The notes under the pieces are model-generated. The model had not been told where the DNA came from, made no database searches, and saw nothing but the letters and a program-made list of their open reading frames with translations. A program made the position numbers and the translations under genes. A stretch of DNA of 46,989 bases from an uncultured Anaerolineae bacterium (GTDB taxonomy: Bacteria; Chloroflexota; Anaerolineae; JACIWP01). The stretch covers positions 1 to 46,989 of the forward strand of contig CALIBQ010000008.1 in assembly GCA_938049385.1 (NCBI GenBank), in the 5' to 3' direction. Each line of letters starts with the position of its first letter. Position 1 is the stretch's first letter. Shown piece by piece: positions 1 to 46,989 of the stretch.

Positions 1-69
1 GACCAGCTCAAGCAGACGTGATCGTTGTTCCCCGGTCAGCTCGACTGCGTACACCTTGGGCCTGGGCAT
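1..69 (-). CDS. Transposase N-terminus, IS630-like, cut by window edge
   Basis: Only the first 23 codons lie in the window. The translation starts MPRPKVYAVELTGEQRSRLL, which resembles the first helix of the winged helix-turn-helix domain of IS630-family transposases (family recognition from memory). The start is supported by a purine-rich GGAGGGAAGG ribosome site just upstream on the minus strand. No catalytic residues are visible, so it could equally be a stand-alone helix-turn-helix protein or a dead fragment. Confidence 0.5.
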   Translation of the reverse strand, partial: MPRPKVYAVELTGEQRSRLLELV

Positions 70-142
70 GATTCCTTCCCTCCACATGAATGTCATGGAG
101 AGAAGGATACCGTATGAAACCAACGTGGTCAAGTACTAGGAG

Positions 143-209
143 GTTCGCCGGCGGCTTCCAGCCGCCGGCTAAGGAAGCGAAGCCCCTGCGAGGCTTGGCA
201 CCGTAAGCC
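143..209 (+). repeat. Dispersed repeat A, copy 1 (contains a strong hairpin)
   Basis: This 67-nt block recurs in inverted orientation at 13827-13893 with roughly 85 percent identity by eye. It contains a perfect 10-bp hairpin with a 3-nt loop (147-156 with 160-169). No T-tract follows, so it is not an ordinary terminator. It sits between the transposase edge and the T-box operon promoter. No convincing reading frame crosses it. Confidence 0.75.
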
Positions 210-252
210 CGATGCTTCAACGCCAGGCGAAGTGCTTCGCGAAGCCCGCGCA

Positions 253-318
253 GGCTTCGCAGTCGTTGCCGCGGCTTCAGCCGCCAGGCCGCTTTTCCAC
301 AGATTGTATGTTTGGACT
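253..318 (+). repeat. Dispersed repeat B, copy 1 (upstream of the T-box operon promoter)
   Basis: This 66-nt block aligns without gaps to 13955-14020, with 58 of 66 identical by hand alignment; all eight differences are transitions. Weaker similarity continues to the -35 box (GGACT, 9 nt, CCCTC, then TTGACA). Both copies therefore end at the promoter of an operon governed by transcription attenuation. It may be a MITE-like element or a solo transposon end. Confidence 0.75.
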
Positions 319-343
319 CTCCCGACGCCCTCACTAGCGGCAG

Positions 344-372
344 TTGACACCCACCCCGCTTTGTGGTATATT
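344..372 (+). promoter_or_regulatory. Promoter of the alaX-ileS T-box operon
   Basis: TTGACA (344-349), a 17-nt spacer and TATATT (367-372) form a near-consensus sigma70-type promoter. Transcription would begin near 379, directly at the 5' end of the T-box leader. The -35 box lies 11 nt after a CCCTC motif shared with two other promoters in the window (14045 and 26751). Confidence 0.85.
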
Positions 373-378
373 ATTGTC

Positions 379-657
379 AAACTATATCCGAATGGCGATG
401 ATGGAAACGAGTAGGTGAGAAACGGCTCTGCAGAGAGCCCGGGCGAGGTGCGAGCTGGGTGGGCACGCCTCACCGAAAATCCTTCCGGAGCTGCCAGCCG
501 AACGGCACATACGTGCCTAGTAGACCTGGCCGGCCTCGTCAGCCGTTACCCTGGACGGGGATATGTTGGTATCCCACGGAGCGAGCGGTCTGCTAAGAGG
601 GGTGGTACCGCGGGAGTGTATTGTGCTCTCGTCCCCATGGGGGAAGAGAGCATTTTT
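379..657 (+). ncRNA. T-box riboswitch leader, isoleucine type
   Basis: The leader has a Stem I region with AGTA (413-416) and a CAGAGAG segment (431-437), and a probable specifier codon ATC (Ile) at 479-481. The hallmark T-box sequence GGTGGTACCGCGG is at 601-613. In the antiterminator, GCGGT (585-589) can pair with ACCGC (607-611), and the UGGU bulge (603-606) would bind an uncharged tRNA acceptor end. It finishes with an intrinsic terminator 20 nt before alaX. By family knowledge, uncharged tRNA-Ile would stabilise the antiterminator and switch on alaX-ileS. The specifier position is my reading of the fold and was not computed. Confidence 0.9.
624..657 (+). terminator. T-box-controlled intrinsic terminator
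   Basis: TGCTCTC (624-630) pairs with GAGAGCA (646-652), with an inner CCCC/GGGG stem, followed by five T residues (653-657). It is the off state of the T-box leader. Confidence 0.88.
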
Positions 658-676
658 GTTGATGGGGAAAGATACT

Positions 677-1396
677 ATGACCCAACTGCTGTATCAGACT
701 GACAGCTACTTGCGCATGTTCGCAGCGCAGGTTGCGGCCTCGGACGAGGGGGGTGTCGTGCTGGACCAGACCGCCTTTTACCCGGGCGGTGGAGGCCAGC
801 CGCACGATACCGGCCGGCTCTTCTGCCAGGACGGCCGGCAGTGGCTGGTGACGGGCATGGCGCGGCGCGACGGTGAGATATGGCACCTGCTCGCCGACGA
901 GACGCCCCCACCGCCGGCCGGCACGCCCGTGCGCGGCGAGATTGACTGGGAGCGGCGCTACCAACTCATGCGCACCCATACCGCCCTGCACATCCTGTGC
1001 GGCGTCATCTGGCGCGATTACGGCGTGCTGGTCACCGGCGGCAACATGGAGCCCCTGCGCGCCCGCATGGACTTCGAGTTCGAGAGTATGGAGAAATCCC
1101 TGGTACAGGAGATCGAGCGGGCCGTCAATCAGGAGGTCGCCGCCGAGCGTCCTATCCGCGTGCGCATCCTGCCGCGCGAGGAGGCCTTCCAGATACCGGA
1201 CCTGATACGCACCAAGATCAACCTGCTTCCGCCGGCCATCACCGAAGTGCGCGTTGTGGAAATCGTCGGGCTGGATATGCAGGCTGACGGCGGCACCCAT
1301 GTGGCCAACACGCGCGAGGTCGGCCCGATACGCGTCGTGGACTATATGTCCAAGGGCAAGAGCAACAAGCGCATGATCATCGCCTTAGAACCCTGA
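677..1396 (+). CDS. alaX: AlaX-type alanyl-tRNA editing protein
   Basis: This 239-aa stand-alone trans-editing domain is related to the AlaRS editing domain. Such proteins hydrolyse mischarged Ser- or Gly-tRNA-Ala in the cytoplasm. Visible motifs are GGGGQPHDTG near residue 40, HTALH (H101, H105) and DGGTH (D204, H208). AlaRS itself has Cys where D204 stands; from memory the QADGGTH form is seen in some AlaX proteins, so metal binding is probably kept. The ATG at 677 is chosen because GGGGAAAG lies at the right distance upstream; an in-frame ATG at 662 is possible. The gene is 40 nt upstream of ileS and under the same Ile T-box, an odd pairing of an Ala-editing factor with an Ile regulator. 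Confidence 0.88.
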   Translation: MTQLLYQTDSYLRMFAAQVAASDEGGVVLDQTAFYPGGGGQPHDTGRLFCQDGRQWLVTGMARRDGEIWHLLADETPPPPAGTPVRGEIDWERRYQLMRTHTALHILCGVIWRDYGVLVTGGNMEPLRARMDFEFESMEKSLVQEIERAVNQEVAAERPIRVRILPREEAFQIPDLIRTKINLLPPAITEVRVVEIVGLDMQADGGTHVANTREVGPIRVVDYMSKGKSNKRMIIALEP

Positions 1397-1436
1397 CAGC
1401 CCCTGACGGCTGGCATCGAGCTGGAGGAACGCAGAG

Positions 1437-4628
<3,192 letters not shown>

Positions 4629-4697
4629 ACATGATGCCTACGATGGGGCGGTGGGCCGGCCTGCCGCCCCATTCACCATTTTGAGGAGAGCCTGCAC

Positions 4698-5222
4698 GTG
4701 GAGATGCACGAAGCAAAGCCCCAAACGGCGGGCTGGCGGGGCTGGCTGTTCCTGCCGGCCCTGGCCCTGGTCTTCCTGGCCTTCGACCAGTTCACCAAGC
4801 ACCTGGTGGTGACCCATTTGGACCTGTACGAGACGCGTTTGCCGACGCCGGCGCTGGCGCACCTTTTCTCTTTCACTTACGTTACTAACACCGGCGCGGC
4901 CTTCGGCTTCTTTCAGAACGGCAGTGCTGTGCTGGTCATTGTGGCGGTGGTGGTCATCGCGGCCATCGCGCTCTACTTTCGGCATGTGCCCGGCGATGAA
5001 TGGCTGTTGAAGATCAGCCTGGCCATGCAGTTGGGCGGTGCCCTGGGCAACCTGCTGGACCGCGTGCGCCTGGGCTACGTGGTGGACTTCATGGACTTCC
5101 ACATGTGGCCGGTCTTCAACTTTGCCGACACCTTTATCGTGGTGGGCGTGGGTCTGCTGGCCTACCGCCTCCTGCTTCATCCGCGCGCCTGGTCCGCCGG
5201 CGCCGACGAATTTCCCATATAG
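4698..5222 (+). CDS. lspA: Signal peptidase II (prolipoprotein)
   Basis: This 174-aa inner-membrane aspartyl protease removes signal peptides from diacylglyceryl-modified prolipoproteins. Family motifs are FDQFTKHLVV (TM1 region), NTGAAFGFF, GGALGNLLDRV, VVDFMDF and FNFADTF. The catalytic aspartates should be D130 and D144. Four hydrophobic segments match the family. A GTG start at 4698 is preferred because GAGGAGAG lies 7-8 nt upstream; an ATG two codons later has poorer spacing. The gene lies between ileS and an RluA-family gene, the ileS-lspA-rluD order common in bacteria. The lipoprotein encoded at 7928-9217 is a plausible substrate. Confidence 0.95.
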   Translation: MEMHEAKPQTAGWRGWLFLPALALVFLAFDQFTKHLVVTHLDLYETRLPTPALAHLFSFTYVTNTGAAFGFFQNGSAVLVIVAVVVIAAIALYFRHVPGDEWLLKISLAMQLGGALGNLLDRVRLGYVVDFMDFHMWPVFNFADTFIVVGVGLLAYRLLLHPRAWSAGADEFPI

Positions 5223-5261
5223 CATGCCGGCGCCTCTGCGTACAGATCGGAACGTGCCCCT

Positions 5262-6236
5262 ATGATGGAGCGGGATTTGCCGTTCGATGAGGAGCGCACC
5301 TTCATCGTGCCGGCAGAAGCGGCCGGCATGCGCCTGGATAAATTCCTCGTCGGCCGATTGACCGACGTCTCGCGTGCCCGCATCCAGCAGTGGATCGAGG
5401 AAGGGCGCGTGACGCTGGACGGCCGGCCGGCGCGCCCCAGCACCCGGCTGGACCCCAATCAGTCCATCCGCGTCCTTATCCCGCCGCCGGAGGAAGTCCG
5501 CATTCTTCCCGAGCCGATCCCCCTCGACATCCTCTACGAGGACGATTATTTGCTGGTCATCAACAAGCCGGCCGGCATGGTCGTGCACCCGGCACCCGGC
5601 CACACCAGCGGTACCCTGGTCAATGCCCTGCTGGCGCGCTTCCCCGAATGGGCAGAGCTGGACTGGTGGGAGGGCGAGGAGGACGAGGATGAGGCCGGCG
5701 GGGATTTCCCCCGCCCGGGCATCGTGCATCGGTTGGATAAGGACACCTCCGGCCTGCTCATCGTGGCGAAATCGGCCGGCCCCCGCAGTGCCCTGCAGGA
5801 GCAGTTCCAGGCCCGCCAGGTGGAGAAGATTTATCTGGCGATGGTGCACGGTGTGCCATCGTCGCCGGCCGGCGTCATTGATGCGCCCATCGGGCGCGAC
5901 CCGCGCCAGCGCAAGCGCATGGCGGTCGTGCCGGAGGGCCGGCCTGCGGTCACTGCCTATCGCGTGCTGGAGCCGCTGGGCGAGCATGCCCTGCTGGAGG
6001 TCATGCCCAGGACCGGCCGCACCCATCAAATTCGCGTCCATCTGGCCTTCATTGGGCATCCGGTGGTGGGGGATGAGGTGTACGGACGGCGGCGGAGCCG
6101 GCTCTCCTGCCCGCGCCAGTTCCTGCACGCGGCGCGGCTTTCCTTCCGCCACCCGGTCACAGGCCGGCAGATGGAATTTGCCGCGCCCCTGCCTCCAGAC
6201 CTGCAGGCTGTGCTGGATGCGCTCCGAGCAAGATAA
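5262..6236 (+). CDS. RluA/RluD-family pseudouridine synthase
   Basis: This 324-aa enzyme converts uridine to pseudouridine in RNA. An N-terminal S4 RNA-binding domain (about residues 20-80, with MRLDKFLVGRL) precedes the catalytic domain. The catalytic motif is GIVHRLDKDTSGLLIVAK, with D159 the expected nucleophile. RTHQIRVHLAFIGHPVVGDEVYG marks the C-terminal part. The length and S4 domain fit RluD (large-subunit rRNA helix 69), but RluA-family substrates cannot be told apart by eye. The region between residues 125 and 148 is acidic (EGEEDEDEAGGD), a local insertion. No strong ribosome site precedes the ATG-ATG start; it lies 39 nt after lspA and is probably translated from the same transcript. 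Confidence 0.92.
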   Translation: MMERDLPFDEERTFIVPAEAAGMRLDKFLVGRLTDVSRARIQQWIEEGRVTLDGRPARPSTRLDPNQSIRVLIPPPEEVRILPEPIPLDILYEDDYLLVINKPAGMVVHPAPGHTSGTLVNALLARFPEWAELDWWEGEEDEDEAGGDFPRPGIVHRLDKDTSGLLIVAKSAGPRSALQEQFQARQVEKIYLAMVHGVPSSPAGVIDAPIGRDPRQRKRMAVVPEGRPAVTAYRVLEPLGEHALLEVMPRTGRTHQIRVHLAFIGHPVVGDEVYGRRRSRLSCPRQFLHAARLSFRHPVTGRQMEFAAPLPPDLQAVLDALRAR

Positions 6237-6240
6237 TAGG

Positions 6241-6252
6241 TGACAGTCATCT
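6241..6252. promoter_or_regulatory. Short motif TGACAGTCATCT upstream of murJ
   Basis: This 12-mer, containing the small palindrome TGACAGTCA, recurs exactly at 46303-46314 inside a 21-nt palindrome between the penicillin-binding protein and ftsH. Here it starts 63 nt upstream of the murJ -35 box. It could be an operator, but this rests on two occurrences. Confidence 0.25.
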
Positions 6253-6260
6253 CGCCGGCT

Positions 6261-6284
6261 CCCCTCCCTGCGTCCGGGGAGGGG
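6261..6284 (+). terminator. GC-rich hairpin after the RluA-family gene
   Basis: CCCCTCCC (6261-6268) pairs with GGGAGGGG (6277-6284). No T-tract follows directly, so termination is uncertain. It falls between the end of the ileS-lspA-RluA group and the murJ promoter, where a terminator would be expected. Confidence 0.45.
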
Positions 6285-6303
6285 CCGGGGGCTCCCCTCC
6301 TAT

Positions 6304-6331
6304 TTGCCCGGTGCGCGCGGCGGCATATAAT
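6304..6331 (+). promoter_or_regulatory. murJ promoter
   Basis: TTGCCC (6304-6309), a 16-nt spacer and a perfect TATAAT (6326-6331) predict a start near 6338. That is about 24 nt before the murJ ATG at 6362. Confidence 0.75.
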
Positions 6332-6361
6332 GGAGCCATCCAAACGTTGGAGCGCGGCGGG

Positions 6362-7924
6362 ATGGACAACGCGGAAGCCGACAAACGTCAGATCGTACGC
6401 GCGGCGGCGCTGGTGATGATGCTGTTCGTGCTCAGCCGGCTGTTGGGCATGCTGCGCGAGATCGTCATCGGACACCAGTTCGGCACCAGCGCCGCGCTGG
6501 ATGCCTATCTGGCGGCGTTCCGCTTGCCCGATCTGCTGTTCCAGCTTGTGGCCGGCGGCGCGCTCGGCTCCGCCTTTATCCCCACCTTCGCCGGCCTGCT
6601 GGCTCAGGGGCACCGGCGCGACGCCTGGCGCCTGGCCAGCGCCATCATCAACCTGCTCATGCTGTTGCTGACCATTTTATCGTTCCTCGCCAGCGTGCTG
6701 GCCGGCCCAATGGTGCGCCACATCATCGCCCCGGGCTTTACCCCCGCCCAGCAGGCCCTCACCGCGCACCTCATGCGGCTGATGCTCCTTTCGCCCATCA
6801 TCTTCGGCGTCAGCGGTGTATTGATGGGCATCCTCAACTCGCACCAGCATTTCCTGACGCCGGCCCTGGCGCCCTCATTATATAACCTGGCCATCATTGC
6901 CGGGGCGCTGTGGCTGTCTCCCTCCCGCGGGGTGGAAGGATTGGCCATTGGGGTGGTCGCCGGCTCGCTCCTCCATCTGCTGGTGCAGGTGCCGGCGCTG
7001 TGCCGGCTGGACGGGTTTTATGCCCCCCTCCTAGGGTGGAAAGACCCGAACGTGCGCGAGGTCGGCCGGCTGATGCTCCCCCGCACCATCGGCCTGGCGG
7101 CCGTGCAGGTCAACTTTCTGGTCAATACCATCCTGGCCTCGCGCCTGCCGGCAGGCTCCCTCTCGGCGCTGAACTACGCCTGGCTCATCATGCTCCTGCC
7201 GCAGGGCATTTTCGCCCAGGCAGTGGCGACCGCCGCTTTCCCAACCCTTTCCGCCCAGGCTGCGCGCGGGGAGATGTCCGCCTTCCGCTCGACGGTCAGC
7301 GCTACCCTGCGCGCCACGCTGTACCTAGCGGTGCCGGCCAGCATAGAGCTTATCCTCCTGCGCCGGCCGCTGGTGCAGGTACTGTTACAGCGCGGCGCCT
7401 TCGATGCCCACAGCACCGTCTGGGTCGCCAGCGCGCTGGCGTATTATGCGCTTGGCCTCGTGGGGCATTCGGCGGTGGAAATCCTCTCGCGCGCCTTTTA
7501 TTCCCTGCATGACACCCTGCGGCCGGTGGCGGTGGGGCTGGGGGCGATGGCGCTGAACATCGTCCTGAGCCTGGTGCTGGGCCGGCCGGCCGAGGCCGGC
7601 GGCATGGCCCACGCCGGCCTGGCGCTGGCCAATTCCATCGCCACCATCCTGGAGATGATCGTGTTGGTGGTGCTCCTGGCGCGGCGCGCCGAGGGTCTGC
7701 CCTGGGGGGAGCTGGGCGCTTCGTTCGGCCGCATCACCCTTTCCGCCGGCGCCATGGGCATCGTGCTCTGGAGCTTCCTGTACTATCTTGGTGAAAGCAG
7801 TGCCTGGTTGGTGGCCATGGGCGGCATTGCCCTCGGCGCGCTGATGTACCTGCTGGCCTCCCTGCTGGTGCGGGCGCCGGAGCCGCTCGGCATCTGGCAC
7901 ATGGTGGCCCGCCGGTCGGCGTAA
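6362..7924 (+). CDS. murJ: MurJ/MviN lipid II flippase
   Basis: This 520-aa polytopic membrane protein of the MOP superfamily translocates lipid II across the cytoplasmic membrane for peptidoglycan synthesis. The N-terminal region has SRLLGMLREIVIGHQFGTS and AYLAAFRLPDLLFQLVAGGA, typical of MviN/MurJ. About 13-14 hydrophobic segments follow. RAFYSLHDTLRPV, around residues 376-388, is another family marker. The upstream in-frame ATG at 6311 lies ahead of the -10 box, so the ATG at 6362 with GGAGCGCGGCGGG before it is the likely start. It is transcribed from its own promoter and converges on the minus-strand exporter operon, leaving only 3 nt between stop codons. Confidence 0.95.
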   Translation: MDNAEADKRQIVRAAALVMMLFVLSRLLGMLREIVIGHQFGTSAALDAYLAAFRLPDLLFQLVAGGALGSAFIPTFAGLLAQGHRRDAWRLASAIINLLMLLLTILSFLASVLAGPMVRHIIAPGFTPAQQALTAHLMRLMLLSPIIFGVSGVLMGILNSHQHFLTPALAPSLYNLAIIAGALWLSPSRGVEGLAIGVVAGSLLHLLVQVPALCRLDGFYAPLLGWKDPNVREVGRLMLPRTIGLAAVQVNFLVNTILASRLPAGSLSALNYAWLIMLLPQGIFAQAVATAAFPTLSAQAARGEMSAFRSTVSATLRATLYLAVPASIELILLRRPLVQVLLQRGAFDAHSTVWVASALAYYALGLVGHSAVEILSRAFYSLHDTLRPVAVGLGAMALNIVLSLVLGRPAEAGGMAHAGLALANSIATILEMIVLVVLLARRAEGLPWGELGASFGRITLSAGAMGIVLWSFLYYLGESSAWLVAMGGIALGALMYLLASLLVRAPEPLGIWHMVARRSA

Positions 7925-7927
7925 CCC

Positions 7928-9217
7928 CTACGGCAGGAGCTTCGCGTCCGCCGGCATCCCCGGCTTCAGTATACCTTCGGGATTTTCCAGCGCGATTTTG
8001 ACGGCAAAGACCATATTGACGCGCTCTTCTTTCGTTTGGACGTTGCGCGGGGTGAACTCCGCCTGGGATGCGATATAGGTTACCCGACCAGGAAAAACAC
8101 GACCCGGATAGGCGTCCACCCGCACCTCCGCCGGCTGTCCCAGGTACACGCGTCCCAGCTCGGCCCCCGGCACGTAAATGGTCAGGTACACATGGGCAAG
8201 GTCCGAGATGGTCATCAGGGCGGCGCCGGCGGCCGCGCTTTCCCCATCGTGGATCATCACCGAGGATATGATGCCGGCGATGGGCGCCCGCAGGATCAGT
8301 TTGTCGCGCTGAACCTCCAATGCCTCAACTGTGCGTTGCGCCAGCTCCACTTTGCGCTGTGCCAGCGCTACCTCTTGGGCGCGTGGGCCGGCGTTCAGCA
8401 GAGCCAGTTCCGCCCTTCGCGCCTCTACCTCCGCCTCTGCCAATCGGTAGCCCCATTCTGCCTGGTGGACGCTCGCATCGAGGGAGGCCGGCTGGGAGCG
8501 AATTTGCTGGAGCACCGCCAACGTCTGCCGCGCGCCGGCCAGCGCCTGCTCGGCCTGCTGGACCGCCAGGCGCGCCGCCTCCACCTGCAGGCGCAAGATT
8601 TCCTGGGTTGTTTTCTCGATATCTGAGCCGCCCCCTTTGGACGCCTCATAGCGGGCCTTTGCCTCCGAGAGGCGGGCACGTGCCGCATCTAAGCGAGCTT
8701 CCGCCAGGGCCACCTCGGACTGTGCGGCATGCACCTGCGCGTCCAGTTCCTGAGGGTCCTCCCGGAGCCTCTGGGCATCTTCCCAAGCTTGCTTGGCGCC
8801 GGCAGCTTTCGCCTCGGCCTGGGCCAGCTCCGCCCGCGCCTTTTCGACCTGATGAGGGCGGGCGCCGGCCAGGAGCTGTTCCAGCTCCGCTTGGGCCTTC
8901 TCCACTTCCGCCTGGGCCTGCCCGATCTGGGCGCGGATGAGCGCGTCGTCTAGGGTGATCAGCACTTCGCCCTGCTTCACGGCCTGGCCCTGCCGGCCGT
9001 ACACCTTCACCACCCGGCCGCCGATTTCGCTGGCGATGGTCACCTGCTCCGCCTCAATGGTGCCGGAGGCCTCGAAAGCGGCGGTATCATCCTGGCGCGG
9101 GCCGATGCCCAGGAATGACAGGACGCCGGCCTGTTGGGCTGGCCAGGATAGACAGCCGGCGGCCGCCAGCAGGATCAGCAGTGCCGCGAGAATGGTGCGG
9201 TAGCGGTTCCTGGACAT
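7928..9217 (-). CDS. HlyD-family membrane-fusion lipoprotein
   Basis: This 429-aa periplasmic-adaptor-type protein has an N-terminal signal ending in a lipobox LAAAGC (acylated C22), so it is probably a lipoprotein processed by LspA. Next come a biotinyl-lipoyl-like half-motif (IEAEQVTIASEIGGRVVKV), a long Ala/Glu/Gln-rich coiled coil (about residues 95-290), and the second half-motif and beta-barrel (LILRAPIAGIISSV, then PGAELGRVYLGQPAEV). It is the last gene of the exporter operon; its ATG overlaps the previous stop by 1 nt (TGATG). It is a paralogue of the upstream HlyD-like gene, with a similar PGMPADA tail. The substrate is unknown. Confidence 0.88.
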   Translation of the reverse strand: MSRNRYRTILAALLILLAAAGCLSWPAQQAGVLSFLGIGPRQDDTAAFEASGTIEAEQVTIASEIGGRVVKVYGRQGQAVKQGEVLITLDDALIRAQIGQAQAEVEKAQAELEQLLAGARPHQVEKARAELAQAEAKAAGAKQAWEDAQRLREDPQELDAQVHAAQSEVALAEARLDAARARLSEAKARYEASKGGGSDIEKTTQEILRLQVEAARLAVQQAEQALAGARQTLAVLQQIRSQPASLDASVHQAEWGYRLAEAEVEARRAELALLNAGPRAQEVALAQRKVELAQRTVEALEVQRDKLILRAPIAGIISSVMIHDGESAAAGAALMTISDLAHVYLTIYVPGAELGRVYLGQPAEVRVDAYPGRVFPGRVTYIASQAEFTPRNVQTKEERVNMVFAVKIALENPEGILKPGMPADAKLLP

Positions 9218-10608
9218 CAGCGCACCTCCTCCACGAAGATCCAGGCGTCGGCCGGCATGCCCGGCTTCAGGGCATGGTCGGGATTGGGGATTTCAATCTC
9301 CACGGCAAAGACCAGGCTGACCCGCTCCTCTTTCGTCTGGACGCTTTTGGGGGTGAACTCCGCTTCATCGGCGACCCGGCTGACGTGCCCCTCGAACTGC
9401 CGGCCGGGATAGGCATCCACCTCCACCCGCACCCGCTGGCCGGGCTTCACCCGGCCGATCTGCGGCTCCGGCACATATACCGTGAGGGTTACCTTGTCCA
9501 GGTTCGCGATGCGCAGGAGGCGGGCGCCCGGCGCAATCACCTCCCCCAGGCCGACACTGCGTTCGGTAACCAGGCCGGCGGCCGGCGCCCGCAGGGTCAT
9601 CTTCTCGCGCTGGGTCTGCAGAAGCTTCAGCGCCGCTTGGGCTTTGGACAGCTCCGCCTGGGCGACTGCGATGTCCTCGGCGCACGGGCCGGCTTTCAGG
9701 TCCTCGACGGCACGGCGCGCCGCCTCCGCCGCCGCCAGTGCCTGCTGGTAATTGGCCTCCGCGGCATGGACCTGCGCTTCTAACGTGATGGGGGTTTCCT
9801 TCTGGCGCTGGAGGTCAGCCAGGGTGCGCAGGGCGGCCTCATGGGCGCGCCGGGCCTCTTCCAGCGCGGCATAGGCCTGCCATGTGCGCTGGCTGGCCAG
9901 GTTCCACTGCTCGCGCGCCTGCTCCAAGTTCTGGGGCGGCGCCGGCACCTTCACCGGCGTCGGGCCGCCGGGCCCCGGCACGACCACTTCCACGCCCTCT
10001 TCCAGGCTCTTCACCAGGCGCTCGTACATGGCCTGCTCCACGTCCGCGGCCTGGGCCAGCAGGCCGGCGATCTGGACCTGAATCTCTGCGGCCGACGCCT
10101 TGGCACGGGCGCCGGCGAGCTGGACATCCACCTCGCGCGGCGCCTCCAGCACCGCCTTGGCATCCTGCCAGGCCTGATAGGCGGCCTGTGCCGCTAGCTC
10201 CGCCTGATGCCGATAGGCCTCGGCCTTGGCGATCAGTTCCGGCGGAAACGGCGCGCTAGCAAGGTCCACGCCGGCCTGCGCCAGCGCCACCGCCGCCTCC
10301 GCCTTGCGGATTTCCGCATCCACCAGGGCGGTATCCAGCTCCACCACCACCTGCCCTTGCTTCACCTCGTCCCCTTCGTCGGCATAGAGGGCCACCACCC
10401 GTCCGCCGACCTCGCTGGACACTCCCACCAGGGTAGCTTCGATGCTCCCCGACGCGAAGATGTAGGGGCCGGCCGCCGGCGCAGGGGCCAGCCCTAAGCG
10501 GGCAGAAATTTCAGAACGCGCCGCCGGCGTTCTCCAAAGATATATGCCGGCGGCCAGTACCAGCACCGCCAAAACTGCTCCGATAATGATGCGAGGGGTG
10601 CGCTTCAT
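9217..10608 (-). CDS. HlyD-family membrane-fusion protein, TM-anchored
   Basis: This 463-aa adaptor subunit has one N-terminal membrane helix (about residues 6-25: IIIGAVLAVLVLAAGIYLW) and no lipobox, unlike its downstream paralogue. The lipoyl-like half-motif SIEATLVGVSSEVGGRVV, a very long coiled coil interrupted by a Pro/Gly-rich stretch (VVVPGPGGPTPVKVPAPP), and the returning half-motif TLRAPAAGLVTERSVG follow. It overlaps the preceding ATPase by 4 nt (ATGA), so translation is coupled. It probably works with the ABC-2 permease and the two ATPases in this operon. YbhG-type adaptors are the nearest comparison. Confidence 0.87.
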   Translation of the reverse strand: MKRTPRIIIGAVLAVLVLAAGIYLWRTPAARSEISARLGLAPAPAAGPYIFASGSIEATLVGVSSEVGGRVVALYADEGDEVKQGQVVVELDTALVDAEIRKAEAAVALAQAGVDLASAPFPPELIAKAEAYRHQAELAAQAAYQAWQDAKAVLEAPREVDVQLAGARAKASAAEIQVQIAGLLAQAADVEQAMYERLVKSLEEGVEVVVPGPGGPTPVKVPAPPQNLEQAREQWNLASQRTWQAYAALEEARRAHEAALRTLADLQRQKETPITLEAQVHAAEANYQQALAAAEAARRAVEDLKAGPCAEDIAVAQAELSKAQAALKLLQTQREKMTLRAPAAGLVTERSVGLGEVIAPGARLLRIANLDKVTLTVYVPEPQIGRVKPGQRVRVEVDAYPGRQFEGHVSRVADEAEFTPKSVQTKEERVSLVFAVEIEIPNPDHALKPGMPADAWIFVEEVR

Positions 10609-11573
10609 AACTGACCTCCGATCCCCGGGTTCTGCCCCGCCGCCTTGGCCTGTTCCCCAACCCGGGCAATGAAGACATCCTCCAGAGAAGGTGGGATATG
10701 GTTGACCGCATAGACGTGCACGCCGGCCTGCTCCAGCAGACTCCGCACTTCTTCGGCGCGGGCGCCGGCGTCCGGCCCAATGGCGTGTACCAGCGTGCCG
10801 TACAGCGCGACCTCGGTAAATGCTCCGCTGGCCCGCAGAAGTTTCACAACCTCATCCGGCGCGTCGCTGTCAATCTCCAGCACCTGGCCGGGCATCTGGC
10901 GCTTGATCTCCTCCGGCGTGCCTTGTGCGATGAGGCGCCCGCGGTGAATAAAGGCAAGACGGTGACAGTGTTCCGCCTCGTCCATATAATGGGTGGTGAC
11001 CAGGATGGTGGTGCCGGCATCGGCCAGCTCGTACAGCAGGTCCCAGAAGGAGCGGCGGGAGATAGGGTCCACGCCGGCGGTCGGCTCGTCGAGGAAGAGC
11101 ATCTCCGGCTCATGCAGGATAGCCGCGCCCAGCGCCAACCGCTGTTTCCACCCGCCGGAGAGATTGCGGGTCAGCTCGCGTTCGCGCCCCTTCAGGCCGG
11201 CCATTTCCAACACGAATTCCTTGCGCTGCCGCAGACGCTCCCCGCGCACGCCGTAGGTGCGGCCGAAGAAATCGAGGTTCTCGGAGACTGTCAGGTCGTA
11301 GTACAGGCTGAAGCGCTGAGACATGTAGCCGATGCGCCGGCGAATCTCCTCGGTCTGCCGGCGGATGTCGAAGCCCAGCACGGTTGCCTCGCCGGCGGTG
11401 GGCCGCAGTAGCCCCAACAGCATGCGAATAGTGGTCGTCTTGCCCGAGCCGTTGGGTCCCAGGAAGCCGAATATCTCCCCGCGGCGGATAGCGAAATGGA
11501 TGTGGTCCACCGCCGTGAAATCGCCGAACTTTTTCACCAGGCCGCGCACTTCGACAGCCAGCTCATTCGCCAT
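10605..11573 (-). CDS. ABC transporter ATP-binding protein 1 of the exporter
   Basis: This 322-aa cytoplasmic nucleotide-binding subunit of an ABC-2 type exporter has Walker A GPNGSGKTT, a Q-loop region GYMSQRFSLYYDLT, signature LSGGWKQRLALG, Walker B LFLDEPTAGVDP and the switch His in TTHYMDEAEHC. The C-terminal extension of about 90 aa after the ATPase core is typical of DrrA/CcmA/YbhF-like exporters. It overlaps the next upstream ATPase gene by 11 nt and the downstream adaptor by 4 nt. In YbhF the two ATPase domains are fused in one chain; here they are separate genes, so a heterodimer is likely. Confidence 0.9.
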   Translation of the reverse strand: MANELAVEVRGLVKKFGDFTAVDHIHFAIRRGEIFGFLGPNGSGKTTTIRMLLGLLRPTAGEATVLGFDIRRQTEEIRRRIGYMSQRFSLYYDLTVSENLDFFGRTYGVRGERLRQRKEFVLEMAGLKGRERELTRNLSGGWKQRLALGAAILHEPEMLFLDEPTAGVDPISRRSFWDLLYELADAGTTILVTTHYMDEAEHCHRLAFIHRGRLIAQGTPEEIKRQMPGQVLEIDSDAPDEVVKLLRASGAFTEVALYGTLVHAIGPDAGARAEEVRSLLEQAGVHVYAVNHIPPSLEDVFIARVGEQAKAAGQNPGIGGQL

Positions 11574-12540
11574 GGCTTTCCGCTCCTGGCGGGGTCATCT
11601 CTGCCTGTATGCGGGCGTTCTGCCGGCGGATCAGGCTGATGAACGCCTCTTCCATGCGCGCCCGCGTCTGGCGCATGGAGAGCACGGGGATGCCGGCCTC
11701 TTTCAGGCGGGCGGCGATGGCCGGTAGGCGCGCCGCGGCATTGTCCACGATGAGATGGAGCATCTCGCCGTAGGTCTGTATCTCCAGGACGCCTGGCTCG
11801 TCCTGCAGGAGCTGGCGCGCCTGTCGGAAGGCGCCCACCTGCAGTTCGATGACCTCGCCCTCGATCATCTGACGGATGCGGGTCGGCGTATCGCATACCA
11901 TCAGCCGGCCCTGGTACATCAGGCCGACGCGAGTACAGCGCTCGGCCTCGTCCATATACGGCGTAGTGATGACCAGCGTCACGCCGGCGAGGTGCAGTTC
12001 GGTCAAAATCTGCCAGAACTCGCGGCGTGAGACCGGGTCCACGCCGGTGGTCGGTTCGTCCAACAGGAGGATGGGCGGCTGATGCAGGAGCGCGCAGGCC
12101 AGCGCCAGTTTCTGCTTCATGCCGCCAGAGAGGTAGGCGCTTCGCCGGCCGATGAACTCGATCAGGCCGGCGAAGCGCAGTAACCGCTCGATGCGTTGGG
12201 AGCGCTCCGGCTCCCGCACGTCGAAGATGTCGGCGAAGAAGAGCAGGTTTTCCATGACGGTCAGATCGCCGTACAGGGAGAACTGCTGAGGCATGTAGCC
12301 GATCTGACGCTTAAGGGCCTCCGCCTGGTGCACGGTATCGAAGCCGGCGACGCGCGCCGTCCCTTCGGTAGGACGCATCAGCCCGCACAGCAGGCGCAGG
12401 GTGGTGGTCTTGCCGGCGCTGTCCGGGCCCAGCAGGCCAAAGATTTCCCCGCGATAGATGGTCAGGTCCAAATGGTCCACCGCCACCACTCTGCGGAAGC
12501 GTTTGGTCAGCCCTCGGGTTTCGATGACTGCTTCCGACAT
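11563..12540 (-). CDS. ABC transporter ATP-binding protein 2 of the exporter
   Basis: This second nucleotide-binding subunit (about 325 aa) has a Walker A of GPDSAGKTTT, slightly unusual because of Asp-Ser-Ala before GKT. It also has GYMPQQFSLYGDLT, signature LSGGMKQKLALACALLHQP, Walker B LLLDEPTTGVDP and TTPYMDEAERC. The usual switch His (TTH) is replaced by Pro (TTP), so this site may be catalytically weak, as in asymmetric ABC ATPase pairs. The ATG at 12540 is chosen since GTGAGGT lies about 10 nt upstream; a GTG at 12552 is an alternative start. It follows the permease by about 20 nt and overlaps the next ATPase by 11 nt. Confidence 0.9.
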   Translation of the reverse strand: MSEAVIETRGLTKRFRRVVAVDHLDLTIYRGEIFGLLGPDSAGKTTTLRLLCGLMRPTEGTARVAGFDTVHQAEALKRQIGYMPQQFSLYGDLTVMENLLFFADIFDVREPERSQRIERLLRFAGLIEFIGRRSAYLSGGMKQKLALACALLHQPPILLLDEPTTGVDPVSRREFWQILTELHLAGVTLVITTPYMDEAERCTRVGLMYQGRLMVCDTPTRIRQMIEGEVIELQVGAFRQARQLLQDEPGVLEIQTYGEMLHLIVDNAAARLPAIAARLKEAGIPVLSMRQTRARMEEAFISLIRRQNARIQAEMTPPGAESHGE

Positions 12541-12559
12541 AAACTCGCGCACCTCACGC

Positions 12560-13678
12560 TCATTCCAGCCGCTTGCGGAAGCGCCTTGCGGCCGCGCCCA
12601 TGATGAAAATGCCGAAAATGAGAAGCGGGATGATATGCGGCATGAGCACGTTCAGACCCACGCCCTTCAGGATGATACCGCGCATGATAATGAGCATGTA
12701 GCGCAGTGGGATGAGATAGCTGATCGCCTGCAGGGCTGGCGGCATGGCCTCGATCGGGAAGAAGAAGCCGGCCAGAAAGATAGAAGGTAGCAGGGTCAGC
12801 CAGACCAGCAACATCGCTTCCTGCTGGGAGTTGGCCACGCTGGAGATGAAAATCCCCACCCCCAGTGAGCTCAGCAGGAAGACGAACGACAGCCCCAGCA
12901 GGAGACCCAGGCTCCCGTGCACTGGCACCTTGAACCACAGCGTGCCAATGGCCAGCACTTCCAGCATGTCGAGAAAGGCCACCGCCACATAGGGCAGGAC
13001 CTTGCCGACGACGAGTTCCGCCGGCCGGACGGGGCTGACCATCAACTGCTCCACCGTGCCCTGCTCGCGCTCCCGCACGATCGCCAGCGCGGTCAGCATG
13101 GTGGTGAGCAGATACATGATCATGGCCATCAGCCCGGGAATCATGAAGTTCACGCTCTTCATCTCCGGGTTGTACCAGACGCGCGGGCGCACTTCCAGGG
13201 CCATCAGCTCCTCCGGGGAGATGCCCAGCCGGCGCTCGATGAGGCGCAGGCTGTAGGCCTGGCCGACCTGCTGGGAGGCGGCGAAGACCGCGTTGGCGAT
13301 ATTGGGATCGGACCCGTCAATGACAAAGGCCACTTGTGCTTTTTCGCCGGCCAAGATGCGCCGGCCGTAGCCGGCCGGGATCAGCAGGCCGGCGCGGACC
13401 TCCCCTCGGTCTATCATCTCCGCCAGCTCCCGCTCGTTCTCCACACAGCGGACCAGGCTGAAATAGCCAGAGGCCTCATAGGAGCGCAACAGCTCGCGGC
13501 TCTCCGGTGAACGGTCACCATCCAGGACGGCGGTGCGGATATGCTCCACGTCGGTGGTAGCGGCATAGCCCAGCAGGAAGAGCTGGACGATAGGGATCAG
13601 GAACATCACGACCATGGTGCGCCAATCCCGGATGATATGGTGCACCTCTTTCCAGGCGATGGCCGCCATGCGCCTCAT
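12560..13678 (-). CDS. ABC-2 type permease (YhhJ/YbhR-like)
   Basis: This 372-aa membrane subunit has a first helix at about residues 22-42 (MVVMFLIPIVQLFLLGYAA), a large external domain (about 43-180), then five C-terminal helices. Family marks are WKEVHHIIRDWRT at the N-terminus and REREQGTVEQLMVSPVRPAELVVGK in the cytoplasmic loop. It is the only permease in the operon, where E. coli ybhFSR has two. It may homodimerise, or a second permease may be encoded elsewhere. It is the first gene after the minus-strand promoter at 13748-13775, with a GGGGTGGGGAA ribosome site. Confidence 0.92.
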   Translation of the reverse strand: MRRMAAIAWKEVHHIIRDWRTMVVMFLIPIVQLFLLGYAATTDVEHIRTAVLDGDRSPESRELLRSYEASGYFSLVRCVENERELAEMIDRGEVRAGLLIPAGYGRRILAGEKAQVAFVIDGSDPNIANAVFAASQQVGQAYSLRLIERRLGISPEELMALEVRPRVWYNPEMKSVNFMIPGLMAMIMYLLTTMLTALAIVREREQGTVEQLMVSPVRPAELVVGKVLPYVAVAFLDMLEVLAIGTLWFKVPVHGSLGLLLGLSFVFLLSSLGVGIFISSVANSQQEAMLLVWLTLLPSIFLAGFFFPIEAMPPALQAISYLIPLRYMLIIMRGIILKGVGLNVLMPHIIPLLIFGIFIMGAAARRFRKRLE

Positions 13679-13747
13679 GGGTTCCCCACCCCGATACTCT
13701 GCCAGCGGTGCTCTCCGCTCCGCACCCGTCAGGAGCCATGCTGTTTT

Positions 13748-13775
13748 ATCATATCCCTACAGCTCGGCCTGTCAA
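13748..13775 (-). promoter_or_regulatory. Promoter of the exporter operon
   Basis: On the minus strand, TTGACA (13770-13775), a 16-nt spacer and TATGAT (13748-13753) lie about 70 nt before the permease ATG. It lacks the GGACT/CCCTC upstream motif seen at the three attenuated promoters. Confidence 0.75.
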
Positions 13776-13826
13776 ATGAGGAAGGGGCAGAGGGAGTTGA
13801 GGCGGTGGGCCGGCGATGAAACACCA

Positions 13827-13893
13827 GGCTTATGGTGCCAAGACCCGTGAGGGCTTCGCTTCCTACGCCGGCGGCTTCCAGCCGCCGGCGAAC
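13827..13893 (-). repeat. Dispersed repeat A, copy 2 (inverted relative to copy 1)
   Basis: The reverse complement matches 143-209 over 67 nt at roughly 85 percent by eye. The 10-bp hairpin is kept (13867-13876 with 13880-13889). Its orientation relative to repeat B is opposite in the two loci, so A and B are separable modules. Confidence 0.75.
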
Positions 13894-13954
13894 TTCCGAC
13901 AAACAGGTGACCGACCTCCTGGGCCAAGTCGAGTGCGGCCGAGGTTGAAACTGC

Positions 13955-14020
13955 GGCTTCGCGGTTGTTGCCATGGCTTCAGCCGCCAAGCCGCTCCTCC
14001 GCAGATTGTATGTTTGGACT
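13955..14020 (+). repeat. Dispersed repeat B, copy 2 (upstream of the ilv-leu promoter)
   Basis: It matches 253-318 at 58 of 66 positions without gaps. Similarity continues through GGACT, 9 nt, CCCTC to the TTGACA box at 14045. The same GGACT/CCCTC spacing occurs at the edge of the IS1182-like remnant (reverse strand, 26746-26785). Confidence 0.75.
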
Positions 14021-14044
14021 TTTTCAAAACCCTCAATTAGCGGG

Positions 14045-14073
14045 TTGACAAATCCGGAAAGGTGTGCTATAAT
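14045..14073 (+). promoter_or_regulatory. Promoter of the ilv-leu operon
   Basis: A consensus promoter: TTGACA (14045-14050), 17-nt spacer, TATAAT (14068-14073), with TGC just before the -10 box (extended -10). The transcript would start near 14080 and enter the attenuator leader. Confidence 0.9.
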
Positions 14074-14097
14074 TACGTTAGAACCTGAGGTAATCAG

Positions 14098-14121
14098 ATG
14101 GTGTGCAGGTACATACGATGA
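14098..14121 (+). CDS. Possible 7-codon upstream ORF overlapping the leader peptide
   Basis: ATG GTG TGC AGG TAC ATA CGA TGA is preceded by a good TGAGGT ribosome site 6-7 nt away (14086-14091). Its TGA overlaps the ATG of the Leu/Val/Ile leader peptide (ATGA). It may deliver ribosomes to the leader by translational coupling. Support is only positional. Confidence 0.35.
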   Translation: MVCRYIR

Positions 14122-14225
14122 ACCTAGTGAATGTGCTCTCCCTGAACCTGGTAATTATTCTCGGCATTCTGGTTCTGGTCCTTATTGGCCAGAGCCTGGT
14201 TCCGGTTGGGGAGGGCGCGAGATAG
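14118..14225 (+). CDS. ilv-leu leader peptide (attenuation)
   Basis: This is a 35-residue peptide with 9 Leu, 7 Val and 4 Ile, including the run LVIILGILVLVLI (residues 11-23). Such composition is the hallmark of ribosome-mediated attenuation of branched-chain amino acid operons. The peptide ends 30 nt before an intrinsic terminator. A modest ribosome site (CAGG, 14106-14109) precedes the ATG, and an overlapping upstream mini-ORF may assist. Slow decoding of Leu, Val or Ile codons would hold the ribosome in segment 1 and favour antitermination. No product function is expected beyond its translation. Confidence 0.93.
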   Translation: MNLVNVLSLNLVIILGILVLVLIGQSLVPVGEGAR

Positions 14226-14285
14226 GCACACCCGAGAGCAAGCACCAGCCATAAGAAGCCTCCCAACCGGGAGGCTTTTATTTTT
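14138..14285 (+). promoter_or_regulatory. ilv-leu transcription attenuator with alternative hairpins
   Basis: Three mutually exclusive pairings are visible. Segment 1 (14138-14148, CTCCC and AACC) can pair with segment 2 (14204-14213, GGTT and GGGAG). Segment 2 (14202-14214) can instead pair with segment 3 (14259-14270) along 12 bp with one bulged G, forming an antiterminator. Segment 3 is also the 5' arm of the terminator. The leader stop codon (14223) is close enough that a ribosome finishing the peptide would cover segment 2. This is the E. coli ilv/trp-type logic. Confidence 0.88.
14256..14285 (+). terminator. Attenuator terminator of the ilv-leu leader
   Basis: A 9-bp stem AAGCCTCCC (14256-14264) / GGGAGGCTT (14269-14277) with an AACC loop is followed by TTATTTTT. 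Confidence 0.93.
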
Positions 14286-14325
14286 GCAGCGTACTGGTCC
14301 CAACGCGGCCGACCAATGGGCATTG

Positions 14326-14383
14326 AGGCCTTTCTTCAGGCGTTCCGGTCTTCGCCGGCATGCCTGACGAAAGGCCTTTTATT
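14326..14383 (+). terminator. Second, larger terminator before ilvD
   Basis: AGGCCTTTC (14326-14334) pairs with GAAAGGCCT (14369-14377). Inner stems are CAGGC/GCCTG (14337-14341 with 14362-14366) and CCGG/CCGG, and a TTT-ATT tract follows. It lies between the attenuator and ilvD, so polymerase that escapes the first terminator meets another. I found no clear antiterminator partner for it. Confidence 0.75.
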
Positions 14384-14426
14384 ATCATTATCTCACTACA
14401 CCGACGAAAGAAAGGCGGACCCGAGG

Positions 14427-16094
14427 ATGCTCAGAAGCGACGAACTGAAAAAAGGCTTGGAACGCGCACCGCACCGCTCCCTCCTGCGGGCGCTGGGAGT
14501 GACGGACTTCGAGATGAGCCAGCCCTTTATCGGGGTCATCAACTCCTACAGCGAGGTTATCCCTGGCCATGTTCATCTGCGGCAGGTCGCGGAAGCGGTC
14601 AAAGCCGGCATCCGCGCCGCCGGCGGCACCCCGTTCGAAGTCAATACCATCGGCGTGTGCGACGGCCTGGCCATGAACCATGCCGGCATGCGCTTCTCCC
14701 TCCCCAGCCGCGAGCTGATCGCCGATTCGGTGGAAATCCTGGTCCAGGCCCACGCTTTTGACGCCATCGTGCTCATCCCCAACTGCGACAAGATCATCCC
14801 CGGCATGCTGATGGCCGCAGCGCGCATCAATATCCCAGCCATCGTTATCAACGGCGGCCCTATGCTCGCCGGCCATTGGCAGGGCCGGGCGGTGGACCTC
14901 TCCAACGTCTTTGAGGCGGTGGGCGCGGTAACCGCCGGCCGCATGACCGAGGAAGAGCTGGCCTCCCTGGAAGAGGCCGCCTGCCCCGGATGCGGCTCCT
15001 GCGCCGGCATGTTCACCGCCAATACCATGAATTGCCTGACCGAAGCCATGGGCATGTCCCTGCCGGGGAGCGGCACCTGCCCAGCGGTGGATGCGGAGCG
15101 CCTGCGCCTGGCCAAGGAGGCCGGCATGCGCGTCATGCACCTCCTGCGCCAGAACATCCGGCCGCGCGATATCCTGACCGCCGGCGCCATCCGCAACGCC
15201 TTCGCTGTGGATATGGCCTTGGGCGGCTCCACCAACTCCGTCCTGCACCTCATGGCCATCGCCCATGAAGCCGGCGTGGATTTCTCCCTGGGCGAGCTTA
15301 ATTCCCTGAGTGCCAGAATTCCCCATCTGTGCAAGATGAGCCCGGCGGTGGGCGGGCATCACATCGAGGACCTGCACCGCGCCGGCGGCATTCAGGGGGT
15401 CATGCGCCGGCTGGCCGACCTGGGCGTGCTGGACACGACCTGCATGACCGCCGCCGGCCAGAGCGTAGAGGAGAATCTGCAAAAGGCCGGCGTATGGGAT
15501 GATTCGGTCATCCGCCCGCTGGACAATCCCTACTCCGCCTCGGGCGGACTGCGCATCCTCTTCGGTTCATTGGCACCGGAAGGGAGCGTCATCAAGAAGG
15601 CGGCGCTGGCCGCCGGCCAGTCGCTCTATCGCGGGCCGGCGCGCGTCTTCAACTCCGAGGAAGAGGCTACCCAGGCCATCTTGCGCCGGGATTTCCGGCC
15701 CGGGGATGTCATCATCATCCGCTATGAGGGACCCAAGGGTGGCCCCGGCATGCGTGAGATGCTCACCGCCACCTCGGCCCTGTCGGGCATGGGCATGGAT
15801 GGCGATATTGCGCTGATCACCGACGGCCGCTTCTCCGGTGCCTCTCGCGGATTGGTCATCGGGCACGTCTCGCCGGAGGCGGCCGCCGGCGGCCCCATCG
15901 CCCTGGTGGAGGATGGGGACATGATCACTATTGACCTGGACAATTATCGCGTGGACATTGACGTGGACGAGGGAACCCTGCGCCGGCGGGCGGAAAAACT
16001 GCCGGCGTGGACCCCGCGTGTGACGGACGGCTATCTGCGGCGCTATGCCGAGTATGTCTCCTCTGCCAGCACCGGGGCGGTGTTCCGCATGTGA
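14427..16094 (+). CDS. ilvD: Dihydroxy-acid dehydratase
   Basis: This 555-aa Fe-S enzyme dehydrates 2,3-dihydroxy-isovalerate and -methylvalerate to the 2-oxoacids of valine and isoleucine. Cluster-ligand regions are visible in [12 protein letters not shown] and [19 protein letters not shown]. Other conserved runs are [16 protein letters not shown] and [14 protein letters not shown] near the middle and [20 protein letters not shown] near the end. The ATG at 14427 fits the family N-terminus and has AAAGGCGG at a suitable distance; an in-frame upstream ATG (14316) lies inside the terminator stem region and is rejected. It is first in a nine-gene operon. Confidence 0.97.
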
Positions 16095-16129
16095 AGCCCG
16101 ATTCCCGATTGGGAGAAAAGGAGGGAAGA

Positions 16130-17820
16130 ATGAAGCTGACAGGCGCGCAAATTGTGTGTGAGGCACTGGTGCGAGAAGGTGTGGATGTGGTGTTCGGATA
16201 TCCGGGTGGAGCGGTCATCAAGCTCTACGACACCCTGATTGACTATCCCATTCACCATGTGCTGGTGCGCCATGAGCAGGCCGCGGCGCATGCCGCCGAT
16301 GGATATGCGCGTGCCACCGGCAAGGTGGGCGTCTGCATCGCCACCTCTGGCCCAGGTGCTACCAACTTGGTGACCGGCATTGCCACCGCATACATGGATT
16401 CCTCGCCTATTGTGGCGATCACCGGCCAGGTCCCCACCAACCTGCTGGGGCGGGATGCCTTCCAGGAGGTCGACATCACCGGCATCACTATGCCCATCAC
16501 CAAGCACAGCTATCTGGTGACCGATGTCCGTGAACTGCCCCACATCATGAAAGAGGCCTTTTATATCGCCCGCTCCGGCCGGCCAGGCCCGGTGCTCATC
16601 GATATCCCCAAGGATGTGCAGGCCGCGGAGACGGAGTTCGACTATCCGGATGAGATCGAACTGCCCGGCTATGAGCCGCCGCTGGAAGGGGACCCCCAGC
16701 TCATCCAGCGCATGGCGGATATGATCAACGCGGCCGAGCGGCCGCTCATCCTGGCCGGCCACGGCGTCATCCTCTCCGAAGCCGAGGAAGAACTGCTGGC
16801 CCTGGCGGAACGGGGCAACTTCCCCGTCGCCACCACCCTGCTGGGCATCAGCGCCATCCCCGAGACGCACCGCCTGGCCCTGGGCATGGTCGGCATGCAC
16901 GGCTGGAAGCATGCTAATCAGGCCATCCAGCGCTGTGACCTGCTCATCGTGCTGGGGGCGCGCTTCTCCGACCGCGTGACGGGCAAGATATCCACCTTTG
17001 CACCGGACGCCAAGATCATCCATGTGGACATTGACCCGGCGGAAATCGGCAAAAATGTGGAGCCGGACCTGGCGGTGGTGGGCGACGTCAAACGGGTCCT
17101 GCGGGCGTTGATACCGCTGGTCCAGCCGCGGCTGTGCGTGGAATGGATCACCGACCTCCTGCGGAGCAAACAGCAGTACCAGGACCCACAGGCCTTCCAG
17201 CCCAAGAACGGCCGGCTGACCTCCCCTATGGTCATCCGCGAGATCTGGCGCGCCACCGGCGGCCAGGCCATCATGGTCAGCGACGTGGGCCAGAACCAGA
17301 TGTGGGAGGCGCAGTACTACTTCCACGACCGCCGGCGCGGCCTCATCACCTCCGGCGGCCTGGGCACCATGGGCTTCGCCGTGCCGGCGGCCATGGGCGT
17401 GCAGGCGGCCTATCCCGACGCTACCGTCTGGGCCACCGTGGGCGACGGCGGTTTCCAAATGACCATCCAAGAGCTGGCCACCATCGTGCAGGAGAAGTAC
17501 CCCATCAAGATCGCCATCCTCAACAACGGCTATCTCGGCATGGTGCGGCAGTGGCAGCAGTTCTTCTTTGAGCGCCGCTACGCGTTCACGCCGATCAGCA
17601 GTCCGGACTACCTGAAGCTGGCCGAGGCCTACGGCATCCCCGCCAAGCGGGTGTCGGACCCGGCGGACCTGCGCAGTTCGGTGGAAGAGGCCATGCGCAT
17701 CCCCGGCCCGGTGGTGCTGGAATTCCTGGTGGAGCGGGAGGACAACGTGTATCCGATGGTGCCCGCCGGCGCCAGCATCTCCGAGATGATCGAGCGCCAT
17801 ATGGTGGAGGAGGGCGCCTG

Positions 17821-17821
<1 letters not shown>
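16130..17821 (+). CDS. ilvB: Acetolactate synthase, catalytic subunit
   Basis: This 563-aa ThDP enzyme condenses pyruvate with pyruvate or 2-oxobutyrate. The N-terminal VRHEQAAAHAADGYARATG carries the catalytic Glu. The ThDP/Mg motif is GDGGFQMTIQELATI through NNGYLGMVRQWQ. A very strong AAAAGGAGGG site precedes the ATG at 16130; the longer frame upstream overlaps ilvD and is unlikely. Its stop overlaps the ilvN start (TGATG), which should fix subunit stoichiometry. Control comes from the leader attenuator. Confidence 0.97.
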
Positions 17822-19417
<1,596 letters not shown>

Positions 19418-19483
19418 GGGTCGGGAGTCCTCCCCCATATTCCACACATCATCCAGGCATGAGCGGAAAGGAAGGGATATCAC

Positions 19484-20410
19484 ATGGCGTTCCGGTCCGA
19501 CTTTATCTGGTTCAACGGCGAATTCGTCCCCTGGGACGAGGCGAAAGTGCACGTGGGAGTGCACGCGCTCCATTACGGCACCAGTGTGTTCGAGGGCATC
19601 CGCGCCTATAAGACGGTCAAGGGCACCGCGGTCTTTTGTCTGCAACAGCATGTGCGCCGGCTCTTCAACTCCGCCAAAGTCCTGCGCATGCCCATCCCCT
19701 ACACCGAGGAGCAGATCGCGCAGGCAATCCTTGACACGGTGGCGAAGAACCGCCACGAGGCCTGCTACATCCGCCCGCTGATCTTCCGCGGTATGGAGCG
19801 CCTGGGGGTGGACGGCCGGGCGTGTCCGGTGGAAGTAGTCATCATGACCTGGGAGTGGGGCGCCTATCTGGGCCCAGAGGCGCTGGAGCAGGGCGTGGAC
19901 GCCGGCGTCAGCTCCTGGCGGCGCATGGCGCCCGGCACGCTGGCGGCCAACTGCAAGATCGGCGGCCAGTACGTGAATTCCCAGTTTGTAACCATGGAGG
20001 CCAAGGACCGCGGCTTTGCGGAGGGCATCGCGCTCGATATCAACGGCTATGTGTCCGAGGGGAGCGGCGAGAACATCTTCCTGGTCTACAACGGCACCAT
20101 CCAGACGCCGGCGCTGGCCGCATCCATCCTCGAAGGCATCACCCGCCAGTGCGTCATCACCCTGGCGCGCGACATGGGCTACACCGTCGAGGAGACCATG
20201 ATCCCGCGCGAGCGCCTGTACGTCGCCGACGAAGCCTTCTTCACTGGCACGGCGGCGGAAATCACGCCCATCCGCTCGATCGACGGCATCCCGGTGGGCG
20301 CCGGCCGGCGCGGCCCTGTCACGGCCAAACTGCAGGAGCGCTTCTTCGCCATCACTTCCGGCAAGGAGGAGGATCGTTGGGGATGGCTGACGTACGTCCC
20401 CAAAACATGA
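19484..20410 (+). CDS. ilvE: Branched-chain amino acid aminotransferase
   Basis: This 308-aa PLP enzyme of fold type IV performs the last step of Leu, Ile and Val synthesis. Conserved segments are [13 protein letters not shown] near the N-terminus, the PLP-lysine region [12 protein letters not shown] (K158), GSGENIFLV, and [14 protein letters not shown]. The expected length is about 305 aa. It has a GGAAAGGAAG ribosome site and follows ilvC by 66 nt. Confidence 0.96.
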
Positions 20411-20449
20411 GAACGAGCCAATACTACGGCTTGAAAAGGAGGTAGGAGA

Positions 20450-22129
<1,680 letters not shown>

Positions 22130-22132
22130 ACC

Positions 22133-23404
22133 ATGGGCATGACACTCGCTGAAGCCATCCTTGCCGCACATGTGGGTGCCCCTGTGCATCCTGGCCAGTT
22201 GATCGATGTACCGGTGGACCTGGTGCTGGCCAACGACATCACGGCACCGATTGCCATCCGGGAGTTCGAGAAAATCGGGGTAGGAAAGGTATTCGACCGG
22301 GACAAAGTAGTCCTGGTCCCCGATCACTTCACCCCCAATAAGGACATTCCCTCTGCGGAGCAGTGCCGGCAGGTACGGCTGTTCGCGCGCCAGCAGGAGC
22401 TGAGCCATTATTTTGAGGTCGGCCGGCTGGGCATCGAGCACGTCCTGCTCCCGGAGCAGGGCCTGGTGGTGCCTGGCGACGTGGTGGTGGGGGCGGATTC
22501 CCACACCTGCACCTACGGTGCGCTGGGCGCTTTCGCCACCGGCATGGGCTCCACTGATATCGCCGTGGCCATGGCCACCGGCCGCATCTGGATGAAGGTG
22601 CCGTCCACCTTCCGCTTCATCTACCGTGGGGAGCGCCGGCCGTGGGTCGGGGGAAAGGACCTCATCCTTTACACCATCGGGAAAATCGGCGTGGACGGCG
22701 CCCGCTATATGGCAATGGAGTTCGCCGGCCCGGCCATCGAGTCCCTGCCTATGGACGATCGCTTCACCATGAGCAACATGGCCATCGAAGCCGGCGGCAA
22801 GGCCGGCCTCATCGCCGTGGACGACATCACGCGGGCCTACTTGGCGGAGCATGCCCGCCGGCCGTACCGCGAGTTTCGTTCCGACCCGGACGCGGTCTTC
22901 GCCGCAACGCTGGAGATTGACGTCAGCGAGATCGAGCCGCAGGTCGCCTTCCCGCACCTGCCCAGCAACACCCGGCCTATCAGCCAGGTGGGGAATATCC
23001 CCATTGACCAGGTGGTCATCGGTAGCTGTACCAACGGCCGCATTGGGGATATACGCCTGGCGGCGGAAATCCTGCGCCGGCGCTCTGTCCATCCGAACGT
23101 CCGCTGTATCATCATCCCCGGTTCCCAAGAGGTGATGCGGCAAATGATCCGCGAAGGGCTGGCGGAAGTCTTCCTGGACGCCGGCGCGGCCATCAGCACC
23201 CCCACCTGTGGGCCGTGCCTGGGCGGGCACATGGGCATCCTGGCCGCCGGCGAACGCTGTGTCTCCACCACCAACCGCAACTTCATCGGGCGCATGGGTC
23301 ACCGCACCAGCGAGGTCTACCTGGCCAACCCGGCGGTGGCCGCCGCCAGCGCCGTGCTGGGGCGCATCGCCGGCCCCGATGAACTGCCGGCACCCTGGGC
23401 ATGA
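22133..23404 (+). CDS. leuC: 3-isopropylmalate dehydratase, large subunit
   Basis: This 423-aa aconitase-family subunit, in the shorter LeuC/HacA class, isomerises 2- to 3-isopropylmalate with LeuD. Fe-S ligands are seen in VIGSCTNGRIGDIR and TPTCGPCLGGHMG. VGADSHTCTYGALGAFATGMGSTD is the conserved core. It starts just after leuA; ATG at 22133 and at 22139 are both possible, and the GGAGGAGGAG site suits either. The family includes homoaconitase, but operon context points to leucine. Confidence 0.95.
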   Translation: MGMTLAEAILAAHVGAPVHPGQLIDVPVDLVLANDITAPIAIREFEKIGVGKVFDRDKVVLVPDHFTPNKDIPSAEQCRQVRLFARQQELSHYFEVGRLGIEHVLLPEQGLVVPGDVVVGADSHTCTYGALGAFATGMGSTDIAVAMATGRIWMKVPSTFRFIYRGERRPWVGGKDLILYTIGKIGVDGARYMAMEFAGPAIESLPMDDRFTMSNMAIEAGGKAGLIAVDDITRAYLAEHARRPYREFRSDPDAVFAATLEIDVSEIEPQVAFPHLPSNTRPISQVGNIPIDQVVIGSCTNGRIGDIRLAAEILRRRSVHPNVRCIIIPGSQEVMRQMIREGLAEVFLDAGAAISTPTCGPCLGGHMGILAAGERCVSTTNRNFIGRMGHRTSEVYLANPAVAAASAVLGRIAGPDELPAPWA

Positions 23405-23421
23405 GAGGAGGCGAAACTGCA

Positions 23422-23925
23422 ATGAAGCTGACAGGGAAAGCCTGGGTCTTTGGCGACAACATTGATACTGACGTGATCATCCCGGCGCGCCGGCTGAACA
23501 TCTCGACGGCGGAAGAGCTGGCCAAATATGTGATGGAGGACCTGGACCCCAGCCTGGCAGGGAAGATTCAGCCCGGGGATATCTTTGTGGCCGGCAAGAA
23601 CTTCGGGTGCGGTTCCTCGCGCGAGCACGCGCCCCTGGCGCTCAAGGGCGCCGGCGTGGCCTGCGTGATCGCCGAAAGCTTCGCCCGCATCTTTTACCGC
23701 AACGCCATCAACATCGGGCTTCCCATCCTGGAATCGCCGGAAGCGGCCCGCCGCATCCGCCAGGGCGACCAGGTAACGGTGGACCTGAGCACCGGCGTCA
23801 TCACCAACGAGACGACCGGCGAGCAGTTCCAGTCGGAGCCGTATCCGCAGTTTATCCTACAAATCATTCGCGCCGGCGGGCTGATCGCCAAGACCCGTCA
23901 GGACCTGCTGGGAGGTGCCGCATGA
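23422..23925 (+). CDS. leuD: 3-isopropylmalate dehydratase, small subunit
   Basis: This 167-aa swivel-domain subunit partners LeuC. Motifs are [17 protein letters not shown] and [18 protein letters not shown], both strongly conserved. The ATG at 23422 with AGAGGAGGCG upstream is preferred to the in-frame ATG at 23401, which overlaps the leuC stop. It overlaps leuB by 4 nt (ATGA). Confidence 0.95.
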
Positions 23926-24998
23926 GAGCCCATATCGTGCTCCTGCCGGGCGACGGCATCGGCCCGGAGGTCGTGGCGGAAGGCGTGAAGGTCCTGAAAG
24001 CGGTGGCGCAGAAGCGCGGCATGGAACTGCATCTGCAGGAAGAACTGCTGGGCGCCTGCGCCATTGAGCGCACTGGCAATCCTCTCCCGCCGGCCACGCT
24101 GGAAGCGATATCCCACTGCGACGCGGTGCTGATGGGCGCCGTGGGGGACCCCAAATATGACGACCCGAAACTGCCCGTGCGGCCGGAACAGGGCCTGTTG
24201 GGACTGCGCAAGGCTATGGGGGTGTTCGCCAACTTGCGGCCGGTGGCGGTCATGCCGGCCCTTCTCCATGCCTCGACGCTCAAGCCTGAGGTGCTCCAGG
24301 GCACTGACCTGGTCGTCGTGCGCGAGCTGACCGGCGGCATCTACTTCGGCCAGCCCAAGGAGCGCGGGGTGCAGGACGGCCAGCGCTGGGCAGTGGATAC
24401 CATGCGCTATTGGGAACACGAAGTGCGCCGGGTGGCGCACGTCGCTTTCCGCCTGGCGCGCCAGCGCCGCAAGAAGCTGACCTCGGTGGACAAGGCCAAC
24501 GTGCTGGAATGCTCCCGCATGTGGCGCGAGGTGGTCAACGAGGTGGCGCAGGAATATCCCGACGTGACGCTGGAGCATATGCTGGTGGACGCCTGCGCCA
24601 TGGCGCTCATCCGCACCCCGACCAATTTCGATGTGGTGCTGACGGAGAACATGTTCGGCGATATCCTGACCGACGAGGCGGCCATGCTCGCCGGCTCTAT
24701 CGGCATGCTCCCCTCAGCCTCGCTGGGGGAGGGCCGGCGCGGCCTGTACGAGCCGATCCACGGCTCCGCCCCGACCATCGCCGGCAAAGACATTGCCAAC
24801 CCACTAGGCACCATCCTCAGCGCGGCCATGCTCCTGCGCCATTCATTGGATATGGAAGCGGAGGCACGGGCGGTGGAAGAGGCGGTATCGGCGGTGCTGG
24901 CCGCCGGCTACCGCACTGCCGATATCGCCGAGCCGAACTGCACCACTGTCGGCACCCGCCAGATGGGCGATCTGGTGGTCCAGCACCTCAAGCTGTAG
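23922..24998 (+). CDS. leuB: 3-isopropylmalate dehydrogenase
   Basis: This 358-aa NAD-dependent beta-decarboxylating dehydrogenase produces 2-oxoisocaproate. Motifs are [42 protein letters not shown], and the metal/NAD region [27 protein letters not shown] with [15 protein letters not shown]. It is the final gene of the operon, starting inside the leuD stop. A strong terminator follows 17 nt later. Confidence 0.96.
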
Positions 24999-25014
24999 CG
25001 GGAAAACCGTGGGA

Positions 25015-25060
25015 TAAAAAACAGCGGGCCTGTGCCAAAAGGCAAGGCCCGCTGTTTTTA
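25015..25060. terminator. Bidirectional terminator between leuB and the HMGL-like gene
   Basis: An 11-bp outer stem (25021-25031 with 25045-25055) and an inner TGCC/GGCA stem with an AAAA loop are flanked by A-rich sequence on the left and TTTTT on the right. It can therefore end both the ilv-leu transcript and the convergent minus-strand transcript. Confidence 0.93.
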
Positions 25061-25075
25061 TGCGTTCGGCTGAGT

Positions 25076-26458
25076 TTATTCGAAGAGCACGCGCGGCTGT
25101 TGGAGCAGGTGCTGTTTGTCGCGTGCGCTGAAGGGTATGGCCTCGAGGGTGAGCGGCTTGACGCCGGCCGGCAGTTCCCAGGGCATGGTCCATTCGGGCC
25201 GCGCATGTTCCACCAACTGCCAGGCCGCATCGCTGGGCACGACGGTCAGCAGGCGCGCCGCCTGGGCGGGGAAGCGGGCGATGAAGCGCAGTTCATCCGG
25301 CAGGAGCGGGAGCTGATTGTGGGCGTTGGCGAGCTGTACCAGCTCAAGGACAGTGCGGGCTTCGTCATCGCTCTCGAACTCGATGTCCAGCTCGCTGTAC
25401 ACGTGGCGCAGGCCGGCGACGCCGCCGAACTCGCCGGTGGTGATGATGCGGCCGCGCGGCCGCAGTTCGAATTCCGGCCGGCCCAATACGGTGAAGTCGA
25501 ACAGCTCGTAATTATGGCGATCCTTGAGCGCACCGTCCGCATGGATGCCGGACTCATGGGCGAAGGCATTGGCGCCGACGCCCGGCTGGTTGATGGGGAT
25601 TTTCTGGCCGGTGCTGTAGGCCACATAGCGGCAGAGGGTCCAGGCCCAGCGCAGGTCCACCGGCCGGCCCAGCGGGAGCTGGTCGCGCAGGTCGCGTGCG
25701 TATTCGATGGCCAGCAGTATGGAGACCAGGTCGGCGTTGCCGGCGCGCTCACCCATGCCGTTGACGGTGGTGTTGATCCAAGCATCCTGGCCGGCCTCGA
25801 TGACCGCCACTGCGCCGGCGAGCGAATTGGCCACCGCCAGGCCCAGGTCATTATGGCAGTGAAGCTCGATGGGCATCTGAGCCTTCTCGGCCAGGGCGCG
25901 CACCCGTGGGGCGATGGAGGCCGGCGTGTCATAGCCCAGGGTATCGCAGTAACGGAGCCGGCAGGCGCCGGCGGCCTTCACCGCCTGGGCAAATTCGATG
26001 AGAAAGCCCAGGTCAGAACGGGAGGAGTCTTCCGCGCTGACGATGATGGAGCGGGCACCATGCTCGATGGCGGCGCGCATGGCATCCGCCGTGATCTCGA
26101 TGACCTGCTCCGGCGTGTACTTGCCCTTGAACTTGTGCTGCATCATTTGCGGCGAGGTGCTCATGGACAGGTCGAAATCGCGCAGGCCGGTCTGCAGGGA
26201 AAAGATGGCGTCCTGGCGCTGTGCTCTGAGCCATCCCGAGATGACCATGTCTCCCATGACACCCATGGCATGAAGTTCCAGGTTGGCGGCGATGTAGTTG
26301 TGCTCATGCCGCACGAACGGGAAGCTCATCTCGGATTGATGGACGCCCATTTGCCCCAGATAGATGTTCACCATGGTCTTCTGGAGCTTGGAAAGGGTGA
26401 TGCGCGCGGTCTGTACGCCATCGCGGTTAGTGGTGTCCAGCAGATACACTGATGCCAT
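25076..26458 (-). CDS. Homocitrate/isopropylmalate synthase-family enzyme (possible Re-citrate synthase)
   Basis: This 460-aa DRE-TIM metallolyase condenses an acyl-CoA with a 2-oxoacid. It has LDTTNRDGVQTARITLSKL, the metal motif HCHNDLGLAVANS, the NGMGERAGNADLVSI motif and GANAFAHESGIHADG. The C-terminus is shorter than in LeuA and lacks a clear leucine-binding domain. The NRDGVQTAR/KLQKTMVNIYLGQMG pattern recalls proteins annotated as homocitrate synthase in strict anaerobes, some of which are Re-citrate synthases (Clostridium kluyveri, proposed in Dehalococcoides); that link is from memory. The ATG at 26458 has AGGAGG 7 nt upstream; the ATG at 26464 is too close to it. It has its own promoter and attenuator. 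Confidence 0.85.
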   Translation of the reverse strand: MASVYLLDTTNRDGVQTARITLSKLQKTMVNIYLGQMGVHQSEMSFPFVRHEHNYIAANLELHAMGVMGDMVISGWLRAQRQDAIFSLQTGLRDFDLSMSTSPQMMQHKFKGKYTPEQVIEITADAMRAAIEHGARSIIVSAEDSSRSDLGFLIEFAQAVKAAGACRLRYCDTLGYDTPASIAPRVRALAEKAQMPIELHCHNDLGLAVANSLAGAVAVIEAGQDAWINTTVNGMGERAGNADLVSILLAIEYARDLRDQLPLGRPVDLRWAWTLCRYVAYSTGQKIPINQPGVGANAFAHESGIHADGALKDRHNYELFDFTVLGRPEFELRPRGRIITTGEFGGVAGLRHVYSELDIEFESDDEARTVLELVQLANAHNQLPLLPDELRFIARFPAQAARLLTVVPSDAAWQLVEHARPEWTMPWELPAGVKPLTLEAIPFSARDKQHLLQQPRVLFE

Positions 26459-26556
26459 TGTCATGCCTCCTGTAGAAGATGGTACTGGGATTGTGCGAGA
26501 AAACGGCCTCGCCGGCATCAGCTCTTCATCGAGCGGAAGCGTCCTTTGGAGTAATG

Positions 26557-26589
26557 AAAAAGCCGGCTCACCAGGTTTGGCGAGCCGGC
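26557..26589 (-). terminator. Attenuator terminator upstream of the HMGL-like gene
   Basis: On the minus strand, GCCGGCTC (26589-26582) pairs with GAGCCGGC (26569-26562), with an inner CCA/TGG pair and TTTTT after it. It lies about 100 nt before the start codon, within the 5' leader. Confidence 0.88.
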
Positions 26590-26647
26590 CGAATCAGCCT
26601 TGAATCGTTGCCCACGCGCGCCTAACCTGCCGCCCATTTGGGAGGTT
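26572..26647 (-). promoter_or_regulatory. Candidate antiterminator region of the HMGL-like gene leader
   Basis: In the leader RNA, CAGGTTAGGCG (26629-26619) can pair with CGCCAAACCTG (26582-26572), 10 of 11 positions, which would break the terminator. Alternatively its AGGTT pairs with AACCT at 26647-26643, freeing the terminator. An outer CGTTGCC/GGCAACG pairing is also possible. The arrangement mirrors a translation-dependent attenuator. Confidence 0.65.
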
Positions 26648-26693
26648 GCGGTTGCGGTCGCTTGTACGGCAACGGTTGCAGAACAGCCAACAT
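26622..26693 (-). CDS. Candidate 23-aa leader peptide (Pro/Gln-rich)
   Basis: It reads MLAVLQPLPYKRPQPQPPKW and then AAG. The ATG has AGGG at 7 nt, and the TAG stop lies inside the antiterminator segment, as expected of a leader peptide. Unlike the ilv leader it is not rich in one product amino acid. It has six Pro codons, including a Pro-Pro pair, plus four Leu-type and two Lys codons at most. The sensed signal is not evident. Confidence 0.55.
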   Translation of the reverse strand: MLAVLQPLPYKRPQPQPPKWAAG

Positions 26694-26722
26694 ACGGATA
26701 CCCTATGCAGTTTATTAAAGAT

Positions 26723-26751
26723 ACTATACCATAGAACAAAGAAGCTGTCAA
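26723..26751 (-). promoter_or_regulatory. Promoter of the HMGL-like gene, at the IS remnant edge
   Basis: On the minus strand, TTGACA (26751-26746), a 17-nt spacer and TATAGT (26728-26723). Upstream it carries GGACT, 9 nt, CCCTC, 12 nt before the -35 box, as at 344 and 14045. The -35 box and upstream motif appear to belong to the transposon end. Confidence 0.85.
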
Positions 26752-27655
26752 GAGGCATTTTTCGAGGGTGTTGGAAAAGTCCGGGGGAATGGAGCATCTT
26801 AAAGATAATTCATCGAGAGGGTTGGGGGGAATATGCCATGGCTGGGCCACGCTTTGAGGAGACCGGGGAAACTCTATCTTCGGAGCATTCGTCTATGAAA
26901 GAATTGTGCCGCAGGATCACTTCCTGCGCCGTCTTCGGGAACTCACCTTGTGGGAGCGTTTCACCCGCATGCTGCTGGAATACTACCCGGGGGACGGGAG
27001 GCAGGGTCGTCCGCCCTACGACCCGGCCCTGATCCTTCGGATGCTCTTGATTGCGTACCTGTACAACCTTTCGGAGCGCCAGACCGAGCAGATGGTCAAC
27101 GAGAACATTCCCATGAAGTACTTTGTGGGGCTGGCTGTGGATGAGCCTGCTCCCGACCATTCCACGCTGACAGCATTCAAGGCTCGTCTCAAGGCCTGCG
27201 GCCAGGAGGAGGCATTTGAGCGGATGCTACAGGAGATGGTGAAGATTGCCCAGGAGAAGGAGGTCCAGTTTGGAGAGGTGCAGGTGGTGGACAGCGCGCA
27301 CATGGTTGCGGATGTGAACACGGCGAAGGACGAGGGACGTCAGAGGGATGGGAAGCCGCCGCGCGATCGGGATGCGCGCTAGGGTGTCAAGGGGGATCGG
27401 GTTGTGCGGGCGGAGGGAGGGGAGAAGAAGCAGGTGACGGAGTATTTCTATGGCTACAAGGCGCACATGAGCCTGAACACGGCTGCGGAGCTAATCACCA
27501 GTGTGGTGGTAACGGCGGGGAATGTGCCCGACGGGAGGGTGTGTGCGAGGTTGTTGGACAAGGACGTAGGGCAGGAGCTGCCGGTGAGGATTGTGAGTGG
27601 GGATCGGGCCTATAATGACAGCCACAATCGCTTTTTGCTCTGGTCTCGGGGATAG
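26746..27655 (+). mobile_element. Decayed IS1182-like insertion element
   Basis: The left edge is taken at TGTCAA (26746), followed by GAGGGTGTTGGAAAAGTCC, which resembles a terminal inverted repeat also seen as solo copies near 310-349 and 14016-14050. The right end cannot be found, so the element is truncated. I saw no GCCGGC hexamer within 26838-27655, whereas flanking genes have about one per 100 nt, which supports foreign origin. Confidence 0.7.
26838..27655 (+). pseudogene. IS1182-family transposase, disrupted
   Basis: The reading MAGPRFEETGET shifts frame near 26878-26886 and continues as GAFVYERIVPQDHFLRRLRE. RMLLIAYLYNLSERQTEQMV and VQVVDSAH (first catalytic Asp) follow. An in-frame TAG at 27380-27382 stands where family members have Trp (DARWGVKG). 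The same frame continues with EYFYGYKAHMSLN and a DRAYND motif (second Asp), then stops at 27655. The terminal part with the catalytic Glu is missing. With a frameshift, a nonsense codon and a truncation, it cannot make an active transposase. Confidence 0.88.
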
Positions 27656-27676
27656 CTCGGCGCTACCCTCAAAGTA

Positions 27677-27718
27677 CTTGCGCGACTGCGCAAACTCTGC
27701 GCGGGCAGTTTGCGCAAG
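27677..27718. repeat. Imperfect inverted repeat after the IS remnant
   Basis: CTTGCGC-G-ACTGC (27677-27689) faces GCAGT-TT-GCGCAAG (27705-27718), with a 15-nt loop. There is no T-tract. It may be a relic end of another element or a recombination site. The stretch 27656-28158 holds no convincing gene; it has this repeat and two promoters. Confidence 0.5.
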
Positions 27719-27835
27719 CACTACCGCGGCTTCCTCCGCTCGACAATTTTCCCCACCCCAAAGTGTTTGCAGACTTTTTGCAACACGCGCATATTTTGAG
27801 GCGAAGGTGCACCTTTTGTGAGGCGAGTCGGAATG

Positions 27836-27864
27836 TTGAAACCTGCCCGCCCCTGTGGTATAAT
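27836..27864 (+). promoter_or_regulatory. Strong promoter, distal to the etf operon
   Basis: TTGAAA (27836-27841), 17-nt spacer, TATAAT (27859-27864). A start near 27871 would give a 288-nt leader before etfB. The transcript begins with CTGCGGA, complementary to TCCGCAG about 20 nt on (27872-27905). No convincing short gene is seen; reading frames at 27926 and 27943 lack recognisable features. Confidence 0.6.
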
Positions 27865-28075
27865 GAGAGTGCCTGCGGAGCGCCGGCCCATCTCCGACAT
27901 CCGCAGTGCCAGCCTATCCCAACGGAGGGACATGCTTCGCTCATGGAAGCCCGGCTCAATGAAGAGCGTCAGCATCTGCACCAAAGCGATCGACCGCTTT
28001 TCCATTCATATTCCCCTGCTCCGGTTTCCTGTCCAGTCTTTACGACATCGCGCGCCCCAACATCCTTATTCTCAC

Positions 28076-28105
28076 TTGTCAGAGCCGTTCATCTGTTGGT
28101 ACAAT
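28076..28105 (+). promoter_or_regulatory. Proximal promoter of the etf-kor operon
   Basis: TTGTCA (28076-28081), 18-nt spacer, TACAAT (28100-28105) would start transcription near 28112, about 47 nt before the etfB start codon. Confidence 0.6.
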
Positions 28106-28158
28106 TGCCGCAGTATCAGGCCGTTCCGCTCATCTCACGAGGAATAAGGAGGTAAGCC

Positions 28159-28959
28159 TTGCACGCCATCGTATGCATCAAACAGGTCCCTGACACCACA
28201 GAGGTCAAGATTGACCCCGTCCGCGGCACGCTGATTCGCGAGGGCGTTCCCAGCATCCTCAACCCCTTCGACACCTACGCCATCGAGGAGGCGCTTCGCC
28301 TGAAAGAGCAGTTTGGCGGGAAGGTCACCGCCATCAGCATGGGCCCGCCGCAGGCCATCGAGGTACTCAAGGAAGCGGTGGCCATGGGATGTGACGATGC
28401 CATCTTGCTCTCCGACCGGGCGTTCGCCGGCTCCGACACTTGGGCCACCGCCTATACACTCTCCCAGGCCATCCGCCGGCTGGGCGAGTTCGACATCATC
28501 CTCTGCGGTCGGCAGGCCATTGACGGCGACACTGGCCAGGTCGGCCCAGGTATCGCCCGCCAACTGAAGATCAACCAGCTCACCTACGTCTGCAAGATTC
28601 AGCACATCGACTTCGAGAAAAAAGAAATCCGTGTGGAGCGCCTGCTGGAGGAAGGGCGCGAGGTGGTGGAAAGCCGACTGCCGGCACTCCTCACCGTGGT
28701 GAAAGACATCAACCAGCCGCGCTATCCCACCTTCAAGGGCATCCGCCGCGCCTCCCGCATGGAATATCCCATCTGGACTGCCAAGGACCTGGAAGGCGCT
28801 AACCCCGCCTTCTTCGGGCTGGACGGCTCCCCGACGCGGGTGGTACGCGTCTTCACACCGCCGCCCCGCAGTGGCCAGACCGAGATTATCCAGGGCGAGA
28901 CGGTGCAGGAACAGGCCACCAAGCTGGTGGAAAGGCTCCTGGCGGAAAAGATCATCTGA
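28159..28959 (+). CDS. etfB: Electron transfer flavoprotein, beta subunit
   Basis: This 266-aa EtfB homologue has CIKQVPDTTEVKIDP at the N-terminus and FDTYAIEEALRLKE after it. DIILCGRQAIDGDTGQVGPGIARQL is the nucleotide-binding stretch. It starts with TTG, supported by a perfect AAGGAGG site 5 nt upstream. It is the first gene of the redox operon. Partners should be the ferredoxin-fused EtfA and the acyl-CoA dehydrogenase next door. The beta subunit length and the ferredoxin domain on EtfA resemble bifurcating ETFs (CarDE, LctBC), but I cannot confirm an NADH site by eye. Confidence 0.94.
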   Translation: MHAIVCIKQVPDTTEVKIDPVRGTLIREGVPSILNPFDTYAIEEALRLKEQFGGKVTAISMGPPQAIEVLKEAVAMGCDDAILLSDRAFAGSDTWATAYTLSQAIRRLGEFDIILCGRQAIDGDTGQVGPGIARQLKINQLTYVCKIQHIDFEKKEIRVERLLEEGREVVESRLPALLTVVKDINQPRYPTFKGIRRASRMEYPIWTAKDLEGANPAFFGLDGSPTRVVRVFTPPPRSGQTEIIQGETVQEQATKLVERLLAEKII

Positions 28960-29012
28960 GGCCGGCGGCCTACCCTATGCTCCCAACCTGCGCATGAGAA
29001 GGAGGAACGATC

Positions 29013-30209
29013 GTGGCACTGCTTGAAATCAATCGTGAGGAATGCATCGGCTGTGAAGCATGTGTGGCCGCCTGTCCCTTCGGCGCCCTGCACATGGATG
29101 CGGAGCGCAAGGCTGTCGTGGATGATAAGTGCACGGCTTGCGGCGCATGTATTGATGTCTGCCCCGTCGGCGCGCTCAGCCTGCCGGAGGTGGAGGCACC
29201 GGCGGCCGGCCTGGATCAGTACAAAGGCGTCTGGGTATGGGTGGAACAACTGCAGGGTGAGGCCGGCAGTATCTCCTGGGAGATGATCGGCAAGGGACGC
29301 GAGCTGGCCGACCAGCGCCAGACCACCCTCACCGCCTGTGTGCTGGGTCACCATGTCGAGCACATCGCCCAGCAGGCCATCGCGTACGGCGCCGACCGCG
29401 TCATCCTGGTAGACGACCCCGTGCTGAAGCACTACCGCACGGAGCCGTACGCCGCGGTGCTGGTGGACCTCATCCGGCAGTACAAGCCGGAGATATTCAT
29501 TCTGGGGGCCTCGACGCGCGGCCGGGACCTGGCCGGCGCCGTCGCGACCGAGATTTTCACCGGCCTTACCGCCGACTGCACGGGACTGGACATTGACCCC
29601 GAGACCGGCCTCTTGCGCCAGACCCGCCCGGCCTTCGGCGGCAATATCATGGCCACCATCATCTGCCCCAACCATCGGCCGCAGATGGCCACCGTGCGCC
29701 ACCGCGTCTTCGAGATGCCGACGCCCGACGAGACCCGCAGGGGCGAGATCATCCGGGTCAATCCGCATTTGGATGAGGAGGCCATCGCCTCCAAAGTGGT
29801 GGACTTCATCCGGGAGGAGGGACAAGTGAACCTGGCCGACGCCCGCATCATTGTGTCGGGCGGGCGCGGCGTCGGTGGGCCGGAAGGGTTCGAACCCATC
29901 CGCCGGCTGGCGGAGGTGCTGGGTGGGGCGGTGGGCGCCTCGCGCGCCGCGGTGGATGCCGGCTGGATCCCCTACGCCCATCAGGTGGGCCAGACCGGCC
30001 GCACGGTGCGACCGGACCTATACATCGCCTGCGGCATCTCCGGCGCCATCCAGCACCTGGCCGGCATGCAGACCTCCCGCGTCATCGTCGCCATCAACAA
30101 GGACCCTGAGGCGCCCATCTTTAAGATCGCCAACTACGGCATCGTGGGAGACCTGTTCCAGGTACTGCCAGCATTGACGGAGGAATTCCGCAAGCGTCTG
30201 CGGAAATAA
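29013..30209 (+). CDS. etfA: Electron transfer flavoprotein, alpha subunit, with N-terminal 2[4Fe-4S] ferredoxin domain
   Basis: This 398-aa protein is about 70 aa longer than plain EtfA. The added N-terminus has two canonical CX2CX2CX3CP motifs (C11, C14, C17, C21 and C40, C43, C46, C50). The EtfA part follows, with the C-terminal FAD domain [23 protein letters not shown] and QVGQTGRTV. This fusion is known in CarE of caffeyl-CoA reductase and LctC of lactate dehydrogenase/ETF of Acetobacterium (established knowledge). It suggests direct electron exchange with ferredoxin. The GTG start has GAAGGAGGAAC 8 nt upstream. Confidence 0.95.
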
Positions 30210-30230
30210 TCATGCCTATCGGAGGAAACG

Positions 30231-31448
30231 ATGGAGTTTCAACTGAGTGATGAGCACCGCCTGCTCGAGAAGACCGTGCGCGAGTTCGCCGCCCGGGAGA
30301 TCGCGCCCTACATCAAGGAACAGGACCGCACCCATTCCTTTGACCCGGGCATTTTCCCCAAGATGGCGGAGCAGGGCCTGCTCGGCATCTGCATCCCGGA
30401 GCGCTACGGCGGCGCCGGCATGGACTACATCTCCCTCGGCCTGGCCTGCGAGGAGCTGGAATACGTGGACACCTCCGTGCGCGTCATCATGAGCGTCCAT
30501 GTGGGGTTGTACTCCTGCACCCTTTTGCAGTGGGCCACCGAGGAGCAGAAGCAGAAATACCTGGTGCCGGCCGCCCAAGGGGATGTCATCGGTGCCTTTG
30601 GTCTGACGGAACCCAATGCCGGCAGTGACGTGGTGAACCTGCAGAGCACTGCCCGCCGCGAGGGCGACCATTACATCCTCAACGGGGAGAAGACCTGGAT
30701 CTCTCTGGCGGATGTAGCCGACCATTTCCTGGTCTTCGCCTGGACCGACACGGAGAAAAAACGCCGGCGAGACCATACCGGCATCTCGGCCTTCATCGTC
30801 GAGCGCGGCTGGCCGGGCCTGACGACCGAGACCATTCACGGCAAGCTGGGTGTGCGCGCCGGCAACACCGGCTCCATCTCCATGACCGATGTGCCGGTGC
30901 CGGCCGAGAACCTGCTGGGCCAAGAGGGCGAGGGCTTCAAGATCGCCATGAGCGCCCTGGACCAGGGCCGCTACACGGTCGCCGCCGGCGCCACCGGCCT
31001 TATCCGCGCCTGCCTGGATGCCTCGGTGCGCTACGCTAATGAGCGCCAGACCTTCGGTGTGCCCATCGGCCGGCATCAGCTCATCCAGCAGATGATCGCC
31101 TTCATGGCCCAGCGCTACGAGATCGCCCGCCTGCTCTACCTGCGCGCCGGCTGGCTGAAAAACCAGGGCATCCGCAACACCCGCGAGACCAGCCTGGCCA
31201 AATGGTATGCCTGCGACGCGGCCTTTGATTCCGCCTCCGATGCGGTGCAGATTCACGGCGCCTACGGCTACTGTGATGAGTACGACGTGGAGCGCTTTTT
31301 CCGCAACGCCAAGGGCGCCGTCATCTACGAGGGGAGCCGCGAGATTCATCAGCTCCTGCAGGCGGAGTACGCGCTGGGCTATCGGCAGGATAAGCCGCTC
31401 CGCTGTGAACTGCCGGCCTATGACCCCGAGACGTGGACGGAAAGCTGA
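30231..31448 (+). CDS. Acyl-CoA dehydrogenase
   Basis: This 405-aa FAD enzyme passes electrons to or from ETF. Motifs are [54 protein letters not shown] and [22 protein letters not shown]. The probable catalytic base is E367 in [19 protein letters not shown], the short-chain acyl-CoA dehydrogenase position. Chain length cannot be read from sequence; isovaleryl-, isobutyryl- or butyryl-CoA are sensible candidates. It lies 21 nt after etfA and 18 nt before the oxidoreductase alpha gene, so it is part of the same transcript. Confidence 0.93.
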
Positions 31449-31466
31449 GCCGACCGGAACCGCCCT

Positions 31467-32891
31467 ATGCCCAAACCGCATCGCGTGACCATTGTCGAAT
31501 CGCTCTGCAAGGGGCAGGCCTGCGCGCTGTGCGCCCAGGTCTGCCCGGCCAGCGTCTTCCGGCCGGCCGACCATCCCACACCTCAGGGCATCATGCCCAT
31601 GCAGGCCGCCTACCCTGAAAAATGCACGGCCTGTCATCAGTGCGACCAGCTCTGTCCGGATCTGGCCATTGATGTCATCGCGGAGGGAGCGGAGCCTGCC
31701 CCTCTGCCGGCGCGCGGCGGGCCATTCCCCCGGCCCAACCCCATGGGAGGATGGGTCGAACGGCCGGCCTTACTGCCGGCCGGCTCCTACTTCATGTCGG
31801 GCAATGAGGCCTGCGCCGAAGGGGCGCTGGCCGCCGGCTGTCGCTTCTATGCCGGCTACCCCATCACCCCTTCCAGCGAAATCATGGTGCATATGGCGCA
31901 CCGCCTACCGGCGCTGGGCGGCACTTTCACCCAGATGGAGGATGAGCTGGGGAGCATCGCCGCCGTCATCGGCGCCTCATGGGGCGGCGTCAAAGCCATG
32001 ACCGCCACCTCCGGGCCAGGCATCAGCCTGATGCTGGAGAACATCGGTTACGCCATCATGACCGAGACGCCCTGTGTCATCGTGGATGTCCAGCGCGCCG
32101 GCCCCAGCACCGGCCAGGCCAGCCGGCCGGCCCAGGGGGACATCATGCAGGCGCGCTGGGGCGCCCACGGCGGCGTGGACCTCATCGCCCTGGCCCCCTG
32201 GTCCGTGCAGGAGATGTACGAGCTGGCCATCCGCGCCTTCAACTTGTCCGAACGCTTTCGCGTGCCGGTGTTCCTGCTGGCCGATGAAATTGTGTCGCAC
32301 CTGTACGAGACCATCACGATCCCGCCGGCGGTGCGTACTTTCGAGCGCGTGCGCCTGCCCCAGGATATGCCCTTCGATACCCCTGAGATAGACGGCGTGC
32401 CGCCCATGCCGGCCTTCGGCGAGGGTGCCTATCTGCTGGTCACTGGCTCCACCCACGACGGCCGCGGCTACCGCCGCACCACCGACGCCGCGGTGCAGGA
32501 CAAGCTCGTGCGCCGGCTCTCTGCCAAAATCCGACACCACCAGGACGAGATTGACGACTGGGAAGCGTACATGCTGGAGGATGCCGAACGGGTGCTGGTG
32601 GCGTGCGGCTCCACGGCACGCAGTGCCCTTTGGGCCGTCCAAGCCGCCCGCCGGCAGGGACAGCCCATTGGCCTCCTGCGGCTGAGGAGCCTGTGGCCCT
32701 TCCCGGACACCGTTGTCGCCGCGCACTGCCGCGGCCGGGGAGAAATTATCGTGCCAGAGATGAACTTGGGTCAGCTTGCCGGCGAGGTACGGCGTGCCGC
32801 CGGCGCCCCCGTCACTTCCCTCACCCAGGTGGACGGGGAACCCATTGACCCGCGCCGCATCCTGGCCTATCTCCAGGAAGGGAGGTGGTAA
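31467..32891 (+). CDS. 2-oxoacid:ferredoxin oxidoreductase alpha subunit with N-terminal ferredoxin domain (KorD-KorA-type fusion)
   Basis: In this 474-aa protein, residues 1-70 form a ferredoxin-like (delta) domain with C14-X4-C19-X2-C22-X3-C26 and C53-X2-C56-X2-C59-X3-C63. The alpha subunit proper starts near residue 108 with SGNEACAEGALAAGCRFYAGYPITPSSEIMV, then MEDELGSIAAVIGASWGG and SGPGISLMLENIGYA. The first cluster motif is wider than canonical (X4 in place of X2). Delta and alpha chains are usually separate genes. With the downstream subunits it should oxidise a 2-oxoacid plus CoA to acyl-CoA, CO2 and reduced ferredoxin, or run in reverse. Substrate (2-oxoglutarate or branched) is undetermined. 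Confidence 0.92.
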   Translation: MPKPHRVTIVESLCKGQACALCAQVCPASVFRPADHPTPQGIMPMQAAYPEKCTACHQCDQLCPDLAIDVIAEGAEPAPLPARGGPFPRPNPMGGWVERPALLPAGSYFMSGNEACAEGALAAGCRFYAGYPITPSSEIMVHMAHRLPALGGTFTQMEDELGSIAAVIGASWGGVKAMTATSGPGISLMLENIGYAIMTETPCVIVDVQRAGPSTGQASRPAQGDIMQARWGAHGGVDLIALAPWSVQEMYELAIRAFNLSERFRVPVFLLADEIVSHLYETITIPPAVRTFERVRLPQDMPFDTPEIDGVPPMPAFGEGAYLLVTGSTHDGRGYRRTTDAAVQDKLVRRLSAKIRHHQDEIDDWEAYMLEDAERVLVACGSTARSALWAVQAARRQGQPIGLLRLRSLWPFPDTVVAAHCRGRGEIIVPEMNLGQLAGEVRRAAGAPVTSLTQVDGEPIDPRRILAYLQEGRW

Positions 32892-32893
32892 CC

Positions 32894-33709
32894 ATGGCGC
32901 CGGCTTCCGCCTCTCCCCTGGCCTCTGACCTGCGCGCGGCATATCTGCGGCAGTCCACCGCTTTCTGCCCAGGATGCGGCCACGGCATCTTCATGAACGC
33001 CTTCTTACGGGCGGCGGCCGCCCTGCCGCTGGATTTCGACCGCACGGTCTTCGTCTCCGGCATTGGCTGCGGCGCCTGGGTGCCCTCGCCCCATTTCCTA
33101 GCGGATACTTTGCACGTCACCCATGGTCGGGCGGTGGCCTTCGCCGCCGGCGTCCAGCGGGCACGCCCTGACCTGAACGTGGTAGTCATCAGCGGGGACG
33201 GCGACCTGGCCAATATCGGCGGCAATCATCTCATCCATGCGGCGCGCCGGCAGATTCCCATCAAGGTCTTCTGCCTGAACAATTGGCTCTTCGGCATGAC
33301 AGGCGGGCAGGTCTCGGCCACCACGCCGCGCACCGCCCGCACCGCTACCACGCCGGCCGGCAATCCCGACCCGCCCTTCGACCTGGTGCGGCTGGTGCTG
33401 GGCGCCGGCGCCCCCTTCGCCGCCCGCTGGCCGGTCTCCCAGCCGCGCCAGCTCGCGCGCGGCATCCTGCACGCCCTGCAGGAGCCGGGCTTCGCTTTCG
33501 TGGAGGTGCTCTCCATCTGCCCGACCCATTTCGGCCGCGCCAACGAGGCGCTTTTGCCGGGGGAAGCCGCGCAAAGCATCCCATGGCGCATGTTGGAATG
33601 GCTCCGGCGGAACTGCGTGGGAAGGGAGAGGGCCGCCGGCCTGCCGCCTGAGGAGCGCGCCGGCAAGATCCTCACCGGGGAATGGCGCGGCGAGGAGGGA
33701 TGGCCATGA
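32894..33709 (+). CDS. 2-oxoacid:ferredoxin oxidoreductase beta (ThDP) subunit
   Basis: This 271-aa protein has CPGCGHGIFMNAFLRA near the N-terminus and the ThDP/Mg motif VVISGDGDLANIGGNHLIHAARR through CLNNWLFGMTGGQ. Further Cys residues (SGIGCGAW and SICPTHFGRAN) fit cluster ligands of KorB-type subunits. The ATG at 32894 is used because GGGAGGTGG lies 8 nt upstream; a GTG at 32885 would overlap the alpha gene. Its stop overlaps the gamma start (ATGA). Confidence 0.93.
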   Translation: MAPASASPLASDLRAAYLRQSTAFCPGCGHGIFMNAFLRAAAALPLDFDRTVFVSGIGCGAWVPSPHFLADTLHVTHGRAVAFAAGVQRARPDLNVVVISGDGDLANIGGNHLIHAARRQIPIKVFCLNNWLFGMTGGQVSATTPRTARTATTPAGNPDPPFDLVRLVLGAGAPFAARWPVSQPRQLARGILHALQEPGFAFVEVLSICPTHFGRANEALLPGEAAQSIPWRMLEWLRRNCVGRERAAGLPPEERAGKILTGEWRGEEGWP

Positions 33710-34236
33710 GCGAATTGGGCATCGTCTTCGCCGGCCAGGGAGGCCAGGGGGTGCGCTTCCTCAGCACCCTGCTGGGCAGGGCCTGCGCCGCCCGCGGCAA
33801 ACAGGCGGCCAGTTCCGCCTCTTACGGGCCAGAGGTGCGCGGCACCTTCACCCGCGCCGAGGTCATCATTTCTGACGCTCCCATCGTGTATCCGCGCGTG
33901 CTGGTGCCGGATGTGCTGGCCGTTTTGTCCCAAGAGGCGTATGACCGGGTGCATAGGGATGTGCCGGCCGCGGGTGTCATCCTGTATGACGCCGAGACCG
34001 TCGTGCCGGCCGAGGATGTGCCGGCGCGCCAGTTCCCTGTGCCGGCGTTTCAAATCGCGAAGGAGCTGGGAGCGCCGGGCATTGCTAACGTGGTTCTGTT
34101 AGGAGCGGTGGCCGGCCTGACGGGTGTCATTGACCTGGCCGGCCTGCTGGAGGCCCTGCCGGAGCGCGGGCGTGATCTCAACGCCGCGGCCCTGACGCGC
34201 GGCTACGCCATCGGCGAGGGACTGCGCATGCCGTAA
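33706..34236 (+). CDS. 2-oxoacid:ferredoxin oxidoreductase gamma subunit
   Basis: This 176-aa protein binds the CoA side of the complex. It has VFAGQGGQGVRFLSTLLGRA at the N-terminus and SYGPEVRGTFTRAEVIISD. The start at 33706 gives good spacing to GGAGG and couples to the beta gene. It is the last gene of the six-gene operon; an inverted-repeat cluster follows 8 nt later. Confidence 0.93.
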   Translation: MSELGIVFAGQGGQGVRFLSTLLGRACAARGKQAASSASYGPEVRGTFTRAEVIISDAPIVYPRVLVPDVLAVLSQEAYDRVHRDVPAAGVILYDAETVVPAEDVPARQFPVPAFQIAKELGAPGIANVVLLGAVAGLTGVIDLAGLLEALPERGRDLNAAALTRGYAIGEGLRMP

Positions 34237-34243
34237 GCCACCA

Positions 34244-34310
34244 GGGTAACCACAAGGGGCAACCACAGGGACAAGTGGGGGTAACCCTTGTGGTTGCCCC
34301 TACTTGTCCC
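34244..34310. repeat. Nested inverted-repeat cluster (REP-like) with alternative stems
   Basis: Three overlapping pairings are possible. AACCACAAGGG (34248-34258) with CCCTTGTGGTT (34285-34295); AGGGGCAACCACA (34255-34267) with TGTGGTTGCCCCT (34289-34301); GGGACAAGTGGGG (34268-34280) with CCCC-T-ACTTGTCCC (34297-34310). They exclude one another in part. It may end the kor transcript and is probably an intergenic repetitive element. The following promoter uses its right arm. Confidence 0.7.
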
Positions 34311-34331
34311 GGCCGCCGGCTGTGCTATAAT
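34304..34331 (+). promoter_or_regulatory. Promoter of the tandem-GAF gene, partly inside the inverted repeat
   Basis: TTGTCC (34304-34309), 16-nt spacer, TATAAT (34326-34331), with TGC in front (extended -10). The -35 box is the last part of the repeat cluster. Confidence 0.75.
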
Positions 34332-34381
34332 CCTAGCCAGCCGGCGGTTTCATTGTTTGTCCTACATGTGAGGAAAGGATC

Positions 34382-35440
34382 ATGGGACCATTGTCTTCAC
34401 CAACGGCGTCTTACCTGGAGACCCTGCGCGACATTGCCCACGCGCTGAGCGGCTCGCTCCAAGAAAGCGACATCGTACAGCTCCTGCTGGAGAAGGTGAT
34501 GGCCACTATGCAGGCTCACGGGGTCATCCTGCGCCTGCTCAGCCCGGACGGGGATGAGCTGTGGCCGGCCGGCGCGCTGGGGCTCAGCGAGCGCTACCTG
34601 GACAAAGGCCCGGTCCAGCTCTCCCGAAGCGAGGTGGACCAGCGGGTCATGGCCGGCGAGGTCGTCACTTGTACCGATGTCACCTGCACCCCCGGCTTCC
34701 AGTACCCTGAAGCCGCCGCCGTTGAGGGCCTGCGGGGCATGATCTCGGTGCCGCTGACCGTGCGCGGACGCGTCATCGGCGTCCTGCGGGTCTACCTGGA
34801 CGATATCGCGCGCATCCAGCCCGATGATATCCTCCTGCTCTCCACCGTAGCTGACCTGGGCGCGCTGGCGCTGGAAAAGGTGCGCCTGCATCAGGGCCTC
34901 CTGCACATCGCTGAGGCGCTCAACTCCACCCTGGAACTGCAGGACATGCTTCAGCGGGTGCTCGAGGTAACTGTCTCCCAACTGCACTTGAAGGCCGGCT
35001 CCATCCGCCTGATGGACCCGAAAGGCCGGGTCCTGCGCCTGATGGCCGCCTACGGCCTGAGCCAGGCCTATCTGGCGAAAGGCGATGTGCATGTGGACAA
35101 AAGCCCGGTGGACCAGCGTGTCCTGGCCGGCGAGACAGTAGTGCTCTTCGACGTGGAGCATGAACCCGGCTTCGAATACCCAGCCGAGGCCGCGCGCGAG
35201 GGCATCCGCTCGGTGTTGGTGGTACCGCTGACCATCAAGGACCGGCCGCTGGGGGTCATGCGCGCCTACTCCGCCCGCCCACGCCATTTCGGGCCGGTGG
35301 CTGTCAATTTCCTGCGTTCGGTCGCCGACCTGGTCGCCCTGGCCATCGAGAACGCCCAGCTGTATGCCAGCCTACGGGCCCGCTACGAAGACCTGAAGAT
35401 TGACTTGGCGGACTGGTACCGCTTCCTGGCGCTGGGCTGA
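34382..35440 (+). CDS. Tandem GAF-domain protein without an output domain
   Basis: This 352-aa soluble protein has two GAF-like repeats (about residues 20-165 and 175-340). Each contains a copy of VDQRVMAGEVV...GFQYPEAAAVEGLRGMISVPLTVRGRVIGVLRVY or its paralogue (VDQRVLAGETVVLF, VLVVPLTIKDRPLGVMRAY). No kinase, GGDEF, HTH or HD domain follows, so it presumably senses a ligand or redox state and acts through a partner. The C-terminal 25 residues (LYASLRARYEDLKIDL) look helical. No Cys-rich motif is seen. The ligand is unknown. Confidence 0.85.
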   Translation: MGPLSSPTASYLETLRDIAHALSGSLQESDIVQLLLEKVMATMQAHGVILRLLSPDGDELWPAGALGLSERYLDKGPVQLSRSEVDQRVMAGEVVTCTDVTCTPGFQYPEAAAVEGLRGMISVPLTVRGRVIGVLRVYLDDIARIQPDDILLLSTVADLGALALEKVRLHQGLLHIAEALNSTLELQDMLQRVLEVTVSQLHLKAGSIRLMDPKGRVLRLMAAYGLSQAYLAKGDVHVDKSPVDQRVLAGETVVLFDVEHEPGFEYPAEAAREGIRSVLVVPLTIKDRPLGVMRAYSARPRHFGPVAVNFLRSVADLVALAIENAQLYASLRARYEDLKIDLADWYRFLALG

Positions 35441-35472
35441 GGAACCAGGTACTTTCCAAGGATGTCCATGTG

Positions 35473-36252
35473 ATGATCTTGTTGGCGCTTTTCCTGACCG
35501 GGGTCGCGGCCGGCATACTGGGCGCAGTGCTGGGCCTGGGTGGGGGCATGTTTCTCGTGCCGGCCCTGACCCTCTTCTTCCATCTGCCAGTGCGCACGGC
35601 GGTGGCGTGCAGTATCGTCGGGGTGCTGGCAACATCTGCCGGCGCGATAGCCTTTGCGCCGCGCGGCCGCGGCGCGGATGTGGAGCTGGCCCTGCGGCTG
35701 GAGATTGCCACCACCGCCGGCGCGCTGGCCGGCAGTCTGGCGGCCGGCCTGCTCAGTTCGGGTGCGCTCAGCGTGCTGTTCGCAGTAGTGGCCTTCTTCA
35801 ACGCCGGCTATACGGCCTATAAGGCCCGGCGTCGGCCCGTCCATGCCCCGCCGGAAGCCCTTTTCACCCGCGACTACCGCCCGCGCCGCTGGGGAATCGG
35901 CCTTTCTGCCAGTGCCCTGGCCGGCATGCTCTCCGGCCTGCTGGGCATCGGCGGAGGCATCATTAAGGTGCCGGTGATGTACAGCGTGATGGAAGTGCCC
36001 CTGGGGGTCGCCACCGCCACCAGCAACTTCATGGTCGGCATCACCGCCGCGGTGAGCGCTCTGGTGTACTACCTGCGCGGTGACATCTATCCGATGATCA
36101 CCATCCCCATCGCGCTGGGGGTGTTCGCCGGCGCCACCGCCGGCGTCTGGCTGTTAACCCGACTGCGCGTCGGCTGGGTGCGCGCCGCGCTCATCGGCCT
36201 GCTCATAGTTATGGGGGTCCAGATGCTTCTGCGAGGCTTTAGCGTGCTATGA
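35473..36252 (+). CDS. TauE/SafE-family sulfite/anion exporter
   Basis: This roughly 259-aa membrane protein has about eight hydrophobic segments. Two internal halves have GAVLGLGGGMFLVPALTLFF and LLGIGGGIIKVPVMYSVMEVPLGVATATSNFMVG, the duplicated Gly-rich signature of the family. It probably exports a sulfur-containing or organic anion. A GTG at 35470 is an alternative start. It overlaps the DUF1634 gene by 4 nt (ATGA), a common pairing. Confidence 0.9.
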   Translation: MILLALFLTGVAAGILGAVLGLGGGMFLVPALTLFFHLPVRTAVACSIVGVLATSAGAIAFAPRGRGADVELALRLEIATTAGALAGSLAAGLLSSGALSVLFAVVAFFNAGYTAYKARRRPVHAPPEALFTRDYRPRRWGIGLSASALAGMLSGLLGIGGGIIKVPVMYSVMEVPLGVATATSNFMVGITAAVSALVYYLRGDIYPMITIPIALGVFAGATAGVWLLTRLRVGWVRAALIGLLIVMGVQMLLRGFSVL

Positions 36253-36614
36253 ATGCTGTCCCACTTCCATCTCGCCGGCGCGATGTCCGCGAGCAGGATC
36301 GTCGGATGGCGCAAATCATCTCCATCCTGGCGCTGGGGTTGATGCTGGCCGGCTTTGGCGGGGAACTGGCCCTCCATGGGAATCCGGCCCTCCCCGGCCC
36401 GCCGGCCGTCGCCCCGCAAGGACTAGCTTCGGCACCCGCCTCACCCTTTCTGGTGTGCATGAGCGCCGGCATCCTGCTCTTTGCTGTCCTGCCGGCCCTG
36501 CGCGTCCTGCTGGCACTGCTGGAGTATGCGCGCCGGCGGGATTGGCGCAATGTCTTTGTTGCCGCTGTCGTACTGCTGGAACTGGCCGGCAGTACCCAAC
36601 TGCACCGCCTGTAA
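36249..36614 (+). CDS. DUF1634-like membrane protein, partner of TauE
   Basis: This 121-aa protein has three hydrophobic segments (about residues 23-43, 61-81 and 97-117). A basic, Arg-rich N-terminus precedes the first helix. DUF1634 proteins often follow TauE/SafE genes, and here the two are translationally coupled, so it may be an accessory subunit of the exporter. The domain name is from memory. Confidence 0.75.
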   Translation: MNAVPLPSRRRDVREQDRRMAQIISILALGLMLAGFGGELALHGNPALPGPPAVAPQGLASAPASPFLVCMSAGILLFAVLPALRVLLALLEYARRRDWRNVFVAAVVLLELAGSTQLHRL

Positions 36615-36629
36615 ACCGAGGAGGATACT

Positions 36630-37325
36630 GTGTCTGCTTTCATATCCCAGTATGTCATCCCGCTCAAGCTCGGCATCGTCAGTGCCTTTGTACTGCGTGG
36701 GGAATCTCCTATCCTGGTAGATACCGGTGCCCCGGACGGCGGGAAGGCCATCGTCCAGGCACTGCTGAACGCCGGGATTGCGCCGGCGAAGCTGGGCCTC
36801 ATCCTGCTGACACACGGCCACTATGACCACGCCGGCAATGCCGCCGCCCTTCTGCGCATGAGCAGTGCCACCCTGGTCGTTGGCCTGGGGGACGGTCCGC
36901 TGGTGCAGAAGAGCGAACCGCCTGTCTACCGACCAGGCAACTGGCTGGGCCGGCTGGCGCTGTGGCTTCACATCCTGCGCGAGCCGGAAAACCTCGAACC
37001 GGCTTCCCCTGGCTGGTACATTGGCAGCGAGCTGGACCTGCGCCCGTACGGTGTCCCCGGCCGCGTCATTCCCACACCTGGGCATACCCGCGGCTCCCTG
37101 TCGGTTTTGCTCGATTCGGGCGAGGCGATTGTGGGTGACCTGATCGGCGGCCTGCCCATCCCTTCCATTCCCGGCCGGCCCATCGTCATGGACGACGAAC
37201 AGGCCTGGCGGCAAAGCCTCCGGCGTGTGCTGACGGAACGCCCGCGCATCATTTACACCAGCCACGGCGGGCCGTTCACCTTTGAGCGGGTCGCAAAGGC
37301 GTTCCCATGGGCTGTGCCGGCCTAA
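36630..37325 (+). CDS. MBL-fold metallohydrolase
   Basis: This 231-aa cytoplasmic enzyme has the zinc motif THGHYDHAGN (H62, H64, D66, H67). Later ligands are seen in PTPGHTRGSLSVLL and VGDLIGG, with a terminal SHGGPF. It resembles glyoxalase II-like or general metallo-beta-lactamase-fold hydrolases; the substrate is unknown. It starts with GTG after GAGGAGGATACT. Its 3' end overlaps the next gene by 19 nt. Confidence 0.9.
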   Translation: MSAFISQYVIPLKLGIVSAFVLRGESPILVDTGAPDGGKAIVQALLNAGIAPAKLGLILLTHGHYDHAGNAAALLRMSSATLVVGLGDGPLVQKSEPPVYRPGNWLGRLALWLHILREPENLEPASPGWYIGSELDLRPYGVPGRVIPTPGHTRGSLSVLLDSGEAIVGDLIGGLPIPSIPGRPIVMDDEQAWRQSLRRVLTERPRIIYTSHGGPFTFERVAKAFPWAVPA

Positions 37326-38107
37326 GAGCTTTTCGACGTACCGCGCTGTGGGTTCTGACGGTGTTCATCGCCGCGGACCTGATCTGTGTCCCGGCATTCG
37401 CCGACGCACCCCGGCGCGTGTTCCTGCCGGCGGTATATGCGGCCGACGGCCCAGCCTGCGGACCCTTTCCCACCGAGAGCTATACTTCTCTGACTATCGA
37501 GGGGGTGCCCACGGACCGGCCGGCGGCATTGCATCCCGACCTGAACCTGGCCCTGCGCGGCTATCGTCTCACTTCTGCCTATCTCGGCTTGGTGGACATC
37601 CCAGGGCCGGCGGACCCCGGCGCGCCGCAGTTGGCCGGTCTGTTCGCCGACCGCCGGCGGCCGGCATTCAGCGCCGCGTACCAGGTATATGACTGGAATT
37701 GGGACAACGACCAGCGCGGCCAGCCCATCACAGACCCGGCGGTGACACTGGCTTGGCTGACGGCCGGCGCCGGCGAGACGGTGCACGTCCCCGATTCGGG
37801 CTACACCCTAGGAAACGGCTTCGAGGTGCTGGTGCTGTATGCAGAGGAGCGGCGCATCACCCTGAAGTACACGCGCGAGGATAACGTGGTGCGGGGCTAT
37901 ACCCTGCACCTGGAGGGGATCTGCGTGCATCCGGAACTGCTGGCGCTGTACCGCTGGTGGAATTCCGCCGGCCGGACAGAACTACCGGCCCTGCGCGCCG
38001 GCCAGCTCCTCGGTGTCAGTCCGGGAGCGGGCTTTGGGATAGCCGTACGCGATGCCGGCCGATTCCTCGACCCGCGCTCGCGCAAGGATTGGTGGCGGGG
38101 ATATTAG
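37307..38107 (+). CDS. Secreted protein of unknown function
   Basis: This 266-aa protein has an N-terminal signal peptide (about residues 12-33, ending near PAFADA). The mature part starts [21 protein letters not shown]. Other marks are [40 protein letters not shown] and the C-terminal [13 protein letters not shown] recognise no catalytic motif; all-beta structure seems likely. It overlaps the MBL gene, so it is probably coexpressed, and converges on trpS with a 4-nt overlap of the tails. Confidence 0.75.
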
Positions 38108-39183
38108 CTGGCGGCTTCCTGCTCCGCCTTGATGGACTCCAGGGCCTTGCGGCGGATGCGGTTGTGCAGGGCGTGGATGCCCATGAGCTTCTTCATCTCG
38201 CGCAGGGTTTCGTTGGCGATCTCGTTGACGCGCTCCGTCCCCTCGTAGATGATGCGCTCCACCAGACCCTTCTGGCCGGCGAAATAGGCGCGGCGCTCGC
38301 GGATGGGGTCCAGGAAGTTGTTCAGCGCGATGGCCAGCTTCTCTTTCACCTCCACATCCCCCACCCGGCCGGCGCGGTAGCGTGCCTTCAGGTCCTCCAC
38401 CTCTTCCTTATCCGGGTTGAAGATGTCGTGATAGATGAAGACCGGGTTGCCCTCCACCGTGCCGGGGATATCAGCGCGGATGCGCTTGGGGTCAGTGTAC
38501 ATGCTGAAGACCTTTTGGCGCACCGTCTTGGCGTCATCTGAGAGGAAGATGGCGTTGCCCAGCGACTTCGACATCTTGGCCTGGCCGTCGGTGCCTACCA
38601 GCACCGGCACCTCGCTCACCAAAGCCTCAGGGATGGGGAAGAACTCGCCGTAGAGGTAATTGAAGCGCCGAGCGATCTCGCGCGTCAGCTCCACGTGCGC
38701 CACGTTGTCCTTGCCCACCGGCACTAGGTGCGCGCGCGGCATAAGGATATCAGCCGCCTGCAAGACGGGATAGCCCAGCAGGCCGAAGGGGACGGCTTCC
38801 TCATCCATGTTGGCGGCGCGTGCCATTTCCTTGATGCTGGGGATGCGCTGGAGCCGGTTCACGGTGACCAGCATCTCGAAGAAGAGGTTCATCTCATAGA
38901 CGGCGTGCACCGCGGACTGAAGGTAGATGGAGGACTTCTGCGGGTCAATGCCGCAGGCCAGGTAGTCCAGCACCATCTCGCGCACGTTGTCGCCGATTTC
39001 GGCGATGGACTCTTTCTCTGGCCGCGTCGTCAGCACATGCAGGTCGGCGATGATAAAGTAACACTCGTATTCGTCCTGAAGGCGAACGCGGTTGACCAAC
39101 GATCCGACGTAATGGCCCAGATGCAGTTTGCCGGTTGGTCGGTCGCCGGTCAGCAAGCGTTTCTTTTCACCGGATGTGGGCAT
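38104..39183 (-). CDS. trpS: Tryptophanyl-tRNA synthetase
   Basis: This 359-aa class I enzyme has [18 protein letters not shown] (HIGH equivalent HLGH at residues 21-24) and [14 protein letters not shown] (KMSKS near residue 200). [28 protein letters not shown] and a [38 protein letters not shown] stretch are conserved. The ATG at 39183 has AGGAGT 8 nt upstream. No T-box is visible in its short 5' leader, unlike ileS. Confidence 0.96.
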
Positions 39184-39214
39184 ACCAGCACTCCTGAGAT
39201 CGTTATTCGCCGCT

Positions 39215-39244
39215 ATTATATACCCCCGTCTATCTTTCGCGCAA
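39215..39244 (-). promoter_or_regulatory. trpS promoter
   Basis: On the minus strand, TTGCGC (39244-39239), 18-nt spacer, TATAAT (39220-39215), giving a leader of about 25 nt. Confidence 0.65.
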
Positions 39245-39338
39245 ACATTTGTTCTGAGGGTGCTTGCAGTTGCGCGGAGATTGTCAGGTAGCAGTCGCTT
39301 TCCACCTGACCCTCACCTGGCGCAAGTACTCGCAAAAT

Positions 39339-39367
39339 TTGCCAATCTTTGGCTGATATGCTACAAT
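39339..39367 (+). promoter_or_regulatory. tRNA-Gln promoter
   Basis: TTGCCA (39339-39344), 17-nt spacer, TACAAT (39362-39367), with TGC before the -10 box. The tRNA begins 12 nt later. Confidence 0.8.
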
Positions 39368-39379
39368 AATTATTGCTCT

Positions 39380-39453
39380 TGGGGGATCGTCTAATGGTAG
39401 GACGACAGACTCTGGATCTGTTTGTCGGGGTTCGAATCCCTGTCCCCCAGCCA
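39380..39453 (+). tRNA. tRNA-Gln (anticodon CTG)
   Basis: The acceptor stem TGGGGGA/TCCCCCA, D-arm GTCT...GGAC, anticodon stem ACAGA/TCTGT with loop CTCTGGA (anticodon CTG), T-arm with TTCGAAT and encoded CCA all fold well. It reads CAG codons. The length is 74 nt including CCA, with discriminator G. Confidence 0.97.
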
Positions 39454-39465
39454 AATGGAAGCGGG

Positions 39466-39499
39466 AATGCCCCTGGTGAGAGTCTCACCAGGGGCATTT
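39466..39499. terminator. Terminator of tRNA-Gln, also facing the zincin gene
   Basis: A perfect 15-bp stem AATGCCCCTGGTGAG/CTCACCAGGGGCATT with a 3-nt loop is followed by a short TTTG. It starts 12 nt after the tRNA and ends 5 nt before the convergent zincin stop, so it may serve both. Confidence 0.85.
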
Positions 39500-39504
39500 G
39501 TCGT

Positions 39505-39882
39505 TCAATAAGCGTCCAGTTCCCGCAGGCGGTCGTCGGAGATACCGAAGTGGTGAGCGATCTCGTGCAGGAGGGTGCGGCGGATCTGCCGGCGCACGCC
39601 GGCACGCGAACCGCCGGCCCGCATGATAGGGCCGCGAAACAGGATGATGCGGTCCGGGAGCACCAGGTTGTACCCCTGCCCGCGCTCTATCAGCGGGATG
39701 CCCTGGTACAGGCCGAACAGCGTCTGGCCGGGCGGCACGCCGGCCTGCTCCCGCTCCTCCCGCCCCGGCCAATCGCGGATTTCAATCTCCACGTTCTCCA
39801 TGTGCCGGCGGAATTCTTCTGGCAGGTCCTCCAGGACCTCCATCACGATTTCGGCGAACTCGGACGCGTCCATCCAATCCAT
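39505..39882 (-). CDS. Small zincin-like metallopeptidase family protein
   Basis: This 125-aa protein has H106-E107-I-A-H110 (HEIAHHFG) near the C-terminus, and PDRIILFRGPI before it, typical of the Zincin_1/DUF-type minimal metallopeptidase family. A third ligand (Asp or Glu in GISDDRLRELDAY) is likely. No signal peptide is present. The substrate is unknown. It lies 9 nt after a glutaredoxin-like gene in a minus-strand run. Confidence 0.85.
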   Translation of the reverse strand: MDWMDASEFAEIVMEVLEDLPEEFRRHMENVEIEIRDWPGREEREQAGVPPGQTLFGLYQGIPLIERGQGYNLVLPDRIILFRGPIMRAGGSRAGVRRQIRRTLLHEIAHHFGISDDRLRELDAY

Positions 39883-39891
39883 GGGTCAAAA

Positions 39892-40158
39892 TCATGCTCC
39901 ACCGGCCCGCAGGCCGGCCAGTTTGGCGTTCAGCGCCGGCAGAGATGGCTCCACCAGGATTTCCCCATCCGGGAAGAGGAGGGTGGGCACGCGCCGCTGG
40001 CCGGCGTTGATGTCCTCCACCCAGGCCGCGGCCTCCGGGTCCTGGGAGATGTCTATCCACTGGTACGGGATGCCGGCCTGTTCCAGCACGCGGCGCACCC
40101 AGGCGGAATGGCCGCACCAGGGCGTGCCGTAGAGCCTCACCGGCGCCGGTACGTTCAT
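39892..40158 (-). CDS. Glutaredoxin-like protein with CGHS active site
   Basis: This 88-aa thioredoxin-fold protein has the active-site segment YGTPWCGHSAWV (C15, S18), that is, a monothiol CxxS type. QRRVPTLLFPDGEILVEPS carries the cis-Pro. It is paralogous to the immediately upstream CPDC protein (WIDISQDPEAAAWVEDIN versus WIDISENPEAAAYVEKVN), so a tandem duplication followed by loss of the resolving Cys is likely. The two genes are separated by 2 nt. Confidence 0.9.
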   Translation of the reverse strand: MNVPAPVRLYGTPWCGHSAWVRRVLEQAGIPYQWIDISQDPEAAAWVEDINAGQRRVPTLLFPDGEILVEPSLPALNAKLAGLRAGGA

Positions 40159-40160
40159 CG

Positions 40161-40418
40161 CTACCGCTTCGCTTTCAACGAACGCAGTTTCTGCGCCAGT
40201 GCCGGCGACGAAGGTTCCACCATGACATCCCCGTCGGGGAACACGATAGTGGGCACACTGCGGAAGCCGCCGTTGACCTTCTCCACGTAGGCGGCCGCCT
40301 CGGGGTTCTCGGAGATGTCAATCCACTCGTAGGTCATACCCTCGGCCTCGAACACCTGTTTGGCGCGCCGGCAGTCCGGGCACCAGGTCGTACCGTACAT
40401 CTTGATGGCGGCTGTCAT
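40161..40418 (-). CDS. Glutaredoxin-like protein with CPDC active site
   Basis: This 85-aa thioredoxin-fold protein has the dithiol motif TTWCPDCRRAKQ (C13, C16), similar to mycoredoxin/NrdH-like proteins, and the cis-Pro stretch FRSVPTIVFPDGD. The ATG at 40418 follows GGGAGG at 6 nt; an upstream ATG at 40454 lacks such a site. It is probably a disulfide reductase using a low-molecular thiol or thioredoxin reductase. Confidence 0.91.
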   Translation of the reverse strand: MTAAIKMYGTTWCPDCRRAKQVFEAEGMTYEWIDISENPEAAAYVEKVNGGFRSVPTIVFPDGDVMVEPSSPALAQKLRSLKAKR

Positions 40419-40475
40419 GTCGAACCTCCCAGCGATGATGTGGCATGCGGCCATGCAGAAAACGGGTTATCCCGG

Positions 40476-41180
40476 TTATTCCCTGCGCACATCGCGGTAA
40501 AAGTTTGTGGGCAGTTTGCTCCCGATCGGGCAGGCGGTCAGGCAAGCGGTGCACTGCAGGCGTGTATGAGGTGTGGGATGGTGCTCCATCTGGTCCTGCA
40601 GGACCGCCATCGCCGGCGCCGGCGCGAACTCGGCGATACAGCGCTCCCGCATGAAGCCCCACGGCCCCAGCGCCTTCGTCGGACAGGCCTTCCAGCACAG
40701 CGTACAGCTCGAGCAGTAATAATCCAGCAGTTTGCCGTCCGCCGGCCAGCCTGCATCCACGAACACCGCTCCGAAGCGCACCCGCGGGCCGTAGCGCCGC
40801 GTTACCACCACGTTGTTCTTGCCCAAAATGCCCAAGCCGGCCTCCACCGCCGCCCGCTTCAGGTCAATCAGCGCCAGGCTGTCCTCATATGTCAGCGCCA
40901 TGGCACGCAGGCCGCGCTCCCGCAGGGCCTCGGCCAAGCGAAAGGCCAGCGATTCCAGGAGGGTATAAATGGGCTTATGCCATTTGCGCCGGCCGTCATA
41001 CTCGATGAACATCTCATAGTCGTAGGCTTCGTCCAGCGTAGCTTGCATGCCGACCAGCACCGAGCGCACCCATGTCGGCAGGGCCGGCGAATGGGGACGG
41101 GCAATGCCGGCGGCATCGAACCCGAACTGCACGGCCAGCGCCTTCGCTTCCTGTGGAGAAATCGAGACCGGCTGACTCAT
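40476..41180 (-). CDS. Epoxyqueuosine reductase-like Fe-S protein (short)
   Basis: This 234-aa protein has a C-terminal bacterial ferredoxin region CSSCTLCWKACPTKAL and CTACLTACP with an extra Cys in RERC, enough for two [4Fe-4S] clusters. AGLGILGKNNVVVTRRYGPRVRFGAVF is the QueG-like cobalamin-binding region. Full QueG is usually 310-380 aa with an extra C-terminal HEAT repeat part, so this short version may have another substrate. It ends 55 nt before the glutaredoxin start and overlaps nothing; it is 3 nt after the nitroreductase. Confidence 0.8.
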   Translation of the reverse strand: MSQPVSISPQEAKALAVQFGFDAAGIARPHSPALPTWVRSVLVGMQATLDEAYDYEMFIEYDGRRKWHKPIYTLLESLAFRLAEALRERGLRAMALTYEDSLALIDLKRAAVEAGLGILGKNNVVVTRRYGPRVRFGAVFVDAGWPADGKLLDYYCSSCTLCWKACPTKALGPWGFMRERCIAEFAPAPAMAVLQDQMEHHPTPHTRLQCTACLTACPIGSKLPTNFYRDVRRE

Positions 41181-41183
41181 GGT

Positions 41184-41708
41184 CTACCCGATAAACGTAA
41201 CCACCTCGGAGAGGGGCCGGCGCGAGCGCGCCGCCGGCCGGCCGTGGGCGGGATACCCGATGGGTACCAGGGCCACCGGCCGCAGGGCCGGCGGAAGCGA
41301 CAAACACTGACTGACCTCGTCCTCGTCAAAAGCGCCTACCCAGCAGGCGCCTAATCCCAGCGCGGTCGCCGCCAGCAGGATATGTTCGGTGGCGGCCGCC
41401 GTGTCCTGCAGGCAGTACAGCATTTTGCCCCGATAGCCGTAGCGCGCCGCGGAGCGGTCCGGCTCGGCACACACCGCGATCACCACCGGCGCCTGCGAGA
41501 CAAAGACCTGACCGTAGGCCGCGGCGGCCAGGCAAGTGCGCGTCTGCGCGTCCCGCACCACGAAAAAGTGCCAGGGTTGGCGGTTGCCGGCGGAGGGTGC
41601 CGCTATCGCCGCCTCCAGGATGCGCCGGATGAATTCCGCCGGCACATCGCGCCGAGGGTCGAACTCCCGCACGCTGTGCCGTGCCGCGATCACTTCCCAG
41701 AAGTCCAT
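41184..41708 (-). CDS. Nitroreductase-family flavoprotein
   Basis: This 174-aa FMN protein has RHSVREFDPRRDVP at the N-terminus, AIAAPSAGNRQPWHFFVVRD, and LLAATALGLGACWVGAFDEDEV. It probably acts as an NAD(P)H-dependent reductase. Its stop is 3 nt from the QueG-like start, so the two are cotranscribed and may share a redox task. Confidence 0.93.
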   Translation of the reverse strand: MDFWEVIAARHSVREFDPRRDVPAEFIRRILEAAIAAPSAGNRQPWHFFVVRDAQTRTCLAAAAYGQVFVSQAPVVIAVCAEPDRSAARYGYRGKMLYCLQDTAAATEHILLAATALGLGACWVGAFDEDEVSQCLSLPPALRPVALVPIGYPAHGRPAARSRRPLSEVVTFIG

Positions 41709-41748
41709 GGCCCCTTCCTTTCTGCCGTAGAGGCCGGCGGGCCAGCCG

Positions 41749-42552
41749 TCATTGGCTTTCCTGAATCGTCCTCGAGAGTGCGGACTGCCAGCGTTCCAGA
41801 GCGCGCAGGAGCCGGTAGTCCGTCATGTCCAGGTTCAGCGGCGTGACAGAGATGTATCCGTTCGCCACCGCACCGATATCGGTGCCGTCCTCGATGATGC
41901 CGGAAGGCGGCGCTCCGCCGATCCAGTAGTAATCCTGGCCGCGGGGGTCCTGCCGGCACACCAGCTCATCCTGATAGATACGCTTCCCCAGGCGGGTGAA
42001 CATGACGCCGCGAATTTGGTCGCCTGGGATGGCCGGCACATTGACATTGAGAAGGGTATCCGGCGGCAGTCCCTCTTTGAGCACCTGCGCGGCCAGGAGC
42101 GCGGCAAAACGCGCCGCCGGCTCGAAATCTTTGCCGGATTCAAAGGTATCCAGCGAGACGGCGATGGCCGGGATGCCGAAGACCGCCGCCTCCATGGCCG
42201 CTGCCACCGTGCCGGAATAGGTGATATCATGCCCCATGTTCGGGCCTTGATTGATGCCCGAGACCACCAGGTCCAATTTGGGCTGTACCAGGCCGAGGAT
42301 GGCCAGCCCGACGCAGTCGGAGGGGGAACCGTTGGTAATGAGCGCCGGCGTGCCGTCAGCAAGCTGGGTGCGCTGGACCCGCAGGGGCTTGTGCATGGTC
42401 TTGTTGTGGCCGGCGACCGACCAGTTATGGTCAGGGGCGAAGACAGTGATTTTCCCCAGCCCCTCCAGTGCCCTTTTCAAGGCCAGCAGGCCGGGCGCCT
42501 GCACGCCGTCGTCGTTGGTCACCAGAATATGGTACACTCGCTCCTCTGTCAT
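41749..42552 (-). CDS. surE: 5'/3'-nucleotidase SurE
   Basis: This 267-aa metal-dependent phosphatase acts on nucleoside monophosphates. The N-terminal TNDDGVQAPGLLAL holds D14 and D15, with VFAPDHNWSVAGHNKTM and SGINQGPNMGHDITYSGTVAAAMEAAVFGIPAIAVS. The length is typical. It starts 12 nt after the zinc-ribbon gene. Confidence 0.96.
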   Translation of the reverse strand: MTEERVYHILVTNDDGVQAPGLLALKRALEGLGKITVFAPDHNWSVAGHNKTMHKPLRVQRTQLADGTPALITNGSPSDCVGLAILGLVQPKLDLVVSGINQGPNMGHDITYSGTVAAAMEAAVFGIPAIAVSLDTFESGKDFEPAARFAALLAAQVLKEGLPPDTLLNVNVPAIPGDQIRGVMFTRLGKRIYQDELVCRQDPRGQDYYWIGGAPPSGIIEDGTDIGAVANGYISVTPLNLDMTDYRLLRALERWQSALSRTIQESQ

Positions 42553-42564
42553 ACGCTCCTCGTG

Positions 42565-42948
42565 TTATCCACTGATGCGCCGGCCGCACTGCGGGCAGAA
42601 GCGGTCGCCGGCGAAGAGCGCCGCACCGCAGGCCGGACAGGCCCCCACCAGAACAGGTGCCCCCGCCTTCGGCCGGCTGGCTTCCACCATCGCGGCCAGG
42701 CGCGCCTCTTCCTGCTCGATGCGCTCCTGAAGCTCACCAAGCTGAGCAATCTTCAGGCTGAGCCCCGGCAGGGTGATTTCCCCGCTGGCATATAGCGCGA
42801 CTGCCTCCTCGCCGATTTCCGCCAGCAGGTCATGCCGCTCGGTGCGGAGCTTCTCCAAGCCGGCGCGGATTTCGATGGTCTCCGCTGGCTCCCCGGCCGT
42901 TCCCGCTTCGGGATGTTCTCGTCCTGCGGTACGCTTTTCGTCCTGCAT
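42565..42948 (-). CDS. Coiled-coil and zinc-ribbon protein
   Basis: This 127-aa protein has a helical region (about residues 25-90, with LQERIEQEEARLAAMV) followed by a C-terminal zinc ribbon ACPACGAALFAGDRFCPQCGRRI. No enzyme motif is visible. The ATG at 42948 fits the ribosome site; an upstream ATG at 42975 is possible. It lies between the penicillin-binding protein and surE, 52 nt after the former. Confidence 0.75.
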   Translation of the reverse strand: MQDEKRTAGREHPEAGTAGEPAETIEIRAGLEKLRTERHDLLAEIGEEAVALYASGEITLPGLSLKIAQLGELQERIEQEEARLAAMVEASRPKAGAPVLVGACPACGAALFAGDRFCPQCGRRISG

Positions 42949-43000
42949 ACTACCAGCCTCCTGACACCGCGACACTGGGGCCGGCGCGAAAGGGCAGCGT

Positions 43001-46000
43001 TCACGCAGGTGGCAGACGACGAAGCAGTGTCCACGCCGGCCGATCTTCCCGCAAATAGGCCGCCTCTGGCCAGATCATCATGCTGGTCTTCGGCTTTTCG
43101 TCCTTTTTCGGCTTATGCATGACGTAGATGCGGATTTTATCGCTCTCCGCCTTGTTGCCGGCGCCGTCATACGCTACCACATGGATGACGTGCGTCTCGG
43201 TATAGCCCAGCGTGTCAGAGATAATGCCGCGCCCATTGGAGAACCACTGGGTGTAGCGCACCCCGATACCGGGCAGTTCCTCGCGGATGACCTCGGTATC
43301 GGTGATGACCTGCTCGCCAATGACCGCGCCCGTTACAGGGTCGGTGATCGGTTCGATATGGGTGATGACCAGCCCGGGGCTGGGGACCGTATCGGACATG
43401 ACGATGGTCCATTTGGTGTTATACGGCGTCACCGTGCTGGTCCCCACCAGTTCGCCGTCCAGGAAGAACTCCACGCGGTCCATGAAGACATTATCCTGGG
43501 CATCGGCCTGGATGCTGACCCACTCATCATCTTCCTTGATGTACACGTCCCCGTCGCGCGGGTGCGTCAGCTTGACCTTGGGCGGGGTGTTATCCACGGT
43601 AACCTGGATGGGCGCGTCCTGGACACTGCCGTCGTGCCGCACCACGCGCAACTGCAGGGTGTACAGGCCGTCCTCCAGGCCGCTCACATCCCAGAATTCC
43701 AGCGGGCCGTGGTCAACCGCATCGTAGCGGTCGCCGCCGATCTGGCTCCAGGAAGTGGGGTTCAACCCCTTTCCGAACTCCAGGCGCCACATCTTGAAGC
43801 CCGGGCCTTTGGCGTTGCCGATGATCGCCACCCCCTTGCTGATATAGGCATAGGGTGCCGGCTCGATAATCGCTACGTCGCCAGCGGCCGGCGCCGGCCC
43901 ATACGCATCATCGTACACCGTCGGCGGCTGGGGGATATTGTTTTCCCGCACCCAGTCCGCCGCCTCCGGCGGATAAATCTCGTACACCCGCTCCTCCACC
44001 AGCTCCGGCGGCGTATATACCGTCGCCAGTTTGCCCGTCTCCTTATTCACCCGGAACATCTGGTGCACGGTGCAGTACTGCGTCGGCTCGGTGCCCTCGA
44101 TAAACAGTTCCCTCACCCGATGGGGACAGTATTCGGTAGGCAGCATGCCGGAGACCGAGCAGACCTCTTTCTCCACCAATCCCGGCGGCCGCACGAACTG
44201 TTCCACCGGCAGGCCCTCGTGTAGGTACTCCATCACCGCTTGCCAGATGGGGGCGGCACCAAGCGATCCCGGGACACGCTCCATAGGATCGTTGTTGGCG
44301 TTTCCGACCCAGACACCGGTGATGTATTGAGGGGTATAGCCGATGGCCCAGGCATCGCGCCAGTCGTTGGAGGTGCCGGTCTTGATGGCCGCCGGCCGGT
44401 CCTTCAGATGCATACGGTTGTTGGCGCCGAACGCTGGGATGCGCGCCTGATTATCTGCCAGGATATCGGTGACCAGGTAGGACAGGGCCGGCGGCAGGAT
44501 GGAACGCTGTTCCGGCTGGTCGAACGACTTAAGCACGTTGCCGTGGCGGTCCTCCACCCGCAGGATGGCCACCGGCTGTAGTTCGCGGAAGCCGGGTTCG
44601 CGCTCCTCCTCCCGTACCGGTGCCCCGATCATTACCCCACCGTTGGCCAGCACGCTGAAGGCATAGGTCATATCCAGCAGGGTGACTTCGCCGCCGCCCA
44701 GGGTCAGGCTCAGGCCGTACTGGTCGCCCCGCAGAGTGGTGATGCCCATGCGGTGGGCCAGGTCAATGACGTTCTTGACGCCGGCCTTGCTCAACGCCCA
44801 GACCGCCGGGATGTTGTACGAGTTGGCCAGTGCATTCCGCAGGCGTACCGGGCCGTGATACTTGCGGTCGTAGTTCTCCGGCACATAATTCGGGTTCGGC
44901 GGGTCGGGGAAGGCCGTGCGCACATCCATGACCATCTGTGCGGCGGTATAGCCTTGAGAGAACAGAGTGAGGTAGGTGAAAGGCTTGAAGGCGGAGCCCG
45001 GCTGGCGCGGGGCCAGTGCCATATTCACCTGGCCATCAATGTCTTTATTATTGTAGTCCAGGCTTCCCATCATGGCCAGGATTTCGCCGGTGCGCGGCCG
45101 CATGACCACCACCGCAGCGTTGGAGACATTGCGTTTGACCTGCGTATCTTCCTGGAGCGATTTGATATGGGCGCGGGCAATTTCCTCCACCTTGTGCTGG
45201 AGGTCCAGGTCCAGCGTGGTGTAAACCCGCAGGCCGCCGCCGTAGACCATGTCTGGGCCGAACTCCTTCTCCAGTTGCTTGCGCACCCATAAGGCGAAGT
45301 GCGGCGCTTCCATGGCGGCAAAGCGTGTTTCCAGGGTCGGCCGGATGGTCAGCTCCTGGGCATAGGCGCTCTCGGCCTGTTCCTTGGTGATGTAGCCGGC
45401 CTGCACCATGGCATCCAGCACCACCTTCTGCCGGCGCTTGGCCTGCTCCGGATTGTCAATGGGGTTCAGCGCCGGATACTGCGGCAGAGCCGCCAGCATG
45501 GCCGCCTCCGCCAGGTTCACATCGCGGATGGATTTGCCGAAATAGACCTGGGCGGCGGCCTCCACGCCGTAGGCGAAGTTGCCGTAGTAGATGTAGTTCA
45601 GGTACCATTCCAGGATCTGGTCTTTGCCGGCCTTCCCCGGATAGCGCCGCGAGATCTCCACGGCCAGGATGGCCTCTTTCAGCTTGCGGGTATAGGAGCG
45701 CTGATACCGCTCCTCCACCGGGATGAAGACATGCTTGACCAACTGCTGGGTAATGGAACTGCCGCCCTGAATGGGCCGGCCCTGCAGGTTGTTCCAGAAG
45801 GCGCGCAGAAGCCCTCGGATATTGACGCCCGGGTTCTCGTAGAAACTGCGATCCTCCAGCGCGATGGTCGCCTGCTGAACCACCAGCGGGATTTCCGAGA
45901 GCGGCATATAGGTGCGGTCGCCGCGATGCGGCCGGGGGTCGAATACCTCGTACAGCAGGTGCTGACCGGTGCGGTCATAGATTTTGGTGGTCTCAAACTC

Positions 46001-46219
46001 TTCCCGCACGGCCTGCACCTGCTCGGGGTCCGGCAGGCTCTGGGCGAAGTACGTATAGATGCCGGCGGCGGCCCCCACTGCGGCCAGCACCACACCCACG
46101 TTGACCAGCAATCCGAGCACGAGTACGCCGGCTATGATCTTCAGCATCAGCACGGCGGTGCCGCTGTGGTCCCGCCGGCGCTGACGCCGGTATATCGCTA
46201 ACCTGCGAGATGCATCCAT
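43001..46219 (-). CDS. Class A penicillin-binding protein (PBP1A-like) with a C-terminal Ig-like extension
   Basis: This 1072-aa bifunctional peptidoglycan synthase has a basic cytoplasmic tail, one membrane helix (about residues 25-58), then a GT51 glycosyltransferase (IALEDRSFYENPGVNIRG with catalytic Glu; GGSSITQQLVKH; AVEISRRYPGKAGKDQILEWYLN). The transpeptidase has S-x-x-K in PGSAFKPFTYL, SYN in NALANSYNIPAVW and KTGTSNDWRDAWAIGY. After it come about 300 aa, including an Ig-like domain (VKLTHPRDGDVYIKEDDEWVSI, RVEFFLDGELVGTS), making it longer than typical PBP1A. The ATG at 46219 precedes GGGGTGG on the minus strand; a longer frame to 46312 crosses the promoter. Confidence 0.95.
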   Translation of the reverse strand: MDASRRLAIYRRQRRRDHSGTAVLMLKIIAGVLVLGLLVNVGVVLAAVGAAAGIYTYFAQSLPDPEQVQAVREEFETTKIYDRTGQHLLYEVFDPRPHRGDRTYMPLSEIPLVVQQATIALEDRSFYENPGVNIRGLLRAFWNNLQGRPIQGGSSITQQLVKHVFIPVEERYQRSYTRKLKEAILAVEISRRYPGKAGKDQILEWYLNYIYYGNFAYGVEAAAQVYFGKSIRDVNLAEAAMLAALPQYPALNPIDNPEQAKRRQKVVLDAMVQAGYITKEQAESAYAQELTIRPTLETRFAAMEAPHFALWVRKQLEKEFGPDMVYGGGLRVYTTLDLDLQHKVEEIARAHIKSLQEDTQVKRNVSNAAVVVMRPRTGEILAMMGSLDYNNKDIDGQVNMALAPRQPGSAFKPFTYLTLFSQGYTAAQMVMDVRTAFPDPPNPNYVPENYDRKYHGPVRLRNALANSYNIPAVWALSKAGVKNVIDLAHRMGITTLRGDQYGLSLTLGGGEVTLLDMTYAFSVLANGGVMIGAPVREEEREPGFRELQPVAILRVEDRHGNVLKSFDQPEQRSILPPALSYLVTDILADNQARIPAFGANNRMHLKDRPAAIKTGTSNDWRDAWAIGYTPQYITGVWVGNANNDPMERVPGSLGAAPIWQAVMEYLHEGLPVEQFVRPPGLVEKEVCSVSGMLPTEYCPHRVRELFIEGTEPTQYCTVHQMFRVNKETGKLATVYTPPELVEERVYEIYPPEAADWVRENNIPQPPTVYDDAYGPAPAAGDVAIIEPAPYAYISKGVAIIGNAKGPGFKMWRLEFGKGLNPTSWSQIGGDRYDAVDHGPLEFWDVSGLEDGLYTLQLRVVRHDGSVQDAPIQVTVDNTPPKVKLTHPRDGDVYIKEDDEWVSIQADAQDNVFMDRVEFFLDGELVGTSTVTPYNTKWTIVMSDTVPSPGLVITHIEPITDPVTGAVIGEQVITDTEVIREELPGIGVRYTQWFSNGRGIISDTLGYTETHVIHVVAYDGAGNKAESDKIRIYVMHKPKKDEKPKTSMMIWPEAAYLREDRPAWTLLRRLPPA

Positions 46220-46246
46220 TCTACCACCCCAGTTCTCCAATGTATC

Positions 46247-46276
46247 CTTATACGCCGAGTATGGTATCAGAAACAA
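46247..46276 (-). promoter_or_regulatory. Candidate promoter of the penicillin-binding protein gene
   Basis: On the minus strand, TTGTTT (46276-46271), 18-nt spacer, TATAAG (46252-46247). An alternative TTGTCA with TACCAT lies just upstream. Confidence 0.45.
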
Positions 46277-46296
46277 GGGAGAATGACAAGTTGCAT

Positions 46297-46317
46297 CCCA
46301 GATGACAGTCATCTGGG
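46297..46317. promoter_or_regulatory. Perfect 21-nt palindrome between divergent cell-envelope genes
   Basis: Arms CCCAGATGAC (46297-46306) and GTCATCTGGG (46308-46317) surround a single A. It lies between the PBP promoter and the ftsH promoter, 22 nt before the latter's -35 box. No T-tract follows, so it looks like an operator for a dimeric regulator and not a terminator. The internal TGACAGTCATCT recurs at 6241-6252 upstream of murJ. Confidence 0.55.
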
Positions 46318-46338
46318 CCTGCCCTCTCGGCGCCGGTT

Positions 46339-46366
46339 TTGACGCGCCCCCCGGTTGTGTTATAAT
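46339..46366 (+). promoter_or_regulatory. ftsH promoter
   Basis: TTGACG (46339-46344), 16-nt spacer, TATAAT (46361-46366) with TGT before it (extended -10). The start would be near 46373, leaving a leader of about 57 nt. Confidence 0.8.
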
Positions 46367-46429
46367 TATTGTAGTAGTTCATCATAGTATGTGACTGGAA
46401 ATTTCAAAGGACGGTACACAAACATCCCA

Positions 46430-46989
46430 TGAACCGCAGGTGGATGTATCTCATCATCGCCGCGGCCATTGCCGCGGTGCTTTTCACCCTGTTACAGCCG
46501 CCGGCCACCCAGGACGAGATCTCACTGAAGGCGCTGGCCGACGAGGTTTCCGCCGGCAAGGTGAAAAGCATCACTATCAATAAGGACCAGTTGTATATCC
46601 AGCGGGTCGACGGTTCGCGCGCCCTCTCTCGCAAGGAAGAGGATGTCAGCCTGCTCAAGACCCTTTCCGACCTGGGGGTGCCCCAGGATAAGCTAGCCGC
46701 CGTATCCATTAAGGTCCAACCGCCCAGCCTGTTCGACAACTGGTGGGCCATCCTGGGCACGATTCTGCCGCTGATCGTGGTGGTCGCCTTCTTCATGCTC
46801 ATTATGCGGCAGGCGCAGGGGGGTAACAACCAGGCCATCCAGTTCGCCCGCAGTCGGGCGCGCCTTATCACGGGGGATCGGCCGGCCGTCACCTTTGACG
46901 ACGTCGCCGGCGCCGATGAGGCCAAACAGGAGCTCCAGGAGGTGGTGGAATTCCTCAAGGACCCCCGCAAGTTCGCCGCCCTGGGCGCC
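46430..46989 (+). CDS. ftsH: ATP-dependent zinc metalloprotease FtsH, N-terminal part, cut by window edge
   Basis: 186 codons are present. A first membrane helix (about residues 5-22: WMYLIIAAAIAAVLFTLL) is followed by the extracytoplasmic FtsH_ext domain, a second helix (about 104-124: WWAILGTILPLIVVVAFFMLI), then RQAQGGNNQ and the start of the AAA domain, VTFDDVAGADEAKQELQEVVEFLKDP, which is diagnostic of FtsH. The Walker motifs and HEXXH lie beyond the window. The ribosome site is weak: AAAGGA stands about 18 nt before the ATG, so translation initiation may be atypical. Confidence 0.95.

Follow-up and report, generated by a model that had tools for sequence, protein, structure and literature searches.

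Results

Organization of the ilv-leu locus

We analyzed a 46,989-nucleotide stretch of DNA (the window) that carries nine genes for branched-chain amino acid (BCAA) synthesis, ilvDBNCE-leuACDB. All nine lie on the same strand with little space between them and were identified by NCBIfam, in agreement with the original prediction of a full ilv/leu set 3' of a regulatory leader:

14427-16094, forward strand: ilvD, dihydroxy-acid dehydratase
16007-17821, forward strand: ilvB ORF, acetolactate synthase large subunit (homology from about residue 41)
17821-18351, forward strand: ilvN, acetolactate synthase small subunit
18308-19417, forward strand: ilvC ORF, ketol-acid reductoisomerase (homology from about residue 33)
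19484-20410, forward strand: ilvE, branched-chain aminotransferase
20450-22129, forward strand: leuA, 2-isopropylmalate synthase
22133-23404, forward strand: leuC
23401-23925, forward strand: leuD
23607-24998, forward strand: leuB ORF (homology from about residue 109)

Within the operon, we detected neither a promoter nor a terminator pattern on the forward strand. Gene spacing and strand suggest that the leader controls all nine genes, a reading that must accommodate the second hairpin listed below. The nearest relatives of ilvD are from Chloroflexota, as expected from the earlier description of the genome as Chloroflexota-like. Just 3' of the operon, at 25076-26518 of the window, lies a convergent gene that resembles homocitrate/isopropylmalate synthase genes and scored below all curated cut-offs.

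The region 5' of ilvD contains the following features:

14045-14073, forward strand: sigma-70-type promoter TTGACA-17-TATAAT, a 12/12 consensus match with an extended TG
14086-14091, forward strand: possible ribosome-binding site TGAGGT, 12 nt 5' of an in-frame GTG at 14103
14118-14225, forward strand: leader-peptide ORF of 35 aa (40 aa from the alternative in-frame start GTG 14103)
14133-14157, forward strand: segment 1, the 5' arm of protector 1:2, assigned from the fold and from 1:2 co-variation
14171-14196, forward strand: inner hairpin between segments 1 and 2 (14171-14180 with 14187-14196), inside the regulatory codons
14202-14214, forward strand: segment 2 (CCGGUUGGGGAGG), which codes for the conserved P-V-G end of the peptide
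14256-14285, forward strand: segments 3 and 4 with a U-tract, the intrinsic terminator (attenuator); segment 3 core at 14259-14270
14325-14378, forward strand: second terminator-like hairpin, followed by UUUUAUUA, assigned from the fold; it lies between the attenuator and ilvD and was missed in the original prediction

The TTGACA and the -10 region are kept in a genome of the same genus (G002), and the promoter is probably used in vivo.

A short frame rich in Leu, Val, and Ile codons

Translation of 14118-14225 gives MNLVNVLSLNLVIILGILVLVLIGQSLVPVGEGAR*, a 35-residue peptide in which 20 positions are Leu (9), Val (7), or Ile (4), the composition originally claimed. This frame has the highest Leu/Ile/Val content among the 301 window ORFs of 20-60 aa, and its richness was not equaled by any ORF from 2000 dinucleotide shuffles of 13679-14426. 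It is under protein-coding selection: the ORF differs from that of G002 by five substitutions, all five of them synonymous, and each falls outside segments 1, 2, 3, and 4 and the inner hairpin.

The original interval began at 14098, which is an ATG in another frame (7 codons); the leader itself starts at ATG 14118 or GTG 14103. A better-spaced Shine-Dalgarno-like sequence favors GTG 14103, and no strong Shine-Dalgarno sequence was found at the usual distance 5' of ATG 14118. G002 also has a change at 14107, just 5' of the ATG; translation from GTG 14103 would make this change nonsynonymous, a slight argument for ATG 14118. The choice between the two is without effect on the attenuator model.

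Mutually exclusive pairings and ribosome position

The terminator, AAGCCUCCC-AACC-GGGAGGCUU, occupies 14256-14277, and its U-tract runs on to 14285. Segment 3 can instead pair with segment 2 in an antiterminator (2:3; 14202-14214 with 14259-14270, 12 pairs and one bulged G), and segment 2 can pair with segment 1 in a protector (1:2; 14133-14157 with 14197-14218) that encloses a 10-bp hairpin. The 211-nt leader is more stably folded than its shuffles (z -3.4), and the free leader folds into protector 1:2, the inner hairpin, and the terminator.

Folding with ribosome occupancy, a check proposed with the original prediction, gave the terminator both without a ribosome (P(3:4)=0.99) and with a ribosome masking the stop codon (P(3:4)=0.98). 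With the ribosome on the Leu/Val/Ile cluster and segment 4 absent, the antiterminator formed (P(2:3)=0.76-0.77). When the full terminator was present, 2:3 was the best structure for the earlier stall only, and masks toward the end of the cluster left 3:4 favored in the equilibrium fold of the full-length RNA; antitermination at late stalls must therefore be kinetic, with 2:3 forming first. These folds and the co-variation described below agree with the earlier claim that 1:2, 2:3, and the terminator are mutually exclusive. The placement of the stop codon, previously called correct, also holds up: the stop is at 14223, segment 2 ends at 14214, and the stop-masked fold gives the terminator.

Conservation and co-variation

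We built a first alignment from 15 ilvD loci and a covariance model, R1, from 14 of these. R1 matches were present in 229 of 396 genomes of the class (E <= 0.01) and in 49 of 301 genomes drawn from the phylum (E <= 1e-4), 23 of which lie outside the class. A check set in advance concerned the peptide composition and the 14202-14214/14259-14270 pairing in related genomes; relatives retain the composition, and the pairing co-varies.

We compared each leader's own duplexes with duplexes of permuted partners, a design that ignores sequence relatedness, which inflates all of the co-variation tests. Across 90 distinct leaders, the mean 2:3 duplex energy was -18.3 kcal/mol, versus -15.3 +/- 0.28 after permutation (0 of 10,000 as good); for 1:2 the own mean was -22.5 versus -18.6 +/- 0.38, a value reached in 0 of 5,000 permutations. 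The inner hairpin and terminator, examined in 99 sequences in an alignment that had been fitted to the covariance model, had 97.2% of cells paired and 253 double-change cells versus 48 +/- 10 expected, with two-sided changes in all 16 of 16 pairs. Sliding the partners by 1-3 columns abolished the co-variation signal.

The locus thus combines the features of an attenuator: (i) an ORF with a codon cluster; (ii) an intrinsic terminator; (iii) exclusive 2:3 and 1:2 pairings; (iv) a stop codon placed for the ribosome to cover segment 2; and (v) downstream genes that make or charge the sensed amino acid. We conclude that the 14045-14285 region very probably controls the ilv-leu operon as a leader-peptide attenuator of transcription, operated by the ribosome.

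In the mechanism we propose, transcription would start near 14080 and a ribosome would then translate the leader. With Leu-, Val-, and Ile-tRNAs charged, the ribosome would reach the stop codon at 14223 and cover the end of segment 2, and the 3:4 terminator would form at 14256-14285. If one of the three charged tRNAs were scarce, the ribosome would stall in the codon cluster and displace segment 1 or the inner hairpin; 2:3 would then pair ahead of the synthesis of segment 4, allowing RNA polymerase to read on. Without translation, 1:2 would form and termination would follow by default. The codons suggest that Leu, Val, and Ile are sensed together.

Codon choice follows the downstream gene

Approximately 90 of the 100 aligned R1 hits sit 5' of an ilv, leu, cimA, leuS, or Liv-type transporter gene, and the residues encoded by the leader differ with the gene. 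Leaders before ilvD or ilvB are of the Leu/Ile/Val type. The Leu share is 0.81 in leuS/leuA leaders, where Leu runs are present, versus 0.45 in ilv leaders, and the Ile share is 0.68 in cimA leaders versus 0.26 in ilv leaders. Citramalate synthase is the entry step to isoleucine synthesis, and the genome of the window has a second, Ile-rich leader, MSAGLIASPNSIIIRIIAGISISIIRYMETLAVGRE, in an attenuator 5' of its citramalate synthase gene (TIGR00977 above cutoff; L197 1501-1634, which is G000:C38:10546-10679). In other Chloroflexota classes, Tyr/Phe-rich leaders such as MKNNFAPKYYYYYYFGRIKVRLGESL precede DAHP synthase. It is hard to see what other than codon sensing would make the residues agree with the pathway at such different genes.

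Tyr/Phe-rich leaders (e.g., YYYYYYF) before DAHP synthase occur in L249, L250, L257, L259, and L262, and Leu-run leaders of the same RNA design precede leucyl-tRNA synthetase genes in L158, L165, L170, L175, L192, and L193. Three loci (L167, L126, and L182) have a tandem pair of leader attenuators before ilvB. Genes not obviously related to amino-acid metabolism follow BCAA leaders in L137 (a ferritin-like protein) and in L138 and L139 (a conserved 138-aa protein). A leader and terminator with no recognized co-oriented long gene 3' were seen in L145, L172, and L195 and may be stand-alone RNAs. A weak leader-like match with a Thr/Ser-rich frame lies before the phosphoglycerate dehydrogenase gene serA (L156 2644-2758).

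Alternative explanations and the second hairpin

The leader frame might instead encode a functional small membrane protein, the RNA structures being an ordinary upstream terminator. The 35-aa peptide is hydrophobic and its substitutions are purely synonymous, as this reading would have it; however, across relatives the peptide is freely variable apart from residues forced by the RNA segments, its residue type tracks the downstream gene (Tyr/Phe before DAHP synthase), and both 1:2 and 2:3 co-vary, which makes a membrane protein very improbable. We give still less weight to control of the operon by a T-box or metabolite riboswitch. T-boxes do precede ilvD homologues elsewhere in the phylum (L030 4641-4877 and L043 4601-4825), a case of regulator exchange at the same gene, and one is present elsewhere in the window. 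At 14040-14440, however, no Rfam family reached its gathering score and neither a match to RF00230 nor a T-box sequence was found, and the leader ORF accounts for the conservation. Rfam amino-acid leader families (Leu, Phe, His, Trp, and Thr) likewise gave no match at curated score at the locus, the best being Phe_leader with 26.2 bits versus 55. Among 20 related loci, no family reached threshold except the T-boxes of L030 and L043.

The hairpin at 14325-14378 bears on what happens after read-through at the leader-peptide attenuator. Its fold (-51 kcal/mol for 14286-14400, z -6.0) exceeds that of the attenuator hairpin in strength, and unless this hairpin is under control of its own or performs poorly in vivo, it should stop polymerase that has read through the first terminator. 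Should it terminate in vivo, the operon would need a second means of release; we infer that polymerase passes it. The locus might have two independent control points, one being the leader-peptide attenuator (14285) and the other an attenuator at 14325-14378 that answers another signal (a protein, a metabolite, or translation of an upstream frame). Consistent with this, a similar hairpin occupies the same position, 3' of the first terminator and 5' of ilvD, ilvB, or cimA, in many relatives whose gaps are longer. The GCAANGANGCC stretch that flanks it on the 5' side is conserved, GCAA/GCGA stands 5' of the second hairpin in 25 of 41 cases versus 40 of 363 other terminator-like sites, and two of three G002 substitutions convert stem mismatches to pairs. 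On the other hand, the hairpin is absent from short-gap close relatives (e.g., L003, L006, and L115), and the same flank is found at the apparent ends of ordinary genes (L217, L218, and L221), so the second hairpin may simply be the clade's style of terminator. In addition, co-variation is absent between segment 4 and the 5' arm of that hairpin: a cascade in which freed segment 4 takes up the arm, and which would have disabled both terminators, was rejected, as the own pairing (-10.2) was weaker than the permuted (-10.9). On balance, we consider two-point control unlikely.

Other candidates were set aside. The second hairpin is single copy in its own genome and hence not a genomic repeat, and a start codon in its GCAATGANGCC flank was ruled out because the ATG is not conserved (by eye). 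A model of the second hairpin, R2, performed weakly as a specific element, with several high-scoring matches at apparent ordinary gene ends.

A broader reading, which we offer as speculation, is that the ilv-leu attenuator belongs to a phylum-wide Chloroflexota family of one RNA design, with codons re-tuned to Leu/Ile/Val, Ile, Leu, or Tyr/Phe, and that many members in Anaerolineae-like genomes are coupled to a separately controlled second terminator farther 3' (14325-14378 in the window), which would be an undescribed two-stage transcriptional gate.

Discussion

The enterobacterial ilvGMEDA, ilvB, and leu attenuators have leader peptides rich in Leu, Val, and Ile and alternative 1:2, 2:3, and 3:4 pairings. 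The element described here resembles them in its BCAA-rich peptide, its alternative pairings, and its control of branched-chain genes. It differs in phylum and has no Rfam-detectable sequence similarity to them. Moreover, its stop codon comes after segment 2, which lies inside the ORF, an extra hairpin separates segments 1 and 2, and one leader precedes the whole ilv-leu set.

Most documented cases of leader-peptide attenuation are from Proteobacteria and Actinobacteria, and some are from Firmicutes (PMC2965389, PMC5794164); according to PMC2965389, in 2010 none had been known outside the first two groups before the Firmicutes cases of that paper. In Actinobacteria, ilvB attenuators such as the Corynebacterium ilvB-II motif have a uORF with branched-chain codons and a terminator before ilvB (PMC10272879, PMC1262725); ours shares the BCAA-codon uORF and terminator but differs in phylum, sequence, and first gene (ilvD). 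The ilvB-OMG motif is a predicted BCAA-rich uORF before ilvB, with 41 sequences from various phyla and predicted attenuation (PMC10272879). Compared by description, it is also rich in Thr codons, and neither our leader nor the relatives tested had an Rfam match. In Staphylococcus aureus, a leucine-rich peptide is reported to attenuate the ilv-leu operon (PMC5794164); the two share leader-peptide attenuation of ilv-leu outside Proteobacteria, whereas the S. aureus leader is leucine-specific, as the title of that paper has it, and of another phylum and sequence.

The mechanism is classical, and the interest lies in its lineage, breadth, and codon re-tuning. Neither the breadth of such control nor its presence in this lineage seems to have been described in the sources consulted: no Chloroflexota leader-peptide attenuator was found in the open literature searched, whose scope excludes the survey by Lopatovskaya et al. 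(2010). A class-wide, multi-pathway set in Chloroflexota, together with T-boxes at the same gene elsewhere in the phylum, bears on whether the mechanism had more than one origin and on regulator exchange, and the covariance model offers a means of annotating regulation in this phylum, most of whose known genomes are uncultured. At 389-639, the window has a T-box leader close to ileS and to the gene of an AlaXM-like alanyl-tRNA editing protein; this genome thus has T-box and leader-peptide control side by side.

Follow-up and report, generated by a model that had tools for sequence, protein, structure and literature searches.

Leader-peptide attenuation is best known from dedicated amino-acid operons of well-studied bacteria. 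The attenuators of the trp, his, ilv, leu, thr and phe operons share a promoter, a short open reading frame (ORF) with codons for the pathway product, alternative protector, antiterminator and terminator pairings, and a stop codon near strand 2, and a proline-rich leader ORF within a transcription attenuator that senses charged tRNA(Pro) has been described for mgtP and mgtL of Salmonella (PMC3641672). A leader that has the build of the former and a proline-rich ORF like the latter was analysed here in a window of 46,989 nucleotides (the whole stretch of DNA studied) from an uncultured Anaerolineae bacterium, where it precedes a gene for an HMGL-like protein. Our fold predictions make it very likely that this leader is a ribosome-mediated transcription attenuator, and we consider it probable that it adjusts a Re-citrate synthase to the availability of aminoacyl-tRNAs of the glutamate family, namely Gln and Pro together with Arg. 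The computations show the elements, how well they are conserved, that their pairings exclude one another, and the phyletic pattern of the gene; the enzyme activity, the switch in vivo and the trigger amino acid are inferred.

Leader architecture and predicted folds

The leader is encoded on the minus strand, and two further species of the same genus (G001 and G002) each carry a single copy of it. It begins with an extended sigma-70-type promoter (26751-26723; TTGACA-17-TATAGT with TG before the −10 hexamer, 11 of 12 consensus positions), of which both hexamers are identical in G001, and the −10 hexamer is identical in G002, where the contig stops short of the −35 region. A Shine-Dalgarno-like AGGG (26701..26704; AGGG in G001, AAGGA in G002) lies 7 nt 5' of the ATG of a 23-codon leader peptide ORF (26622..26693, ATG at 26693, stop codon UAG at 26624-26622) that encodes the same peptide, MLAVLQPLPYKRPQPQPPKWAAG, in all three species. 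An intrinsic terminator hairpin of 13 bp (9 G-C), with a loop of 4 and a subsequent T run, follows at 26561..26590, between the leader promoter and the HMGL-like gene, as an attenuator demands. The gene itself (25076..26458 including the stop, ATG at 26458, SD AGGAGG, 460 aa, PF00682) starts about 100 nt past this terminator. The promoter, the peptide ORF with its ribosome site and the strong terminator that the earlier note had placed before the HMGL-like gene were thus all found, on the minus strand at 26751-26556. About 150 nt upstream of the leader promoter, on the plus strand, the window carries a split transposase (26906-27655) in two short frames, DUF772 and then DDE_Tnp_1, which is probably a decayed insertion sequence; G001 has a different sequence at this position. 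Further along the same strand, at 28159-33709, lies a cluster of ETF, acyl-CoA dehydrogenase and 2-oxoacid:ferredoxin oxidoreductase-type genes that adjoins amino-acid genes.

Three alternative pairings are predicted for the leader RNA. In a protector hairpin 1:2 (26607..26674, minus strand), codons about 7-18 pair with GGUUAGGCGCGCGUGGGCAACG, which would sequester the antiterminator strand in untranslated RNA. The 5' strand of the antiterminator, CAGGUUAGGCG (26619..26629, minus strand), covers the last peptide codons and the UAG stop, and its predicted partner CGCCAAACCUG (26572..26582, minus strand) competes with the third structure, the terminator. The two strands are Watson-Crick complementary at 10 of 11 positions, a count the earlier note had given correctly, but the partner is not the terminator 5' arm alone, as had been stated, since it also takes in the loop and the beginning of the 3' arm.

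To follow the effect of ribosome position, the RNA was masked up to the leading edge of the ribosome, which was set about 13 nt beyond the point where the A-site codon starts, and the remainder was folded. With the RNA ending at the terminator loop and the A site at codons 4-18, no protector formed and the antiterminator was preferred (pairing 0.77), and with the A site at codon 19, which corresponds to a Pro-Pro-Lys stall, the antiterminator was still dominant (0.77). The antiterminator energy was −27.2 kcal/mol with the A site at codons 15-18, −20.5 at codon 19, −13.6 at codon 22 and −7.5 at the stop codon. In ribosome-free RNA, the protector (0.72) outweighed the antiterminator (0.22), and the complete RNA adopted the terminator (0.98). 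Fold simulation and shuffles together predict that the availability of the antiterminator, which excludes the terminator, depends on the position of the ribosome: because the antiterminator strand overlaps the stop codon of the peptide, it is free when the ribosome stalls at codons 4-18 and covered when the ribosome is at the stop, and the R-P-Q-P-Q-P-P run ends at codon 18, where a stall still spares the antiterminator in the simulation. As modelled, these folds correspond to a classical three-state attenuator. At equilibrium, the complete terminator beats the antiterminator for all ribosome positions, and antitermination must therefore be kinetic; kinetic switching is also thought to operate in known attenuators. 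As the antiterminator was already favoured in loop-cut RNA with a ribosome on the first codons, the assumption that no translation means termination is weakly supported.

A 10-of-11 helix centred within 8 nt of the stop codon occurred in 0.3% of 20,000 dinucleotide shuffles, and the segment exposed by a stalled ribosome folded at −27.0 kcal/mol, compared with −18.1 ± 2.7 in shuffles (z −3.4). Against shuffles, the folding z was −3.3 for the whole 162-nt leader and −2.65 for the protector hairpin region. In G002, the leader lies directly upstream of the HMGL-like gene, as in the window, and in G001 the contig that carries it is a separate one, which breaks off shortly after this gene begins. 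From the ATG to the end of the terminator hairpin, the three species show 3-4 differences in 133 nt, whereas the window differs from either relative at 19% of the four-fold sites of the HMGL-like gene, and from the two relatives at 28-31% of positions in the 5' UTR and at 15-17% in the spacer after the terminator. The ORF, antiterminator strand 2 and the terminator are nearly unchanged in both relatives, and the terminator differs by one C-to-T change that turns a G-C into a G-U pair. Within the ORF, codons 4-23 and the stop are free of any nucleotide change, and the only two changes are synonymous, with SD, start and frame kept. The attenuator with a leader peptide, as proposed in the earlier note, thus gains support from the three-state folds, the shuffle statistics and the conservation in three species. 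The comparison of relatives had also been suggested as a means of telling a peptide sensor from a riboswitch, and it returned the identical peptide and the synonymous changes that a sensor would leave; however, two synonymous changes alone are weak evidence for coding, and the low divergence fits RNA constraint equally well, as three such close species do not separate constraint on the RNA from constraint on the peptide. The leader is known from three close species only, whose near-identical sequences cannot show covariation.

By these sequence comparisons, the leader looks like a lineage-specific addition. When its DNA was searched in 60 relatives, it was not detected beyond the genus, and short matches in G025 and G016, both inside ordinary coding genes, were rejected as chance. 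A covariance model of the leader, run with stricter filters than the DNA search against 396 genomes of the class, found only the three species above chance, and a 65-nt match in G244 (E = 0.099) was taken as chance. Finally, the regions upstream of 31 homologues of the HMGL-like gene (29 Chloroflexota genomes, a Dehalococcoidia MAG and Nonomuraea) were scanned for terminators and P/Q-rich ORFs, and no attenuator was seen close to any of them; in two cases a terminator was present about 240 nt upstream, which resembles the end of the preceding gene.

Identity of the regulated gene

Re-citrate synthase belongs to the HMGL family; it is known from Dehalococcoides and has been predicted for other Chloroflexota (PMC3971608, PMC12016533, PMC4720418), and its genes often carry a wrong annotation, as homocitrate or isopropylmalate synthase (PMC3971608, PMC12016533). 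On the basis of sequence and gene content, the HMGL-like gene very probably encodes this enzyme. With the NCBIfam models for LeuA, CimA and homocitrate synthase, the protein scored far under every cut-off, and the host genome has a separate, better-scoring gene for each, namely LeuA (20450-22129), CimA (708.6 bits, cut-off 450) and the homocitrate synthase LysS (441.8, cut-off 413.55); isopropylmalate, citramalate and homocitrate synthase were therefore rejected as functions of the HMGL-like gene. Si-citrate synthase was not found in the host genome or its two sister species. More widely, at a threshold of 1e-10, PF00285 was detected in none of 36 Chloroflexota genomes with a homologue of the HMGL-like gene and in 44 of 56 relatives without one, the genomes with and without the homologue differing in class. 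Re-citrate synthase usually replaces Si-citrate synthase, some clostridia with both being an exception. It is this anticorrelation with PF00285, together with the separate LeuA, CimA and LysS genes, that argues for the Re-citrate synthase assignment.

Homologues in other Chloroflexota match the HMGL-like protein at 50-61%, and the single strong homologue in complete genomes that resemble Dehalococcoides matches it at 51-52%. The Re-citrate synthase of Dehalococcoides CBDB1 is biochemically proven. The isocitrate dehydrogenase candidate of the host scored under the NCBIfam cut-offs. As a separate observation, a gene of the isocitrate/homoisocitrate-dehydrogenase type and a homocitrate synthase gene are only some 2 kb apart (L004 = G000:C3:63154-64056, and G000:C3:60182-61144), which suggests that lysine is made via 2-aminoadipate in this genus.

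Leader codons, proposed signal and rival readings

Of the 23 codons of the peptide MLAVLQPLPYKRPQPQPPKWAAG, six specify Pro, three Gln and one Arg, and none specifies Glu. Codons 12-18 (26640..26660, minus strand; CGA CCG CAA CCG CAA CCT CCC), which we propose as control codons, form an unbroken R-P-Q-P-Q-P-P run. The earlier note had remarked that no single product amino acid forms runs in the peptide, and the residues are indeed mixed, but the run is an unbroken glutamate-family run if the gene is a Re-citrate synthase. Citrate is converted to 2-oxoglutarate and further to glutamate, from which Gln, Pro and Arg are made. If the enzyme has been identified correctly, codons 12-18 therefore all specify products of the pathway that it feeds, and thus the identity of the gene suggests the signal of the leader. 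Conversely, the Gln/Pro/Arg codon set would be independent support for a Re-citrate synthase, where standard models give merely a homocitrate- or isopropylmalate-synthase-like protein. In a study of Heliomicrobium, strains deleted for Re-citrate synthase were cultivated on minimal medium that contained glutamine, which the authors regarded as the source for glutamate, Pro and Arg (PMC12016533). A six-codon P/Q run has a probability of 5e-6 in random draws and is unique among the 276 short ORFs of the window, but seven-codon runs of the wider glutamate family are commoner (3 of 276), and as the amino-acid group was picked after the peptide had been seen, the run statistics overstate the significance. 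Gln is encoded each time by the rare CAA (24 CAA vs 192 CAG in 14 CDSs of the window), and the one Arg by CGA, which is rare as well (10 of the 392 Arg codons of these CDSs); since these codons lie in the paired region, base-pairing may have set the choice.

A GlnRS over the cut-off was not found in the three genomes of the genus, and GatB is present in two of them, so that Gln-tRNA is probably formed via Glu-tRNA(Gln). With no GlnRS found, the CAA codons should report glutamate in addition to amide nitrogen, and it may well be that this makes a Glu codon needless. Taken together, the supply of glutamate-family amino acids is the probable signal of the leader. With ample charged tRNA, the ribosome would reach the UAG and cover the antiterminator strand, the terminator would form and the gene would be off. 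When Gln-, Pro- or Arg-tRNA is scarce, the ribosome would stall on codons 12-18, the protector hairpin would not form, and the free CAGGUUAGGCG could pair with the nascent terminator arm and loop, so that the polymerase would continue into the gene; its expression would provide more citrate and, in turn, more 2-oxoglutarate and glutamate. A more tentative extension, possible but not our expectation, is that the alternating Gln/Pro leader acts as a single sensor of the whole glutamate family that jointly reads glutamate and amide nitrogen, as a carbon/nitrogen switch on citrate synthase that sets how much carbon enters the oxidative branch leading to 2-oxoglutarate.

In a his leader test system, Pro-Pro and rare Arg codons slowed ribosomes (PMC4046918), and the main alternative is therefore that the same attenuator is triggered by slow decoding, namely by Pro-Pro bond formation with its EF-P dependence and by the rare CGA-CCG, and reads the speed of translation in general instead of particular amino acids. 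The peptide contains both CGA-CCG and CCT-CCC, and the simulated Pro-Pro-Lys stall keeps the antiterminator dominant; nevertheless, we regard this reading as unlikely, because it leaves unexplained why two Gln codons, both rare CAA, alternate with Pro and why the codon set matches the pathway that the gene serves. The earlier note, which left the signal open, had listed translation in general and proline-type stalling among the candidate signals. Next in likelihood, and already improbable, is a sensor of proline only that would report osmotic or proline status in the manner of mgtP or mgtL. Pro accounts for 6 of the 23 codons, and mgtP, which has three Pro codons in a row, responds when charged tRNA(Pro) is low (PMC3641672), but the control run also includes Gln codons, which are rare ones, and the gene, if it is a Re-citrate synthase, feeds all glutamate-family amino acids. 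We give still less weight to a programmed arrest in which the RPQPQPPKW nascent chain would stall in the exit tunnel on a small molecule such as citrate or 2-oxoglutarate. The Pro-rich C-terminal stretch and the unchanged peptide sequence in the three species would suit an arrest peptide, yet the RNA pairing constrains the same bases, so that identity among relatives of one genus is no proof of constraint on the peptide, and a stall at PKW or later would start to cover the antiterminator strand. Least probable of all is the ligand-binding riboswitch with an incidental ORF that the earlier note had considered. The leader does have a strong structure, a highly conserved sequence and a terminator before a metabolic gene, but the Rfam search proposed there, run on the leader at gathering and permissive thresholds, gave no family at gathering score and just sRNA/miRNA matches far under the cut-off, the ORF keeps its SD, start and frame with solely synonymous changes, the antiterminator strand covers the stop codon as in leader-peptide attenuators, the predicted switch depends on the ORF, and a branched-chain leader of the same build exists in the same window.

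Comparison with described attenuators

In our preferred reading, the control of a Re-citrate synthase by glutamate-family tRNA charging, the leader appears to govern the step by which carbon enters the route to 2-oxoglutarate, in a genus of Anaerolineae in which Si-citrate synthase was not found, and, if true, nitrogen or amino-acid status would be coupled to citrate synthesis without a transcription factor. The open-access literature, most subscription journals being outside the scope of the search, yielded nothing relevant on Gln codons in leader peptides or on attenuation of a citrate synthase gene. The mechanism is thus of a known kind, and it is the leader with a Gln/Pro run on a citrate synthase that we did not find in the literature searched.

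The window contains further leaders. Downstream of a T-box leader (389-639, plus strand; 97 bits) come a 239-aa protein that has domains of the alanyl-tRNA-synthetase type (677-1396) and then a class I tRNA synthetase of 1063 aa (1437-4628). At 14118-14285 on the plus strand, the leader peptide MNLVNVLSLNLVIILGILVLVLIGQSLVPVGEGAR and a terminator precede the ilv-leu operon and form a textbook branched-chain attenuator. This ilv-leu leader, with its ORF starting at 14118 and 12 kb away in the same genome, shares the three-state architecture of the leader described here, and its simulated folds follow the same pattern, as the antiterminator stays intact until the ribosome is at about codon 25 of 35 and is gone by codon 28; it differs in its Leu/Val/Ile-rich control codons, and it belongs to another operon on the other strand. 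The mgtP and mgtL leaders are followed by Mg2+ transport and virulence genes, whereas in our leader Gln alternates with Pro and a biosynthetic gene follows. Finally, the trp, his, ilv, leu, thr and phe attenuators serve dedicated amino-acid operons, whereas here a mixed Gln/Pro/Arg run precedes a gene that would belong to central carbon metabolism, in a single genus of Anaerolineae.
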